Source of the DNA: Leptolyngbya sp. FACHB-321
Lineage (GTDB): Bacteria; Cyanobacteriota; Cyanobacteriia; Leptolyngbyales; Leptolyngbyaceae
Assembly (NCBI RefSeq): GCF_014695975.1
Contig: NZ_JACJPI010000065.1
Location: 62,001-126,000, forward strand
Length of the DNA stretch: 64,000 bases
Direction of reading: 5' to 3'
Part shown: piece by piece, positions 1 through 64,000 of the stretch
Numbering within the stretch: the stretch's first letter is position 1
Layout of the letters: each line of letters starts with the position of its first letter
The notes under the pieces: generated by a model
The model's input: only the letters and a program-made list of their open reading frames with translations
What the model was told of the DNA's origin: nothing
The model's database searches: none
Position numbers and translations under genes: made by a program

Positions 1-32
1 AGAGTCATCGCACCTTCTAGAAGAATTAAGCC

Positions 33-3000
33 ATGTCAACTGCACAAGCACCAGTGAGCACAGACAATCTTGACCCCAAGCAGCTTTTGAGCGTTCTGGC
101 AGAGGTTAAGAAGGGCAACTTCTCGGTACGAATGTCGATCGACCAAACAGGTATGGCTGGCAAAATTGCCGATACGCTCAACGACATCATTGAGATGAAT
201 GAGCGGTTAAGCAACGAATTAGAGCACGTTAGTAACGTCGTTGGTAAAGAAGGCAAGATCAGTGAACGTGCCTCTTTAGGCAACGCGAAAGGCTCCTGGA
301 AAGCCTGCGTAAACTCAGTCAACACGTTGGTTACAGATCTTGTGCAGCCCACAGCAGAGACCGCACGAGTAATTCGAGCGGTGGCAAATGGTGACCTCTC
401 GCAAACGATCGCCACCGAAATTGAAGGCAGACCTCTGCAAGGAGAATTCCTTCAAACGGCTCGCATTGTCAACACAATGGTGGATCAGCTTAACTCCTTC
501 GCTTCTGAAGTAACGCGGGTCGCGCGAGAAGTAGGTACTGAAGGCAAACTCGGCGTACAGGCAGAAGTCCGGGGCGTCGCAGGCACCTGGAAAGACCTCA
601 CCGACAGCGTGAACTCGATGGCAGGCAACCTGACCGCACAGGTACGAAACATTGCGGAAGTAACCACTGCGGTGGCGAATGGCGACCTGTCCAAAAAAAT
701 CACCGTGGATGTCAAAGGTGAAATTCTCGAGCTGAAAGACACGATCAACGTGATGGTGGATCAGCTCAACTCCTTTGCCTCTGAGGTCACGCGGGTGGCA
801 CGGGAAGTGGGTACCGAAGGCAAACTGGGTGTGCAGGCAGAAGTCAAAGGTGTCGCAGGCACCTGGAAAGACCTGACCGACAGCGTGAACCTGATGGCAG
901 GCAACCTGACCGCACAGGTACGAAACATTGCGGAAGTAACCACTGCGGTGGCGAATGGCGACCTGTCCAAAAAAATCACGGTGGATGTCAAAGGTGAAAT
1001 TCTCGAGCTGAAAAACACCGTCAACATCATGGTGGATCAGCTCAACTCCTTCGCCTCAGAAGTAACCAGGGTCGCGCGAGAAGTGGGCGCTGACGGCAAA
1101 CTGGGTGGTCAGGCAGAAGTCCGGGGTGTAGCAGGCACCTGGAAAGACCTGACGGACTCTGTAAACTTCATGGCAGGTAGTTTGACGGCGCAGGTGCGAA
1201 ACATTGCGGAAGTGACGACCGCTGTGGCAAACGGCGACCTGTCCAAAAAAATTACAGTGGATGTGAAAGGCGAAATTCTGGAGCTGAAGAACACGATCAA
1301 CACGATGGTGGATCAGCTCAACTCCTTCGCTTCTGAGGTCACGCGGGTCGCACGAGAAGTGGGTTCCGAAGGGAAACTGGGTGTGCAGGCACAAGTTCAG
1401 GGTGTAGCAGGCACTTGGAAAGACCTGACCGATAACGTGAACTCAATGGCAGGCAATTTGACGGGACAGGTACGAAATATTGCCGAAGTGGCAACGGCGA
1501 TCGCCAATGGTGACCTCTCCAAGAAAATCACGGTGGATGTCAAAGGCGAAATCCTGGAGCTAAAAAACACCATCAACATTATGGTGGATCAGCTTAACTC
1601 CTTCGCGTCTGAAGTGACGCGGGTCGCGCGGGAAGTGGGTTCCGAAGGCAAACTAGGTGGGCAAGCAGACGTAAAAGGCGTAGCAGGCACCTGGAAAGAC
1701 CTGACCGACTCCGTAAACTTCATGGCAGGCAGCTTGACTGCACAGGTACGAAACATTGCGGAAGTAACCACTGCGGTGGCGAATGGCGACCTGTCCAAAA
1801 AAATCACTGTGGATGTGAAAGGCGAAATCCTGGAGCTAAAAGACACGATCAACGTCATGGTGGATCAGCTCAACTCCTTCGCCTCTGAGGTGACGCGAGT
1901 GGCACGGGAAGTGGGTTCCGAAGGCAAACTGGGTGTGCAGGCAGACGTAAAAGGCGTAGCAGGCACCTGGAAAGACCTGACCGACAGTGTGAACTCGATG
2001 GCAGGCAACCTGACCGCACAGGTACGAAATATTGCCGAAGTGACGACCGCTGTGGCAAATGGCGACCTCTCCAAGAAAATTACGGTGCAGGTGAAAGGCG
2101 AAATTCTGGAGCTAAAAGACACCATCAACGTCATGGTCGATCAACTCAGCTCCTTTGCCTCAGAAGTAACCAGGGTCGCACGCGAAGTGGGCACGGAAGG
2201 CAAGCTGGGCGTACAAGCAGAGGTGCGAGGGGTTGCAGGCACCTGGAAAGACCTGACCGACAGTGTGAACTCCATGGCAGGCAACCTGACCGCACAGGTA
2301 CGAAATATTGCCGAAGTGACGACTGCTGTGGCAAACGGTGACCTCTCCAAGAAAATTACGGTGCAGGTGAAAGGCGAAATTCTGGAGCTAAAAGACACCA
2401 TCAACGTCATGGTCGATCAACTCAGCTCCTTTGCCTCAGAAGTAACTAGGGTCGCACGCGAAGTGGGTTCCGAAGGACGGCTGGGTGTGCAAGCCGATGT
2501 GCGTGGTGTAGCGGGTACATGGAAAGACCTGACCGACTCGGTGAACTTCATGGCGGGTAGCTTAACCGCACAAGTGCGGAACATTGCTGCTGTAACGACT
2601 GCTGTGGCAAACGGTGACCTGTCCAAGAAAATTACGGTAGATGTGAAAGGCGAAATTCTCGAGCTAAAAAACACCGTCAATACGATGGTGGATCAGCTCA
2701 ACTCTTTCGCCTCTGAAGTCACGCGGGTCGCACGCGAAGTGGGCACCGAAGGAAAACTCGGTGTGCAGGCAGAGGTGCGTGGTGTGGCAGGCACCTGGAA
2801 AGACCTGACCGACTCGGTGAACTTCATGGCAGGCTCACTCACAGCGCAAGTACGAAACATTGCCGAAGTGACGACTGCTGTGGCGAATGGCGATCTGTCG
2901 AAGAAAATTACCGTGGATGTGAAGGGCGAAATCCTGGAGCTAAAAAACACGATTAATACAATGGTGGATCAGCTCAGTTCCTTTGCCTCTGAAGTAACAC

Positions 3001-6000
3001 GGATGGCGCGGGAAGTGGGCACCGAAGGAAAACTCGGTGTACAGGCGTATGTGCGTGGTGTAGCGGGCACCTGGAAGGATTTGACCGATAACGTGAACTC
3101 AATGGCTGGCAACCTGACCGCACAGGTGCGGAACATTGCCGAAGTAACGAAAGCTGTTGCTAATGGTGATCTCTCCAAGAAAATCACGGTGGATGTGAAG
3201 GGCGAAATTCTCGACCTGAAAGACACTATCAATGTCATGGTGGATCAGCTTAATTCCTTCGCCTCTGAGGTAACGCGGGTCGCACGTGAAGTGGGCACGG
3301 AAGGGATTCTGGGTGGACAAGCAGAGGTGCGTGGTGTGGCAGGCACCTGGAAAGATCTGACCGACTCCGTGAACTTTATGGCAGGCAATCTGACCGCGCA
3401 GGTACGAGGCATCGCGAAAGTGGTGACGGCAGTAGCTAACGGGGACCTGAAGCGGAAGCTCATGCTGGAAGCGAAGGGTGAGATCGAAACCCTTGCCGAC
3501 ACGATCAACGAGATGATTGATACGCTGGCAACCTTTGCCGATCAGGTGACAACCGTAGCGCGTGAGGTGGGTATTGAAGGGAAGCTAGGCGGTCAAGCGA
3601 AAGTGCCGGGTGCATCGGGAACGTGGCGTGACCTGACGGATAACGTGAACGAGTTGGCAGCGAATCTCACGACCCAGGTGCGCGAAATCGCAGAAGTGGC
3701 AACGGCAGTGACGAAGGGCGACCTGACACGATCGATTTCCGTCGCAGCAGAAGGCGAAGTGGCAATCCTGAAAGATAACATCAACCAGATGATTGCCAAC
3801 CTGCGCGAAACCACTCAGAAGAACACTGAACAAGACTGGCTCAAAACCAACTTGGCAAAGTTCACACGTATGCTACAGGGGCAGCGCGATCTAGAAGCGG
3901 TTTCTAAGCTCATCCTCTCAGAATTGGCTCCGCTGGTTTCGGCACAGCATGGGGTCTTTTACCTGATGGAAAGCAGCGAGTTGCATCCTCCCTACCTAAA
4001 ACTGCTCAGCACTTATGCTTACCGCGAACGCAAACACCTGGCAAACCAGTTCCACTTAGGCGAAGGTTTGGTCGGTCAGTGCGCGTTGGAGAAGGAGCGC
4101 ATTCTGATTACCGAAGTGCCCAGCGACTACATCAAAATTAGTTCCGGTTTGGGCGAAGCGACTCCACTAAATGCCGTTGTGCTGCCCGTACTGTTTGAGG
4201 GACAAGTCACAGCAGTGGTCGAATTAGCGTCCTTCCGTCGCTTCAGTGAAATTCACCTCACGTTCTTTGATCAATTAACTGAGAGTATTGCGATCGTCCT
4301 TAACACGATCGCCGCCAGTATGCGGACAGAAGAGCTGCTGAAGCAATCGCAATCCCTGGCAGAAGAGCTGCAAATGCAACAGAAGGAGCTGACTGAAACC
4401 AACCAGCGACTAGAGCAACAGGCGCAATCCCTCACTGCCTCTGAAGAACTGCTCAAGAACCAGCAAGACCAGCTTCAACAAACCAACGAAGAGTTGGAAG
4501 AAAAAGCCGAGCTACTGGCAATGCAAAATCAAGAAGTGGAGCGCAAAAACCGAGAGATTGAGCAAGCTCGACAGTCCTTAGAGGAAAAAGCCACACAACT
4601 GGCGATGACCTCCAAGTACAAGTCTGAGTTTCTGGCGAATATGTCCCATGAGCTACGCACACCGCTTAACAGCCTGCTGATCCTGGCACAGCTACTGGGT
4701 GACAACAGTGAAGGTAATTTGACTGCTAAACAAGTCGAATACGCCCGCACGATTCATGCTTCTGGTGGCGATTTACTCACGCTCATTAACGATATTCTCG
4801 ACTTGGCGAAAATTGAGTCAGGCACGATGTCGGTAGACATTGACCAGACCCTCTTTACCGACCTTCGTAACCATATGGAGCGCACCTTCCGCCAAATCGC
4901 GCAAACGAAGCGGTTAGACTTCCACATTCACCTCAATGAACACCTGCCACGTTTGATGTATACCGATTCAAAGCGCCTTCAGCAGGTGTTGAAGAATCTA
5001 CTTGCGAATGCGTTCAAATTTACAGAGCAAGGGGAAGTCAGTTTACAGATTAGCGTTGCTACCCACGGTTGGAGCCGCGACCAAAAACAACTGAATCAGG
5101 CAGAGACAGTAATTGCCTTTGCGGTTTGCGATACCGGGGTGGGCATACCAGCTGCCAAGCAACGGGTCATTTTTGAGGCATTTCAGCAAGCGGATGGCAC
5201 CACCTCCCGTAAATACGGGGGCACTGGCTTGGGGCTGTCGATTAGCCGGGAGATTGCTCAACTCTTGGGTGGTGAAATTAAACTTCAAAGTGAAGCCGGT
5301 CAAGGCAGCACCTTTACGCTTTATTTGCCACTGTCTTACATCTCAACAGACGCTCACAGCGACCTGCTCGACGATCGCCATCCAACACAGGGAGGAACAT
5401 TTAAGGCACAGACTACTGGTTTACTTTCGCCATCAAGGCAGACAGCGCAGCGACTTACAAACAGCGAACGGCGCACAAGCCTGCAAGAAGAGGAAGCCAT
5501 CGTTGCGTCACTACTGAGTGAACCAGCCATTGACGATGATCGCGATACGATTCAGCCCGACGATCAGGTACTCCTCATCATCGAAGATGACCTTGCCTTT
5601 GCCCAGATCCTTCTGGATATGGCACGACAACAAGGCTTTAAAGGGCTAGTAGCCGCTCGTAGTGATGTGGGCTTAGCAATGGCGCAAGAATTAAAACCAG
5701 CCGCCATTATGCTGGACGTCCGGCTGCCGTTTATGACGGGTTGGGCAGTCTTAGATCGACTCAAGCATAATCCTGCTACGCGGCATATTCCGGTGCATAT
5801 GATGTCGGTTGAGGAGGGTCAGAAGCGCAGCTTACAGCTTGGTGCGATCGCCTTCATCCAAAAGCCTGCTAGCAGCGAAGCGCTCTCGAAAGCACTCAAC
5901 GATATTAAGGGCTTTATCGAACGTCCGGTCAAGCATCTACTGATTGTTGAGGACGACGAAACGCAACGCCACAGCATTGTAGAGCTGATTGGCAATAGTG

Positions 6001-6734
6001 ACGTGAGAAGCACGGCTGTCGGTACAGGTGCAGAAGCCCTGGAAGCACTCAAAACGGGTCATTTCGACTGCCTGGTACTGGATCTGGGTCTACCTGATAT
6101 TGCTGGCTTTGCACTGATTGAACAGATTAAGCAAGAACCTGGTCTTCAGCGTCTACCCATCATCGTCTACACGGGCAAAGAACTGACTGCTCAAGAAGAA
6201 ACCGAACTGCGGCGCATTTCCGACACAATTATTGTGAAAGATGTGCGATCGCCCGAACGACTGCTAGACGAAACCGCGCTGTTCTTGCATCGAGTGCATG
6301 AAAATCTACCCGCGCCTCAGCGTTTGATGCTGGAGCAATTACAGCAGGTTGATCCCGCATTGGTGGGCAAGACTGTGCTCATTGTTGACGACGATGTACG
6401 CAATATCTTTGCGCTAACCAGTATGCTGGAACGGTATCAGATCCGAACGACCTATGCCGAAAATGGACGAGACGGCATTACACTGCTGCAAAACACCCCT
6501 GACCTCGACCTTGTGTTAATGGATGTCATGATGCCAGACATGGATGGTTACGAAACAATGCGTGCCATTCGTCAGCTAGAGCAGTTTCGCACCTTGCCTA
6601 TCATTGCCTTGACCGCCAAAGCGATGAAGGGCGATCGTGAAAAATGCATCGAAGCAGGTGCGTCCGATTACATTACAAAACCAGTCGATATGGAACAGTT
6701 ACTGTCGTTACTACGGGTTTGGCTATACGAATAG
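33..6734 (+). CDS. Poly-HAMP hybrid sensor histidine kinase with three receiver domains
   Basis: This is a 2233-residue signalling kinase with no membrane segment, so it is probably cytoplasmic. An N-terminal HAMP-like part (about 20-140) is followed by 12 tandem units of 92 residues (about 149-1252), each with the motif [11 protein letters not shown] and a [10 protein letters not shown] turn. A GAF domain (about 1280-1427) and a Gln/Glu-rich coiled coil (about 1430-1526) lead to HisKA with His1539 in [10 protein letters not shown]. The HATPase domain has DTGVGIP and a [11 protein letters not shown]-box. Three receivers follow, with phospho-acceptors near Asp1895 (MLDVRLP), Asp2017 (VLDLGLP) and Asp2164 (LMDVMMP). 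The plan resembles fungal group III (Nik1-type) HAMP-array kinases and their bacterial homologues. No DNA-binding output is present. The STAS gene downstream is a plausible partner. The ATG start leaves only 32 bases of upstream sequence in the window, so the promoter is not seen. Confidence 0.95.
477..3788 (+). repeat. Tandem 276-bp coding repeat, 12 units
   Basis: The HAMP array is encoded by direct repeats with an exact 276-bp period. Equivalent ATGGTGGATCAGCT-type positions fall at 477, 753, 1029, 1305, 1581, 1857, 2133, 2409, 2685, 2961, 3237 and 3513, and the phase continues to 3789 with no indel. The first ten or so units are very similar in DNA. The last two (from about 3400) are diverged. 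The units around 2040-2160 and 2316-2436 are almost identical, which suggests recent duplication or gene conversion. Minus-strand open frames of 85-89 codons recur at the same period and are by-products of the repeat. Confidence 0.95.
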
Positions 6735-6990
6735 TAATGTCGTTGTACTTTCATCCCTCTTTGTGGCTAAGGGTTCTGCTTAAATAGAGTTAGCTTTTTT
6801 ATGTAAGGGTGGCAATCCGTATCCTTACAGATTGTGAGGTTCACAGAGTATTTAAGGCTCGGTCTTTAGTCCTTAGAGGGAGAGCAGGTAGGAATCAGAG
6901 TTACCCCCTTGGTGTAAAGAACATTCCTACTTCTGCTGACCCAGCCGTACTGGGAGATCTAACGATATAGAAGTTCTGGAGGGTTGATCG

Positions 6991-7335
6991 ATGGCTGTTG
7001 TACAAACGTTTTATCCCAAAAGAATTTTGAGTTCTTCAACGACGGGCAATCTGCTTGAAGACATCACCCGTACGCTTGAGGATGGCATCACCAATATTTT
7101 GATTGACTTTCAGCACGTTATGTTTATGGACAGCACTGGTCTGTCAGCAATGGTGCTACTGCTGAAGCAAGTGAACGAGGCAAATGGTCGTCTGGGGCTT
7201 TGCCGACTCAACGGACAGGCATATATGGTGCTTGAGCATAGCGGGATGGATCAGGTGTTTGACATTTACGACACACCAGAAGCGTTCGATCGTGCTCTGG
7301 ATAGTAGCAATACAGGCGAACCGTCCGCAAAGTAG
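6991..7335 (+). CDS. STAS-domain protein (anti-sigma factor antagonist type)
   Basis: This 114-residue protein consists of a single STAS domain of the SpoIIAA/RsbV type. The core reads ILIDFQHVMFMDSTGLSAMV, and Ser48 in MDSTG is the position phosphorylated by switch kinases in this family. Known members bind and are controlled by anti-sigma or switch kinases, so the role is protein-protein signalling in the cytoplasm. A GGAGGG ribosome-binding site lies shortly upstream of the ATG. The gene starts 256 bases after the giant kinase and shares its strand, so a functional link is plausible but unproven. The target sigma factor or regulator is not in the window. Confidence 0.88.
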   Translation: MAVVQTFYPKRILSSSTTGNLLEDITRTLEDGITNILIDFQHVMFMDSTGLSAMVLLLKQVNEANGRLGLCRLNGQAYMVLEHSGMDQVFDIYDTPEAFDRALDSSNTGEPSAK

Positions 7336-7349
7336 ACGATAATGGCGGT

Positions 7350-7625
7350 ATGCCACGTAAGCAAAAGTTTCCGCACCTACTGCAATCCAAGTGGACCGCG
7401 CACCAAGCCGTTGACGGCTGGCGGCACTTTCAGGTTGCTAATCGCAAAAATCAAGGACAGTGGGTGTTCGCCGAAATGGTTGCTGCCTGCGATCCAACGG
7501 TACGCTTCTGGGTCAATGCGCGGCTCTTGAAGGATCAAGCACTCTGGCAGGCAGGCTGGCAGTCGCTTCAAGAGCAAGAGTCGTGGGATCAAGTACTCCA
7601 AGCCGCTAAGCAGAGCAACGCTTAG
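7350..7625 (+). CDS. Small Trp-rich protein (TIGR02450-like)
   Basis: This 91-residue soluble protein is rich in tryptophan (KWTAHQAVDGWRHFQV, GQWVF, RFWVN, LWQAGWQ, SWDQV). This matches the conserved TIGR02450 'Trp-rich protein' family of cyanobacteria and proteobacteria, whose function is unknown. It begins 14 bases after the STAS stop codon and is probably co-transcribed with it. An ATG 8 bases upstream (7342) is in another frame and would give an unrelated peptide, so 7350 is preferred. Confidence 0.8.
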   Translation: MPRKQKFPHLLQSKWTAHQAVDGWRHFQVANRKNQGQWVFAEMVAACDPTVRFWVNARLLKDQALWQAGWQSLQEQESWDQVLQAAKQSNA

Positions 7626-7683
7626 TAGAACGAGCGGCGATCGGGCACCGCCGTACGAGCAAACTTATAGGGCGATCGCCCGT

Positions 7684-8178
7684 TTAGAACGGAATATCAT
7701 CAAAGTCTGGTGTTGCAGTCGCTGGTTCAGGTTGTGTCTGAAATTTGCCTGTTTTAGCTTTAGCGGTAGGGGTTGCTGGAGCTGGTTTTGCCGATGGTGC
7801 TGCACCACTTGGTTTAGCAGCTTGATTGCTGGCAGGCGCGGGTGTAGAGGCAGTAGAGGTTTCCAGAGCGGTATCGGCTCCAAGGCTATGAATGCGTTGG
7901 GCAGTGAGTTCGGCGCGCTTTTCTTTGAAGCCTTCGGGTCTATCGATCGTATTCATTCTCAAACTTCCTTCAATGACCACGCGATCGCCCTGGTGGAAGC
8001 GCTCTTGAATCTCCTGAGCCAGGTTGCCCCAACCCACTACTTTGAGCCGCGAAGGTGGGTCTTCGGCACGCAAGCCAGGAAACTCCACAAACATTTCCGC
8101 GATCGGAGTTTGAGTGTCAGACGTGTAGCGCAATTCGGGAGCCTGGACAATTTCTGCCATCAAGATGCAGCTATTCAT
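7684..8178 (-). CDS. ssb: Single-stranded DNA-binding protein
   Basis: This 164-residue SSB has an N-terminal OB-fold (about residues 1-105, with LMAEIVQAPELRYT, GDRVVIEGSLRM and KEKRAELTAQRI). A low-complexity Ala/Pro/Lys linker follows, and then the acidic tip DFDDIPF that recruits replication and repair partners. It coats ssDNA during replication and recombination. It lies 30 bases downstream of the nucleotidyltransferase gene on the same strand and may be read through from it. Cyanobacteria often carry more than one SSB paralogue, so this need not be the only one in the genome. Confidence 0.93.
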   Translation of the reverse strand: MNSCILMAEIVQAPELRYTSDTQTPIAEMFVEFPGLRAEDPPSRLKVVGWGNLAQEIQERFHQGDRVVIEGSLRMNTIDRPEGFKEKRAELTAQRIHSLGADTALETSTASTPAPASNQAAKPSGAAPSAKPAPATPTAKAKTGKFQTQPEPATATPDFDDIPF

Positions 8179-8208
8179 GGAGCATCAACTAAAAACTAAT
8201 ACTCTATT

Positions 8209-10749
8209 CTAATACTGGCTTTCCGCTTTCGCTGCTTCTGCCTCCTGGTGCTGGTTAACGAATTCTTGTACACGGAGGCGATATTCGCGCAGCGTTTCAT
8301 CAACCCAACCGCGATCGTTGCTATTGGCATAGATATTAACCAGCGGTTCGCCAGCATCGGGCAGAATGAGCACCCAGCTATTGTGCTGATGATTAAAGAT
8401 TTTCACGCCATCTACCAGTTCCAAACTATCAATAGGATGGGTCTCAACCAAATGCCGCATTAAGGCACCTTTCGCCGTCCAAGGGCAGCGAACCATGCAG
8501 GTTTTGTGGCAAACACGAGGGAGTTCAGCACGGATTTGACCGAGCGATCGCTCCTGAATCGTCAGCATTTCAATCAGCTTAGCAATGCAAAACATGGCAT
8601 CAAAGCCGGGATGCAACTGCGGAAAGATGAAGCCCATATCGCCACTGCCACCCAAAATTACGTTGGGGCTAGCGTGGCATGCTTCCATCAGCGCAGTTGG
8701 ATTTGCCTTTGTGCGAATCACCCTGCCGTCATGTCGATGAGCAATTTGTTCGACAGCGCTAGAAGCATTGACTGGGACGACGATCGTACCTCTTGGATGA
8801 TGTACCAGCAGCATATCTGCCATGAGTGCTGTTAACACTTCGCCCCGAATAGCGCTACCCGCTTCATCAACCAGAATCAGTTGCTCGCCGTTAGCAGAAA
8901 CCTGCACACCAAAAGTGGCTTTCAACGCTTCCACTACATGACCCAGTTGACTCAGCAAGACTTCACGATCGGAGGGGTTGGGCGCGGTGTGGCTAAGGCT
9001 GGCATTGAGCACGACAGCATCGCAACCAAATTTAGCTAGTAGCTGTGGCAGCACGGCACCCGAAACCGCATAAGCGTAGTCGATAACCACCTTTGAACTG
9101 CTGTGGCGAATCGCTTCAACATTCAGATGTTTTTCAAAGCAGGTACCGTAAATATCTACGACTTGATTGGCATAAACAACATTGCCAATTTCCTGAATTT
9201 GGGCGCGGCGGAAATCCTCTTTGAAATAAGCACCTTCGATCTTCTTTTCACGGGCTTTAGAAATATTGATGCCGTTGTAGTCGAAGAACTCAATCAGAAT
9301 GTGGTCGGGACGATCAGGATGCATTCGCACATGGATGCCACCCGCGATCGACAGTGTGGGGACAATCGTACGCGCTAGTGGAATGGCAGTGGCTTCCAGG
9401 TTTTGCACATTCACGCCAACGGACATCAGCCCAGCAATGAGCGATCGCGACACCATCCGTGAAATGCTGCGCTGATCTCGCGAGACAGCAACTTGAGCAT
9501 CAGGCTTAAGCGTGGAACCATACGCCGCACCCAACTTCACCGCAAACTCTGGCGTGATATCGACATTCGCTAAGCCTGATACACCACGTTGCCCAAAAAG
9601 ATTGCGATAAGCAGCGTGTCCCCAGATCAGGTTGATATTCAGCGTGGCACCCGATTCAACTCGTTTGCTGGGCCACACCCGTACACCCGGACTAACCTGC
9701 GCTTCTTCGCCGATCGTCGATAAAGGACCCACGACTGCACCTTCCAGCACATGGGCACGACGATCAACCCGTGTACCGCGTGCAATTACACACGCTCGCA
9801 GATGGGCTTCTTCACCAATAATTGCGCCATTGAGAATAATGGGACGCTTGAGGTCGGCATCGGCACCGATCGTCACGTTATCGCCAATGACGGTGCCCGC
9901 TTCAAGCTGCACTCGCGCACCAATGCGGCAATTACTGCCAATCATTACAGGCGTTGAAATTTTGGCAGTGGGGTCGAGGAAAGTATTCTGACCCACCCAT
10001 AAACCGGGCGATCGCTCCTCGTAAGCAATGTCCAGCTTTACTTTTCGCTCTAAGCCGTCGTACTGAGCATCGCGGTAGGTATCCAAATGACCGACATCAC
10101 ACCAGTAGCCTTCGGCAACATAGCCGTACATTGGCTCCCGTTTCTCTAATAGCAACGGAAATAGATCTTTGGAAAAATCGGCTTCCTGATTTTCAGACAA
10201 ATAATCCAGTACTTCTGGCTCAAGAATGTATGTACCTGTATTCACAGTGTCCGAAAACACTTCACTGGTCGAAGGTTTTTCGAGAAAGCGGAGGATGCGA
10301 TCGTCCCGGTCAGTAATCACCACGCCAAATTCGATCGGGTTTGCCACGCGAGTTAAAATCAGCGTTGCTTTCGACTGGCGCTGCTTGTGAAACCGAATAG
10401 CAGCGCTCAGGTCAAAATCAGTAATGCTATCGCCACTGACGACCAGAAAGGTGCGATCGAGCAACTCGGCAATATTCTTCACGCAGCCTGCTGTGCCGAG
10501 CGGCTGATCCTCTTCCACGGCATAGGTCATTTGCACGCCAAAATCACTACCATCCTGAAAGTAGTCGCGCATCACATCGGGCAGGTAGTGCAGCGTTGCA
10601 ATAATCTCGGTAATACGGTGGCGCTTGAGCAGGTTGACAATATGCTCTGCGATCGGGCGATTTAATACTGGCACCATCGGCTTGGGCAAATCACACGTCA
10701 ACGGTCGCAATCGCGTGCCCGATCCACCCGCCATCAAAACTGCTCGCAT
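8209..10749 (-). CDS. Mannose-1-phosphate guanylyltransferase-like protein fused to a degenerate phosphomannomutase domain
   Basis: This 846-residue fusion begins with a sugar-nucleotide transferase (about 1-240; MRAVLMAGGSGTRLRPLT, PKPM, GDSITDFD). A left-handed beta-helix of hexapeptide repeats follows (about 250-370), then a phosphohexomutase-like region (about 380-800). The ATG at 10749 is chosen because the P-loop starts two residues later. A longer frame to 10794 only adds a non-conserved leader. The mutase part lacks a recognisable TASHNP phosphoserine loop, reading GGIHVRMHP near the expected place, and has no DGDGDR metal loop. It is therefore probably not a working mutase. The product would feed GDP- or other NDP-sugars into polysaccharide or glycolipid synthesis. 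The sugar specificity cannot be read from the sequence. Confidence 0.85.
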   Translation of the reverse strand: MRAVLMAGGSGTRLRPLTCDLPKPMVPVLNRPIAEHIVNLLKRHRITEIIATLHYLPDVMRDYFQDGSDFGVQMTYAVEEDQPLGTAGCVKNIAELLDRTFLVVSGDSITDFDLSAAIRFHKQRQSKATLILTRVANPIEFGVVITDRDDRILRFLEKPSTSEVFSDTVNTGTYILEPEVLDYLSENQEADFSKDLFPLLLEKREPMYGYVAEGYWCDVGHLDTYRDAQYDGLERKVKLDIAYEERSPGLWVGQNTFLDPTAKISTPVMIGSNCRIGARVQLEAGTVIGDNVTIGADADLKRPIILNGAIIGEEAHLRACVIARGTRVDRRAHVLEGAVVGPLSTIGEEAQVSPGVRVWPSKRVESGATLNINLIWGHAAYRNLFGQRGVSGLANVDITPEFAVKLGAAYGSTLKPDAQVAVSRDQRSISRMVSRSLIAGLMSVGVNVQNLEATAIPLARTIVPTLSIAGGIHVRMHPDRPDHILIEFFDYNGINISKAREKKIEGAYFKEDFRRAQIQEIGNVVYANQVVDIYGTCFEKHLNVEAIRHSSSKVVIDYAYAVSGAVLPQLLAKFGCDAVVLNASLSHTAPNPSDREVLLSQLGHVVEALKATFGVQVSANGEQLILVDEAGSAIRGEVLTALMADMLLVHHPRGTIVVPVNASSAVEQIAHRHDGRVIRTKANPTALMEACHASPNVILGGSGDMGFIFPQLHPGFDAMFCIAKLIEMLTIQERSLGQIRAELPRVCHKTCMVRCPWTAKGALMRHLVETHPIDSLELVDGVKIFNHQHNSWVLILPDAGEPLVNIYANSNDRGWVDETLREYRLRVQEFVNQHQEAEAAKAESQY

Positions 10750-11163
10750 ACGATCGCCATCCTGTTGATTCCAAGCTGTTAAAGAAAGGCACAACCGCTC
10801 CCCTCTAGTGTCGTATGTTTACAGCGATTTAGACATCCTTACCTGGGGTCGAGAGCGTATCGGGAGCAATCATCCCAGCAAAAGTGGTCGTGCGATCGTC
10901 GCTACAGATAGGATAGAACTAGGGAAAGCATGTCTCTCAGCCATCGTAGGGGATACCTGCCACTCCAAAGTCATACTTTGATTGGTCAAGGTTACTCCAA
11001 TTGAAAGCTGAGGTCTGTTTGCTATTTCACACTTGCGCTGTTTACCGCATCGTGGAACGCTGTTTTTGACGATCGCATCTATCCGGAGTGACCGATGCGA
11101 TCGGTGTAGCTTCAACTGCAAGGTTTGTCAGTCAACTGTTGTAAGTTAATTGAGGATCGAGAC
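10750..11163. other. Intergenic region, divergent promoters
   Basis: This 414-bp spacer lies between the divergently transcribed nucleotidyltransferase and the small membrane protein, so it should hold both promoters. A possible 83-codon minus-strand frame at 10870-11121 has no recognisable protein character. HIP1 half-sites (GCGATCG) are present. I see no RNA gene or convincing hairpin. Confidence 0.5.
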
Positions 11164-11343
11164 ATGGGAATCATTGGTTTTCTGGCACTAATCGGCTATA
11201 GCATTGGCATCTGGAAATTCTGGACGGGCTTCAGACGCACCAATTTCAGCAGTGGTCGCGTTTATCTAGCGTTGCTGTGGCCCGTCCTCATTTTTAATAA
11301 GCCTTACCGTCAGAACTTTACCCGAGCGCTGACCGGACGTTGA
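11164..11343 (+). CDS. Small conserved membrane protein
   Basis: This 59-residue protein starts MGIIGFLALIGYSIGIWKFW, giving one hydrophobic helix. It ends with a basic stretch, FNKPYRQNFTRALTGR. The ATG at 11164 is preferred over an upstream in-frame GTG/TTG extension because GAGGATCGAG just upstream can serve as a ribosome-binding site and the extra residues look random. The tail pattern (FNKPYRQNFxRAL) looks like that of small hypothetical proteins in cyanobacteria. The function is unknown. Confidence 0.65.
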   Translation: MGIIGFLALIGYSIGIWKFWTGFRRTNFSSGRVYLALLWPVLIFNKPYRQNFTRALTGR

Positions 11344-11346
11344 TGG

Positions 11347-11403
11347 AAGCGCTAGCGCTTAGCCGTTTGATAAAGTGCGACTGGTAGCTGCTAGCTGCTA
11401 GCT
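11347..11403. repeat. 14-bp palindrome plus TAGCTGC tandem repeat
   Basis: AAGCGCTAGCGCTT at 11347-11360 is a perfect 14-bp palindrome directly after the small membrane gene. TAGCTGC is then repeated from 11385 to 11403. A related TTAGCTGTTAG hairpin occurs at 24796-24828, which suggests a dispersed short-repeat family. Confidence 0.6.
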
Positions 11404-11438
11404 CAATAAATACCGTTGCTAGAGGAATCGATCTGGGC

Positions 11439-12182
11439 ATGGCAAAAAAACAAGCGTCTGACTCCCAAGGAGCATTTTCTAGCAACAGCTACTTCAGCGA
11501 ACTAAGTACCCTGCAGGACTGGCAGACCCAGATGGTTGCCGTCACAACCCGCTTTAACCGCGAATATCGGGGCGAAGCGTTTGAACTGCCAGAAGAAGTG
11601 GAAGCTATGCCGATCTTTCGAGAGCGAGCATCCGGTTCGCTTCAGGCAAAGCTGACTTCGCCCTTCTGGGAACTCGCCAAACCGAAGAAAAATCAGCAAT
11701 GCCTGGATTTAGGTTGCGGGGTCAGCTTTTTGATTTACCCGTGGCGCGAGTGGGAAGCACTCTTTTATGGGCAAGAAATCAGCAACGTCGCGCGCGATAT
11801 TTTGAACGCTCGTGGACCGCAGCTCAACTCGAAGCTGTTTAAAGGCGTGGCGTTAGGTGCGGCGCACCAGTTAGACTACGAAGCCAAGCAGTTTGATCTC
11901 GCGATCGCCACAGGCGTTAGCTGTTACTATCCCCTCGATTACTGGGCAGCGGTACTAACAGAAGTCAAGCGCGTGTTAAAACCAGGCGGCGTGTTTGTCT
12001 TTGATGCCCTCGATCCAGAAACACCCCTGGCTGAGAACTGGGCGATTCTAGAAATGTACCTGGGCACCGAAGTCTTTTTAGAGCCGATCGCCAGTTGGCA
12101 GAAAACCGTCCATGCATCTGGTGGCAAAATTGTGAAGACGCTCCCTGGAGAACTTTTCCAGCTTTTCAAAGTGCAGTTTTAA
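11439..12182 (+). CDS. Class I SAM-dependent methyltransferase
   Basis: This 247-residue soluble methyltransferase has a Rossmann motif I, CLDLGCGVSFLIYPWREW (about residues 88-105). The acidic residue after strand 2 lies in FYGQEISNVA, and motif III/IV is VLKPGGVFVFDALDPE. The N-terminal 80 residues form a helical cap with no recognised domain. The substrate is unknown. The ATG at 11439 (MAKKQASDS) follows a weak GAGGA. No operon partner is evident, since the next gene is on the opposite strand. Confidence 0.8.
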   Translation: MAKKQASDSQGAFSSNSYFSELSTLQDWQTQMVAVTTRFNREYRGEAFELPEEVEAMPIFRERASGSLQAKLTSPFWELAKPKKNQQCLDLGCGVSFLIYPWREWEALFYGQEISNVARDILNARGPQLNSKLFKGVALGAAHQLDYEAKQFDLAIATGVSCYYPLDYWAAVLTEVKRVLKPGGVFVFDALDPETPLAENWAILEMYLGTEVFLEPIASWQKTVHASGGKIVKTLPGELFQLFKVQF

Positions 12183-12279
12183 GAACGTGCAGTTTTAGGT
12201 ATGAGTCTTTTCAAGCGCGAGCGCTAAAATTGCCTAGGTCTACCTTATAAGGGGCTTGTACAGTATGAAAGGTTCAGGT

Positions 12280-12978
12280 TCAATCCTGAATCGTCTTCGC
12301 TGACTGACCAAACAACAAGTCTCTTGCCTGGGTTGGATCGATCGTCTGGTTTTTGAATGCGTCTGCTTTTGCATAGGCACGCACCGTAGCAGGACGCGCC
12401 TGAATGGCTTCAAACCATCGCTTCAGGTGAGGAAAGTCTGCGAGGTTTTGCCCTTGTTTCTCGTAGGGCACAATCCACGGATAAGAGGCAATATCGGCGA
12501 TCGAGTAGTCGCCTGCTAGAAACTCACGATCGCTAAGTCGCTGATTCATTACGGCATATAACCGCCCTGTCTCGTTGACATAGCGTGCGATCGCATACGG
12601 TATTTTTTCTGGCGCATATTGACTGAAGTGATGGTTCTGCCCAGCCATCGGTCCCAAACCCCCCATTTGCCAGAACAACCACTGCAACACCTCAACACGC
12701 CCATGCAGATCGGTAGGAATGAGCCTGCCCGTTTTCTCTGCCAGGTATAACAGGATTGCACCCGACTCAAAGACCGAAAGAGGCGCATCACCTGTAGCTG
12801 GATCGTTGTCCACAATGGCAGGAATGCGGTTATTGGGCGCAAGCTTAAGAAATTCAGGTTTAAACTGATCGCCTTTACCAATATTGATCGGGATCACATT
12901 GTAAGGTAAGCCAACTTCCTCTAGAAAAAGAGTAATTTTATGACCGTTTGGCGTTGTCCAGTAATAAAGATCAATCAT
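12280..12978 (-). CDS. Glutathione S-transferase family protein (YghU/YfcG-like)
   Basis: This 232-residue protein has an N-terminal thioredoxin-fold GST domain (1-85). It has the TPNGHKITLFLEEVGLPY segment typical of Nu-class enzymes, in which Thr/Asn replace the usual Ser/Tyr/Cys. NRIPAIVD and the ESGAILLYLAEK glutathione-binding segment follow. The alpha-helical C-terminal domain occupies about 95-210 (ADIASYPWIV). Nu-class members act as glutathione-dependent disulfide-bond reductases or peroxidases in the cytoplasm. The length is normal for the group. It converges with the methyltransferase, with about 97 bases between the two stops. Confidence 0.9.
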   Translation of the reverse strand: MIDLYYWTTPNGHKITLFLEEVGLPYNVIPINIGKGDQFKPEFLKLAPNNRIPAIVDNDPATGDAPLSVFESGAILLYLAEKTGRLIPTDLHGRVEVLQWLFWQMGGLGPMAGQNHHFSQYAPEKIPYAIARYVNETGRLYAVMNQRLSDREFLAGDYSIADIASYPWIVPYEKQGQNLADFPHLKRWFEAIQARPATVRAYAKADAFKNQTIDPTQARDLLFGQSAKTIQD

Positions 12979-13522
12979 ATTTTTGGTAGGGAGTAGACAG
13001 AGGGTATAGGGAAGAAGTAACCGGATGGCATAGAGCTAAAGATGCTTTTGGGGTGGAGGGGTAGAAGCCCCTGCCTGCAAGCCACGCCCCTAAACTCTCT
13101 CTTACAATTTATTATGACTATCTAATAATCAAGCAGGTGGAACAAGTAAGATATTAAGCACTGTGGGGTAAGTGAAACCGTTCTGTCATGACAGAAACAG
13201 GTTGAAACAGGTTGAGCATTCTAGGTTCATTTTAATGCAGTAGCGCCTGTGCGAGTTCAGCCAGAATTTGGGGCACGCTTAACCTAATTGCAGAGAATCA
13301 GCTTTAGCTAAAACTGCTAATCTCTGGGTAGTGAAGCAGGCGGTGCAGAAAGCTATTTGGGTATCGCCTACCCCCCACCTTCCATTGCATTGTCTGAATA
13401 TATTCTGACTATGTAATGGTGAAACGTAAGGAATGGTATCAAGCGGTGTCGTACCTGATAGGTCTTCCTGCTACCATGCAACAAACTTGTGCATCGTGCT
13501 CAATCTGAGTGGAGAAACCCCT
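12979..13522. other. Intergenic region with a palindrome and direct repeats
   Basis: This 544-bp spacer lies between the divergent GST and HD-like genes. GGGGTAGAAGCCCC near 13058 can form a short hairpin. A perfect palindrome with tandem decamers lies at 13181-13213 and is listed separately. A GAATATATTC palindrome occurs near 13396. No protein-coding frame of note is seen. Confidence 0.5.
13181..13213. promoter_or_regulatory. Candidate operator: 16-bp palindrome followed by a duplicated decamer
   Basis: TTCTGTCATGACAGAA (13181-13196) is a perfect 16-bp inverted repeat. It overlaps two consecutive copies of GAAACAGGTT (13194-13203 and 13204-13213). It lies about 200 bases upstream of the GST start and 310 bases upstream of the HD-like gene. 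Such symmetry suits a dimeric regulator, but no binding protein is known. Confidence 0.4.
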
Positions 13523-14920
13523 ATGGCGCTTGAACGGGACTGGGAGGCAGGACAGGACCAAGAACGCTGCCTAGCAAAGTTGCAGTGGGCGATTCAGCAG
13601 TTAGAAGGGAAGGCTGATCCCGCGCAGTTGAGCAAAACTGCCGAACTTGTGATTCAGACCATGACGGGTCCGTGGCGGTTTTTTCATACGCCTGAGCATA
13701 TCTTTGAGGTGGGTGAGTCGGGCGACGCGATCGAAGTGTTGGCAGCGTTGTTTCATGATCTGGTGTACGTCCAGGTCGATCAAGGCGTAAGCGTCAACAT
13801 CAGTGGCTATATTTCTGCGTTCGTCAAGGAAATTACAGGGCAACTGGTCATTCGCGATCGTACAGAACTGCCTAACGACATCATGTTCGAGATAGTATCG
13901 CAGCTTTTTGGTTTTGTGCCAGAGCAAGTGTTGTTGCCTACGGCTGGGCAAAATGAATTTCTCAGCGCTGTGATTGCCGCCAAGTTTTTGGAGCACGCGC
14001 TTCCAGCGGCACAGATTGCTCAAGTAGTGGCTTGTATTGAGGCGACTATCCCGTTTCGTAAGCATTCGGCTTCAGGGTTAAGCCCAAGTGATAGCCTCTA
14101 CGAGCGATTGCACTATGTTAACCAGGTCATGAACTTTGGCTGGAACGATGAGCAGTTAAGCAGTGTGGTGCAGCGATCGGTACGATTGGCAAACCGCGAT
14201 GTAGAAAATTTTGCCTATCCTTCTGCGGCTGACTTTCTTGACAACACCTGGAACCTGCTGCCTGAAACCAATCACGATCTAAAGAATGCGAACTCCTATA
14301 CAGTGCATGGCTATCGCGTATCGCTGCAAAAGATGGAGGGCTTCATGTACTATCTGAAGCCCGAACTGGTTTTTCAGACCTTTGGGGCAGAACCGAGCGC
14401 GTTGGTCTATCAGCAACTTATTACACGCACTCAGCGAAATCTCGATGTCGCACGTCTCTATCTAGGCAGCAAACTCTTGTCGATCGCCGTCATTGAAGCC
14501 CTCTCGCAGCGTCTTGGGCGCGATATTCCCCTGGCAACCATGATGGGAGAGTTGCCGTCGCAGGGGCGATCTGTGGCGCAGCTAGAAAACTTTTTGCCTC
14601 AACTGTCGATGGCCGTTGCCCCAGCAACCGATCTGGAATGGGATGTGTTGAGTCTGGTAGAAAAAGGACGAGGGCAGGCATCGTCTTACGACATCAAAAA
14701 TTCACCTGTAGCAACGTACATTATTAAGTCCATTGGGTTTGCAGAGTCGCGTCGTTTGTTGGCGCAGGCAAAGGAGTTTTTCAAAGGCACACTGACGGCA
14801 GAAGCCTTTTTAAAGGCGTGTGATCGCACTGTGGTTGAAACGATCACGAACGGCATTGTGCAAGTCTTTGAAAACCGTAAGATTGCTGTACGTGGGTTAA
14901 GCGTAGAAAGTAAGGTGTAG
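13523..14920 (+). CDS. Conserved protein with HD-like N-terminal region
   Basis: This 465-residue soluble protein is not assigned to a characterised family. The N-terminal part has HTPEHIFEVG followed by VLAALFHDLVYVQVD, which resembles a metal-dependent HD phosphohydrolase core. The rest is alpha-helical. The ATG at 13523 (MALERDWEAG) is chosen because GGAGA lies 10 bases upstream. A longer frame to 13433 adds 30 residues of unlikely sequence. I cannot tell whether the full HD metal ligand set is present. A cyclic-nucleotide or nucleotide phosphohydrolase role is possible but inferred only from the motif. Confidence 0.65.
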   Translation: MALERDWEAGQDQERCLAKLQWAIQQLEGKADPAQLSKTAELVIQTMTGPWRFFHTPEHIFEVGESGDAIEVLAALFHDLVYVQVDQGVSVNISGYISAFVKEITGQLVIRDRTELPNDIMFEIVSQLFGFVPEQVLLPTAGQNEFLSAVIAAKFLEHALPAAQIAQVVACIEATIPFRKHSASGLSPSDSLYERLHYVNQVMNFGWNDEQLSSVVQRSVRLANRDVENFAYPSAADFLDNTWNLLPETNHDLKNANSYTVHGYRVSLQKMEGFMYYLKPELVFQTFGAEPSALVYQQLITRTQRNLDVARLYLGSKLLSIAVIEALSQRLGRDIPLATMMGELPSQGRSVAQLENFLPQLSMAVAPATDLEWDVLSLVEKGRGQASSYDIKNSPVATYIIKSIGFAESRRLLAQAKEFFKGTLTAEAFLKACDRTVVETITNGIVQVFENRKIAVRGLSVESKV

Positions 14921-15235
14921 AGGCACTATAAAGCCAATCAGCAGGAGCCAGAACCCAACAACGTTCAAAGAAATCAGCAACTTCTTTAGTGAAAAAGTGA
15001 AGCGACAAGCCTAATTTCCTCTCTATGAAGCTCCATCGAACAACGCTGCTAGACGTAATGTTGCAGTTGGTTGCGAGGCAGCCGACTCAGTAGTTATTTG
15101 AAACTCAAACTGAAGCCGATGCTATAACTGCGTCAAGCTTGCAGGTGCTTCAGCCAACCACTTGACTTTGGGCAGCATAGAATCGAAAGAGAGATCAATT
15201 CTGACGGCAGAGATTGCAACAGGCGCAAAGAGACG
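14921..15235. other. Intergenic region
   Basis: This 315-bp spacer lies between two plus-strand genes. I see no convincing hairpin terminator, RNA gene or coding frame. It presumably contains the promoter of the PRC-barrel gene. Confidence 0.4.
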
Positions 15236-16435
15236 ATGACGACACCACCAGACCTGATCCGGCAAAGTGATTTGCTCAACCAATTGGTGCTCGATCGCAG
15301 CACAATGGAAACCCTGGGGCGAGTAGAAGTGATGTGGATGTATCCCTCTGCCCATCGCGTACTGGGCTTTGTTTGCAAAGCAGGCAGCTTTGGAACGAAA
15401 AAAACAGCCTTTAGGTTAGCTCAAATCAGCACGTTAGGTTCTAACGGCATTTTGACCCACAACCAGCCTGAAGAAACGGATGCTACCAAAGTCCGCCAGC
15501 TCGAATCACTTCTGCAATGCGAAGTCTGGAGCGATACCGGCAATAAAAGCGGCAAAATCATTGACTACCTGTTTAGCCTGAGGACGGGTGAAATTAACTG
15601 CTATTTGTTGGCATCTAGCGGGTGGGCAGGCATTGCAGGCGATCTTTACCAACTGCCTCCATCACAAATACTTAGCCTTGGGCGCAGGCGCGTACTGGTG
15701 ACTGAAAGCGTTGCCCAAAATCTGGCGGTGTACCAGACAGGCATTAAACAAACGTTGGCGAAAGCGAAGGCAGTGCTACAAGAAGATTACGGTCAAGCAA
15801 CCGAAGAATTGCGATCGCTCTCTCAACAGGCACAAACCGTTACCGAACAGGCAAAGGGACGGCTTCAATCACTGACTGGGCAGTTTAAAGAGCGGGCGCG
15901 ATCGCTCTCTCAACAGGCGCAAGCGACCATCCAAACCTTCAACGAACAACTTCAGGAAGACGCGCAGACGATCGTTGGACAGACTCGAGAAAACAGCCAA
16001 CAGCTTACCGAGCGTATGAAAGAACGCACTCAGACTTTCAGCGCCCAGTTTGGAGACAGCATTCAAATCCTCACCGAACAAGTCGAAGACGGCATTCAAA
16101 CGCTCACAGTGCAGGCGAAGGAAATCCTCGAGCCCACGCTAGCCGATGAGTTAGATGCCCCATCGGCACCAGAAGACGCTGCAAAGCAATCCAGCGTACC
16201 CGACAGCCGCCAAGCGTCCCCAGAGACTTTCTCAACTGCTCCTTCAGCAATCCCTTCTGAAGCAACTGACCTTGACGATGATGCGCCCTGGATTGATGAC
16301 GAACCCTGGATTGCCGATGAATTGATCGCCCCACCCACTCCAATCAAGCCTCCCCAGCCAACAACCGAACCGCCTGCTTCTACACAGCCTGATTCTAAAG
16401 TCGATGACCTGGACGATGATGAACCCTGGATTTAA
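15236..16435 (+). CDS. PRC-barrel protein with coiled coil and repeated DDxPWI tail
   Basis: This 399-residue protein starts with two PRC-barrel-like segments (about 8-80, LIRQSDLLNQLVLD; and about 85-160, LLQCEVWSDTGNKSGKIIDY). A long amphipathic, Gln-rich coiled coil follows (about 170-310), built of degenerate units such as QAKGRLQSLTGQFKERARSL. It resembles apolipoprotein-like or LEA-like repeats. The acidic C-terminus carries three DDxPWI motifs (DDDAPWI, DDEPWI and the terminal DDDEPWI). PRC barrels usually mediate protein-protein or photosynthetic-complex interactions. There is no signal peptide or membrane helix, so a scaffold or surface-associated cytoplasmic role is inferred. The ATG at 15236 follows directly on a GACG-rich stretch with no strong ribosome-binding site. 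Confidence 0.75.
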   Translation: MTTPPDLIRQSDLLNQLVLDRSTMETLGRVEVMWMYPSAHRVLGFVCKAGSFGTKKTAFRLAQISTLGSNGILTHNQPEETDATKVRQLESLLQCEVWSDTGNKSGKIIDYLFSLRTGEINCYLLASSGWAGIAGDLYQLPPSQILSLGRRRVLVTESVAQNLAVYQTGIKQTLAKAKAVLQEDYGQATEELRSLSQQAQTVTEQAKGRLQSLTGQFKERARSLSQQAQATIQTFNEQLQEDAQTIVGQTRENSQQLTERMKERTQTFSAQFGDSIQILTEQVEDGIQTLTVQAKEILEPTLADELDAPSAPEDAAKQSSVPDSRQASPETFSTAPSAIPSEATDLDDDAPWIDDEPWIADELIAPPTPIKPPQPTTEPPASTQPDSKVDDLDDDEPWI

Positions 16436-16551
16436 CACGTGACCAGTGCTTCCTAGGTGTGCAACAAATGTCAACAGATGAGAGTGATGGGGTCGCAAAT
16501 CGGTATGCTGTAATATTGTTTGAGTGCGTAGACTCAATCCCTTAACACGCC

Positions 16552-18519
<1,968 letters not shown>

Positions 18520-18837
18520 CCCTAAAGAAACGATCCCCGTTTTCTTAACTAGTTGGGGATCGCAAGCAGCCGTTGTAGACCGAAGCAAAGCAGTACTTGA
18601 TGAAGCAGTAACTCTCCTATTTTTTCACGACCTATAACGAAACCTGGATTTTTCGTGATGCTTTTTTGAGGTTGTTCAACTGCTCCAGGCACTACATAAC
18701 AGTGACGCGATCGCTCTTAAGCTTCAGCAGCAAGGCATTTAGGCTTGCAAAAGCTGCCTTTTTAAACAGCCTGTTTTTGCGCCTACCGTAACATGGGAGA
18801 ATAGTCTTCCACCTAACACAAACGCTGATTGAGAATT
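18520..18837. other. Intergenic region between acs and psb28 with two hairpins
   Basis: CGATCCCC (18531-18538) pairs with GGGGATCG (18555-18562) just after acs. This could form a terminator stem, although no T-run follows. A second fold, GCAGC (18727-18731) with GCTGC (18753-18757) followed by TTTTT, lies about 75 bases before psb28 and could end a leader or read-through transcript. The remainder holds the psb28 promoter region. No ORF is seen. Confidence 0.45.
18531..18562 (+). terminator. Hairpin after acs
   Basis: Eight perfectly paired bases, CGATCCCC/GGGGATCG, enclose a 16-base loop 12 bases after the acs stop. The lack of a following T-run makes intrinsic termination uncertain. Confidence 0.4.
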
Positions 18838-19173
18838 ATGGCTCAAATTCAATTTGCTAGAGGTATTGATGAAGATGTCGTCCCTGATATTAGTTTGACT
18901 CGCTCCCGTGACGGTAGCAACGGCAAAGCCATTTTTTACTTTCAAAGCCCTACCGCACTCAGCAGCACCAGCACTGATGCCATCACCGGGATGTATTTAG
19001 TGGACGAAGAAGGTGAACTGGTTTCACGAGAAGTAAATGCTAAATTTGTGAACGGTCAGCCTGATGCGTTAGAAGCAACTTATATTATTCGATCGCCTCA
19101 GGAATGGGATCGCTTTATGCGCTTTATGGAGCGCTATGCGAACGACCATGGGCTGGAGTTTAGTAAATCGTAG
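18838..19173 (+). CDS. psb28: Photosystem II reaction centre protein Psb28
   Basis: This 111-residue soluble protein has the Psb28 signature: [18 protein letters not shown] at the N-terminus, then [24 protein letters not shown] and [17 protein letters not shown]. Psb28 binds the cytoplasmic face of CP47 in assembling photosystem II and assists assembly and repair. The ATG at 18838 is chosen; a TTG three codons earlier would add only MRI. The gene is monocistronic here, as is common in cyanobacteria, and is followed by a hairpin. Confidence 0.97.
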
Positions 19174-19214
19174 AAGCGCGTTAGCGGTTGTTCTTGCACG
19201 ATCGATCACTGATT

Positions 19215-19260
19215 AGCTTGGGGTTGTTTCTTGCACGTTTTCAACCCCTCAACAAGCTTT
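19215..19260 (+). terminator. Terminator-like hairpin after psb28
   Basis: GGGGTTG (19220-19226) pairs with CAACCCC (19242-19248). An outer AGCTTG/CAAGCT pairing (19215-19220 with 19253-19258, competing at the shared base and with a bulge) is followed by TTT. It lies about 40 bases after the psb28 stop. Confidence 0.5.
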
Positions 19261-19289
19261 AAAGGAACTCTCACTATTATCGGTAAGCA

Positions 19290-19799
19290 ATGGTAGCCAC
19301 TCCTCATCCTGACTCTGCCGTTGCTATTAACTGTGCGATCATGACCGTCAGTGATACCCGCACCGTCGAAACAGATCGCAGTGGGCAGCTAATCCGACAA
19401 CTGCTGCATGATGCAGGGCATGAGGTTGCTGCTTATGTCATTCTCAAAGATGAGCCTGTGCAGATTCAGACCGAGCTTGAGCAACTTAGTCAACGAACAG
19501 ACGTAGCAGCCGTCATTATTAACGGTGGCACTGGTATTGCGCCAAGAGACACCACCTACGACGCGATCGCTGCACTCCTAGAAAAGACATTACCTGGTTT
19601 TGGCGAACTGTTTCGCTGGCTTAGTTATCAAGACATTGGTTCGCGGGCAATGGCATCACGGGCGATCGCAGGAGTTTTTCGTGCCAAGCTCGTGTTTTCG
19701 ATTCCTGGCTCTACAGGTGCTGTGACGCTTGCTATGCAGACGCTAATCTTGCCAGAGCTAAGACATTTAGTGGGCCAGATCCACACAAACAACCAGTAA
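19290..19799 (+). CDS. moaB: Molybdenum cofactor biosynthesis protein MoaB
   Basis: This 169-residue MogA/MoaB-family protein has MTVSDTRTVETDRSG, the molybdopterin-binding loop INGGTGIAPRDTTYDA, and the SRAIAGV segment. The family adenylylates molybdopterin or is its paralogue, in Moco synthesis for enzymes such as nitrate reductase. Length and motifs are complete. The ATG start (MVATPHPDS) adds a short leader before the conserved core. It is convergent with the ctp gene and shares a strong hairpin with it. No other mo- genes are nearby. Confidence 0.9.
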   Translation: MVATPHPDSAVAINCAIMTVSDTRTVETDRSGQLIRQLLHDAGHEVAAYVILKDEPVQIQTELEQLSQRTDVAAVIINGGTGIAPRDTTYDAIAALLEKTLPGFGELFRWLSYQDIGSRAMASRAIAGVFRAKLVFSIPGSTGAVTLAMQTLILPELRHLVGQIHTNNQ

Positions 19800-19821
19800 C
19801 AAACAATAACCGACAGTTCCA

Positions 19822-19870
19822 AAAAAAGTGGGGTTAACAGTCGCTGATCGGCAAGCGACTGTTAACCCCA
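19822..19870 (-). terminator. Strong intrinsic terminator for the processing protease (bidirectional hairpin)
   Basis: TGGGGTTAACAGTCGCT (19829-19845) is the exact reverse complement of 19854-19870, giving a perfect 17-bp stem with an 8-base loop. On the minus strand it is followed by a T7 run (the A-run at 19821-19827), the classic intrinsic terminator for the minus-strand protease gene. On the plus strand only TTTCTC follows, so it may also stop moaB less efficiently. Confidence 0.9.
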
Positions 19871-19906
19871 TTTCTCAACAGCCAAACTTTTGAGAGCCAG
19901 ACGTTG

Positions 19907-21226
19907 TTACTTCTGACTTTGAATGGCTTGCTGTGCTGTAGCTGGCGCAGGTTGCGTCAGGGCAACTTTTTGTAAGGTTGCGAGAGCACGCGCATATTGC
20001 GGATCATCTTTAGTCCCTACCAGTTTGGGATTAGAAGCCAGCTTTTGCCGCTGCTCGTCGCTCAGGTCAATCTTGACATCTGGCGTAATGCCTTTGTGGC
20101 TGATGTCAGTGCCCAGAGGCGTGTAGTAGTGCGCGATCGTCACTGCCAGACCTGATCCATCCGAGAGTGAATGAACTGACTGTACCAGCGCTTTGCCAAA
20201 AGTTTGGCTACCCACTACCGTTGCACGCCCGTTATCTTTTAGCGCACCCGTGAGAATTTCACTGGAGCTAGCTGAGTTGCCATCAACCAAAACAACAAGC
20301 GGTAGTTTAGTCAGAGCCGTGCGGTTGGTTCCAATTTCCTCATTGTTGCCTCGGCGATCGACCGTGCGCACGATTGATCCCTTATCCATCCACATCCGGC
20401 TAATGTCAATACTTGCCTGGAGCAGCCCACCAGGGTTACCACGCAGATCGAGTACATAGCCTTCAATCTGCTGGCTGTTCAAATCCTGAATGGCGCGCCG
20501 CATTTGGTCGGCAGCATGAGCGCTAAACTCATTCAAGCGGATGTAGCCGATGCGCTTGCCACCTTCTTGCTTGAGTGCATAGCGCACAGTCGGTAGCTCA
20601 ATGCGGGCGCGGGTGAGGGCTACGCTCTTTTTGCTTGCGCCTTGCCGCCCAACCTCAAGCTTTACTTTTGTACCTACGTCGCCACGAATCAGGTTGGAAG
20701 CATCCTCAACGGTCATGCCTTTCGTTTGCTTGCCATCGATCGCCAGAATTTGATCCCCCGCCTGAAGCCCCGCTTTAATCGCTGGAGAGTTTTCGATCGG
20801 TTCGACGACCGTCAGCACTTTCGTTTGCTCGCTGACCTCCAACCGGATACCAACGCCCGATAGTTCCCCAGAGGTTTGACTACTCAGTGCCTCATACTGC
20901 TTGGGATCCATGAAGCGAGTGTAGGGATCGTTCAGCTTCTCCAATGCCGATCGCAGTGCTACGTATGCTTGCTCACGCGATGTGTAGTTCTTGCCAAGCA
21001 GTGATTTACGGATCTCCTGCCAATCGGTTTGATTGAAAGTGCCATCAACGTATTCGCGGTTGACAATCTGCCACGCTTCATCAACAACCGTCTTCGGACT
21101 CTCTTGCAGCGCCGCACGTACACGGGTCAGACTAGGCACAAAAAGAGACACAGCCGCTGTGGCAGCGATAGCCCCACCACAGAGAGCAAGGTGAAACAAA
21201 GGAGCGCGCTTTGAGGGTCGGTTCAT
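19907..21226 (-). CDS. Carboxyl-terminal processing protease (S41, CtpA/B/C family)
   Basis: This 439-residue serine protease starts with a signal or anchor helix (HLALCGGAIAATAAVSLFV, about residues 11-30). A PDZ domain follows (about 110-195; GVGIRLEV, AGLQAGDQILAIDG), then the S41 catalytic domain. The Ser/Lys dyad is visible as GNSASSSEILTGAL and SQTFGKALVQ. Paralogues in cyanobacteria act in the lumen or periplasm. CtpA trims the D1 precursor C-terminus, while CtpB and CtpC have other roles. The sequence alone does not say which paralogue this is. The extended C-terminus is Gln/Ala-rich. Confidence 0.92.
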   Translation of the reverse strand: MNRPSKRAPLFHLALCGGAIAATAAVSLFVPSLTRVRAALQESPKTVVDEAWQIVNREYVDGTFNQTDWQEIRKSLLGKNYTSREQAYVALRSALEKLNDPYTRFMDPKQYEALSSQTSGELSGVGIRLEVSEQTKVLTVVEPIENSPAIKAGLQAGDQILAIDGKQTKGMTVEDASNLIRGDVGTKVKLEVGRQGASKKSVALTRARIELPTVRYALKQEGGKRIGYIRLNEFSAHAADQMRRAIQDLNSQQIEGYVLDLRGNPGGLLQASIDISRMWMDKGSIVRTVDRRGNNEEIGTNRTALTKLPLVVLVDGNSASSSEILTGALKDNGRATVVGSQTFGKALVQSVHSLSDGSGLAVTIAHYYTPLGTDISHKGITPDVKIDLSDEQRQKLASNPKLVGTKDDPQYARALATLQKVALTQPAPATAQQAIQSQK

Positions 21227-21661
21227 TGATGGTAAATAAATGAATTGGCTTAAAAGGTAGATAGGCGCGGTAGCAGCCGGACTGGGTTGAAGCGAGCAGT
21301 ATCACCGAAAGCGCTCACCCGATCGCAGCGAGGGCATTAGGTGATTTCAACAAATTGTGAATGCAAAATATCCAGTTAGCATGACTATAGCCCAGTGCAG
21401 AGAAGACGGTTTAACAATCATCCCCAAGCACTCAACGTATGCTCATACCAACACCCTGATAGGATTTAGATTGAAACCTTTCAGCCAATCTAACCGAATC
21501 TCAAGAGATTGGCATAGGGGGAACGCCATTAACTTTGCTAAACCTTTATTTTGAGTTTGGTAGAGTTTTGTAAAGTTTTTGAAAGTTGTGAGCCTGTGCT
21601 GGGAGAAAGCGGGACAACTGGATAAAAAAGATTGCTGTGTATAGAACAGAATGGGCGAGAC
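21227..21661. other. Intergenic region, divergent promoters
   Basis: This 435-bp spacer lies between the divergent protease and TPR-like genes. A short frame at 21357-21554 has no protein character. An AT-rich stretch with repeated TTTTGTAAAGTTTTTGAAAG near 21560-21590 may be part of the plus-strand promoter. No RNA gene is seen. Confidence 0.4.
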
Positions 21662-22489
21662 ATGGTAGCTAAAGGCATCAAGGCAAGTGCAGCAGGGAGA
21701 GGACAATCACGATGGTGGCAGCCCTTTGTTGGTGGTGCGATCGCGATCGCAGCTCTGGCTGGCGTAGTTTTGATGCAACGATCGCAGCTAACCCGTCCGT
21801 CCGTCTGGCTCTCTAACCCGAAGCAGGCAGAGCAACAAGAAGCCGTTCGGCTACGCCTGCTAAAGCAACTCCCCACCTTTGGCTTCAATAACCTAGTTGC
21901 AGACTGGACGTTCCTCAATTTTTTGCAGTACTACGGCGACGATGCGGTTCGCGTTAACACTGGTTATGCCCTTAGTACTGAGTACTTTGATATCATTACG
22001 CACTTAGACCCGCGCTTTGTCGATGTTTATCTGTTCCTTTCAGGGACTATCTCCTATCAGTTAGGTGAACCACGAACTGCCGTGCGGTTTATGGATCGGG
22101 GTACTGCTGCCTTATCGCCCCAAATTCACCCCAGAGCCTTTCAAGTCTGGCGGTTTAAAGGGCTGGATCAACTACTATTGCTAGGCGATGTTCCTGGTTC
22201 AATCAACTCGCACGCAATGGCAGCCAAATGGGTACAGGGCACTTCTTATCAAGAGCTTGAACCCATCTTTCAACAAACAGTAACGTTTTTGCGGCAAGAC
22301 CCGAATAGCATATCAGTACGGTTTCAAGCCTGGACATCAATTTATTACCAGGCTGTTGCTGCGAATGACAAAACGACGCAAGAGCGAGCCAAGAAGGAAA
22401 TTTTGGCGCTGGGTGGTCAAACGCGTGTGAAAGATGGAGAGCTAATCTTTTTCTTACCCAATGCCACCCCACCGAAACCACAACCCTAG
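21662..22489 (+). CDS. Conserved membrane-anchored protein, possibly TPR-like
   Basis: This 275-residue protein has a basic N-terminus and one transmembrane helix (about 19-38; GGAIAIAALAGVVLM). A helical domain of about 230 residues follows (LVADWTFLNFLQYYGDDAVR, FLSGTISYQLGEPRTAVRFM). The alternating helices look TPR-like but no consensus repeat can be fixed. The ATG at 21662 (MVAKGIK) is preferred because the ten residues before it are weak. It appears to be a conserved cyanobacterial protein of unknown function. A strong inverted repeat lies after the stop. Confidence 0.7.
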   Translation: MVAKGIKASAAGRGQSRWWQPFVGGAIAIAALAGVVLMQRSQLTRPSVWLSNPKQAEQQEAVRLRLLKQLPTFGFNNLVADWTFLNFLQYYGDDAVRVNTGYALSTEYFDIITHLDPRFVDVYLFLSGTISYQLGEPRTAVRFMDRGTAALSPQIHPRAFQVWRFKGLDQLLLLGDVPGSINSHAMAAKWVQGTSYQELEPIFQQTVTFLRQDPNSISVRFQAWTSIYYQAVAANDKTTQERAKKEILALGGQTRVKDGELIFFLPNATPPKPQP

Positions 22490-22530
22490 ATGGTATAGCA
22501 GTCCTAAATCAGTTGTGAGATTGAGAGGCT

Positions 22531-22567
22531 TTGTGAGCAAGGATTCCAGTAAAATCCTTGCTCACAA
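22531..22567. repeat. Perfect 15-bp inverted repeat (hairpin)
   Basis: TTGTGAGCAAGGATT (22531-22545) pairs perfectly with AATCCTTGCTCACAA (22553-22567) around a 7-base loop. It lies 41 bases after the upstream stop. There is no T-run, so it may be a repeat-type hairpin, a terminator or an mRNA 3'-end stabiliser. Confidence 0.75.
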
Positions 22568-22744
22568 TCCAGATAGGATCGCTACATAGGCTTCATGTCT
22601 TGCTGCTTGTTTGCGATCGTCCACCATTTTGCAAGTCGGCAAAAAGCTGGTAAGGTTCTGTTCATTTATAAAAAGCGGTCAGCGATCGGACTTATAAGCT
22701 CATCGCTAAACGCTTTCATGATACGAGTGGAGGAGCCAAGTGCC

Positions 22745-23908
22745 ATGTTGAGTTGGGAGCAAAGCCCAGGAATTGCGTTGATGCGACGCGAACGGGCATG
22801 GGTTGAAGTAAACCTCAGCGCGATCGCCCAAAATGTCCAGCAAATTCGCAGGCTGCTGTCAGACCAGACAGAGCTAATGGCAGTGGTCAAAGCAGATGCC
22901 TACGGTCATGGTGCGACAACCGTTGCTCAGGCAGCGCTGCACGCTGGAGCAACCTGGCTGGGCGTTGCCACGATCCCTGAAGGGATTGAACTCCGGGAAG
23001 CCGGGATCAATGCGCCAGTGTTGGTGTTGGGCGCAAACCACACTCCAGAGCAAATTCGGGCGATCGTCCATTGGCAACTGCAACCAACCTTATGCACACC
23101 GCGTCAGGCGCTTATCTTTGCAGACGTGCTGGCACAAACTCAACAGCCGTCTCTATCAGTGCATCTCAAGCTAGATACTGGTATGTCGCGGTTGGGTACT
23201 GACTGGCAGGCAGCAGCCGAGTTTGTGCAACTGGTGCAGCGGTTGCCAAAGCTGCAAATTGACAGCGTTTACTCCCATTTGGCAACGGCAGAAGACCCAA
23301 ACCAAACCATTGCCAAGCAGCAGCAACAGCGGTTTGAAGCGGCGATCGCCCAAATTAACGCTTGCGGCATTTACCCACCGCGGTTGCATCTGGCGAATTC
23401 TGGCGGCACCTTGTCAGATGCAACGTTTCACTACGACATGGTAAGGGTTGGTCTGGCAATCTACGGGCTGTATCCGGCAGACCACTTGAAAGCTGTACTT
23501 GACCTCCAGCCTACCCTACAGGTGAGAGCAAGAGTGACGCAAGTGAAAACGATTCCACCTGGAACGGGCGTGAGCTATGGACACCGATATGTGGCAGACC
23601 AGGAACGACAAATTGCTGTCGTGGCGATCGGCTATGCCGATGGTGTGCCGCGCAATCTATCCAACAAAATGGAGGCGATCGTTCGGGGGCAGCGAGTACC
23701 GCAAATTGGTGCGGTGACAATGGATCAACTTATGCTGGATGTGAGTGCGATCCCCGATCTGCGGGAAGGCGAAGTTGTGACGCTGTTAGGGAAAGACGGC
23801 AACGAATCGATCGCAGCAGACGACTGGGCAGCCATGCTTGATACCATTTCGTGGGAAATCCTCTGTGGCTTCAAGCATCGACTGCCGAGAATTGCGATCG
23901 GCAAGTGA
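22745..23908 (+). CDS. alr: Alanine racemase
   Basis: This 387-residue PLP enzyme interconverts L- and D-alanine for peptidoglycan. The PLP lysine lies in AVVKADAYGHGA and the catalytic tyrosine in GTGVSYGHRY. TGMSRLG, YSHLATAED and ANSGG are also present. The ATG at 22745 is selected because GGAGGAG at 22729-22735 gives a near-ideal 9-base spacing. A frame reaching 22595 would add 50 unlikely residues. The fold is a TIM barrel (about 20-260) plus a C-terminal beta-domain. Size is normal. Confidence 0.96.
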   Translation: MLSWEQSPGIALMRRERAWVEVNLSAIAQNVQQIRRLLSDQTELMAVVKADAYGHGATTVAQAALHAGATWLGVATIPEGIELREAGINAPVLVLGANHTPEQIRAIVHWQLQPTLCTPRQALIFADVLAQTQQPSLSVHLKLDTGMSRLGTDWQAAAEFVQLVQRLPKLQIDSVYSHLATAEDPNQTIAKQQQQRFEAAIAQINACGIYPPRLHLANSGGTLSDATFHYDMVRVGLAIYGLYPADHLKAVLDLQPTLQVRARVTQVKTIPPGTGVSYGHRYVADQERQIAVVAIGYADGVPRNLSNKMEAIVRGQRVPQIGAVTMDQLMLDVSAIPDLREGEVVTLLGKDGNESIAADDWAAMLDTISWEILCGFKHRLPRIAIGK

Positions 23909-23931
23909 GACGTGAGGAGCAACGGCTGAGT

Positions 23932-24351
23932 CTAGCTGTTAAACAGTGCCAAAACGTTTCTTAGAAACGCTTTCAATTTCTCTCCCATTTCGGGCGTGGG
24001 GTAGTTGCTGCCTTCAAACGCCCAGTTATCTACGGTAGAAAGCCACCACTGTTTGCCGCGATGGTCAAAACCTGCAATCTCTGCACCGATCGCCCGGCGT
24101 TCTCCAGTCTGGGTTTCTTGGTAAAAGCGGATTTGCAGCAACAGGCTACGGCTTTGGAGCAAACGCGAAAACCCAGGAAAGTGAAACCCAATATCGATCG
24201 ACTCGGGATCAACCAGTTCTCGCGTGTCAGAATCGTTCACCCAGGGTTTCAGGTCTGATCTGGCATCAGGAAACTCGGCTTTAAAGAGGTTGGCGGCGGC
24301 GGCGATTTTGCTGGTTGTTTCCAGGGACGTTGCCTGTTCGGCTGCGTTCAC
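23932..24351 (-). CDS. Conserved hypothetical protein
   Basis: This 139-residue soluble protein contains TSKIAAAANLFKAEFP, a Trp-rich patch (KQWWLSTVDNWAFEG) and IGFHFPGFSRLLQSRSLLL. I do not recognise a named domain. Coding character is good, and the start ATG at 24351 (MNAAEQAT) is the first in the frame. It converges with alr, with a 23-base gap between the stops, and its own promoter lies in the long spacer to the right. Confidence 0.6.
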   Translation of the reverse strand: MNAAEQATSLETTSKIAAAANLFKAEFPDARSDLKPWVNDSDTRELVDPESIDIGFHFPGFSRLLQSRSLLLQIRFYQETQTGERRAIGAEIAGFDHRGKQWWLSTVDNWAFEGSNYPTPEMGEKLKAFLRNVLALFNS

Positions 24352-24896
24352 TCACGACTCCTTTATGGGAATGGCTGCAAGAGCCAGGAAGGGCAAAATT
24401 GCTGTCTATTTACTTCAAGATTATTCATAAACCGCCAGGATTTTCAAGAGCATGACGCTGTTTGTAAGGTCGATTTAACTACAACTTCTGAAGCCGCAGT
24501 GTTCTAACGGCGATCGCAGACTCTACCCCTTCCCGTTTGACACGCTACGAAGCAAGAGCCTCCTGCCGCAGCTTCCCTACCGTAAAGGGAGATTGAGGGG
24601 AAACAAAAGGGGAATCTGTTGCCAGCACTTTTTGCATTGGTACGGCTGGCTGCTGATCTCTAGCACGATCGCCCCTGACATTTTTCTGTCATATTCAGTC
24701 TTCACACTAAGGACATGGGTGAGATGAGTTGGGTCACAACAACTGCAACATCGCACCCAGATCTGCGAGACGGTTACACAACTGAAGCGATCAGTCGTTA
24801 GCTGTTAGTCACTCTCTAGCAGCTAACGCTTTCTCCATCACAACAGTAGAAATATCACAACAGTCGGACTATCACAGCAGTAGGAGCTAATGATTT
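24352..24896. other. Intergenic region with hairpin repeats
   Basis: This 545-bp spacer lies between divergent genes. It includes a fragment around 24575-24615 (CCCTACCGTAAAGGGAGATTGAGGGG) like common cyanobacterial low-complexity spacers. The CGTTAGCTGTTAG hairpin at 24796-24828 is listed separately. Two imperfect copies of TATCACAACAGT lie at 24850-24890 just before the DUF6152 gene. No ORF or RNA gene is seen. Confidence 0.45.
24796..24828. repeat. 13-bp inverted repeat of the TTAGCTG type
   Basis: CGTTAGCTGTTAG (24796-24808) pairs with CTAGCAGCTAACG (24816-24828) with one wobble across a 7-base loop. It is similar to the TAGCTGC repeats at 11385-11403. Confidence 0.6.
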
Positions 24897-25268
24897 ATGT
24901 CCAAACAAGGGCTGATGTACGCAGCAGTCGTAGCAGCATCGATCGCCACTCTGACGGTTGATGCTAATGAAGCCAGCGCTCATCATGGTTGGAGTGAATA
25001 CAACGATCAGAAGACGCTTAATGTGACGGGCAAAATTCAGCAGGTTAGTGCTGGGAACCCACACACAACAATTCGCTTGAAATCTGGGAATAAAGTCTGG
25101 ACGGCTGTTTTGGCGCCACCAACGCGGATGGAGCGACGAGGCTTGCCACAAGGGTCACTAAAGGCAGGACAAACAGTGAGATTAGTAGGGTATCCGCATC
25201 GTAGTGAAGCAAATGAGATGCGAGTGGAGCGGCTCATTGTCGGCGATCGCACCGTTGAACTGCGCTGA
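24897..25268 (+). CDS. DUF6152 family exported protein with His-His mature N-terminus
   Basis: This 123-residue protein has a signal peptide (MSKQGLMYAAVVAASIATLTVDANEASA) with an ASA cleavage site. The mature protein would start His29-His30 (HHGWSEYN). A small beta-barrel/OB-like domain follows (LNVTGKIQQVSAGNPHTTIRL, LKAGQTVRLVGYPH). Both the His-His start and the NPH motif (His56) are, to my knowledge, characteristic of DUF6152 proteins. The function is unknown. The stop overlaps the ATG of the next gene by one base (TGATG), which indicates translational coupling. GTAGGAGC before the start is a good ribosome-binding site. Location is periplasmic. Confidence 0.8.
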   Translation: MSKQGLMYAAVVAASIATLTVDANEASAHHGWSEYNDQKTLNVTGKIQQVSAGNPHTTIRLKSGNKVWTAVLAPPTRMERRGLPQGSLKAGQTVRLVGYPHRSEANEMRVERLIVGDRTVELR

Positions 25269-25752
25269 TGCTGCTGGCGGTATCTGGCTGGCTATGGCTA
25301 GAACAAAGTGTTTTATCTCACACGATTCGCCAGTGGCTGTGGCTGTATCCGGCGATCGAGAGCCTGCATCTTTTAGGCTTGGCGCTACTGTTTGGGTCGA
25401 TCGTCATGTTTGATCTACGACTGTTAGGCTTCTCGCGTCAGCTCTGGATTACTGATATGGCGTGGCATTTGCTGCCCTGGGCATACCTGGGTTTTGCGAT
25501 CGCTGCTGTAACTGGTTTTTGTTGTTTGCGGTTGATGCCAACCAGCTTGCCACTAATCCTGCCTTCCGCCTCAAGCTACTGCTTATTACCGCGACTGGCA
25601 TCAATGCAGCGCTGTTTCACTTCCACTATCGCTCGGTTCGAATGTGGAATCGTGGGGTCGTGACTCCATGGACTGTACGAGCGATCGCTGTTGTCTCGCT
25701 GCTGCTCTGGGTAGCTGTCATTATCTGTGGTCGTTTGATTGCTTATATCTAA
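25268..25752 (+). pseudogene. DUF6644-like membrane protein, frameshifted
   Basis: The N-terminal half is read in one frame (LYPAIESLHLLGLALLFGSI, LPWAYLGFAIAAVTGF to about 25520). The C-terminal half is read in another (LLFAVDANQLATNPAFRLKL, then WTVRAIAVVSLLLWVAVII to 25752). Joining them needs one extra T in the T5 run at 25516-25520, giving TGF-LLFAVDANQ and an intact product of about 161 residues with four hydrophobic helices. Without it, translation ends at 25663 with an abnormal tail. A homopolymer sequencing error, a true mutation or programmed slippage are all possible. The gene is coupled to the DUF6152 gene by a one-base overlap. Function is unknown. Confidence 0.8.
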
Positions 25753-26132
25753 AGTCATGCTCCTATTGCTTACAGGCTTTGCAGCCAGCGTTACTGGTGC
25801 AGAGGATAGCTGGATCAACAGCAGTCAGATTAATTAGGACAAGATACAGCGTAAAACCCCTGGCTAAGACCTAAACCTCCCTTTGATCCCAGCGTTCTGT
25901 CCTTTTTAACAACAGCTATTTCTAAAAGCAGATGTTATCTCTAGCTCCGTCCATCTTTAGTCATAGTTCTCTCTTGAGAGGGAAGCTACCAGCAGTACTT
26001 TTGAAATTGAGTTAGAGCAGCTTTGGTTCAGGCACTGGTGCAGCGATCGCCATTCCCTTGATGCGTTCCTGACAATTTCTAATTAGCTCAGTGTCCAAAG
26101 TCTCTTATGCAAAAACGTTCAGGTAGTAGGAC
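25753..26132. other. Intergenic region
   Basis: This 380-bp spacer lies between the DUF6644-like gene and the permease on the same strand. A short frame overlapping the DUF6644 3' end (25644-25874) is not credible. No clear hairpin is seen. It likely holds the permease promoter. Confidence 0.4.
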
Positions 26133-27467
26133 ATGACAATCAAGTCAATCGAGCCACAGCCAACCCTGCTAAAGTCAACGCTTTCCGTCACGGATGCCAC
26201 TGCCATCATTGTTGGCATGGTCGTGGGGGCAGGCATTTTTGAGACGCCTGCGTTAGTGGCTGCTAATGCGGGTAGTGCAGGTATGGCGCTATCGATTTGG
26301 GTTCTGGGTGGTGCCATGTCGCTAGTGGGTGCACTGTGCTATGCAGAGCTGGCAAGCGCGTTTCCGGATGCGGGCGGTAGCTATCACTACTTCATGCGGG
26401 CGTATGGTCCAAACCTTGCTTTTCTCTTTGCTTGGGCGCGGATGGCAGTGATTCAAACAGGTTCGATCGCGCTACTGGCATTTATCTTTGGTGATTACGC
26501 TGCACAGCTTTTGCCGTTGGGCAGCTACAGTTCGTTTCTCTACGCCATGCTCAGTATTGTCGTGTTGACAGGGCTGAATTTTACAGGCGTCGAGCAAGGG
26601 AAGTGGACGCAGAACCTGCTGACACTGGCAAAAGTGCTAGGGCTGCTACTGGTTATTGTGGCAGGTTTAGCAGCAACGACAACTACTGCACCTGTGCCAG
26701 CAGAGCCAGCGTCTCAAGGGTCATTTGGGTTAGCGATGCTCTTTGTACTGCTGACCTACGGCGGCTGGAATGAAGCAGCTCACTTGTCAGCAGAAATACG
26801 CCACGTTCAGCGCAATATGTCGAAAGCCTTATTGTGGAGCATTGGCATTATTGTCAGCATCTACTTGCTGATTAACCTAGCGTATCTACAAGGGTTAGGT
26901 CTAGCAGGTATGGCAGGCTCCGAGGCAGTAGCAGCCGACCTCATGCGACAGGTCGCTGGCGAGGGTGGCGCTAAATTCATCAGCTTTTTGATTGCCGTTT
27001 CAGCCTTGGGCGCGACAAACGCCACCATTTTTACGGGCGCACGCACAAACTACGCACTTGGGCGGGACTTTCCAGCGTTTGCCTTATTGGGACGCTGGAA
27101 CAATCGCGCAAACGTCCCTGCTAATGCGCTGCTGGTACAGGGCGCGATCGCGCTGGCGCTCGTACTGCTGGGCGCTTTGACCCGCAAAGGCTTTGAAACG
27201 ATGGTGGACTACACTGCCCCAGTGTTCTGGTTCTTCTTTCTGCTGTCAGGCATTGCGTTGTTCGTGCTGCGCTGGCGTGAACCAGAGGCTCCTCGACCGT
27301 TTCGGGTGCCGTTGTTTCCCCTAGTGCCCCTGCTCTTTTGTAGCGTTTGCCTCTATTTGCTTTACTCCAGCCTCGTTTTTACAGGCTTGGGTGCGCTAGT
27401 GGGGGTGGCAGTGCTAGCGATCGGCGTTCCCATCCTGTGGCTGATGCGAAAGCGGGTTCAACCGTAG
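26133..27467 (+). CDS. APC-family amino acid permease
   Basis: This 444-residue polytopic membrane protein has about 12 hydrophobic helices. The first helix carries the APC signature IIVGMVVGAGIFETPALV. LCYAELASAFPDAGGSYHYF corresponds to the conserved helix 2-3 region, and GGWNEAAHLSAEIRHVQRNM to the helix 6-7 loop typical of LAT/YjeH-like transporters. It likely exchanges or imports amino acids or amines across the inner membrane. The substrate is unknown. A ribosome-binding site is weak (GTAGGAC close to the ATG). Confidence 0.88.
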   Translation: MTIKSIEPQPTLLKSTLSVTDATAIIVGMVVGAGIFETPALVAANAGSAGMALSIWVLGGAMSLVGALCYAELASAFPDAGGSYHYFMRAYGPNLAFLFAWARMAVIQTGSIALLAFIFGDYAAQLLPLGSYSSFLYAMLSIVVLTGLNFTGVEQGKWTQNLLTLAKVLGLLLVIVAGLAATTTTAPVPAEPASQGSFGLAMLFVLLTYGGWNEAAHLSAEIRHVQRNMSKALLWSIGIIVSIYLLINLAYLQGLGLAGMAGSEAVAADLMRQVAGEGGAKFISFLIAVSALGATNATIFTGARTNYALGRDFPAFALLGRWNNRANVPANALLVQGAIALALVLLGALTRKGFETMVDYTAPVFWFFFLLSGIALFVLRWREPEAPRPFRVPLFPLVPLLFCSVCLYLLYSSLVFTGLGALVGVAVLAIGVPILWLMRKRVQP

Positions 27468-27553
27468 GGCGATCGTCAGCAAGTACCTGACGTTACAACA
27501 GTCATTCAGCTCTCAGTTACTTGACACAACACTATTCATTAGGAGAAAGCACC

Positions 27554-28270
27554 ATGCGTCTACAACAAAAAAGACAAAACATTGCACGCTTGCTCATTAT
27601 CGGTTTAAGCGCTGGAAGTCTGACATTAGCAGGCTGTGGACAGCAACGAGACAGTACTCAAGAGGGCGCTCAAGGCAACGCACAAGCTTCTACCCCTGCT
27701 GCCTCTGCCTCAACCCCTGCTGCTTCCGCCTCAACACCAGCAATGACCACAGCAGAACCAGCACCGGAAACGGCACAGCGACGACCCGATGTGGTTTATG
27801 TTCCAACCCCTAATGAGGTGGTTGCTCGAATGCTGGCATTAGCAAAGGTGAAAAACAACGACGTTATTTATGACTTGGGCAGTGGCGATGGTCGTATTGT
27901 CATCACGGCAGCTCAAAAGCTTGGTGCTAAAGGGGTCGGCATTGACATCGATCCCCAGCGCATTCAAGAGGCAAATGAAAATGCTCAAGCTGCAAAAGTG
28001 ACTGATCGCGTGGAGTTTCGCCAGCAAGACCTGTTTGAAACTGACTTAAGCCAGGCATCGGTCGTCACGCTCTATCTTCTACCTGATCTGAATTTGAAAC
28101 TGCGCCCCAAGCTCTTCAAGGAACTCAAGCCAGGAACGCGGGTTGTCTCCCACGACTTTGACATGGGTGATTGGAAGCCCGAACGGACTGAAAAAATTGA
28201 CGTTGGCGGTCGCCAACACACTGTCTACTACTGGGTGATCCCTGACGAAGTTCCTGCCAATTTACGGTAG
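27554..28270 (+). CDS. Lipoprotein-type class I SAM methyltransferase
   Basis: This 238-residue protein begins with a lipoprotein signal peptide (ARLLIIGLSAGSLTLAGCG) with lipobox LAGC. A low-complexity linker with three ASTPA units follows. A complete methyltransferase fold then shows VIYDLGSGDGRIVITAAQK (motif I), GVGIDIDPQRIQEANENA (acidic loop) and RVEFRQQDLFETDL. The ATG at 27554 is chosen for AGGAGAAAGC upstream; an earlier in-frame TTG-type start would spoil the signal peptide. Exported proteins of this kind (with VPTPNEVVARML) occur in many bacteria but have no established substrate. A SAM source outside the cytoplasm is not known. Confidence 0.85.
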   Translation: MRLQQKRQNIARLLIIGLSAGSLTLAGCGQQRDSTQEGAQGNAQASTPAASASTPAASASTPAMTTAEPAPETAQRRPDVVYVPTPNEVVARMLALAKVKNNDVIYDLGSGDGRIVITAAQKLGAKGVGIDIDPQRIQEANENAQAAKVTDRVEFRQQDLFETDLSQASVVTLYLLPDLNLKLRPKLFKELKPGTRVVSHDFDMGDWKPERTEKIDVGGRQHTVYYWVIPDEVPANLR

Positions 28271-28333
28271 CAGGACTGGAACCAGCATCAGGGTAGGCTC
28301 AAACGACTCATTCTCTCATTAAGGAAACGTATC

Positions 28334-29461
28334 ATGTCTCAACCTCTTTCGCGCAAATTGTCGCTGCAATCCCTGTCGTTATTGTCTATGGGTGCTCTTG
28401 GTGGACTGTTGGTCGGCACACAGTTTGTACCAACGAATGCGGTATCGACCCAACCGTCAATCGCCCAAATACCCTCTGCCCCGGTGACTGGTTCCGGTGA
28501 CAACTTCATTGCAGCAGTAGCTGATAAAACGGGTGCTGCTGTTGTGCGGATTGATTCTTCTCGCACCGTCCGTCGATCGCCCCAGTCGAATGGTCGTATG
28601 GTGCGGGGTAGCGGCTCTGGTTTCATTACCCAGGCAGATGGCTTGATTCTGACGAATGCTCATGTGGTGGATGGTGCTACCAGTGTCACCGTTACGCTTA
28701 AGGACGGACGCGAATTTACAGGGAAAGTTTTAGGCAAAGATACGCTGACGGATGTGGCAGTGGTGAAAATTCAGGCAACCAACTTACCCATCGCGCCGCT
28801 CGGCAACTCAGACCAAATCAAACCAGGCGAATGGGCGATCGCGATCGGCAATCCTCTTGGTTTAGATAACACGGTGACGGCTGGGATCATCAGTGGTACG
28901 GGACGATCGAGCGGCATTGTCGGCGCACCCGATAAGCGCGTTAGCTTCATCCAAACCGATGCCGCCATTAATCCAGGCAATTCTGGCGGTCCGTTGCTCA
29001 ACCAAAAAGGGCAGGTGATTGGCATGAATACTGCCATCATTGGTGGCGCTCAGGGGCTTGGGTTTGCCATCCCGATCAACCGAGCACAGCAAGTTGCTAG
29101 CCAATTGATTGCCAGCGGCAAGGTTGATCATCCGTACATCGGCGTGCAGATGACAAACCTGACTGCGGCGACAAAAGAAGCCTTGAACCAGGATGCCGAA
29201 TTGGGGACAACAGTCAAAGCCGATCAGGGTGTTGTCGTGGTGGGAATCGCACGTAGCTCACCCGCTGCCAGCGCCGGACTCAAAGCCGGAGACGTGATTC
29301 AATCGGTGAATGGGCGATCGGTCAAAACAGCCGATGACGTGCAGCAGGTGATTGAAGCTAGCAAAATTGGTGCTAGCTTGCCAATTCAGGTCGATCGCAA
29401 CGGTCAACCGCTTACTATCTCGGTTAGCCCAGGCGAATTTCCGACTCAAGCTCAGTCTTAA
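28334..29461 (+). CDS. HtrA/Deg-family serine protease (HhoA/HhoB/HtrA type)
   Basis: This 375-residue trypsin-like protease has an N-terminal signal or anchor (LSLLSMGALGGLLVGTQFV). The catalytic triad is visible as LTNAHVVDG (His), DTLTDVAVVKI (Asp) and INPGNSGGPLL (Ser). A single PDZ domain (about 270-370; SPAASAGLKAGDVIQSVNG) follows. One PDZ fits the cyanobacterial HtrA/HhoA/HhoB group, which handles misfolded or photodamaged periplasmic and thylakoid proteins. The paralogue cannot be assigned. AAGGAAACG upstream of the ATG serves as ribosome-binding site. It sits 63 bases after the exported methyltransferase and may be in its operon. Confidence 0.94.
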   Translation: MSQPLSRKLSLQSLSLLSMGALGGLLVGTQFVPTNAVSTQPSIAQIPSAPVTGSGDNFIAAVADKTGAAVVRIDSSRTVRRSPQSNGRMVRGSGSGFITQADGLILTNAHVVDGATSVTVTLKDGREFTGKVLGKDTLTDVAVVKIQATNLPIAPLGNSDQIKPGEWAIAIGNPLGLDNTVTAGIISGTGRSSGIVGAPDKRVSFIQTDAAINPGNSGGPLLNQKGQVIGMNTAIIGGAQGLGFAIPINRAQQVASQLIASGKVDHPYIGVQMTNLTAATKEALNQDAELGTTVKADQGVVVVGIARSSPAASAGLKAGDVIQSVNGRSVKTADDVQQVIEASKIGASLPIQVDRNGQPLTISVSPGEFPTQAQS

Positions 29462-29505
29462 GCAAGCGTAAAGCGTTAAGGCTGCAAGCTTTTTAGGGTA
29501 CACAG

Positions 29506-29570
29506 AGATTCCCGACTTCTACGTTAGGGTCAGCTTATAAGGCTGGCTCTTAACTAGAAGCCAGGGATCT
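29506..29570 (+). terminator. Imperfect 16-bp hairpin after the HtrA gene
   Basis: AGATTCCCGACTTCTA (29506-29521) pairs with TAGAAGCCAGGGATCT (29555-29570) with two mismatches and one wobble. An inner CAGC/GCTG pairing adds to it. It lies 45 bases after the stop and is probably a transcript end, although no T-run follows. Confidence 0.5.
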
Positions 29571-29632
29571 AAACACCTTATGTAAAAGTCCTATTTCATA
29601 CTGAGTAGTAATTAACACCAGGAGGTTTGAAC

Positions 29633-30217
29633 GTGGCAGTTGCCCAGCAAAGCAATTCAAGTGCCCCTAAGCCTCAAAAGTCTGCTGCTCAACGGTTGTG
29701 GTTTTTGCACTGGTTGATGGCAGTCGTTTATCTAGTGCTGTTTGCAGGCGGCATTTATATGGCTGATCTGTCTAGAGAAGTGACGTATCGCGGCTCTTTA
29801 TACACCTTCCACAAAACCTTGGGCGTTGTAGTAATGAGCTTGCTATTAGCCAGAATCTCCGTCTTGATAGGCGTTGTGCTGCACAAATATCGTCGCCGAC
29901 TGCCTAAAACGACCGCTCATTGGTGGCAGAAATTTGCACTCCACATCGTTCTTTACACCTTTATGCTGCTGGTGCCGCTAAGTGGTTATCTGTTCTCCAA
30001 CGCATATGGTAAAGGTGTCGTTATTTTCGGTACAGGCATTGCGCTGCCGCCGTTGATTGGCGCTAATCAAGCACTGGCTGAGTTCGGTCGCAATGCTCAT
30101 TTCTGGTTAAGCTATACCTTTCTTGGCTGCATTTTGCTTCACGGTTTGCAGCAGCAAAAGTATTTGCGCGCGATCGCACGACGCTCCTACAAGGCAATCA
30201 CCAAAACCATTACTTAA
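29633..30217 (+). CDS. Cytochrome b561-like membrane protein
   Basis: This 194-residue protein has four predicted helices with histidines suited to b-type haems: RLWFLHWLMAVVYLVLFAGG, YTFHKTLGVVVMSLLLARI, FALHIVLYTFMLLVPLSGYL and HFWLSYTFLGCILLHGLQQQ. This is the cytochrome b561/YodB (Ni/Fe-hydrogenase b-type) pattern. It would move electrons across the inner or thylakoid membrane. The donor and acceptor are unknown. The GTG at 29633 is preferred because AGGAGG at 29620-29625 is 7 bases away, whereas a TTG at 29627 would be too close. Confidence 0.85.
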   Translation: MAVAQQSNSSAPKPQKSAAQRLWFLHWLMAVVYLVLFAGGIYMADLSREVTYRGSLYTFHKTLGVVVMSLLLARISVLIGVVLHKYRRRLPKTTAHWWQKFALHIVLYTFMLLVPLSGYLFSNAYGKGVVIFGTGIALPPLIGANQALAEFGRNAHFWLSYTFLGCILLHGLQQQKYLRAIARRSYKAITKTIT

Positions 30218-30398
30218 AAGCCTCTTGGAAAGCTGTTGCAAGGATGAGTCGAGGCTTTGATCCCCTTTCACCCTTCTCCCCCTCCACCCTTCCACTCCAT
30301 CACATTTTTCCGTGCACTTGTGTCAAAGTGCGATCTGGTTGACATCCCTGCAACGGCTTTAGGGTTTAGACTTTGGATGCGTGTCAAGCGGTATTTTC
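30218..30398. repeat. Pyrimidine-rich low-complexity spacer
   Basis: After the cytochrome gene the sequence 30258-30300 is a C/T tract built of CCCTTCTCCC and CCACCCTTCC-like units. It resembles the pyrimidine half of the elements at 39340, 48345, 56760 and 57940. Confidence 0.5.
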
Positions 30399-32072
30399 AT
30401 GGCAAAACCTGTAATTCTAAGCGTTGACGATGATCCAGAAGTCTTACAAGCTGTGTCGCGTGATTTGCGACGGCAGTATGGCGATCGCTTTCGTGTCATC
30501 CGGGCAGACTCTGGCGCAGCAGCCCTCGACACCGTACAGCAATTGAAGTTGCGAAATGAACCAATTTCGCTGTTTGTCGTTGATCAGCGGATGCCTCATA
30601 TGAGCGGGGTAGAGTTTTTGGAGCAGGCGATCACCATTTTTCCTGATGCCAAGCGCGCGCTACTTACCGCTTACGCTGATACTGATGCTGCCATTCGTGC
30701 CATTAATAGCGCTCGCATCGACTACTACCTGCTAAAACCGTGGGACCCGCCCGAAGAGCGGCTATATCCCGTGCTGGACGACCTGCTGGATGATTGGCAG
30801 GCAACCAGTAGCCCACCGTTTGAAGGCATTCGCGTCGTTGGAAATCGCTGGTCGCCGCTCTCACACCAGGTCAAGGACTTTTTGGCGCGGAATCAGGTGC
30901 CCTACCAGTGGCTTGACATGGAACTAGCTCCAGAAGCTCCAGCACTGGTGGCGTATGCGGAAACTGATGGGCAGCGATCGCTCCCCTTAGTGCTCTTTCC
31001 CGATGGCACTCGTCTGGTACAGCCCTCCAATCTAGACATCGCTGCCAAAATTGGACTGCAAACTCAGGCAGAGCGACCTTTTTACGACCTAGTAATCGTG
31101 GGTGGGGGTCCGTCAGGGCTGGCAGCCGCCGTTTATGGTGCTTCCGAAGGTCTCACCACCGTTATGATCGAGCGTGAAGCACCGGGAGGGCAGGCAGGTT
31201 CTAGCTCTCGCATTGAAAACTACCTGGGCTTTCCGGTGGGACTGAGTGGTGCAGACTTGGCACGTCGTGCTGTTACCCAGGCGCGTCGCTTTGGGGTCGA
31301 GATTCTCACACCGCAAGAGGTGCGAGGCGTTCGTCTGCAAGACTCTTACCGAATTGTTTCCCTCTCAGATGGTAGTGAACTCAGCTGTCATGCCTTGCTG
31401 GTTGCGACGGGCGTTTCGTACCGAAAGCTAGATGTACCCGGCATGGAAGCACTGACGGGTGCTGGCGTGTATTACGGCGCAGCGATGACCGAAGCAATCG
31501 CCTGCAAAGGCGAGGATGTTTACATCGTGGGTGGTGCAAACTCGGCTGGACAGGCAGCAATGCATTTTTCTAAATACGCCCGCCGTGTCGTGATGTTGCT
31601 ACGAGGCACGTCTCTGACTGCCAGTATGTCTCAATACCTCATTGACCAGATTGCGTCAGTGGAGAACATTCAAGTCTGCCCAGAGTGTAGCGTGGTGGAA
31701 GCCAGAGGTAATGGGCATTTGGAGTCGATCGTTATTGCCAATGCAGCGACGGGCACAAAAGAGGCTGTTGCTGCCAAATCACTTTTTATCTTCATTGGTG
31801 CCACGCCCCGCACCGATTGGCTCGATAGTCTTGTCGAGCGCGACAAACAGGGCTTTATTCTAACGGGACCAGATCTGCTGCGCGATCATCCTGATCGCGA
31901 TCGACCCCACGGCTGGACTTTAGAACGTAGCCCCTTCTTACTGGAGACGAACGTTCCCGGTATCTTTGCGGCGGGCGATGTTCGCTTTGGCTCCATAAAA
32001 CGAGTTGCCTCTGGTGTTGGAGAAGGCGCGATCGCGGTTCAGTTCATTCATCGCTATCTCAGTAAGGTGTAG
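30399..32072 (+). CDS. Response regulator fused to thioredoxin-reductase-like flavoprotein
   Basis: This 557-residue fusion has a receiver domain (about 1-125) with phospho-acceptor Asp62 (VVDQRMP). A thioredoxin-like spacer (about 145-220) follows, then an NADPH/FAD oxidoreductase with an FAD loop (VIVGGGPSGLAAAVYG) and an NADPH loop (VYIVGGANSAGQAAM). In thioredoxin reductase the redox CxxC sits just before the NADPH loop. Here that place reads GAAM (360-363), so the active disulfide is absent. The product may sense redox state or NAD(P)H, or reduce another acceptor. The ATG at 30399 is used; a TTG-type extension of six codons is unlikely. It is followed two bases later by its probable cognate kinase. 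Confidence 0.9.
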   Translation: MAKPVILSVDDDPEVLQAVSRDLRRQYGDRFRVIRADSGAAALDTVQQLKLRNEPISLFVVDQRMPHMSGVEFLEQAITIFPDAKRALLTAYADTDAAIRAINSARIDYYLLKPWDPPEERLYPVLDDLLDDWQATSSPPFEGIRVVGNRWSPLSHQVKDFLARNQVPYQWLDMELAPEAPALVAYAETDGQRSLPLVLFPDGTRLVQPSNLDIAAKIGLQTQAERPFYDLVIVGGGPSGLAAAVYGASEGLTTVMIEREAPGGQAGSSSRIENYLGFPVGLSGADLARRAVTQARRFGVEILTPQEVRGVRLQDSYRIVSLSDGSELSCHALLVATGVSYRKLDVPGMEALTGAGVYYGAAMTEAIACKGEDVYIVGGANSAGQAAMHFSKYARRVVMLLRGTSLTASMSQYLIDQIASVENIQVCPECSVVEARGNGHLESIVIANAATGTKEAVAAKSLFIFIGATPRTDWLDSLVERDKQGFILTGPDLLRDHPDRDRPHGWTLERSPFLLETNVPGIFAAGDVRFGSIKRVASGVGEGAIAVQFIHRYLSKV

Positions 32073-32074
32073 CT

Positions 32075-33460
32075 ATGCTCCACGATCCCAACGCCGATCG
32101 ACTTTTTCCTACACTATCTGACGAAGAACTCCAGCGCTTGCGGGAACACGGGCGCGAATTGCAGCTTATGGATGGGGTCACTATTTTTCAGGAAGGCGAC
32201 CCCGTCTATCAGTTCTACGTGGTGCTAGAGGGGGAAGTGCAGATTACCAAAACCGTGCATGGTGAAACGCAGATCCTTGCCCTGCACAAGCGGGGGCAGT
32301 TCACAGGTGATTTGTCCATGCTTACGGGTACCCCAGCAATCGCCACTGCACGATCGCTAGGCTCCAGTCGCGTTTTAGAAATTGACCCTCCCACCTTCAA
32401 GCGCATTCTCGTTGAGTGTTCTCAGGGTGGGTCAGTGATTTTGAACGCGATGGTCGGGCGGGCACACGAAGTCGAATTTCAACTACAGCAGCAAGAAAAA
32501 TTAGCCGCGCTGGGTAGACTGTCAGCCGGACTTGCCCACGAGCTAAACAACCCTGCCGCTGCCGGACACAGAGCTGCTCAACAATTACGGGAGGCGATCG
32601 CCACCATTCAAACGCGCTTGCTGAAACTCTGCGACGAGCTGTTTCCCGCTGCTCAACGAGAAGCGCTGGTGACAGTACAGCAGTCGGCGATCGCCTACCT
32701 TACAGCCGGTCATCGATTAGCACCACTAGAGCAGAGCGATCGCGAAGATGCCTTGACCGACTGGCTCGACGACCATGATTTTGCAAACGGTTGGACGCTT
32801 GCCCCCGTGCTGGTTGCAGGTGGTGTAGACATAGCACAGCTCGATAAACTCACCCAACAGCTAACCTCAGAGGCACTGACCGAAGGACTTTCCTGGCTGG
32901 CTGAAACATTGAGCCTAGCAAGCTTAGTTAACGAAGTGGAGCAGAGCACCAGCCGCATTTCAACGCTGGTAAAAGCCATCAAATCCTACTCCTATATGGA
33001 TCAAGCGCCGTTACAGGAAGTCGATTTGCATGAAGGACTGGAGAGTACGCTCACGATCCTCAATCACAAACTCAAATACGGCATTACGATCGATCGTCAG
33101 TACGCCTCCAACCTACCCCGCATCAGCGCTTACGGCAGCGAACTAAACCAGGTATGGACAAATTTAATTGACAATGCCGCCTATGCGATGAACGGTAAAG
33201 GCAGCTTGACTATTCGGACGGCGATCGACCATGACCAGGTATTTATTGAGATTGCCGACACTGGATCAGGCATTCCACCAGCCGTGCAAACTCACATCTT
33301 TGAGCCATTCTTTACAACCAAAGGTGTGGGTGACGGTTCCGGTTTAGGGCTTGATATTGTGCGTCGCATTATTGTCAATCGACATCATGGCGAAGTCCGC
33401 GTGACCTCTCAGCCGGGCGACACGCGCTTTCAGATCTGGCTACCCATGCACCAAAAGTAA
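32075..33460 (+). CDS. Cyclic-nucleotide-binding-domain histidine kinase
   Basis: This 461-residue protein has an N-terminal Crp-type cyclic-nucleotide-binding fold (about 15-130; GDPVYQFYVVLEGEVQITK). A dimerisation/phospho-acceptor segment follows, with His155 in RLSAGLAHELNNPAAAG. A long helical insert leads to a HATPase domain (NLIDNAAYAM, DTGSGIPPAVQTHIFEPFFT, GSGLGLDIVRRI). It starts two bases after the flavoprotein receiver gene, so the pair should be one operon and a cognate two-component system. There is no transmembrane helix, so signals are cytoplasmic. Whether it binds cAMP, cGMP or neither cannot be told from the motif seen. Confidence 0.92.
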   Translation: MLHDPNADRLFPTLSDEELQRLREHGRELQLMDGVTIFQEGDPVYQFYVVLEGEVQITKTVHGETQILALHKRGQFTGDLSMLTGTPAIATARSLGSSRVLEIDPPTFKRILVECSQGGSVILNAMVGRAHEVEFQLQQQEKLAALGRLSAGLAHELNNPAAAGHRAAQQLREAIATIQTRLLKLCDELFPAAQREALVTVQQSAIAYLTAGHRLAPLEQSDREDALTDWLDDHDFANGWTLAPVLVAGGVDIAQLDKLTQQLTSEALTEGLSWLAETLSLASLVNEVEQSTSRISTLVKAIKSYSYMDQAPLQEVDLHEGLESTLTILNHKLKYGITIDRQYASNLPRISAYGSELNQVWTNLIDNAAYAMNGKGSLTIRTAIDHDQVFIEIADTGSGIPPAVQTHIFEPFFTTKGVGDGSGLGLDIVRRIIVNRHHGEVRVTSQPGDTRFQIWLPMHQK

Positions 33461-33772
33461 CGCGATCGCAGTTCAATACCCATAAAGGCAGAAAGCCCAT
33501 GCCTATTTTGATCGGTATTCTGACAAGCGTGTATTCACGGAATCATCAGTTAGCAACGTATAAAGACACTATTATCTTTATTCGAAAAAATTAAACTTAG
33601 TATTAAATTGTTTTGAAAATACTGATGAAATGTAGAGCTAGCCTGAGTTCAATCTTAGCTAGGTTATACTACGTACTTATATTGATCAGGTGCATTGCTT
33701 CAAGTTACTGAAAAAGCATTTTCAACGATGCTCTTAGGCTCTTGTTCAGCCCTCTCACTCCTGAAATTCGTC
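33461..33772. other. AT-rich intergenic region
   Basis: This 312-bp spacer is clearly more AT-rich than its surroundings from about 33540 to 33690 (ATTCGAAAAAATTAAACTTA and similar). This suggests a promoter or protein-binding region for the ComFB gene. No ORF or hairpin stands out. Confidence 0.45.
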
Positions 33773-34276
33773 ATGGCTACTAATCAATCCAATCTTGCTC
33801 AAACTTACTGCAACGTGATGGAGTCGCTCGTTGTAGAAGAGGTGGAAAAGCAGTTTCAGAGACTGTCTGCCAAAGTCGCCAATTATGTGAACAAGGCAGA
33901 AGTAATTGCCTTTGCCCTTAATCGCCTGCCAGCGCTCTATGCTACCAGTGAGAAAGGTTTAGAGCAGCAGCGTCTCCGGGCGCATAAAGAACTGCATACC
34001 CAAGTTATTGCAGCGGTCCGTCAGGCGATCGCGGCAGTTCAGCGAGATCCACTGCGAGCCGTAGTGCCTCTAAAAAGTAGTGGTGATCAAGAGTCACAGC
34101 TCGGCCTTCAGGAGTTAAAAGAATTGTTGGGTCAGAAGGAGCTTTCCTGGCGCAATGTGGCAGATGCGGTCGAAAATGCCCTGATCCGTACGGCACGGGG
34201 AGAAGTTACCTGGCGAAAACGAGGCAATGCAGCAGCGCAACGCAACGAATGGCAAGACAGCCGCTATTACCTGTAG
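33773..34276 (+). CDS. ComFB family protein
   Basis: This 167-residue soluble protein has the late-competence ComFB region (about 15-90; NVMESLVVEEVEKQFQRL, VNKAEVIAFALNRLPALY). A helical tail follows. ComFB-type proteins in cyanobacteria have been linked to cyclic-di-nucleotide binding and control of competence or motility. That role here is by family membership only. The ATG at 33773 (MATNQSN) is chosen because the 26 residues upstream in frame look non-conserved. The secreted hypothetical gene starts 26 bases after the stop. Confidence 0.85.
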   Translation: MATNQSNLAQTYCNVMESLVVEEVEKQFQRLSAKVANYVNKAEVIAFALNRLPALYATSEKGLEQQRLRAHKELHTQVIAAVRQAIAAVQRDPLRAVVPLKSSGDQESQLGLQELKELLGQKELSWRNVADAVENALIRTARGEVTWRKRGNAAAQRNEWQDSRYYL

Positions 34277-34301
34277 ATCTCTTACCTGTAGAGAGCGGCT
34301 G

Positions 34302-35024
34302 ATGCACTGTAGCAAGCAGTTTAGCAGTGTTCTGCTGGTAGTTTCACTTGGGCTAACTGGAATCGGTTCTGGTCTAGCTGTCAATGCTGGCGCTCAGACG
34401 ATCGAGACTGATGCACCGACTAAACCAGGCTTAACGTTGAAGCCCGATCTAGAACCGTTAGATCTAGAAGCCCTGGCACTCGGAAACACGCCCGCCTACG
34501 TGGTGACCGCCAACAAAATCTCGCTCACACAATTAACGGTTCCTAGCCTCTGGTGGCTCAGAGATCAGCTTGCCGACCAGGAGACGTACGGCAATAACTT
34601 GCTGGAGAACTGGTTAGCGTATCCCAGTAGTGGTCGTCCCGGTCGGGTGGATTTGGTGGTAAATCGCCAGCTATGGAGTTTGCTGGACTACCTTGATCGC
34701 TATGCCTTCATCCACCGTTTTGGCAAGACGGCTCGCGACTACGGCTACAATGTGCGCGTCTTTGATGGACAGGCAACGTTGCTTGGCGCATCCACTTGCG
34801 ATTTCAGCACCATTAACATTGATGATTTGCAGAACCGCCCCTTGTCTGAGGGTCTAGCAGACACTGAGCCTACTGCGTTAGAGGCTTCACTACCGACCCC
34901 TCCAGCCGATACGATCGCCTGTAGCATCCTGCTCGACTCCTCCGGCAGAGGAGGGTTACGAGGTGGCTCTAACCGCTTACCTGGCGCAGGCGCTGCCAAA
35001 GCACTTGATACTGCAAAACCGTAG
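34302..35024 (+). CDS. Secreted hypothetical protein
   Basis: This 240-residue protein starts with a Sec signal peptide (SSVLLVVSLGLTGIGSGLAV, ending NAGAQ). The central region contains PSLWWLRDQLADQETYGNNL and LVVNRQLWSLLDYLDRYAFI. The tail is rich in Gly/Arg/Ser (SSGRGGLRGGSNRLPGAG). I do not recognise the family, though it looks like a conserved cyanobacterial periplasmic protein. The last 56 bases overlap the 3' end of the convergent binding-protein gene (34969-35024), so one of the two tails may be an extension. The ATG at 34302 gives the best signal peptide. Confidence 0.7.
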   Translation: MHCSKQFSSVLLVVSLGLTGIGSGLAVNAGAQTIETDAPTKPGLTLKPDLEPLDLEALALGNTPAYVVTANKISLTQLTVPSLWWLRDQLADQETYGNNLLENWLAYPSSGRPGRVDLVVNRQLWSLLDYLDRYAFIHRFGKTARDYGYNVRVFDGQATLLGASTCDFSTINIDDLQNRPLSEGLADTEPTALEASLPTPPADTIACSILLDSSGRGGLRGGSNRLPGAGAAKALDTAKP

Positions 35025-36204
35025 CGCGATCGAGGGGCTGGAGAAACTCGCTTGCCGCTTGGGTCGCAGCAGCAGGTAACAGCACAGGATTTTGCCGCAG
35101 CTCGATCGGCAGGTTAGCTACTGGCGTTGTCAGTACCACTGGCGACATCGCTCGACTAATCAGCGAGAGTTGACTGGCAATTTCTGGTCGCCAGCAAAAA
35201 CTAATCCAATCCGCCGCAAGTGAAGACGAGGCAGGCGTTGCAACGGCTGGACGCACCCAGAGGTCTGCCCATAAAGCCGTACCCGACTTCGGCACCACAA
35301 CAGCCAGCTTCTGGTTGCGCTGCGTCAGCGGTAATAGATCGGTAGACCAGCAAACGGCTAACCAGGTATCGCCCAGCAGCAATGGTTGCAGGTAAGCGTC
35401 AGAGCTATAGAGTTTGACCTGCTGGTGTAGTGCCATTAGTTCACCTTGCAGCGTTGGCACCGTCTCCAGGTTGGCAGTGTTGTAAGATTGCCCCAGTTTT
35501 TTGAGCGTCAACCCAATGACTTCACGCGGTTGATCAAGGAGAGAAATATGTCCGCGTAGGTCCGATCGCCATAAGTCAGACCAATCCGTTGGCGGCGGCA
35601 AGCCCTTTTCCTTAAAAATATCCTGACGGTAGGCAATGACCGTGTTACCTCCCCGATAGGGTGCGCCCCAGAGCCGCTGTTCAGTCGGTGTAGCGGAAGA
35701 TCTTGTTGCCATCTCTTTCCAGGCTGGTGGTAAAGCCTGCCATCCCGACAATAGCTTGAGGTCGAATGGCTGAATCAACCCTTGCTGCACTGCCTTTTCA
35801 AGCCAATAATTGCCGATCGTCACCAGGTCAGGTATTGGCTTGGAGCGTTTGCCAATGAACGGCACCCAGCCAAAGCGATCGGATGCAGACGCATCTGCCT
35901 GCCCGTTGCGCGTCCATGCTTGCAACCCGTTAAAGGCTGACTGCAACTGTGGCTCGATCGCAATCTCCAACGAACCAGCGATCGCCGCTTGCCTTAAGTG
36001 CTTGCGGTACTCACCTACAATCTGAGGCGGAATCGAGCCATTCAACACTCGCAGGCTCAACCTTTGGCGATTCTGCCCAGAACAACCCATCAGTAGATTA
36101 CTAAGGGCAACGCCGCCTGCCCCTGTCAAAAAAGAGCGGCGGTTGATCAGAGCTGTAGAGTGTGAGCGGTAGGATATATGGGTTACGGGCATTTTATAAG
36201 TCAT
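34969..36204 (-). CDS. ABC transporter substrate-binding protein (PotD/spermidine-putrescine-like)
   Basis: This 411-residue exported protein has a twin-arginine-like leader, NRRSFLTGAGGVALSNLLMG, ending in lipobox LLMGC (Cys41). It could be a Tat-routed lipoprotein. The fold matches family 1 periplasmic solute-binding proteins of the PotD/PotF group (LWGAPYRGGNTVIAYRQDIF, PPTDWSDLWRSDL, LAVCWSTDLLP). No permease or ATPase gene adjoins it, so its transporter is elsewhere. It starts four bases from the stop of the CpcS-like gene. Its 3' end overlaps the convergent secreted hypothetical. Confidence 0.85.
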   Translation of the reverse strand: MTYKMPVTHISYRSHSTALINRRSFLTGAGGVALSNLLMGCSGQNRQRLSLRVLNGSIPPQIVGEYRKHLRQAAIAGSLEIAIEPQLQSAFNGLQAWTRNGQADASASDRFGWVPFIGKRSKPIPDLVTIGNYWLEKAVQQGLIQPFDLKLLSGWQALPPAWKEMATRSSATPTEQRLWGAPYRGGNTVIAYRQDIFKEKGLPPPTDWSDLWRSDLRGHISLLDQPREVIGLTLKKLGQSYNTANLETVPTLQGELMALHQQVKLYSSDAYLQPLLLGDTWLAVCWSTDLLPLTQRNQKLAVVVPKSGTALWADLWVRPAVATPASSSLAADWISFCWRPEIASQLSLISRAMSPVVLTTPVANLPIELRQNPVLLPAAATQAASEFLQPLDRATVLQYQVLWQRLRQVSG

Positions 36205-36207
36205 ACC

Positions 36208-36858
36208 TTAAGCAGGCTGCTTCCGCTCAACACCAAAGCCAACCAAGTCAATCACGCTTGGTGGTACATTTCCCTCTGGGCGTTGATAAGTGACAATGGT
36301 GCGGAGTCGCAGATCGGGCGCAATGATTCGCATTTGATCGACCGCACACGATCGCCGATAGTAGGTTGTCATTTCTAGCGTCTGGCGAGTGGGCTGATAG
36401 GTAAAGCGTCCTGCGATCGCGCCTGCTTCAGAATAGCCTTCATCGCGCAGATAAAAACCCTGGATGGTTTCTCCCGCCGGTTCTGTCGTTACCTGAGCAG
36501 CCAGTGGGGGCGGTGGTATGTCTGAAAAGGGTGCAGCAAGGTAGCGATCGGGAACAAACAGCGCCTTCAGGCTCATCGAAACCTGCTCACCTTTTTCGGA
36601 GCGAGTGTCAAAGGCGATCGCAAAACCAGGACAAAGCGTCTCATCACTTGCCAGCGTCACTAGATCAAAGGACGGTGCTTGGGCAGCTCCATTAACCTGA
36701 GACAGAGAGAGAACTTTTTGCTTATCTGCTGCCGTCAGAGGATCAACACGAAATTCGGTATAAGACCGCTCGACCTCACCGCGTAGTGTGGAGTGATACG
36801 TGCGTTCCGTCGTCCATAGCCCGGTACAAGTAACAAAAAAAGCTTGAAAACTTAGCAT
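36208..36858 (-). CDS. CpcS/CpeS-family phycobiliprotein lyase
   Basis: This 216-residue lipocalin-like protein has SFQAFFVTCTGLWTTERTYH at the N-terminus and AIAGRFTYQPTRQTLEMTTY in the middle. The diagnostic C-terminal segment is MRIIAPDLRLRTIVTYQRPE, followed by SVIDLVGFGVERK. Members attach phycocyanobilin to the Cys82/84 site of phycobiliproteins. Which subtype (CpcS, CpcU, CpeS or CpeU) is not decidable here. It is the upstream gene of a tight pair with the solute-binding protein, an unusual partnership. The ATG at 36858 is the natural start. Confidence 0.85.
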   Translation of the reverse strand: MLSFQAFFVTCTGLWTTERTYHSTLRGEVERSYTEFRVDPLTAADKQKVLSLSQVNGAAQAPSFDLVTLASDETLCPGFAIAFDTRSEKGEQVSMSLKALFVPDRYLAAPFSDIPPPPLAAQVTTEPAGETIQGFYLRDEGYSEAGAIAGRFTYQPTRQTLEMTTYYRRSCAVDQMRIIAPDLRLRTIVTYQRPEGNVPPSVIDLVGFGVERKQPA

Positions 36859-37189
36859 CTTACGCTGACAATCTGAAGGGGTTAATTCTCTCTTTCATCA
36901 AAATTCTTTAAAGGCGTTTGTAACCGTTTGTGGCAACTCCAGCGGGTACCTACTTGGGGCGAACAAGCGCTAAAGCCGTATGCAAAACCGCTCCTTTCCG
37001 CTCCTGATCAAACTCAACTTCAGGCGACATGGCAATCTGCTTCGACAAGCAACAATGCAACTATAGCAAGCCGTTACAAGCTATGAGCGGCAATGTCATC
37101 CGAAGAGCGCTAGGAGTCATGTTTAAACCACTAATCGCTGTCGCTGCGGCGGGAGCCGAGGGAGGAGCGCGATCGTTCCCCTTAAGGCT

Positions 37190-37288
37190 GACTATACAAA
37201 AGGATGACAGATGAGGGATGAATAGAAACCCTTGCTCGAAGGAAGTTTCAAGGTTTATGTCTGTCCTAACGTTCTCTTCGACTGCTAT
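37190..37288 (+). repeat. Dispersed repeat, copy A
   Basis: About 86 bp here match 55603-55688 almost base for base, including the core GGAAGTTTCAAGGTTTATG and CTGTCCTAACG. Copy A carries a 14-bp insert (ACAGATGAGGGATG) and lacks one G relative to copy B. Confidence 0.85.
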
Positions 37289-37431
37289 GTTTTGGCTTTG
37301 CGGAACAGAGCGATCGCTAACATCAAACCACTAGTTGCTTCAAGTTTAAGTTCTCTGTTGTCGGAACGTGGTTGTAACTGCTGCGGCGCTAGCTACTTAG
37401 ATTGAGCAGCACGTTAAGGTGTTGAAAGCGT

Positions 37432-37545
37432 TTGATTCTCTACCCAAAGCGCAAAAAATAACCGAACTTGCGTCATCTTTGGTTCAGCGCTTGATTCTCT
37501 ACCCAAAGCGCAAAAAACAACCGAGTTTACGTCATCTCTTGCTCT
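37432..37545 (+). repeat. 59-bp tandem direct repeat
   Basis: TTGATTCTCTACCCAAAGCG begins two adjacent units, at 37432 and 37491. The first unit spans 37432-37490 and the second continues to about 37545. The copies differ at a few positions. Confidence 0.85.
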
Positions 37546-37714
37546 GTGCAATGTTGTGGCAAAGGCGTTTGACCTAGACCAATATCATTCGATTACCATC
37601 AACAATCACTCAACTCAAACGTTATCAAACGTTAAATGATTCAGGAATACTTCTCATAACCGTCATTCACTCTTTAGAATTACGCTTAGAACGTTAGGGC
37701 TATTGAGAGACTGA

Positions 37715-38089
37715 ATGAATACACTGCAACAGCAGATTAATATTATGAGCACGAAGGTTGATGCTTTATATCAGCTTATCGAGCAACTTAGCAACAAGCT
37801 ATCGGATGTTGCAGTCGAATGCAAGTTTGGAGCGACTCAGCTACAGCACCCTGAGGGTAATGAAACCGTTCAGCATCAGTCTTACCAAACCTATGTAGGG
37901 CTTGGTTCTAGTATGGAACACAAAGATGTTTTGGCAGATCGCAACGGGGTTGATTCGATGACCCATAATGGCGATCGTCAGCTTGCCCCTGAAGTGCAAG
38001 TGCAACGCCTGACCGCACAGCTAACCGCTGCTTACAATCGCATTGCCGCTTTAGAGGAGCAACTGCTGTCTAGACGGATTCATAGCTAG
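37715..38089 (+). CDS. Small hypothetical protein with coiled coils
   Basis: This 124-residue hydrophilic protein has an N-terminal coiled coil (INIMSTKVDALYQLIEQLSN) and a C-terminal one (VQRLTAQLTAAYNRIAALEE), separated by a polar linker. I do not recognise it. The ATG at 37715 is the first in frame, preceded by GAGAGACTGA. Two coiled coils flanking a flexible middle suggest a dimeric adaptor or linker protein. This is an inference. Confidence 0.55.
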   Translation: MNTLQQQINIMSTKVDALYQLIEQLSNKLSDVAVECKFGATQLQHPEGNETVQHQSYQTYVGLGSSMEHKDVLADRNGVDSMTHNGDRQLAPEVQVQRLTAQLTAAYNRIAALEEQLLSRRIHS

Positions 38090-38160
38090 CCCAATCGCAG
38101 GTAGCTACGTACATGAGCGAGCCAAAAGCCTCAATCTCTAGCTACCTCATAATCACGCAT

Positions 38161-39354
38161 TCACTCGCTACGGCTCATCTGCTGCTGATGTGCCAATGCT
38201 TCGATCGCCGCTAGCAAATCAGCTTGATACCAGTTTTGGTAGAGATGAGCCGCGATTGCACAACCGCCTGCACCAACGCCTTCTTTCACAAAGCCCTGCT
38301 CATACGCCCGCAGCGTTTCATAACACGATGATGTGAAGTTGAGCTGAGTCGCCAGCAGGGGTACATCACCTACTAGCTGCGCCAGCCCGACCGTATCTCC
38401 GGTGGGATCATCTGCCACCCAGCGAGTAGTGCCAACGACGACCTGATCGGGTTGCCATTTCAGGTTGCGCGATCGCGCGATCGCCCGTGAGAGGGCGTAG
38501 ACAGCCAGCATTTGCGTACCGCCTGCCAGTAGAACACCGCCCGTACGGCTTGCTGCGATCGCCATCCCTGCCACAACAATTTGCATGGGATCGCCGACAG
38601 CCGCAATAAGCTGAAGCGGTGAGAAGGGGGAGCAGAGACCCGATTGCTGTAAGCCTGCTTGCACCAGCGCCCACTTTTGGCTGTGGTTACAGGTAGGGTG
38701 GCTGCTGTTCACTTTGCCAGCAGCGGCGATCCCCAACCCTGTTAAAACGGCTAAAGCAGTCGTCGTACCACCTACAACGCATTCACCTAAAATGACATAG
38801 CCAGAGCTTGCTGCCGCCAGTTTTGCCCCCCAGAGCAACCCCTGATGCAGTAAATGTTCTACGATTGACAGCGGTAACGCTTGCCCCTGACTCAGACAGC
38901 AGGCAGGAGTGCCACCTAGATTGATCGTGGGTACGGCTGGAGGGATTGGTAGTCCAGCATTAAAGAGAAACAATGGTAGCTGTTGTGCTGCCACGATCGC
39001 GCGTGAAATCAGTACAGGCGATGCTCCTACCGTCAGTGGTGGCAACGGATAACTGGGAGACGGTTGTGCCCCACGGTACAGAAACTCGGCATCCGCGATC
39101 GCGGTGTACTGTCGATCTTCAGGTGTAGCGCCTGCTGCCGAAATACCTGATAGTAGCCCCGTCGCTGTAAACCCCAACACACATGCAAAAGCAGGCCGCT
39201 GCCCTCGGTGTTGTTGTAACCAGTGGTTTCCCTGCTCTTGTTGTGTATAGACCCGAACAGGAGGAGAGGAAACCGCAGGGACGCAGAGACGTGGAGCAGT
39301 AGAAGTTTGATTCAAGCTCCCTCTGCCTTCATCCCCCAGCCAGTCATCCCTCAT
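38161..39354 (-). CDS. cobT: Nicotinate-nucleotide-dimethylbenzimidazole phosphoribosyltransferase-like protein (CobT, TIGR00303 type)
   Basis: This protein of up to 397 residues shows AFACVLGFTATGLLSGISAA, AGLPIPPAVPTINLGG, GYVILGECVVGGTTTALAVL and GLGIAAAGKVNSSHP. This is the pattern of the cyanobacterial/archaeal CobT-like family, which activates the lower ligand for cobamide assembly. Residues 1-33 are low-complexity and are encoded inside a purine/pyrimidine spacer element. The start is therefore doubtful: ATG at 39354, or a TTG at 39315. The gene lies 29 bases after the DUF2232 gene on the same strand. I see no cobalamin riboswitch upstream. Confidence 0.85.
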   Translation of the reverse strand: MRDDWLGDEGRGSLNQTSTAPRLCVPAVSSPPVRVYTQQEQGNHWLQQHRGQRPAFACVLGFTATGLLSGISAAGATPEDRQYTAIADAEFLYRGAQPSPSYPLPPLTVGASPVLISRAIVAAQQLPLFLFNAGLPIPPAVPTINLGGTPACCLSQGQALPLSIVEHLLHQGLLWGAKLAAASSGYVILGECVVGGTTTALAVLTGLGIAAAGKVNSSHPTCNHSQKWALVQAGLQQSGLCSPFSPLQLIAAVGDPMQIVVAGMAIAASRTGGVLLAGGTQMLAVYALSRAIARSRNLKWQPDQVVVGTTRWVADDPTGDTVGLAQLVGDVPLLATQLNFTSSCYETLRAYEQGFVKEGVGAGGCAIAAHLYQNWYQADLLAAIEALAHQQQMSRSE

Positions 39355-39383
39355 CCCTCATCCCTCATTTTTAGCCTTCAGCC
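39250..39383. repeat. Purine-centre-pyrimidine element at the cobT 5' end
   Basis: Reading the plus strand, GAACAGGAGGAGAGGAAACC and further purine-rich sequence (39256-39302) lead to a neutral TTTGATTCAAG centre. A C/T tract of CATCCCT repeats follows (39330-39370). It supplies the first 33 or so codons of cobT. Confidence 0.6.
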
Positions 39384-40217
39384 TTACTCATAGTCCATCA
39401 ACACCTGCACCCACTTTGGTGGTCTAGGGATAGGCGTACCCAAGCGATCGAGCAGCAGCCATGCTGCAAGGTGAACGATAAAGAGATAAACCAGACTGTT
39501 GAGCAGAACCATGACAATGATCGCTGCTTGCACCAGTTCCAGGCTGGGCTGCGCTAAAAAACCAAACTTGATGAACAGCCATTCCAGCAGTTCTGTTGTT
39601 TGCGTCGTAGCGTAGAGCCAGAGATCTTCACCCAACAGCAAGGAAACCAGCCAAATGCGAAAAAAGAAACCAAACGTAGTGAGAATACTGCCAACGCCGA
39701 TCGAAAAAGCCCATTGAGCGCTTCGGTGCCACAGCACGCCCAACAACACGCCCAGCAACGCATAGGGCATGACAAAGAGAATACTGCGTGCAGGACCCAT
39801 CAACACACTCAGCAGCAAGCCAGACACTAGGGCACCCATCCAGGCAGCGCGATTACCCCAGCGCAAATAGATGAGCGCGATCGGAATCGAGAAAAAGAGC
39901 CGCAGTAGAGGACCGATCGGAAAGTAATAGTTCACCAGGTAAACCAAACTAGCCGCACTTGCCAGAAATGCTGTTTCCACCATCATCAGTGGCACGGCTG
40001 GATCAACCGTCCGTGGCACCCGGAGACGACGCTGCCCAAACATCTTTGCTTCTAATGGGTCATCAGCTTCTAGCGCTTCAATAGGGCGCGACAGTTCAGC
40101 CTCTACCTCTAGCCAGGATGCTTCTACTGAAGCAGCTTCACGCTGATCGACGTTTGCCGGATCAGGTGCCGGGTCGCCAGTCTGCCTGGATGCGTTGTCT
40201 TCAGACGAATCAGTCAT
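39384..40217 (-). CDS. DUF2232 family membrane protein
   Basis: This 277-residue protein has an acidic N-terminal tail (1-75) and about six transmembrane helices (AFLASAASLVYLVNYYFPIG, ALIYLRWGNRAAWMGALVSG, LEWLFIKFGF). It matches the DUF2232 family of predicted S-component-like membrane proteins. In cyanobacteria this gene is often next to cobT, as here. A role as a substrate-specific membrane component, for example for a vitamin precursor, is inferred from the context. It runs with cobT on the minus strand, 29 bases apart. Confidence 0.85.
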   Translation of the reverse strand: MTDSSEDNASRQTGDPAPDPANVDQREAASVEASWLEVEAELSRPIEALEADDPLEAKMFGQRRLRVPRTVDPAVPLMMVETAFLASAASLVYLVNYYFPIGPLLRLFFSIPIALIYLRWGNRAAWMGALVSGLLLSVLMGPARSILFVMPYALLGVLLGVLWHRSAQWAFSIGVGSILTTFGFFFRIWLVSLLLGEDLWLYATTQTTELLEWLFIKFGFLAQPSLELVQAAIIVMVLLNSLVYLFIVHLAAWLLLDRLGTPIPRPPKWVQVLMDYE

Positions 40218-40384
40218 GCAGTCTTAGAAAAGGTAGCAGCTTTACTCTAAAGCTAAAATCGCGATCGTAGTTCACTAACACTTCGGCTGGCAGCCATCCT
40301 TACTTAACTTTTTCACTTTCTTACCCTTCACTTTGCGTCAGATACTCCTCATAGCCCACTCGTCAAGCAGCATCACTCAACCCC

Positions 40385-40882
40385 TTAGCTATGCGCTTCA
40401 GCCTCGCCCTGTACCACCAAAACCGAACAGTGGGCATGATGGACAGCGTAGTTACTCACGCTACCCAACAGCGCTTCTGAAAAGCCCTTACGTCCTCGCC
40501 GCCCCACTACTAGCAGATCAGCACCCCATTCTTGAGCGATCGCACACACTACTTTTTCAATGTCACCAGGTTGAAACACGGTCTCTGTTTGCACACCCTT
40601 TGCTTGTGCTGCCTCACGATAACGCTTCAGTACCGTTTTCAAAGCCTCCATGTGGTGTTCAAAATTAACTTGCTGGGCTTGATAGTTACTATTAATAAGA
40701 CCGGCGTTTAACGATCCCAGCTCCGCTGGAAAAGGCGTAGGTGAAACCATTAGGTCTTCACTAATGCCGCTAAAGAGTAGCAGTTGGGCATTTGTTGCTT
40801 GAGCGAGAGCAACCGCCCGCTCAAAAACAGCGTTGCTGAGTGAAGAGTCGTCAAGCGCAACCACAATTTTATGAAAACTCAT
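40385..40882 (-). CDS. Universal stress protein (UspA family)
   Basis: This 165-residue protein has the Usp fold: KIVVALDDSSLSNAVFERAV at the N-terminus, GDIEKVVCAIAQEWGADLLV in the middle and VGRRGRKGFSEALLGSVSNY with a nucleotide-binding G-x2-G-x9-G(S/T) pattern. This suggests an ATP-binding subtype. It is soluble and probably dimeric. GGAG lies 9 bases upstream of the ATG on its strand. The neighbours give no hint of the stress it answers. Confidence 0.92.
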   Translation of the reverse strand: MSFHKIVVALDDSSLSNAVFERAVALAQATNAQLLLFSGISEDLMVSPTPFPAELGSLNAGLINSNYQAQQVNFEHHMEALKTVLKRYREAAQAKGVQTETVFQPGDIEKVVCAIAQEWGADLLVVGRRGRKGFSEALLGSVSNYAVHHAHCSVLVVQGEAEAHS

Positions 40883-40936
40883 ACTGGTTTCTCCATTCGC
40901 CCCATGCCTCTATTTTACAAGGCTGCTGGAGAGGGA

Positions 40937-41317
40937 TCAGCTTAAGGTGGCACCTGACGCTGTAAAAGCCCATAACGCTTTCAACTTGCAACCAAGATAG
41001 TGGAGCAAACGGCGCATACTTTGAGGATGCAGAGCTGCCCACAGGTTAGTGCTTAAACAAACGCTACCAAGCACCAGCAGCACAAATGTCGGTAGCATCA
41101 CAACACCAACGACAAACCAGGTCAAGACGTGTAGCACCATCAACAACGCAAACAAACTTGCCAGCCCAACCGCTTGCCAGATCTGACCTACCGGACGTTT
41201 TAGCCCAACATAGACGATCGTTTGCAAGGTAGACAGCAGATTTGCGGGTACTAAAAAGGCGCAGATAGCAACGCAGTGCGTATGGGAAAACTCAAGCAAA
41301 GGACTGGAATCAAGCAT
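40937..41317 (-). CDS. Small hypothetical membrane protein
   Basis: This 126-residue protein has three hydrophobic helices (FSHTHCVAICAFLVPANLLS, VGLASLFALLMVLHVLTWFV, VVMLPTFVLLVLGSVCLSTN) and a basic C-terminus. I do not recognise it. It lies upstream of the universal stress protein on the same strand, 54 bases away, and the two may be co-transcribed. Confidence 0.6.
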   Translation of the reverse strand: MLDSSPLLEFSHTHCVAICAFLVPANLLSTLQTIVYVGLKRPVGQIWQAVGLASLFALLMVLHVLTWFVVGVVMLPTFVLLVLGSVCLSTNLWAALHPQSMRRLLHYLGCKLKALWAFTASGATLS

Positions 41318-41612
41318 TAGTTCAGTGAAGTAAGTTCAACAGTAAGCTCTGCGTTCACTATGTGTAACTCAGATAGGAGTAAGTCCAAACAAAACGATAG
41401 AAATCTCAAGATTCGCTTAACTAATGACGAAAGTAAGTAGATAGCCCTAACTACTTGTAGGAGGGGGTTTAGGACATTACCTCAAGGCAGAGCGTTGTAC
41501 TGTTTGGCTGAGCGCTCATGCCAAGCCCTTGCCTCAAAACCAGCCTTCGTTGAATGACGCACAGCTACTTAGACAATGTGCCTTTGAATTCAGCTTCATA
41601 CTCGCTCAACCC

Positions 41613-42305
41613 ATGCAAACGACTGAAACGCAACGTCGATCGCCTAGCCTGCTCGACCTTCTAACCCGTCAAACTGCCTCTACTTTCATTAATATTTATC
41701 AAAAACAGCTTTCTCCTTATAAAGGGTTTTCTTGCGCATATCGTGTATTGCATTGCAGTGAATCCTGCTCTCAGTACACAAAGCGTGTTATTGCTGAGCT
41801 TGGCATTAGTCAGGCACTACCCCTTATTCGGCAGCGCTTTCAGGCTTGCAAAGCTGCTAATCAAACCCTTAAAGTGCAACGTCAGTGCCGACCAAAACAG
41901 CGAAGCGATCGCTCAACCTTACCGACCTGGGTAGCAAGCCAAGAGGCTCCTCTTGATGATGTGCCCTTAGACAACGAGCCATTAGACGGCAATGAAACTG
42001 ACTCGTCGGATGGAACGCTTGCGCCAGATGACACTCAACCCAAGCAACAACACAACGGCATGAGCGGCAGTGTTAGAACACCTCCCACTGTCAACAACGC
42101 TGACTCTACAGGCACAACCCAGAACACCGGCTCAGGCTGGAACTGCGATGGACTCGACTGTACAAGCTTGGGCTGTGACGCAATCGACTATTCCAGTACT
42201 GACTGTAGCAGTATGGACTGCAATACTGGTGCTTGGCAGGGCTGTGATTGCAGCAGCCTCGACTGTGGCAGTTGTGATGTCGGTAGCTGTGACTGTAGTA
42301 GTTAA
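41613..42305 (+). CDS. YidD-like membrane insertion factor with Cys/Asp/Ser-rich tail
   Basis: This protein of about 230 residues has a YidD region near the N-terminus (TFINIYQKQLSPYKGFSCAY, CSESCSQYTKRVIAELG). It carries the ISPY-like motif and the cysteines of the family. The remainder is a 110-residue hydrophilic linker and a tail with 12 or more cysteines in DC/SS/CD units (WNCDGLDCTSLGCD, CDCSSLDCGSCDVG). Normal YidD proteins are about 70-90 residues and help insert proteins through YidC. The start is uncertain: ATG at 41613 (MQTTETQ), or a TTG at 41529 adding 28 residues. The tail could bind metal or form disulfides. Confidence 0.75.
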   Translation: MQTTETQRRSPSLLDLLTRQTASTFINIYQKQLSPYKGFSCAYRVLHCSESCSQYTKRVIAELGISQALPLIRQRFQACKAANQTLKVQRQCRPKQRSDRSTLPTWVASQEAPLDDVPLDNEPLDGNETDSSDGTLAPDDTQPKQQHNGMSGSVRTPPTVNNADSTGTTQNTGSGWNCDGLDCTSLGCDAIDYSSTDCSSMDCNTGAWQGCDCSSLDCGSCDVGSCDCSS

Positions 42306-42533
42306 GGATTGACGGTCAAAGAGTCGTGACAGTAAAGGGCAAAGCAGAGGAGGCAAGAGAAGCGCTTCTAAAGGCTCTGTAGGAAAATTGACAGTTATAA
42401 ACCTACAAAGCAAGCACTGGCAGGCGTTTCGTTCACAGGTGCAGGAAATAAACCTAAAAGAGATTCAACTTCAATCTGCCCCTGTTGCCCCTGCTCTTTG
42501 CTCCCCCTGCTTCTTTTACTTCCCCAGCTCACC
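42306..42533. repeat. Purine-centre-pyrimidine low-complexity spacer
   Basis: This 228-bp spacer lies between convergent genes. A purine-rich segment (GGGCAAAGCAGAGGAGGCAA, 42338-42357) is followed by mixed sequence. A pyrimidine tract then follows (CCTGTTGCCCCTGCTC and CCCCCTGCTTCTTTTAC, 42480-42530). The layout matches the elements inserted in the methyltransferase and glutaredoxin-like genes. A minus-strand frame here (42395-42577) is spurious. Confidence 0.55.
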
Positions 42534-44057
42534 TCACCCGATCGCCACTTCTCCCTGCTGATAAAGCTCCCGTGCATAGTCTGTCCACGCGCCCTGCCCC
42601 CAATAACGGAAGCAGCTTGTTTGCAGTAGCAGATTGTATAGCAACCCCTTACGGTAATGGGATGTGCGTGTAAGCGGTTCAGCAGTATCTTGTGCTTGCA
42701 AGAGCGGATCGAAGGTTTGGTGAAAGTGAGCGCTGAGTTGATTCATGGGTGTCAGCACGTTGTCATAGTCTTTGACCCAACTACGATCGTTCGTCCACGA
42801 CGAGCCTTCCATATGAAAGTTGGAGTTTTCTTGCTTGATCGCCGCGATTGCCTCTGCTACGGCTTCAGGCGTGATGTTTTCGGGCGAGACACGCTGCCAG
42901 ATTTGGTGTTGCGCGATCGCCTGACAGGTAGGATAGTCCTCTGGCTTTACACCTGCTGCTTCCAGTAATTCCAGATACTCTGTCCCGTTTACACCAACGA
43001 CACCAGACTTGCCGCCATTTTCTGCCATCTGATACCAGGCTTGCTTAAAGGCAGGCGGAAATTCGTTCATCATCACGCCACCGTTTTCGCCATCGCCAAT
43101 TTGCGAGACGATCGGGGGAATGGAGATGCCATTGAGCGATCGACGTGACAGCGTTTTTGCCTCATAATAAGGCTGCATCTGCGCCACCAGTTTGGTATCC
43201 GAACCCTGCGTTTTGATTAGCACCGTGATACTGACCGTTTCTCCATGCGAATTGCGGGCAATCAGTTGGTGAGGCAAATGCTTATCGTGCAGCGGTTCTC
43301 CCTGAAGCGTTTCAACAGAATGTTCCTGCACAAGCAGCCAGCGATAGCCGCATTCTTTCAACGCTTTAACGAAGGCGTAGAGCGTATCAGGTTGGTTAGG
43401 CAAATGCATTTCTGGTGGCGAAAAGCCTTTCACTCGTGCCAACGCCTCCCAGCCAAACACCGCCGCAAAGTAGTGCTGCCACGCCTGAATGTGCAACTTG
43501 ATGTCGGGAATGGGCGTGGAGGGCACTACAGAATGGCTCCACATCGTGCCTAACCACTCCACGTAGGGCTGATAGGTGGCATCACAGGTAATGCGCTTCA
43601 GGTTGTCCAGTACGTCGCCGCGCCCCATTTGCCGTAGTCCCCACAGCAGGTTGCCAGAATAGTCCAGCATGACGCGGGGATTGCAGCCGTTGGCGACCAG
43701 TTCTGGGATAAATTCACCCATGCGAGAATAGCACCAGGCAAAGGCTCCTGCGTTGTGGTTGTCGCCCTCACCTGTATGCTCAAACATATATTGCAGATGA
43801 CCGATCGGCGCGCCATTGTAGCCAGCAGGAACGGTCGGCTGATGCATATGCAGGGCGATCGCAAAGGTTGCCGCAAGATCGTCTAGCCGCAGATTTGTCG
43901 TTGGCAAAAAGACGGGATGCTGCTCACTCGTCACTGCCTGTACATCTGCTTCCCAACCTGAGATGTTAGGCAAATCATCAATCAATTCGGGAATCGGCGC
44001 TGGGCTAGTTGTAAGCGTGGAGGAAACCATAGGAAGCCTTGAGGTAAGTGGACTCAT
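42534..44057 (-). CDS. Glycoside hydrolase family 57 protein
   Basis: This 507-residue protein has the GH57 entry motif AIALHMHQPTVPAGYNGAPI (about residues 66-85). GAFAWCYSRMGEFIPELV and the downstream HMEGSSWTNDRSWVKDYDNV follow. GH57 enzymes are retaining alpha-glucan hydrolases or branching enzymes (alpha-amylase, amylopullulanase, 4-alpha-glucanotransferase). The specific activity is not determinable here. There is no signal peptide, so it likely acts on cytoplasmic glycogen. The ATG at 44057 is used; a second ATG at residue 10 is possible. Confidence 0.9.
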   Translation of the reverse strand: MSPLTSRLPMVSSTLTTSPAPIPELIDDLPNISGWEADVQAVTSEQHPVFLPTTNLRLDDLAATFAIALHMHQPTVPAGYNGAPIGHLQYMFEHTGEGDNHNAGAFAWCYSRMGEFIPELVANGCNPRVMLDYSGNLLWGLRQMGRGDVLDNLKRITCDATYQPYVEWLGTMWSHSVVPSTPIPDIKLHIQAWQHYFAAVFGWEALARVKGFSPPEMHLPNQPDTLYAFVKALKECGYRWLLVQEHSVETLQGEPLHDKHLPHQLIARNSHGETVSITVLIKTQGSDTKLVAQMQPYYEAKTLSRRSLNGISIPPIVSQIGDGENGGVMMNEFPPAFKQAWYQMAENGGKSGVVGVNGTEYLELLEAAGVKPEDYPTCQAIAQHQIWQRVSPENITPEAVAEAIAAIKQENSNFHMEGSSWTNDRSWVKDYDNVLTPMNQLSAHFHQTFDPLLQAQDTAEPLTRTSHYRKGLLYNLLLQTSCFRYWGQGAWTDYARELYQQGEVAIG

Positions 44058-44134
44058 GATCCCAATACTTCACCCTACACCGCTCATTCAGTTTAACCAA
44101 CCCTAAGTCATCACTTTCTAAACAGTTTTAGCAG

Positions 44135-44911
44135 TCAAACGGCTGCCGAGTTTTCTGACAAAACATGAGATGCAATGAGTTTTGCCCAACGTTGATAAGC
44201 TACACCGTTTAAGTGAATGCCGTCTGTTGTGTACTGAGCATCTAATTGACCATGAGCATCAGTAAAATGAGCCAACAAATCAATGTATGAGCACGAAAAT
44301 TCCTTCGCCAATGTCTGAAGCTGGCTGTTTAGTTCGCGAATGCTGCTATTAGTTGCCTGCCCAAAGAAAAGGCTTGAATTAATGGGTAGAACGCTTTGAA
44401 CAAAGACGTGAGTCTGCGGCGAAAGGTCATGGATACGAGTCAGAATTTCTCTATAAGTCTGCGTGATTTCAGTTGGCGATCGCCCTAGATTTGACAGATC
44501 GTTCACGCCAATCATTAAAAAGAGTTTCTGCGGCTGCGGGGTAACAATTTCAGACAATCGATCAAGCATATCGATCGTTGTGTCACTAGAAATACCCCGG
44601 TTCTTGATAGCAGGATGGCTTAATAACTCTGCCCACTCCCCTTCATCCGTAATGCTGTCTCCGAGAAAAACGATATCAGACGAATAAATGGGCAATAAAG
44701 AAAGTTGGCTTTTACGATGATAGTAGTAGGGAGAAATAAAGAACGTTCCCTGAATGTTTTTTATGCCGAACTTTCTTAGTAGTAGTAGCCTCGTTGTCAG
44801 ATACGATAAACCACCACGCTTGAGAATAAACCAAACGCCTAAAGCAAGAAAGAACGCATTCAATAAAACTGAAAGCCAAAAAAAGGCTTGATTAGTCTGA
44901 TTTACAGTCAA
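44135..44911 (-). CDS. SGNH/GDSL-type hydrolase with N-terminal membrane anchor
   Basis: This 258-residue protein has an N-terminal hydrophobic helix (QAFFWLSVLLNAFFLALGVW). The SGNH blocks are I (SSDIVFLGDSITDEGEW, with nucleophile Ser), II (NRGISSDT, Gly), III (MIGVNDLS, Asn) and V (TDGIHLNGVAYQRWAKLI, Asp/His). The complete set indicates an active esterase, lipase or thioesterase facing the periplasm from its anchor. The substrate is unknown. It lies downstream of the aminopeptidase on the same strand, separated by a hairpin. Confidence 0.9.
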   Translation of the reverse strand: MTVNQTNQAFFWLSVLLNAFFLALGVWFILKRGGLSYLTTRLLLLRKFGIKNIQGTFFISPYYYHRKSQLSLLPIYSSDIVFLGDSITDEGEWAELLSHPAIKNRGISSDTTIDMLDRLSEIVTPQPQKLFLMIGVNDLSNLGRSPTEITQTYREILTRIHDLSPQTHVFVQSVLPINSSLFFGQATNSSIRELNSQLQTLAKEFSCSYIDLLAHFTDAHGQLDAQYTTDGIHLNGVAYQRWAKLIASHVLSENSAAV

Positions 44912-44919
44912 TCTTTTCT

Positions 44920-44956
44920 TTAGCTCTCCGGAGCCTTGAAGACTTTGGAGAGCTAA
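44920..44956 (-). terminator. 10-bp inverted repeat between aminopeptidase and SGNH genes
   Basis: TTAGCTCTCC (44920-44929) pairs exactly with GGAGAGCTAA (44947-44956). It begins seven bases after the aminopeptidase stop on the minus strand, a typical terminator site, but no T-run follows. Confidence 0.5.
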
Positions 44957-44962
44957 CCTCTA

Positions 44963-47560
44963 TTACTTTGCTTTCGCTTCAAGATTTTCCAAGCGACTCC
45001 TTAGTTCTTGGTTCGCCTGCTTCAGTTGATCGAGTTCTTCGCGGAGTTGCTTCACGGCTTTGTCGGAACCAACATTCTTCTGCACACGCTGGACGGCTTC
45101 TTCGGCAATGCGGCGGACACGACCATCTGGTGTCTGGTCAGCAAGGGCTTGCAGAATACCGATCGCCCGTGCCGTTTCCATCTGCCCTAGCGCAATGACG
45201 ACTGATACCTGTGTCAGGAAGAAGGTTTCGCGCGATAGCTCTTGGAGGCGATCGAGAATCCGTTCCAGACTGCTATTGGTTTGTCCACTTGAGACAGCAC
45301 CGAGTGCACGAATGGCAGCAAGGCGGAGTGCTTGTGGTGTACCGGGAGCCGTGTATTCCAGAATGAGATTCAGAGCCTCTTCAGACGTTTTCATCTGGCT
45401 GAGGGCACCGATCGCCCCCGATCGCACTACTTCATTCCAGCCCTGCCGTTCTCTTAGCACCGACTTCAGTAGCTTCAGCACTTTCTCTTCTTTCGAGCTA
45501 CCCAGGCTGCCCGTAACAATGCTGCCCAACCCACGAATCGCGGCGGCTTCCACGTAGTAGCTGGCATCACCCTCTTCAGCAATCGGTTTAAGCGCTTTGT
45601 AGCTCTCGCGGGTTTTGATGGTTGACAGTGCTTCCACCGTTGCCCGTCGCACTCGCGCATCCGCATCCTTAAGTCCAGCCGTCAAGCCTTCCAATGCCTG
45701 GTCTAGCTTAATCGTTGCAAGGTTTTTAGCAAGTTCAAAGCGCACCCCCCAGAAAGGCTCCTGCTTGAGTGCGTCATTAAGAGCATTGACTGCTTCTAGT
45801 CCCCCTTTCTTAGCCAGCATTTCGGCAGCAACAATGCGCGAGAGCGGATCGGGATCAGCCTTTAGCTGCACTTTGAGTTCTGGCAGCGGATACTCTAGTA
45901 CCACCGTTTTCAGAATGTGATTACCTACGTCAAAGCTTACAAAATCCGGCTTCTTCTCGAGTGGGAAGTAGAAGGCTTGCTCTTTTTCATGAATGCGGAC
46001 GGAAAAAGTTTTGAGTTTTGAAGCGTTTTTGCCTTCTGCTTCATCTCCCACATACCCAAACCCGATCGGCACTTTCAAATCAAACAACTCACTCTGACTG
46101 CCGTTACCTTCTTTTGCCTGGGTTTGAGTAACAGTGACTTTCGCAAGGTTGCTGTCATTGTCCCAGGAGTAGGCAACCTTATAGTCGGGATGTCCACCAC
46201 GGTAGACATATTGATCGAAGAGGAAGAGTAGGTTGCGTCCGCTGGCTTTTTCGATCGCCCTTAACAAATCAACCGTTTCTACAGTCTTATGAGCGTTGTC
46301 ATTCACAAAAGTGGCAACCGCTTTCCAGAACAAGTCATCGCCTAACTCGGCGCGGATCATGTGATAGACACAGGCACCTTTTTCGTAGAGGTGGCGATCG
46401 TAGAGTTCGATTGCTTCCCGATATACGTGGGTGACAATGGGACGGCGATAGCGCGAGCTATCCTCATCCAAATAGTTACGGGCTTCATTAAGGCGGTAAT
46501 AGGCGGCATCTTCGGCACCGTACTCGTAATCCGTCCACATAATTTCCGAATAGGATGCCATACCTTCCTTCAACCAGGCGTGCGACCAGTGCTTGATCAC
46601 GACCAGATCGCCAAACCACTGGTGCGCGAGTTCGTGGGCAACCAGGCTTTCTGTACCCCGGTTGTCTAGAGCAGCCCGTTCATCCAGTAGGCAGCGGTCG
46701 GTCAGCAGCGTGGTAGAGGTATTTTCCATACCACCAAAGATAAAGTCATCCACGCAGACCTGCGCGTACTTAGGGTAGGGATAGGCGTAGCCGTACTTTT
46801 CGCTAAAGAACTCAATCATGCGGGGCGTTTTGCCCATGCTGATGCGGGCTTCTTGCTCTTTGCCCTTTTCCACATAGTAGGTGACAGGTTTGCCGTTCCA
46901 CTCGTCTTGCAATTCGGCAAAATCACCAACTGCCAGCGTCATCAAGTAGGTTGGATGCACCTGCTTTTGGTGCCAGTGATAGATTTTGTCATCGCCATCG
47001 GCTTCAGTCTTCACCAATTCGCCATTGGAGATTGCCATGAGTTGCCTAGGCACCCGCACCCGGATTTCAGAGGTGGCTAGTTGCCCTGGATAGTCAAAGC
47101 AGGGAAACCAGAAACGTGAATCTTCGTCTTCGCCCTGAGTCCACACCTGTACGGGTTTGTCAGGATAATGCTTGTCAGGCGCGATGAAGTAGATGCCGCG
47201 CTGGGGCTTGTTGACACTGTAGGCGATCGCCACTTCGATCGCTTCTCCAACCTTCGTCGTTGGCTCTAGCTGAATGTGTAAGAGTTCCCCGTCGTAGTCA
47301 AACGACTGTTTCGTTTCGCCAACCTGGACAGATTCGATCTGCAAATTCACGGCATCCAACGTCAGGCGATCGATGCCATCGCGCACCGGGTTGAGACGAA
47401 TGGTACAGGTGCCTTGATAACTTTGGTTAGGAATATCAAGCGCTAGATCCAGAAAAATATGCTCTACCTGTCCGGGGCGATCGGGGTTGTAATGAGGTTT
47501 CGCGCCAGGCAGCTCGAAGGACTTATGGCTATTTTCGGAATCAAGAAAAACCTGTGACAT
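44963..47560 (-). CDS. M1 family aminopeptidase with C-terminal HEAT repeats
   Basis: This 865-residue metallopeptidase has a beta-sandwich N-domain (about 30-230), the exopeptidase motif GGMENTSTT and the zinc site HELAHQWFGDLV with the downstream glutamate in WLKEGMASYSE. The C-terminal third (about 580-830) consists of HEAT-type repeats (DARVRRATVEALSTIKT, RAIGILQALADQTP, RVRRIAEEAVQRVQK). A terminal coiled coil follows (KQLREELDQLKQANQELRSR). It removes N-terminal residues from peptides in the cytoplasm. The HEAT array may bind a partner or restrict access. Motifs are intact. Confidence 0.94.
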   Translation of the reverse strand: MSQVFLDSENSHKSFELPGAKPHYNPDRPGQVEHIFLDLALDIPNQSYQGTCTIRLNPVRDGIDRLTLDAVNLQIESVQVGETKQSFDYDGELLHIQLEPTTKVGEAIEVAIAYSVNKPQRGIYFIAPDKHYPDKPVQVWTQGEDEDSRFWFPCFDYPGQLATSEIRVRVPRQLMAISNGELVKTEADGDDKIYHWHQKQVHPTYLMTLAVGDFAELQDEWNGKPVTYYVEKGKEQEARISMGKTPRMIEFFSEKYGYAYPYPKYAQVCVDDFIFGGMENTSTTLLTDRCLLDERAALDNRGTESLVAHELAHQWFGDLVVIKHWSHAWLKEGMASYSEIMWTDYEYGAEDAAYYRLNEARNYLDEDSSRYRRPIVTHVYREAIELYDRHLYEKGACVYHMIRAELGDDLFWKAVATFVNDNAHKTVETVDLLRAIEKASGRNLLFLFDQYVYRGGHPDYKVAYSWDNDSNLAKVTVTQTQAKEGNGSQSELFDLKVPIGFGYVGDEAEGKNASKLKTFSVRIHEKEQAFYFPLEKKPDFVSFDVGNHILKTVVLEYPLPELKVQLKADPDPLSRIVAAEMLAKKGGLEAVNALNDALKQEPFWGVRFELAKNLATIKLDQALEGLTAGLKDADARVRRATVEALSTIKTRESYKALKPIAEEGDASYYVEAAAIRGLGSIVTGSLGSSKEEKVLKLLKSVLRERQGWNEVVRSGAIGALSQMKTSEEALNLILEYTAPGTPQALRLAAIRALGAVSSGQTNSSLERILDRLQELSRETFFLTQVSVVIALGQMETARAIGILQALADQTPDGRVRRIAEEAVQRVQKNVGSDKAVKQLREELDQLKQANQELRSRLENLEAKAK

Positions 47561-47724
47561 AGATGTAGGATGCTCTGCAAAGCTGAGAAAGAATGCTGGG
47601 GAAGCTTTTTTAGTCCAATTTGACTGTAAAGGCTGTTCTTTTTAGCGTAACGTGTATCTTGCGTCCGCGATGTAGCTAATATGCGTAAATAGGCTATGTG
47701 CGTTGCAATCATCCTTTCACGCTT

Positions 47725-48744
47725 ATGACTGCTTCAAGTGTTTCTCCCCATCTGGCTTCGCGTTTAATTAACGGTATTCTAGCCATTAAACCGCTGGCAA
47801 ACCTGGCAAAACGTCAGGCACGTCAGATGATGATTAAACGGGCAGAGTCGATCGGCATTTACTGGACAAACGAAGTCGATGCCTTGCGCGCAAGAGCTTG
47901 GGAACCTGACTTGGCACAGGTGCAAAAGCCTGATCTAAACTACCCGGACTACTACGTCACCTCGTTCCATGCGTATGAAGAAGGTAATCTAGGCTGGCAG
48001 CCAGCGCTGGAAGTCGAAGTTGCGGCTTATGCTGCCCATGCCCGTATCTGGAAGGACGCTGGAGCGAAGGGAGATGCTCAACTGCGCCAAAGCTACCACG
48101 ATGTTTTGAAAGCCCAGCTACCAAAGACACCCACTACGATTCTAGACATCGGTTGTAGTGTTGGCATGAGCACGTTCGCACTACAAAACGCGTTTCCTAA
48201 CGCGCAGGTGACGGGCTTAGATTTGTCGCCGTACTTCTTGGCGGTGGCGAAGTATAGAGGAGAGGGGGGAAGGCAGGAGGCACAAGGCAGAAGGCAGAAG
48301 GCAGAAGAATCGCAACTAACAACTAATAACCAACAACTAACAGTTCCCTCAAGTCCCCACGCCCCAATCCCTACTCCCCACTCCCCCATCTGGCTCCACG
48401 CTGCGGCTGAGTCGACAGGTTTACCGGATGCGTCCTTTGACCTCGTTTCTGCGTGCTTGCTGTTCCACGAGTTGCCACAAAGTGCCGCGATTGCCATCAT
48501 TCGGGAAGCGCGCCGTCTATTGCGCCCCGGTGGTCATCTCGCCATTATGGACATGAACCCCAAATCGGAAATCTTTGCGAAGATGCCGCCCTACGTGAAG
48601 ACGTTGCTGAAAAGCACGGAGCCGTATTTGGATGAATACTTTTCGTTGGATCTTGAGGAGACGATCGCCGCTGCTGGTTTTACCCAACCGACCGTCACCT
48701 TTAACAGTCCACGCCACCGCTCGATCGTTGCTCAACGACAATAA
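47725..48744 (+). CDS. Class I SAM-dependent methyltransferase with an inserted low-complexity element
   Basis: This 339-residue methyltransferase has motif I TILDIGCSVGMSTFALQNAF, acidic loop QVTGLDLSPYFLAVAKYR, and later HAAAESTGLPDASFDLVSAC and LRPGGHLAIMDMNPKSE. Between the acidic loop and the HAAAEST motif sits about 44 residues of low complexity (GEGGRQEAQGRRQKAEES, then Thr/Asn/Gln- and Ser/Pro-rich), encoded by 48256-48388. This looks like an in-frame insertion in a surface loop of the Rossmann fold. The ATG at 47725 is chosen over a GTG at 47698. The substrate is unknown. Confidence 0.85.
   Translation: MTASSVSPHLASRLINGILAIKPLANLAKRQARQMMIKRAESIGIYWTNEVDALRARAWEPDLAQVQKPDLNYPDYYVTSFHAYEEGNLGWQPALEVEVAAYAAHARIWKDAGAKGDAQLRQSYHDVLKAQLPKTPTTILDIGCSVGMSTFALQNAFPNAQVTGLDLSPYFLAVAKYRGEGGRQEAQGRRQKAEESQLTTNNQQLTVPSSPHAPIPTPHSPIWLHAAAESTGLPDASFDLVSACLLFHELPQSAAIAIIREARRLLRPGGHLAIMDMNPKSEIFAKMPPYVKTLLKSTEPYLDEYFSLDLEETIAAAGFTQPTVTFNSPRHRSIVAQRQ
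48256..48388. repeat. Purine-centre-pyrimidine element inserted in a methyltransferase gene
   Basis: A purine-rich half (AGGAGAGGGGGGAAGGCAGG, then AAGGCAG repeats) is followed by a neutral centre of AACTAA repeats and a pyrimidine half (CCCTACTCCCCACTCCCCC). It stays open in the host frame and is about 132 bp (44 codons). Confidence 0.75.
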
Positions 48745-48813
48745 GTCAATGTCCCTGACATGAAGCTACTGACCGCCACGAAAAAAGCGTCAACTGTGGA
48801 AGTGTTTGAAGGG

Positions 48814-49167
48814 TTACAACAGCCGCAAGATGAAGGGATAGCGGTAAGCTTTTTGCGGGTCTTTCGCAATGCGGACGATCGCAATAATGGGCAGGGAAAA
48901 ACTAGCGATCGCTAGCAAAAGGAACGCTGGCAGGATAGGTCCTGGATTGTTGAGCGAACCGAAAACTAGCAAGACAAAAATGATTGCGTAAAAAATGTAT
49001 AAGTTGATATAAAAGTTAATTGCTTCTTTAGCATTTGCCTTGACCACTGCGTCGTCGGAAGCCAAAAGAATGGCGATCGGAATACCGATTGAAACAATGG
49101 AGGAACTGAAGAAAATGGCACCGTGACACGCAGCAGATAAGAGCTTGCGCTGACGAACGTCATCCAT
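48814..49167 (-). CDS. DUF4870 domain membrane protein, copy 1
   Basis: This 117-residue protein has a short polar start (MDDVRQRKLLSAACHGAIFF) and three hydrophobic helices (SSIVSIGIPIAILLASDDA, YIFYAIIFVLLVFGSLNN, LLAIASFSLPIIAIVRIAKD). It is a DUF4870-type protein of unknown function, probably in the inner membrane. It is a tandem paralogue of the next gene, which encodes nearly the same first and last thirds. This suggests duplication followed by change in the middle. Confidence 0.8.
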   Translation of the reverse strand: MDDVRQRKLLSAACHGAIFFSSSIVSIGIPIAILLASDDAVVKANAKEAINFYINLYIFYAIIFVLLVFGSLNNPGPILPAFLLLAIASFSLPIIAIVRIAKDPQKAYRYPFILRLL

Positions 49168-49297
49168 ATCGTTTCTCGCTATTTATGTGAGTGTAGTGAG
49201 ACTAAAGGTAATCGCAGGCTGGGTTTTCTGAGTTAACCTAACGCTTGCATCGGTTACGTTATCACTTACCCATCCCAAAGATGATTAGTCCTAGTGT

Positions 49298-49633
49298 TCA
49301 CAACAATCGCAAGATAAAGGGATAGCGGTAGGGTTTTTGTGGGTCGGTGGCAACGCGGACGATCGCAATAATGGGCAAGAGAAAACTAGCGATCGCTAAC
49401 AGAATAAGTAGCGGAATACCAATCGCCACGAGAATTAGCAAGGCAAAAATAATGCCGTAGATGTATAAGTTGATATGAAAGTTAATGGATTCTTTAGCGT
49501 TTTCCTTAACCACTGGATCGTCGGAAACTACGAGGATAGCGATCGGAATACCGATTGAAACAATGGTAGAGCTGAAGAAAATGGCACCGTGACACGCGGC
49601 GGATAAGAGCTTACGTTGACTAAAGTCGTCCAT
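49298..49633 (-). CDS. DUF4870 domain membrane protein, copy 2
   Basis: This 111-residue membrane protein begins MDDFSQRKLLSAACHGAIFF and has three helices (INLYIYGIIFALLILVAIG, LLAIASFLLPIIAIVRVATD). The ATG at 49633 is chosen because GGAGG lies 4-5 bases upstream on the minus strand; a longer frame to 49699 is not needed. It is the upstream copy of the tandem pair. The spacer between them is 130 bases, so they may share a promoter. Confidence 0.8.
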   Translation of the reverse strand: MDDFSQRKLLSAACHGAIFFSSTIVSIGIPIAILVVSDDPVVKENAKESINFHINLYIYGIIFALLILVAIGIPLLILLAIASFLLPIIAIVRVATDPQKPYRYPFILRLL

Positions 49634-49958
49634 ATCCCTCCTTTGTAAACCAGTGGTAGACAGATAAAGGCTCGTTAAGGGAGCAGACTGCCCTCTCATA
49701 AGAAACAGTGAGTGATATCACGTTTCCAGACTTAGAGCTATCAAATATCGTTTGCCTCATTTTACTCTCTGCACTCTGGCGATTGCCGCTATCGTTAAGG
49801 TATTGCTAAACTCAAACTCCCGATCGACATCAATGCCTTGAAGTGGTTGGACAGCAGAGCAGGTGGTTAAGCAGCTTCTGAAAACCGCGATCGCTCCTTC
49901 CACCACCACAGCCACCAATTAAATTCCACCAGCCATTGGCTCTCCACTTGTTAAACGT
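49634..49958. other. Intergenic region, divergent promoters
   Basis: This 325-bp spacer lies between the DUF4870 pair and prfC, which are divergent. GTGATATCAC (49712-49721) is a perfect 10-bp palindrome near its left side and could be an operator. No ORF or hairpin terminator is present. Confidence 0.45.
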
Positions 49959-51587
49959 ATGTCTACAGAACTTCAGGCTGAACTGCAAACAGCAGTCGAG
50001 CGGCGGCGCAACTTCGCCATTATTTCTCACCCCGATGCGGGCAAAACGACGCTAACTGAAAAGCTGTTGCTGTACGGAGGTGCAATTCACCAGGCAGGAA
50101 GCGTCAAAGCACGACGGGCACAGCGACACGCCACCTCTGACTGGATGGAAATGGAGCAACAGCGGGGGATTTCGATCACGTCTACAGTGCTACAGTTCGC
50201 CTACCAAAACTGCCAGATCAATTTGCTGGACACCCCCGGACACCAGGACTTCAGTGAAGATACGTACCGCACGCTTGCGGCGGCTGATAATGCGGTGATG
50301 CTGATTGATGCGGCAAAAGGTCTGGAACCACAGACCCGCAAGCTGTTTGAGGTTTGCCGGATGCGAGGTTTGCCCATTTTCACCTTCATTAACAAGCTCG
50401 ATCGCCCCGGACGCGAACCACTGGATCTGCTGGACGAGATTGAGCAGGAATTAGGCTTACAGACCTATGCGGTGAACTGGCCGATCGGCATGGGCGATCG
50501 CTTTAAGGGTGTGTACGATCGTCGCAGTGCTCAGATTCATCTGTTTGAGCGGAGTGCCCACGGTCAGCGAGAGGCAGTTGATACGGCGATTGATCTGGGT
50601 GATCCCCGTATTGAAGGGCTTCTAGAACAGTCGCTTTACCATCAGTTCAAAGACGATTTAGAACTGCTAGAAGGCTTGGGTCCGGAGCTAGACCTAGAGC
50701 GCATTCATCATGGCAAAATGACGCCTGTCTTTTTTGGTAGTGCCATGACCAACTTTGGGGTCGAGCTGTTCTTAAACGCCTTTTTGGACTATGCGCTCAA
50801 GCCTGGATCGCACGCCAGCAATAAGGGTGACATTCCGCCAACCTATCCTGAGTTTTCGGGCTTTGTGTTTAAACTGCAAGCCAACATGGACCCAAAACAC
50901 CGCGATCGCATCGCTTTCGTCCGTGTTTGTTCTGGCAGGTTTGAGAAAGATATGACCGTGAGTCATGCCCGATCGGGCAAAACAGTGCGTCTGTCGCGTC
51001 CGCAAAAACTGTTTGCTCAAGACCGAGAGGTGATTGAAGAAGCCTATCCCGGTGATGTCATTGGGTTGAATAATCCGGGTGTATTTGCGATCGGCGACAC
51101 CATCTATGTTGGCTCGAAGCTAGAGTATGAAGGCATTCCTTGCTTTTCACCTGAACTCTTTGCTTACCTAAAAAATCCCAATCCGTCTAAGTTCAAGCAG
51201 TTTCGCAAGGGCGTTTCGGAGCTGCAGGAAGAAGGCGCAGTACAGATTATGTATTCTGCTGATGAAGCAAAGCGCGATCCCATCCTGGCTGCCGTGGGGC
51301 AACTCCAGTTTGAAGTGGTGCAATTTCGGATGCAAAACGAGTATGGAGTCGAAACGCAGCTTGAACTGTTGCCCTACAGCGTCGCGCGTTGGGTTGATGG
51401 CGGTTGGGAGGCTCTCACAAAGGTCGGTCGTCTCTTCAACACGGTTGCGGTCAAAGATAGCTGGAACCGTCCCGTTTTACTATTCCGCAACGAATGGAAC
51501 GTGAGCCAAGTACAGGCAGACCATCCGGAGTTACAACTAAACTCGATCGCCCCCGTAGTTTCTGGGACCGAACCAGCGGCTTCATAA
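49959..51587 (+). CDS. prfC: Peptide chain release factor 3
   Basis: This 542-residue translational GTPase recycles RF1/RF2 from the ribosome after peptide release. The P-loop is [20 protein letters not shown], switch II contains [15 protein letters not shown], and [12 protein letters not shown] gives guanine specificity. [13 protein letters not shown] corresponds to switch I. Domain II and the RF3-specific C-terminal domain (about 390-530; [19 protein letters not shown]) are present and complete in length. It stands alone on the plus strand. Confidence 0.97.
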
Positions 51588-51653
51588 AGCTATTCTAAAA
51601 AGGTTGTAGAATGCCCAGCAGTCTACTATCCCTTTTTGAGTAGGAGAAGCGCT

Positions 51654-54173
51654 ATGCCTCCGGTTCCTGATCCGTCACCGATCGCCCATGACTCCGACCT
51701 GGAAGCCGGACTGTCAGCACTAAAGCAGGGTGATTATAAAACCGCGATCGCCAAATTAGAAGCGGCACCACTGCTCCCCCAGCATCCTCTAACTGCAAAA
51801 GCGCAGATGGGGCTAGTAGTTGCCTATGCCCGTACAGGTGAACCGTTGCGAGCCGCTGCACTTTGCCAAACGCTCCAGCAAAGCGAAACGCCTGAGGTTA
51901 GCGAGTGGGCAAGTAAAACGCTGGCAAGCCTAGCCGAACGCTACCCGCAGGTCGATCAGCTTCAAGACGATCGGCTTAGAGACGCTCAGCTTGAAACAGG
52001 CCCGGATCTGGCTGCAACACCGTCATCATCCAGCCTTGCCTCAGATAACGCTGACCTGACTGGCTTTACACCCTTTGACCCTACTGCTCCGCCGACGTTT
52101 ACAGATGATCGCAGTGGCTTTACGCCGTTTGATCCTGCCGCGCTGCACCCGCAAAGTTCTGAGCCGCAAGCTGTTGACGGTGGCTCTGAGCAACCAGACG
52201 TAGTGTTGCCAAAGGTCAATCGATCGACTGCTAACGCTGAAGAGACGGCAGTTCGTTTAGAAGGGCAAAACATAAGCAAGGTAAGATCTCCTGCGGTTTC
52301 TTCGGGCAAAAAGCGACCACAGGGAACGGCAGCAGCGATCGCTAGTAATCCGTCGCAACCGACCGCGTTAGAGGAGCCACAGTCTCTCTATCAAGCAGTT
52401 TGGCGGCAGGCAGGGCGGCTTAAACAAGGCAAATCGCTGGGTAAAGTTAAGCTGCTGCACTTGCTGCTGTTACAGGCAGGTACGGCGATCGCGTTGTTCT
52501 GGATGGTGCAGACGATCGCTTACTACGCTGCGTTTTACTACCGCATTGCGCTCACTGCAATTCCCTTTCTCAACATACCGCATCAAATTTTCGGTCCACC
52601 CGTTGTACCTGTTTTGGTACTCTTGGTGGTTCTCTTCATCGCGTCTCGCTGGCTGCTCGATGGGCTGCTGACTACTGGCTATGGGTTGCAACCACTGACG
52701 TTAAGTAAGCTGGCAACCTACAGCCCCGAAACTGCCCAGTCACTACAGCGTTTTTGCCGTCAACAGGGTATCCCCATACCAACACTGGGGCTGTTGCCAA
52801 CGGCTGCACCACTCGCGTTCAGCTATGGCTGCTTGCCTCGTGTGACACGTACTGTGGTCAGTCAGGGGCTCCTAGAACAACTGGCAGACGATGAAATTGC
52901 GACGATCTACGCTAGCGAGGTAGGGCATATCTCCCGCTTTAACGTGCCGCTGCTGTCGCTCGTGATGGTGCTGATGCAAATTCCTTACACCATCTACTGG
53001 CAGGTTAGTGTCTGGGGCGATCGCAAACAAGCAGCCATTTCACGCTTCTCAGCCAGTCTCATCGCAGCAGTTAGCTATGGGGTTTATGCCTTAATACGAT
53101 GGACTGGTCTCTGGCTAGCGCGCCAGCGAGTCTACTATAGCGATCGCGTGGCGGCAGAGCTAACGGGCAATCCTAATGGCTTCACTCGTGCCCTACTGAA
53201 GCTTGCGATCGGCACAGCAAAAGAAGCCCAAACCCAGAAACAAACGAGCTACTTACTAGAAGGTTTTGATCTACTGCTGCCGTTGGGTCAGCGGATGGCA
53301 ACCACGATCGGCAGTGTTTACCCCTACGCGCCCATTGAGTCTGTGCTGGCATGGGAGCGAACAAACCCCTACCGCCACTGGTTAGCGATTAACAACTCTC
53401 ATCCACCAACAGGCGATCGACTGCACTTGCTCACGGTCTATGCGCGTCATTGGCAACTAGAGACTGAACTGGAGTGGTCACAGCCAACCAGCAAGAAGAT
53501 AACGCTGACTGCCCGTCAATGGCGCACGCTGTTGCTGCAAGGCGCACCCTTTTTTGGATTGGTCTTCAGTTTTGTGTTTGCCTATCTGTTGGAGACATTA
53601 GGCTGGTACGGGATGCGATCAAACCTGAGCCAACTGTCATGGATGTATGGCGATCGCGCTTTGCTACATGGCTTACCGCTGATTGGGTTTAGCATTGGCA
53701 CCTTTATTCGCATTAACCCGCTCTTTCCGGATGTGCCGTTCTCCAATGCTAAAACCGATCGTGCTGCCACCTCTTTAGTCCCCTTGTTAATGCCTGCTGA
53801 TCAGGTGCCAGTCGATGGTCGCTCGGTACAGTTAGAGGGCAAACTGCTGGGTCGTCGTAGTCTTAGTAACCTTTTGAGCCAGGATCTACTGCTGCAAACC
53901 ACAACGGGAATCGTGCGGCTTCACTGGTTGTCAACGTGGGGACCGATCGGCAATCTGCTGACTCAAGCCGTCCGTCCAACAGCGTTGCTAAATCAAGATG
54001 TTGTCGTTACAGGCTGGTTTCGGCGTGGCGCAACGCCTTGGATTGATGTGGAAACGATTCGGACAGCAGGTGGTCGCGTCAGCCGGAGCGGACATCCCAT
54101 TTGGTCTACTATTTTGGGTACGATCGCCGCTGCCTGGGGTCTCTACATCCTCTTCCGTGTTGGCTTCTTTTGA
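51654..54173 (+). CDS. M48-like integral membrane protein with disrupted HExxH motif
   Basis: This 839-residue protein has an N-terminal TPR-like region (about 10-110; ALKQGDYKTAIAKLEAAPLL). A linker with two GFTPFDP units follows, then a membrane/peptidase region of M48/HtpX type (LADDEIATIYASEVGHISRF, about 410-428). The zinc motif should read HExxH but is Ser421-Glu-Val-Gly-His425, so the first zinc ligand is lost. Helices flank it (LLLLQAGTAIALFWMVQTI, PVLVLLVVLFIASRWLL). The C-terminal domain is beta-rich (VQLEGKLLGRRSLSNLL). The ATG at 51654 has AGGAG 7 bases upstream. A non-proteolytic or atypical role is likely. I cannot exclude a family-wide variant. Confidence 0.8.
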   Translation: MPPVPDPSPIAHDSDLEAGLSALKQGDYKTAIAKLEAAPLLPQHPLTAKAQMGLVVAYARTGEPLRAAALCQTLQQSETPEVSEWASKTLASLAERYPQVDQLQDDRLRDAQLETGPDLAATPSSSSLASDNADLTGFTPFDPTAPPTFTDDRSGFTPFDPAALHPQSSEPQAVDGGSEQPDVVLPKVNRSTANAEETAVRLEGQNISKVRSPAVSSGKKRPQGTAAAIASNPSQPTALEEPQSLYQAVWRQAGRLKQGKSLGKVKLLHLLLLQAGTAIALFWMVQTIAYYAAFYYRIALTAIPFLNIPHQIFGPPVVPVLVLLVVLFIASRWLLDGLLTTGYGLQPLTLSKLATYSPETAQSLQRFCRQQGIPIPTLGLLPTAAPLAFSYGCLPRVTRTVVSQGLLEQLADDEIATIYASEVGHISRFNVPLLSLVMVLMQIPYTIYWQVSVWGDRKQAAISRFSASLIAAVSYGVYALIRWTGLWLARQRVYYSDRVAAELTGNPNGFTRALLKLAIGTAKEAQTQKQTSYLLEGFDLLLPLGQRMATTIGSVYPYAPIESVLAWERTNPYRHWLAINNSHPPTGDRLHLLTVYARHWQLETELEWSQPTSKKITLTARQWRTLLLQGAPFFGLVFSFVFAYLLETLGWYGMRSNLSQLSWMYGDRALLHGLPLIGFSIGTFIRINPLFPDVPFSNAKTDRAATSLVPLLMPADQVPVDGRSVQLEGKLLGRRSLSNLLSQDLLLQTTTGIVRLHWLSTWGPIGNLLTQAVRPTALLNQDVVVTGWFRRGATPWIDVETIRTAGGRVSRSGHPIWSTILGTIAAAWGLYILFRVGFF

Positions 54174-54193
54174 TGAGAGCTGGTGCGTCAGAC

Positions 54194-55513
54194 TCACAGT
54201 AGGCGTAACTGGGTTTCTTGCGGTTGCTCAGCCTCTTGCTTGAAAGGGACGATCGCGTCCAGTTCAAAGACTAACTCGGCTTGACTGAGCCATGCGTGTT
54301 CTTCTTCTGCCAGCAAACTCTGGGCAACATCCAGCATCTCGACAGAAATTTCTTGCAGGTCTTCTCGGTTCACTAGGTAGGCTTTGAGCGCATCTAGTGG
54401 GTCGATATTGCTACCTACACCGAGTTCAGGCAACCGAGCGCGAGAAAACTGACTGACTAATTCGGGGTGAATGGTGTAGCTATGGGCAGGGCTAAGTGCC
54501 TGATGGATCGCTACAGTGTCAATGTAGTCAAGCTGCTCCGATCGCAGATGATACACCAATCGCACCACGGCATCCTGAAGCACCTCTGGCTTAAGCGCTT
54601 GCAGTAGATCTGCTTGAGGGGTGTCAGAAGCGGAGAGGTTCACCTCGATCGTGCGAAAGGCGCGAACCGATACAGGGCAAAACTCAAAGGTCGTCTGTCC
54701 TTTTTCCAGCGCGACCAGCACAAAGCCTTTGTCTTCCTTCTCTTCGCTGAAATCGACGCGCTCAATGCTACCGGGATAAACAATTGGTGGCTGTTCGCAT
54801 AGCACCTGATGGCGATGAACGTGCCCCAGCGCTACATAGTCAAAGCAGTCCCGCGCTAGCAACCCTAACGGCACAGTAAAGCCTTTGCCCACAGCCAAAA
54901 AGCGCTCGGCTCCAAAGCGGGCATTGTCTGCCATCAAGTGAGCCAACAAAACGGTGGGAATGTCTGGGTCAAGGCGACGGATTTCACCCTCTAGAGCCAC
55001 ACGGAGGCGATCGATCAACAACAAACTAACTTCACCCAACGACAGCCCTTCAGCATCGGGTCGGGTCAGCAAGGTCGATCGCGTCAACCAGGGTAAGGTG
55101 ATCACCTGCACCAGACCGTTGCGGGTTTCAATGCAATGAGTTTCCAGGCGATCGCCTACAACAAAACCGGGCACTGCCAGTGTGCGGTAAATCGACAAAC
55201 TTGCTCCGCCTTGCCCTTGCGCGTGTTGGTCATGGTTGCCTACCAGCAGCACAGCAGGAATTTGCGCGGCAACCAAACGCTGAAACTGTTTCGCAAACGC
55301 TTCTTGCACGATCGGCGGGGGTGTAGCATCAGGAAACGCATCGCCGCCAAACAGGACCAAATCAACAGGTTCTGCAAGGGCGCGATCGATGCAGCGTCCC
55401 AGGGTGGCAACAAAATCTTCCAGCCGTGAGTTCAAGCCAGTTTCAGGGTTGACCCGTCCGTGGACAAACCCGCTGCCCATGTGAATATCTGACAAATGCA
55501 GAATTTTGATCAC
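54194..55513 (-). CDS. SbcD/Mre11-like metallophosphoesterase (DNA repair exonuclease)
   Basis: This 439-residue nuclease has the calcineurin-like motifs in order: LSDIHMGSGF, GGDAFPDATPP, VGNHDQHAQG, LLAHLMADN and VALGHVHRH. The family cuts DNA ends in double-strand-break repair, usually with the SMC-like SbcC. No sbcC gene adjoins it. It converges with the M48-like gene, with only 20 bases between the stops. The N-terminus MIKILHLSDIHM fits an early start. Confidence 0.88.
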   Translation of the reverse strand: MIKILHLSDIHMGSGFVHGRVNPETGLNSRLEDFVATLGRCIDRALAEPVDLVLFGGDAFPDATPPPIVQEAFAKQFQRLVAAQIPAVLLVGNHDQHAQGQGGASLSIYRTLAVPGFVVGDRLETHCIETRNGLVQVITLPWLTRSTLLTRPDAEGLSLGEVSLLLIDRLRVALEGEIRRLDPDIPTVLLAHLMADNARFGAERFLAVGKGFTVPLGLLARDCFDYVALGHVHRHQVLCEQPPIVYPGSIERVDFSEEKEDKGFVLVALEKGQTTFEFCPVSVRAFRTIEVNLSASDTPQADLLQALKPEVLQDAVVRLVYHLRSEQLDYIDTVAIHQALSPAHSYTIHPELVSQFSRARLPELGVGSNIDPLDALKAYLVNREDLQEISVEMLDVAQSLLAEEEHAWLSQAELVFELDAIVPFKQEAEQPQETQLRLL

Positions 55514-55862
55514 GCTGTTACCTGATACTGACAGCCCTTGTCCAGTGTAGATCCCATTCTCTCAGGTAGCACGGTCTATGCAGAAGTCGAGGTTCAAAAC
55601 GTGACTATAGCAAAAGGATGAATCGAAGCCCTTGCTCAAAGGAAGTTTCAAGGTTTATGTCTGTCCTAACGCTCTCTTCAACTGCTATATGAGTCAGACT
55701 GAGCGCCTGACACAGAACTCCGACTGCTTTAAGCACCTTCTAGGTAGAAGGGCTAAATCAAGCACGACTGAGAGACCGGGTTTCGACTGCGCTTAACCTG
55801 CCGACAAATAGGACTGAGAGCATTGAGCGAAGCCAAAATGCAGCAATAATTACGCCCAGTTT
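55514..55862. other. Intergenic region with a dispersed repeat
   Basis: This 349-bp spacer lies between the SbcD-like and SDR genes, both on the minus strand. It contains copy B of the dispersed repeat (55603-55688). The rest has no ORF or RNA gene that I can see. Confidence 0.5.
55603..55688 (+). repeat. Dispersed repeat, copy B
   Basis: This 86-bp segment is nearly identical to 37190-37288 once a 14-bp insert in copy A is removed. The shared core includes CTTGCTC, GGAAGTTTCAAGGTTTATG and TCTGTCCTAACG. It lies in non-coding DNA, like copy A. Confidence 0.85.
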
Positions 55863-56678
55863 CTAGCGCACCATTGCACCCCGAATGATGGCACTAAACC
55901 AGGAATCGGGCAGCAGGTTGCGTAAGAAAATCACCGTTCCCGCATTGCCACCCGCAGGATAGCGTAGCCGTCGAGAGTTATCTGTTGCCGCCTGATAAAT
56001 TACCTGTGCGGTTGTTTCTGGAGGTGACCCGGTCTTATCCGCATTTTTCATCGCTGCCGTGACCTTTGCAACAAACGCATCATACGCAGTCAGCCCCGGT
56101 TTACTGGCAAGGTCTGCCGATCGCTCATAAAAATCAGTCTTAATCGGACCCGGTTCAATGAGTTTGACGCGGATATTGAATGGTTCCAGTTCATATTGCA
56201 GCGATTCTGAAAACCCTTCCACTGCCCATTTTGTGGAGTGATAAAGGCTGTAGAGCGGGAACCCCATATGTCCACCAATGGAAGACACGTTCATAATGAT
56301 GCCCGATCGCTGTGCGCGAAAGTGTGGCAAGAGCGATCGCGTCACTGCCATTAAGCCAAACACATTCGTTGCAAACTGACGCTCAATCTGCTCCAGACTG
56401 CACGCTTCAAACGGTCCGATTAAGCCATAGCCTGCATTATTTACCAGCACATCGATCGACTGAAAGCGCTCCAACGCCTGCTCGATCGCCTGCTGAATCG
56501 ATTCTGGTTCGGTGACATCCAAACGCACGCAGCAAACGCGATCGAGTGCCGACAACGAGACAGCCTTCTCAGGCGAACGCATCGTTGCCACCACATTCCA
56601 ACCCTGCTGCTGAAACAGGAGCGCAGTTGCATAGCCAATGCCCGTCGAAGCACCCGTAATGAGAATTGTTTTAGCCAT
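55863..56678 (-). CDS. Short-chain dehydrogenase/reductase
   Basis: This 271-residue SDR has the NAD(P) loop ITGASTGIGYATALLFQQQ, NNAGYG, and the catalytic LYHSTKWAVEGFSESL (Tyr-x3-Lys). It looks complete and resembles the classical SDR group that uses oxidoreductase substrates such as fatty or steroid-like alcohols. The substrate is unknown. The start is at 56678 (MAKTILIT). It lies downstream of a low-complexity spacer separating it from cysH. Confidence 0.92.
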   Translation of the reverse strand: MAKTILITGASTGIGYATALLFQQQGWNVVATMRSPEKAVSLSALDRVCCVRLDVTEPESIQQAIEQALERFQSIDVLVNNAGYGLIGPFEACSLEQIERQFATNVFGLMAVTRSLLPHFRAQRSGIIMNVSSIGGHMGFPLYSLYHSTKWAVEGFSESLQYELEPFNIRVKLIEPGPIKTDFYERSADLASKPGLTAYDAFVAKVTAAMKNADKTGSPPETTAQVIYQAATDNSRRLRYPAGGNAGTVIFLRNLLPDSWFSAIIRGAMVR

Positions 56679-56812
56679 AGAGGGAGAGGGGAGAGGGGAG
56701 AGTTTTAAGTTCTTAGTTTTAAGTTGAAAGACAAGCGCCGTACTGAAACGGTTGCATTTCTTTAGCCCTTAGCCTTTAGCCTTTAGCCTTTCTACCCTAC
56801 TCCCTACTCCAT
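56679..56812. repeat. Purine-centre-pyrimidine low-complexity spacer
   Basis: AGAGGGAGAGGGGAGAGGGG (56680-56700) is followed by TTTTAAGTT repeats and mixed sequence. CCCTTAGCCTTTAGCC repeats then lead to CCCTACTCCCTACTCC (56765-56813). The layout resembles the elements at 48256 and 57870. Confidence 0.65.
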
Positions 56813-57544
56813 CTAGATATGAATCCCACACTCCGTCTTGCCCATACCCCGCCAGCGTCCGGCGCGCTCATCTTCACCTTCAGCAATGGGGGTTGTAATG
56901 GGTTCGTCGCCAATGCTGGGATAGCCCTGGTCATGCAGGGGGTTGTAGATAACATCGTGTTCAAACACGTATGCCCAGGTTTCTTTGCGCGTCCAGTTAG
57001 CGATCGGGTTAATTTTGAGGCGCTCTTGCGTATCAAGTTCAAAGATCGGCATATCGGCACGAGTGTTTGCCTGATCGCGTCGTCGTCCAGTGATCCAGGC
57101 GATCGCGCCTAGCTCTGCCAAGCCACGCTGTAGCGGCTCGATTTTGGTGATCTGGTGAAACTTAGCAATGTCCGTATCCCACAATGCTTCACCGTACTTA
57201 GCAGCAAACGCCTCACGGGAGTCAATCTCCGGCATTTTGTAAATTTGCAAATTGAGGTTGTAGAGCGCTTTCGCTTTAGCAACCAGTTCAAGCGTTTGGG
57301 GAAAGTGGTAAAGCGTATCTAAAAACAGCACAGGTACGGGTTGAGCGGGTTTCAGCTCGCGATAAAACAGATCAGTAATCAGGATGTCATCGACGTTAAA
57401 CGCGCTGGTTTGCACCAACCCTGTTGGAATGCTCTCGACACTCCAGGCAAGGATATCTTTAGGGTGGGCGTTCTCAAAACGCTGGTTAAGTTTCTTTAGA
57501 TCAAGCTGGGTCGGTTGAATCAGCGGTTGCGTAGATTGGGTCAT
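56813..57544 (-). CDS. cysH: Phosphoadenosine phosphosulfate reductase
   Basis: This 243-residue enzyme reduces activated sulfate to sulfite in assimilatory sulfur metabolism. Motifs are LAWSVESIPTG, VLFLDTLYHFP, AIAWITGRRRDQANTRADMP and the C-terminal catalytic ECGIH. The cysteines that bind the [4Fe-4S] cluster in APS reductases (CC near KxEPL and CxxC) are missing; KIEPLQRGLAE is preceded by no cysteine pair. It should therefore be a PAPS reductase of the thioredoxin- or glutaredoxin-dependent type. It is transcribed divergently from the glutaredoxin-like gene. Confidence 0.93.
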   Translation of the reverse strand: MTQSTQPLIQPTQLDLKKLNQRFENAHPKDILAWSVESIPTGLVQTSAFNVDDILITDLFYRELKPAQPVPVLFLDTLYHFPQTLELVAKAKALYNLNLQIYKMPEIDSREAFAAKYGEALWDTDIAKFHQITKIEPLQRGLAELGAIAWITGRRRDQANTRADMPIFELDTQERLKINPIANWTRKETWAYVFEHDVIYNPLHDQGYPSIGDEPITTPIAEGEDERAGRWRGMGKTECGIHI

Positions 57545-57697
57545 CGCGACGAGTTACCTTAAGTCTTCTGCATTCTCTACGATAGCGAACTAGGGTAACG
57601 TTGTGGAAGCACGATCGCAACGAAGTCGATCGCGCTTTAGCAGCACGACTTGCTAGAGCAGCACGCATACAGCCATTTAAAGCAGCAGGAACAAGAC

Positions 57698-58027
57698 TTG
57701 AGCCTTCATCTCATCCTTTACAGCAAACCGGGTTGCCATCTGTGCGAAGGGCTGCAAGAAAAGCTAGTACAGATCCAGAGCCTTGACCTTGCGTTAGACG
57801 TGCGCGATATTACCACTCGCGACGATTGGTTTCAGGCGTACCAGTATGAGATTCCCGTGTTGGTGCTGGTGGGGAGTGAAGGGAGAGGGAAAGCAGAGGA
57901 GGAAGCGGGAGCAGGGGAAGCAATTCAAAGTTCAACACTTCATCCTTCATCCTTTATCCCTTTGCCCCGTCCATCTCCGCGGGCGACGGTACAGCAGTTG
58001 GAGAAGATGCTGCGGCAGTATTTGTAA
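57698..58027 (+). CDS. Glutaredoxin-like protein with an inserted low-complexity element
   Basis: This protein of about 109 residues has the thioredoxin-fold active site SKPGCHLCEGLQEKL (CxxC), YEIPVLVLVG with cis-Pro, and the C-terminal LPRPSPRATVQQLEKMLRQY. Between VLVLVG and LPRPSPR sit about 31 low-complexity residues (GKAEEEAGAGEAIQSSTLHP region), encoded by 57870-57962. The unbroken family (DUF836/glutaredoxin-like) is normally about 80-90 residues. A TTG at 57698 is preferred as start because AGGA lies 7 bases upstream; a longer frame to 57650 is possible. Confidence 0.75.
   Translation: MSLHLILYSKPGCHLCEGLQEKLVQIQSLDLALDVRDITTRDDWFQAYQYEIPVLVLVGSEGRGKAEEEAGAGEAIQSSTLHPSSFIPLPRPSPRATVQQLEKMLRQYL
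57870..57962. repeat. Purine-centre-pyrimidine element inserted in a glutaredoxin-like gene
   Basis: Purine-rich AGTGAAGGGAGAGGGAAAGC and further AGGAGGAAGCGGGAGCAGGG give way to AATTCAAAGTTCAACA. The pyrimidine tract CTTCATCCTTCATCC follows. It is about 93 bp (31 codons) and stays open in the host frame, as the 48256-48388 element does. Confidence 0.75.
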
Positions 58028-58217
58028 GTGCATTTAGGCATGAGCGCAAACCGAGAACGCTGCCATGCGGGGCTTGATGACGATCGCTCATTGCACCCAA
58101 CCTTGGGCGGTAGTGCGTTTGAGAAATAACCGGGCACTCTAGCGTAGTTAACTGTGGGTACGACGTTATCTCCTTGATTACTCTTCTCATAACCTCTTTG
58201 CTCTAAAAGTAAACGCC

Positions 58218-59798
58218 ATGCTACAGTCTCAACTCTCTCTTGCTGCTAGCATCCACGAGCTACAGACCCTGGTTATGTCCTTCCATCCAGTGATCGTGAT
58301 TGAAACGGTTGAGGAAGAGCGGGTGCAGACGTTGTTGCAAGAGGCGACGCAAGAGATGCAAGTGCAGTTGCTGGAGTGGAGCATCACGCAGGGTTTAGCG
58401 CGATCGCACAGTGTCGCCAGCAAAGATTTTTTCAGTGCGCCCGACAATCGCTGGATGGATGAGTGTGCCCCTTCTGGAAGGCAGAAGCCTGCTGCCTTTG
58501 AAGACACCACTGATCCGCTCAAAGCACTGCAACAGATGCAAGAACTTGGCTGTAAGGCAGTTTTCTTGCTCAAGGACTTTGCCAGACATTTGGAAGATGC
58601 TGCCGTTGCCCGTCAGTTTCGCGAGGTCATTCAGCTTTTTGCTCAGAACCGATCGGCGATCGTCCTCACAGGTGACCCCATCAAATTGCCGCCTGAGATC
58701 GCTCATGATGTCGTTTACTTTGACCTGAAGCTGCCGGGACGGGATGAGTTGCAGCAAGTGGTGATGGATGCGATTCGATCGCTGCGAGTGCGAAACCGCG
58801 TCCAAATTGAACTTCAGGATGCTGATGTGCCTGCGCTGGTGCAAGCATTAACGGGCATGACCTTAAAGCAAGCGCGGCAGATCATTGCTTATGCGGCGCT
58901 AGAAGATGGCAAACTAACGCTGCAAGATGTAGGACGGATACTGAAGCGCAAAGCTCAGATCATCCGCGAGGGAGGCGTGCTGGAATATTTCCCGACCAGC
59001 GATGTGGCCATAGACTTGGGTGGCTTCCACGGACTTAAGCAATGGCTGTCTCAAGCGCGAGTTGGCTTCAGCGCTCAGGCAAAAGCGCTCAACCTGAAAC
59101 CACCCAAAGGCATTTTGATTGTGGGCATTCAAGGCTGCGGCAAGTCATTGGCAGCTAAAGCGATCGCTCGTGCCTGGAAGATGCCCTTGCTGAAGCTCGA
59201 CACCAGCCGTCTGTATGACAAGTATGTAGGCGAATCGGAAAAGAACTTTCGGCAAGCGATTGCCCTGGCAGAGTCGATGGCTCCTACTATTTTGTGGATT
59301 GATGAAATTGAGAAGACCCTCGGCGGCAGTACCAGCAGCGACGCGGATGGCGGGCTGAGTCGTCGTCTTTTTGGCTCCTTCCTCACCTGGATGCAGGAAA
59401 AATCTCAGGAAATCTTTGTGGTGGCGACTGCGAACGACCTCTCCCAACTGCCGCCCGAACTCTTACGAAAAGGACGGTTTGACGAATTGTTCTTTGTCGA
59501 TCTACCCAACGAAGCCGAACGCACTACGATTTTGCAAATCCATCTGACGCGCCATAAGCACGCGCCCCAGCAGTTTGATCTGGCGGCATTGGTGGCAGCG
59601 ATCGATGGCTTTAGTGGTGCCGAGATAGAGCAAGCCGTGATTGCCGCTCTCTACCGCGCGCTCTACCTGCAAAAACCACTGGACACTGCCATGCTGCTCG
59701 AAACGATCAAAGCGACTATTCCTTTATCTGTCTCTCGTCGTGAAGATTTACAGAAAATGAGAGCGATCGCGCAGGAACGCTTTGTCAACGTGCGCTAA
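58218..59798 (+). CDS. AAA ATPase, Ycf46-like
   Basis: This 526-residue protein has an N-terminal alpha/beta region (about 1-180, [20 protein letters not shown]), a middle helical part, and a AAA module (about 265-480). The AAA module has Walker [19 protein letters not shown], Walker [14 protein letters not shown], and sensor/arginine-finger segment [12 protein letters not shown]. This is the architecture of chloroplast/cyanobacterial Ycf46, linked by others to regulation of photosynthesis or CO2 use, with no settled mechanism. The ATG at 58218 is clear. It is monocistronic. Confidence 0.9.
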
Positions 59799-60025
59799 CG
59801 AGCATCTACTTAAGGCAGTGCGATAGTGCTCGCCACGTTACTCAACGAAGTCAGTGCATCCGTTGAGAATGAGACAGGTTATACTCATTTCAAGCGATCA
59901 CTACTGACAGCCTATGAGACTGCTGGCAGCAGTGGGAACTTATAATCAAGCTGTTTGCCCCACACTTGAAGGTCGAGACGAGACAAGAGACGGTTGTTTT
60001 AACCCAACGAAGGCAGAGATAGGGA

Positions 60026-60460
60026 ATGCTGTATCTGGCACAGGTACAAAAAAAAGGGCTTTTGGGCAAGACGGGGCTACAGTTACTCGCACGTCAGCGG
60101 TCTGAAAATGCGTGGACGCTTTTGCCTGAAGAAGAAACGATCCTTACAGCCGAAGCAAATAGCCTCAGCGAAGGAATGCTAGTTTTGGTGGAGTTGACCT
60201 CTACCCGGCAAGTGTTGACTGCTCAAGATGCCAAAGACTGGTTGCTGGATATTATGCAGAAGTTTTTGGTAAGTGGCATTACGCCAGCGTTTTTGCAACA
60301 AGAAACGGAGCGAGCCGAGCAATGGCGGCAGTCGCTCACGTTGCAAAGTCAGGAACTCGATCGCCGTGCGCTGGAGCTAGAAGCACGCAAAGAGCAAATC
60401 CAGGACATGGAAGAAAAGCTCAAACGAGAAAAGCGTACGCTCGACACACAATCGACTTAG
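60026..60460 (+). CDS. Conserved hypothetical protein with C-terminal coiled coil
   Basis: This 144-residue soluble protein has an N-terminal segment QVQKKGLLGKTGLQLLARQR and the EEETILTAEANSLSEGMLVL region. A charged coiled coil follows (ELDRRALELEARKEQIQDME, EKLKREKRTLDTQ). I do not recognise a named domain. Coding character is good. It converges with miaB, with 58 bases between the stops that contain a 23-bp direct repeat. Confidence 0.65.
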   Translation: MLYLAQVQKKGLLGKTGLQLLARQRSENAWTLLPEEETILTAEANSLSEGMLVLVELTSTRQVLTAQDAKDWLLDIMQKFLVSGITPAFLQQETERAEQWRQSLTLQSQELDRRALELEARKEQIQDMEEKLKREKRTLDTQST

Positions 60461-60482
60461 CATAAACCGCAAAGCAACTCTG

Positions 60483-60527
60483 CTAACTAGTCGATTCAAG
60501 CCAAGCTAATTAGTCGATTTAAGCCAA
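60483..60527. repeat. 23-bp direct repeat at the miaB 3' end
   Basis: CTAACTAGTCGATTCAAGCC (from 60483) and CTAATTAGTCGATTTAAGCC (from 60506) are tandem copies. The second contains the miaB stop codon region (60519-60521). Confidence 0.75.
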
Positions 60528-61877
60528 CGTCACGGAAGCTGGCACTTCTCCAGTGAGGCTAAACGCCCGTACATCGGTAATTTTCACATCGATTAGTTTG
60601 CCTTTAGTGGTGGCAATATCGCCAGCAAAGAACGTGAGACGGTTGCTGCGGGTGCGCCCCATCACTTGAGTAGGGTCTTTAGTATTTTGTGCTTCGACAA
60701 GAATTTCTTCGGTGCGATCACGATACCGTTCCGATCGTTCCATTGCTTTAGTCGAGCCAAGCCGATTGATCCGCTGGAGGCGATCGCTCTTCACTGCTTC
60801 ACTTAGCTGATTTTGCCATAGGGCAGCAGGTGTGTTGGGACGGGGTGAATATGCTGCCGTGTTCACCAGATCAAAGCTAAGGTCGTCAATGAGTTGCAGC
60901 GTTTGCTCAAACTGCTCTTCTGTTTCACCTGGAAAACCCACGATCGCATCGGCGCTAATCGAGGCATCGGGCATCACTTGGCGAATGGTGTCAATAATGC
61001 GGCGATATTTCTCCTGGGTATAGCCCCGCGCCATTGCTTTGAGAATTTCGTTACTGCCCGATTGAAAGGGAATGTGGAAGTGTTCGCAGACCTTAGGCAA
61101 CTCCGCGCAGGCACGAATCAGGCGATCGGTGAAATAACGGGGATGACTGGTCGCAAACCGAATGCGCTCAATGCCCGGTACATCATGGATGTAGTAAAGC
61201 AAATCGGTCAGAGTGTGCTGATGACGGCCTTCCGGCGTTGAGCCAGGGAGATCACGCCCATAGGCATCAATATTTTGCCCCAGCAGTGTAATTTCCTTAA
61301 AGCCCTGCTGTGCCAGCACCTCGATCTCGGCACGAATGGCTTCGGGTGTGCGAGATTGTTCTACGCCACGTACGTTTGGCACTACACAGTAGGTACAACG
61401 TTCGTTGCAGCCATAGATAACATTCACCCAAGCAGTGACGGTGCTATCGCGTCGGGGCTTGGTAATATCTTCCATAATGTGAAGCGGTTCGGTCGCCACA
61501 ACCTGATTGCCGCTAAACACATCCTCCAGCAGATCTTGCAGGCGGTTGGCGTGTTGTGGACCCATGACTAGATCCAATTCCGGCACGCGGCGTAGCAGTT
61601 GTTCGCCTTCTTGCTGTGCTACACAACCAGCCACAATTAAAGTTAAGTCCGGCTGCGTTTGCTTCCGTGCTGCTTGCTTGCCCAGATAGGAATACACCTT
61701 TTGTTCGGCATTATCACGAATCGTACAGGTGTTATAGAGAATGAGGTCGGCATTGTCAGGCTGCTCTGCCCACTCAAAGCCCATTGTTTCTAAGATGCCT
61801 GCCATACGCTCAGAATCGGCTTTATTCATTTGGCAGCCGAAGGTGGTGATATGGTAGCGGCGAGAGACAGCAGTCAT
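60519..61877 (-). CDS. miaB: tRNA-2-methylthio-N6-dimethylallyladenosine synthase
   Basis: This 452-residue radical SAM enzyme adds the 2-methylthio group at tRNA position 37. The N-terminal cluster-binding cysteines lie in [24 protein letters not shown] and IVAGCVAQQ. The radical SAM motif is [16 protein letters not shown] (CxxxCxxC). FPGETEEQF and a C-terminal TRAM-like domain (about 385-450; [13 protein letters not shown]) are present. Length is normal. The ATG at 61877 gives [18 protein letters not shown]. Confidence 0.96.
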
Positions 61878-62298
61878 GAAAGGTAGGTTGAAGGGTCAGT
61901 CTTAGATCTTAGTTGAAAAAGATTTGAGTTGAAAAGATTCGAGTAGAGCCTTGAGGGGACGATCGCCCCTCTTACACCAAATCAACTTGCAAAGGCTACA
62001 GATCTGTTACCTTCATCCCCGACCCTTCTCCTAAAGAAGAGGGGAGCAAAAGGCAACTTTCCTTTCCTAAGGGCGAGGGCTTGAGGGTGAGAGGGGCTTG
62101 GTTGCTTGATCTGTGGCACCTATGTTGGGATTTGGTATTACAACACAACTAATTACGCAAAGCAGGGGCACAGCAACGCTATACCCCTACCAAAAGTAAG
62201 TTTTGAAAAAGCCTTTTGCAAGAAGCCTGTCGTACTCTAGCTAAAGCTTATCGAGACAGTGCTTCAGCGAAAAGTAGAAAGAGCGATGGCCCTCTCGC
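61878..62298. other. Intergenic region with low-complexity repeats
   Basis: This 421-bp spacer has imperfect GAGTTGAAAAGATT copies near 61915-61940. GAGGGG/CCCCTC (61953-61958 with 61966-61971) forms a short hairpin. A segment around 62008-62100 (CCTTCTCCTAAAGAAGAGGG and GGGCGAGGGCTTGAGGGTGA) resembles widespread cyanobacterial spacers. Frames here and at 62216-62446 are not credible. Confidence 0.45.
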
Positions 62299-62799
62299 TT
62301 ACAGGCCCGTTTCGCTATCGTGTTCTACGTTGTTGGGGTCTACACCCATTGGCGCAACGATGTTACGGAACAGCGTAATTTGTTCGTTGAACTCTAGCCC
62401 TTTAATCTGCGTAAACAGAGCATCTGCTTCTTGCGAAAGCTTGTAGTCTTCTGGCATAGGGCTTACAGTGCCATTTTCCATACCCTGAGCCAGCAGGTAC
62501 CAGAACAATAGTTTTGTAGTGTCGCCGATCGCGCCATATTCGCGTGAAATCAGCGTATTTTTGTGAGTAATCAAATCGCGCTGTAGCTGTAACTGCTCGT
62601 CATGCGGCAGGTCTTTAACCTGATTAAACAGCCCTTCGGCAATGGTTGGAGAAACGGTGCTGGCTCCTGGTGCAGCCGGTGTGATGGATTTGCCCATCTC
62701 GGTGTAAATAAACCAAAACAGCGCAAGTTGCTGATCAACATCCAAGCTTTGAAAGGCGTTTAATTGTGCGCTGGCAGTGTTAGACGTGGTGTATGTCAT
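62299..62799 (-). CDS. Helical carotenoid protein (OCP N-terminal domain homologue)
   Basis: This 166-residue all-helical protein matches the N-terminal, carotenoid-binding domain of orange carotenoid protein. Motifs are QSLDVDQQLALFWFIYTEMG, PTIAEGLFNQVKDLPHDEQL, TTKLLFWYLLAQGMENGTV and EFNEQITLFRNIVAPMGVDP. Such stand-alone helical carotenoid proteins bind a ketocarotenoid and quench singlet oxygen or excess excitation. The ATG at 62799 is preferred because GAGG precedes it; a longer frame to 62856 adds non-conserved residues. No OCP, C-terminal-domain partner, FRP or crtW gene is in the window. Confidence 0.92.
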   Translation of the reverse strand: MTYTTSNTASAQLNAFQSLDVDQQLALFWFIYTEMGKSITPAAPGASTVSPTIAEGLFNQVKDLPHDEQLQLQRDLITHKNTLISREYGAIGDTTKLLFWYLLAQGMENGTVSPMPEDYKLSQEADALFTQIKGLEFNEQITLFRNIVAPMGVDPNNVEHDSETGL

Positions 62800-62954
62800 A
62801 AAAACCTCATAATGCTGCCTGCAATGTAGCGAGACCGCGATCGTCATTACATCCACCGCAGACAGAGCATCAGGACTCTACCAAAGACAGAGGCGAAGCC
62901 CGACTGACTGCATGACCTTTAAACGGGTGAAATGATGCATAGCAGGAGCGAGTC

Positions 62955-63746
62955 ATGGTAGAACGAACGCTGGAAGGCAAAGTTGCCGTAATTACAGGTG
63001 CAGGTTCTGGCATTGGTCGAGCGACTGCACTCACGTTGTCACAAGCAGGCGCAACGATTGCCGCGATCGATCACACGCTTGAAGAAAGTCAGCAAACGAT
63101 CGACGAAGTAGAGAAAAATGGTGGCAAAGGCATCGTGACGATCGCCGACATTTCTCAACCCGATCAAGTAGAGCAGTCCTTTCAGCAGATTATTGAGAAA
63201 TGCGGACACATTGACATCGTGTTTGCAAATGCAGGTATTAACGGTGTTTGGGCACCGATCGAAGATCTCACTCCAGAAGAATGGGATAAAACTCTGGACG
63301 TGAATCTTAAAGGCACTTTTCTAACCACAAAATACGCCGTTCCTCACTTAAAACAGCAGGGTGGTTCTGTCGTGATCACTGCGTCTGTAAACGGCACTCG
63401 GATTTTTAGCAATACAGGTGCCACTGCCTACGCCACGTCTAAAGCGGCTCAAGTCGCGTTTACTAAAATGGTCGCTCTAGAGCTAGCACCGCACCATATT
63501 CGAGTGAATGTGATTTGCCCAGGGGCAATTGAAACTGCCATCAACGAAAGTACCAAACGGCGAGATCTGGAGCAAATTCAAACGCCTGTCGAGTTTCCCA
63601 AGGGCAAAATTCCTCTTTCTGAAGGGAAACCCGGTAAATCTGAACAGGTTGCCCAGCTAGTGCTTTTCTTAGCTTCCGATGCCTCTAGCCACATTAGCGG
63701 CACCGAAATCTGGATCGATGGTACTGAGTCACTGTTGAAAGGCTAA
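62955..63746 (+). CDS. Short-chain dehydrogenase/reductase
   Basis: This 263-residue SDR has VAVITGAGSGIGRATALTL, NAGINGVWAP, and the catalytic region AYATSKAAQVAFTKMVALEL (Tyr-x3-Lys). HIRVNVICPGAIETAI and HISGTEIWIDGTESLL are typical of the FabG-like classical group. It is complete. AGGAG lies 7 bases before the ATG. It is divergent from the carotenoid protein gene by 155 bases. The substrate is unknown. Confidence 0.94.
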   Translation: MVERTLEGKVAVITGAGSGIGRATALTLSQAGATIAAIDHTLEESQQTIDEVEKNGGKGIVTIADISQPDQVEQSFQQIIEKCGHIDIVFANAGINGVWAPIEDLTPEEWDKTLDVNLKGTFLTTKYAVPHLKQQGGSVVITASVNGTRIFSNTGATAYATSKAAQVAFTKMVALELAPHHIRVNVICPGAIETAINESTKRRDLEQIQTPVEFPKGKIPLSEGKPGKSEQVAQLVLFLASDASSHISGTEIWIDGTESLLKG

Positions 63747-63811
63747 AAGATAACGGATCAATAACGTTCCTCTTTGTATCCTTCCTCTCTTATTCTTCAT
63801 CCTTTTCCCCT

Positions 63812-64000
63812 ATGCCCCAAGTCTTTGGCAAACTTCCCATCCACGCCCGTTCCTGGTCAACTTTGGGCGCTGTGAGTTCTGTTGAACAGGACGATCGCGG
63901 TGTTTATTGTCAGTGTGGTGATGCGCTTCTATCTGTGACCGTGCTGACCCCATCGTTAGTGCGGGTACGGCTGGCACCAACGGGAAAACTCCTGCCACGG
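63812..64000 (+). CDS. Glycoside hydrolase family 31 alpha-glucosidase, N-terminal fragment
   Basis: From the ATG at 63812 the frame is open to the window end (63 codons). It reads MPQVFGKLPIHARSWSTLGA and VRVRLAPTGKLLPR. This resembles the N-terminal beta-sandwich of cyanobacterial GH31 alpha-glucosidases, which release alpha-linked glucose. The catalytic barrel is outside the window. A pyrimidine-rich tract (63771-63810) immediately precedes the start. Confidence 0.65.
   Translation, partial: MPQVFGKLPIHARSWSTLGAVSSVEQDDRGVYCQCGDALLSVTVLTPSLVRVRLAPTGKLLPR

Follow-up and report, generated by a model that had tools for sequence, protein, structure and literature searches.

A conserved His-His pair at the predicted mature amino terminus of DUF6152 proteins: candidate exported metal binders on a predicted OB fold

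Proteins of the DUF6152 family (PF19649) carry, as a hallmark of the whole family that comparison of homologues strongly supports, a His-His pair at the predicted mature N-terminus and one further, internal histidine. Our reading of this arrangement is that DUF6152 is an exported OB-fold metal binder, probably of Cu(II), that acts with a membrane partner of the DUF6644 family; we give it slightly better than even odds (a probability of about 0.52). The core of that reading, binding of some transition metal through the free N-terminus, we regard as likely; copper as the metal and its hand-over to DUF6644 are plausible. The gene from which the analysis starts lies in a 64,000-nucleotide stretch of Leptolyngbya sp. 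FACHB-321 DNA, referred to here as the window.

That gene (24897-25268, + strand) starts with ATG and encodes 123 amino acids, with a predicted mature protein of 95. It matches the Pfam DUF6152 profile at 48.5 bits (E 9.7e-13), above the cut-off of 27. The signal peptide predicted by the (-3,-1) rule covers residues 1-28 (24897-24980, +) and ends A-S-A at residues 26-28; the next two codons (24981-24986, +) specify His29-His30, which become His1-His2 of the mature protein. Residues 54-56 are N-P-H, with Pro55-His56 (codons at 25059-25064, +) becoming mature Pro27-His28, and Trp68 (25098-25100, +) is mature Trp40. The open reading frame thus bears out the original prediction of an ASA-ending signal peptide followed directly by two histidines. 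Beyond DUF6152, the protein matches DUF4131 alone, below threshold, in a Pfam search at E up to 0.1. The profile PF04234, which we take to be CopC, is not matched in that search, and PF11604, presumably CusF, is matched neither by the whole protein (E up to 0.1) nor by the mature form (E up to 1). A search of PDB sequences yielded no relatives of either DUF6152 or DUF6644, the best chance match having an E of 0.21.

Homologues were gathered by Pfam searches of 10 genomes picked from earlier loci, of 200 genomes from the phylum of a Massilia genome (17 positive), of 60 from the phylum of an acidobacterial genome (three positive) and of 60 from the order of another positive genome (four positive), the last two groups having been partly searched before. 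Cyanobacterial members came from protein or profile searches (9 of 97 and 12 of 388 genomes positive) and plasmid members from 8 of 32 matching plasmid records. A pattern scan of named genomes, from which the best 80 of 324 matches were retained, is kept apart: because one of the patterns contains AHHGW, these 80 primary matches were left out of the counts. The 168 other ORFs reduce to 123 under 90% identity, and to 114 when genes re-found in genomes selected via the pattern scan are removed as well. All of these sets were collected with queries (Pfam, profile and tblastn) that contain the His columns and that may miss divergent members without His-His.

The conservation of His-His and Pro-His in DUF6152 is far above chance, and the case for it is firmer than first described. 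In a 16-member alignment (A1), A28, H29, H30, P55 and H56 make up five of the eight invariant columns. The 123-member dereplicated set has H1-H2 in 121, P27 in 121, H28 in 122 and W40 in 114 sequences; for the 114-member set the corresponding numbers are 112, 112, 113 and 105, and when genes near-identical to pattern hits are also taken out, H1-H2 remains in 107 and H28 in 108 of 109. Going from 123 to 114 members alters neither the picture nor our odds. Just eight of 95 columns reach 90% in the 114-member set (H1, H2, G17, P27, H28, W40, G54 and G63), whose members span Cyanobacteria, Pseudomonadota and Acidobacteria; pairwise identity in the family falls to about 20%. An NPH motif had been noted in the original prediction; its proline and histidine are near-invariant, as the counts show, but the asparagine is less constant (93 of 114). 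An N-terminal histidine with a second conserved histidine is the layout of histidine-brace proteins; DUF6152 is predicted to begin with the first of these, and His28 (113 of 114) and His2 (112 of 114) are both conserved as further histidines.

The junction at which the signal peptide is expected to be cut is conserved in a way that bears on how the histidines might be used. The (-3,-1) rule is satisfied at His1 in 111 of 114 homologues (120 of 123 in the larger set), and alanine immediately precedes His1 in 107 of 114. In the 123-member set a hydrophobic core ends 4-12 residues ahead of His1 in 114 of the 121 sequences measured; across the junction the commonest residue accounts for 22-61% of each column from -5 to -2, for 94% at -1 (alanine), for 98% at +1 and +2 (histidine) and for 53% at +3. 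Conservation thus sets in exactly at the predicted cut, with little constraint through -2 and almost none of the variation left at -1, +1 and +2, the trace that one would expect of a functional free N-terminus. The His-His pair is lost in two members only, both of them degenerate cyanobacterial copies: one (L009) aligns Ala-Gln at positions 1-2 and Pro-Ile at 27-28, and the other (L010) has Asp-Glu at 1-2 and Leu-His at 27-28, with His28 retained. Separately, some precursors (L146, L148) appear by eye to carry Tat-like twin-arginine signal peptides, which would suggest export in a folded or metal-loaded state.

AlphaFold2 models the mature protein confidently (88 aligned sequences, mean pLDDT 93.4, pTM 0.85) as a five-stranded barrel with a helix between strands 3 and 4 (E13-23, E30-35, E38-43, H47-52, E65-73, E79-87), the arrangement of an OB fold. 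In structural comparison by VIA-align the matches listed, at Z 10.4 to 8.5, include PriB (Z 10.4; 76 residues aligned at rmsd 2.0), single-strand-binding proteins and others with an OB fold; having the OB fold in common with these proteins shows no function. His56, which had been expected in the barrel, does belong to a protein modelled as an OB barrel, but as mature His28 it is placed within no strand, at the end of the loop that joins strands 1 and 2. The first ten residues of the mature protein are modelled at a mean pLDDT of 80. Covariation analysis by mean-field DCA, with 190 distinct sequences as input (Neff 136), ranked the pair 2-28 third and 1-28 fourth, a signal that turned out to be driven by the two degenerate sequences and was discarded. 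When they are omitted, known hairpins account for 7 of the 40 top-ranked pairs, against an expected 1.5, and no pair between N-terminus and loop ranks higher than 8-26, at 35 (bootstrap 10-90% range 2 to 235). The DCA is counted as no evidence for convergence of the histidines.

Coupling to a DUF6644 membrane protein, the other element of the original prediction, is real, DUF6644 lying directly downstream of DUF6152 in 75 of 80 loci (the best 80 of 324 pattern-scan matches; it was not detected at L034, L042, L059, L060 and L088), but in the window itself the gene is broken. Its first part is an ORF at 25268-25663 (+), whose start codon shares one base with the stop codon of DUF6152 (TGATG), with a DUF6644 profile match over 25286-25537; the second part is an ORF at 25462-25752 (+), matched over 25507-25749. 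Against PF20349 they score 17.1 and 21.5 bits, below the cut-off of 27; against profile A4 they reach E 7.3e-30 (positions 8-91) and 2.2e-26 (positions 82-163), respectively. DNA alignment with L019 and L020 locates the frame break, which leaves the gene in two reading frames, near 25.52 kb. DUF6644 is unbroken in the same-genus genomes G293 and G296 (an intact same-genus copy scores 34.8 bits with PF20349), and the break could reflect either a mistake in the assembly or recent decay.

DUF6644 is one of two candidate partners. Within the 114-member set, 37 DUF6152 genes occur with DUF6644, 49 adjoin a gene for a secreted protein of what we call the P-D-L-x-G-x-W family, one has both and 29 have neither. 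Members of the P-D-L-x-G-x-W family (their loci include L103, L113, L122, L127, L129, L133 and L135) have two invariant cysteines; ten of them gave no Pfam match near cut-off and eight no NCBIfam match above cut-off. DUF6152 can be numerous: the acidobacterial-group genomes G367 and G798 have 21 and 34 matches. The presence of DUF6644 goes with the residues that follow the histidines. In a first dereplicated set of 76 members, which includes re-found genes, all 37 with DUF6644 have Gly at position 3 and an aromatic residue (Trp, Tyr or Phe) at position 4; among the 39 others two have Gly-Trp and two Gly-Thr. The link between glycine and DUF6644 is not absolute, since 5 of 44 DUF6644-linked members of the 123-member set have serine at position 3. 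His-His and His28 are kept in 37 of the 39 members that lack DUF6644, which argues that the DUF6152 site does not depend on this partner. Profile search did not find DUF6644 in the genomes that carry the two degenerate copies (G357 and G292); that both losses of His-His fall in such genomes points to a link between N-terminus and partner, with two events, which is few.

For DUF6644 itself AlphaFold2 gives a confident helical model (pLDDT 92.8) of membrane type, built around four long helices. R22, W26, P29, H35, D50, R52, K104, N114 and W149 are among the residues invariant in this family; another frequent histidine, H119, is not invariant, being Tyr in L020, and the model would put H35 and H119 near opposite helix ends. 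Basic loops of membrane proteins tend to be cytoplasmic (the positive-inside rule), and if this holds for the basic loop after the first long helix, H35 and E32 would face the periplasm, where they might form a docking place for DUF6152. In a 78-member tree the 14 DUF6644s from Cyanobacteria fall together as one group (support 95/85). A longer and different DUF6152, which also has His-His and Pro-His, adjoins another DUF6644 (L119) in Scytonema NIES-4073, the genome of L023.

A search for structural and distant sequence relatives of DUF6644 has yielded one lead. Foldseek against the PDB gave nothing at E up to 0.001, and a likeness to a cytochrome bd subunit (VIA Z 10.5, rmsd 3.0 over 131 residues) is in the range of unrelated helical bundles. 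Homology to CopD (PF05425) is unsupported: the profile-profile score of 13.9 is equalled by 28 of 150 shuffles. DUF2214 is matched by 36 of 73 DUF6644 members at E up to 1 (best 4.3e-6), and the comparison of the two profiles scores 23.5, reached by one of 150 shuffles, with H35 and K104 both aligned in none of the 150. A HemJ-like set, consisting of CopD-profile matches that we took for HemJ by a motif, scores 21.4, which none of 150 shuffles reached, although the highest value in a previous series of 60 was 21.9; both residues align with the HemJ-like His and Lys in 3 of 150. The DUF2214/HemJ-like proteins, which make up a separate Pfam family, share with DUF6644 a conserved early His and a later Lys, aligning with H35 and K104. 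We know of no OB-fold partner of these membrane proteins. Assignment of DUF6644 to a HemJ/DUF2214-like superfamily is a lead from profile comparison, not a membership.

The DUF6152-DUF6644 cassette has a scattered distribution among Cyanobacteria (12 of 388 genomes); in a Pfam search of 292 cyanobacterial genomes the source genome was the sole positive, the protein and profile searches having found more. An OmpR-type response regulator and a histidine kinase are encoded just upstream in 7 of 17 cyanobacterial loci (L021-L023, L025-L027 and L029), confirmed by Pfam at L021 and L029 (L173 and L029 being one place), and a histidine kinase lies at the locus edge in L005, L009 and L173. No His-rich periplasmic stretch is seen by eye in the adjoining sensor kinase. 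An M28 peptidase gene follows the cassette in 8 of the 17 (L021, L022, L023, L025-L027, L005 and L009, the last with a degenerate DUF6152), as does an HtrA gene in 8 of 17. The cluster at L021 (2204-8025), L022, L023, L025, L026 and L027 runs OmpR-type regulator, kinase, two tandem DUF6152 genes, DUF6644, M28 peptidase, HtrA. The window, too, has HtrA in syntenic position after two other genes (28334-29461, +; an HtrA/HhoA-type serine protease with Trypsin_2 and PDZ domains); between an amino acid permease gene and HtrA, 27521-28270 encodes a methyltransferase domain behind what looks by eye like a lipoprotein N-terminus. This context suggests a role in envelope maintenance, compatible with copper stress and not specific to copper.

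A 37-bp box upstream of the window gene (24675-24711, +) consists of two 11-bp repeats (CTGACATTTTT and CTGTCATATTC) followed by CACACTAAG; its core is CTGACA-N6-TGTCA, ahead of CACACTAAG. Repeats of 11 bp suit a regulator of the OmpR/PhoB type, and the box is a candidate response-regulator site. It is kept in three same-genus genomes amid otherwise diverged intergenic DNA, and of 20 distinct cyanobacterial loci 13, those of both degenerate copies included, have it 5' of DUF6152. A second copy, at 1451-1487 (-) of L009, directly precedes the M28 peptidase gene that adjoins the degenerate DUF6152; 2.85 Mb of partly overlapping loci held nothing more above threshold. With as many as 3 mismatches tolerated in its first 22 bases, the box has a single match in the window. 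In 1,408,314 other bases (21% of the genome) the core has no exact match and seven matches with one mismatch, none of which scores as a full box. Three near-repeats of ATCACAACAGT just 5' of the start codon were dropped as a candidate, being incompletely kept in L019 and L020.

The Pfam scan of the wider neighbourhoods covered 120 of 175 neighbours of DUF6644-linked loci and 62 of 66 neighbours of the other set, the remainder having been dropped for size or as repeats, with neighbours chosen by a rough coding score that used general amino-acid frequencies. The two sets matched 175 and 94 families, and among the 25 commonest none for metal transport is prominent; one iron permease and two TonB receptors are listed. 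Genes for DsbB and for molybdenum hydroxylase-like proteins recur at 7 loci each, within Burkholderiales-type loci and as judged by reading the sequences (DsbB has a Pfam match in 3 of 120 scanned neighbours), and are read as shared synteny.

No paper that we found mentions DUF6152, DUF6644, PF19649 or PF20349, in agreement with the earlier statement that DUF6152 has no known function, and none combines OB-fold, N-terminal histidine, copper and periplasmic. For comparison there are several known systems. LPMO and CopC have beta-sandwich folds, nickel superoxide dismutase is helical, and CopC pairs with CopD, a polytopic inner-membrane partner. CusF, which binds copper in the periplasm and has a Trp close to the metal, shares the OB fold with DUF6152, but its Cu(I) site of Met, His and Trp residues is on the barrel and is not known to involve an N-terminal His, and its profile is unmatched here. 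CopC resembles DUF6152 as an exported small beta protein with an N-terminal His and a second His (PMC7529816, available text); DUF6152 differs in its OB fold and in having no CopC Pfam match, and the DUF6644-CopD profile score is within shuffle range. The available portions of PMC4182526 and PMC4284471 offered no link.

The closest parallels come from a study of proteins with an N-terminal His after the signal peptide, which bind Ni, Co or Cu (PMC12537917). DUF6152 is absent from the four families treated in the available text of that paper; these include two N-terminal-His domains fused to HupE permeases, with Kd values for Cu of 62-74 nM. The anglerases Ang-1/Ang-2, fused to the HupE/UreJ-2 permease, resemble DUF6152 in having a signal peptide, His1 (100%), a small beta domain and a permease partner; unlike DUF6152, they are single polypeptides with an Ig-like beta-sandwich and a single His plus Asn or Asp, and the Ang-2 permease is modelled with eight helices where DUF6644 has four (PMC12537917). 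DUF4198 and DUF6702 likewise have His1 after a signal peptide and further conserved His (His1, His28 and His32 in the DUF6702 model), but His1 is conserved to 79% and 65%, respectively, as against 112 of 114 in DUF6152, they are, like the anglerases, beta-sandwich proteins, and the accessible part of PMC12537917 describes no fixed membrane partner for them.

We therefore favour the following scheme. Signal peptidase would cut after Ala28 and expose His1-His2, which with His28 may form a histidine-brace-like site; the metal bound there would be a transition metal, most likely Cu(II). In the branch that has DUF6644, soluble DUF6152 would catch the metal in the periplasm and dock on this four-helix protein, which might move the metal or exchange electrons with it. 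Many cyanobacteria have both genes in a cluster with an OmpR-type two-component system, M28 peptidase and HtrA, which is presumably regulated and may serve envelope maintenance. The best explanation likens DUF6152 and its membrane partner to CopC-CopD and to anglerase-HupE, with a fold of another kind.

Other readings of the same facts have to be weighed against this scheme. The site might hold a different metal (nickel, cobalt or zinc) as part of a sequestering or uptake module, supplying, for example, the neighbouring M28 metallopeptidase. The studied DUF4198 and DUF6702 do prefer Ni (Kd 18 nM and 5.6 pM; PMC12537917, available text) and an M28 gene follows the cassette in the eight cyanobacterial loci, but M28 is rare overall beside the pair (3 of 120 scanned neighbours), and three His ligands with a free amine should by general chemistry favour Cu(II); we consider this reading unlikely. 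A structural or export role for the conserved histidines, with no ligand bound, would fit their being kept across very different contexts. Yet three of the eight highly conserved columns of a family with identities this low are His, and two of these directly follow the predicted cut and are lost only in two degenerate, partnerless copies, and we rate such a role as quite improbable.

Two further alternatives bring in heme. HemJ is a b-type heme protein, and DUF6644, whose H35 and K104 co-align with the conserved His and Lys of HemJ-like and DUF2214 proteins, might be a heme-b protein of that kind, passing electrons to a copper centre in DUF6152 as part of an envelope oxidoreductase or oxygenase. 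This redox pair is distinctly unlikely in our judgement, given that H119 is not invariant, that H35 and H119 would sit near opposite helix ends, and that the metal proteins nearest in kind showed little oxidase activity (PMC12537917, available text). DUF6152 could also be a chaperone that binds heme or another ligand on its OB fold through the N-terminal histidines; the predicted fold, the predicted periplasmic location and the possible heme-protein partner would suit that role, which the near-invariant Ala-1/His+1 junction, pointing to use of the free amine, makes very improbable. CcmE, an OB-fold heme chaperone, binds through another residue, and no heme-maturation family is among the 25 most frequent neighbour families (cytochrome c' is matched in 4 and cytochrome b561 in 2 of 120 scanned neighbours).

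The metal-binding reading invites a broader proposal, which we put forward tentatively: DUF6152 would be an unrecognised and widespread class of N-terminal histidine-brace proteins on an OB fold, with either DUF6644 or the P-D-L-x-G-x-W secreted family as partner and reaching 34 copies in a single acidobacterial genome. Because three histidines are kept almost without exception, the idea can be tested directly with one purified 95-residue protein, and in cyanobacteria the upstream box and the two-component genes offer a route to the physiological signal. If the proposal is true, a histidine brace on an OB fold would mean that this site arose again, and two domains of unknown function would gain a role.
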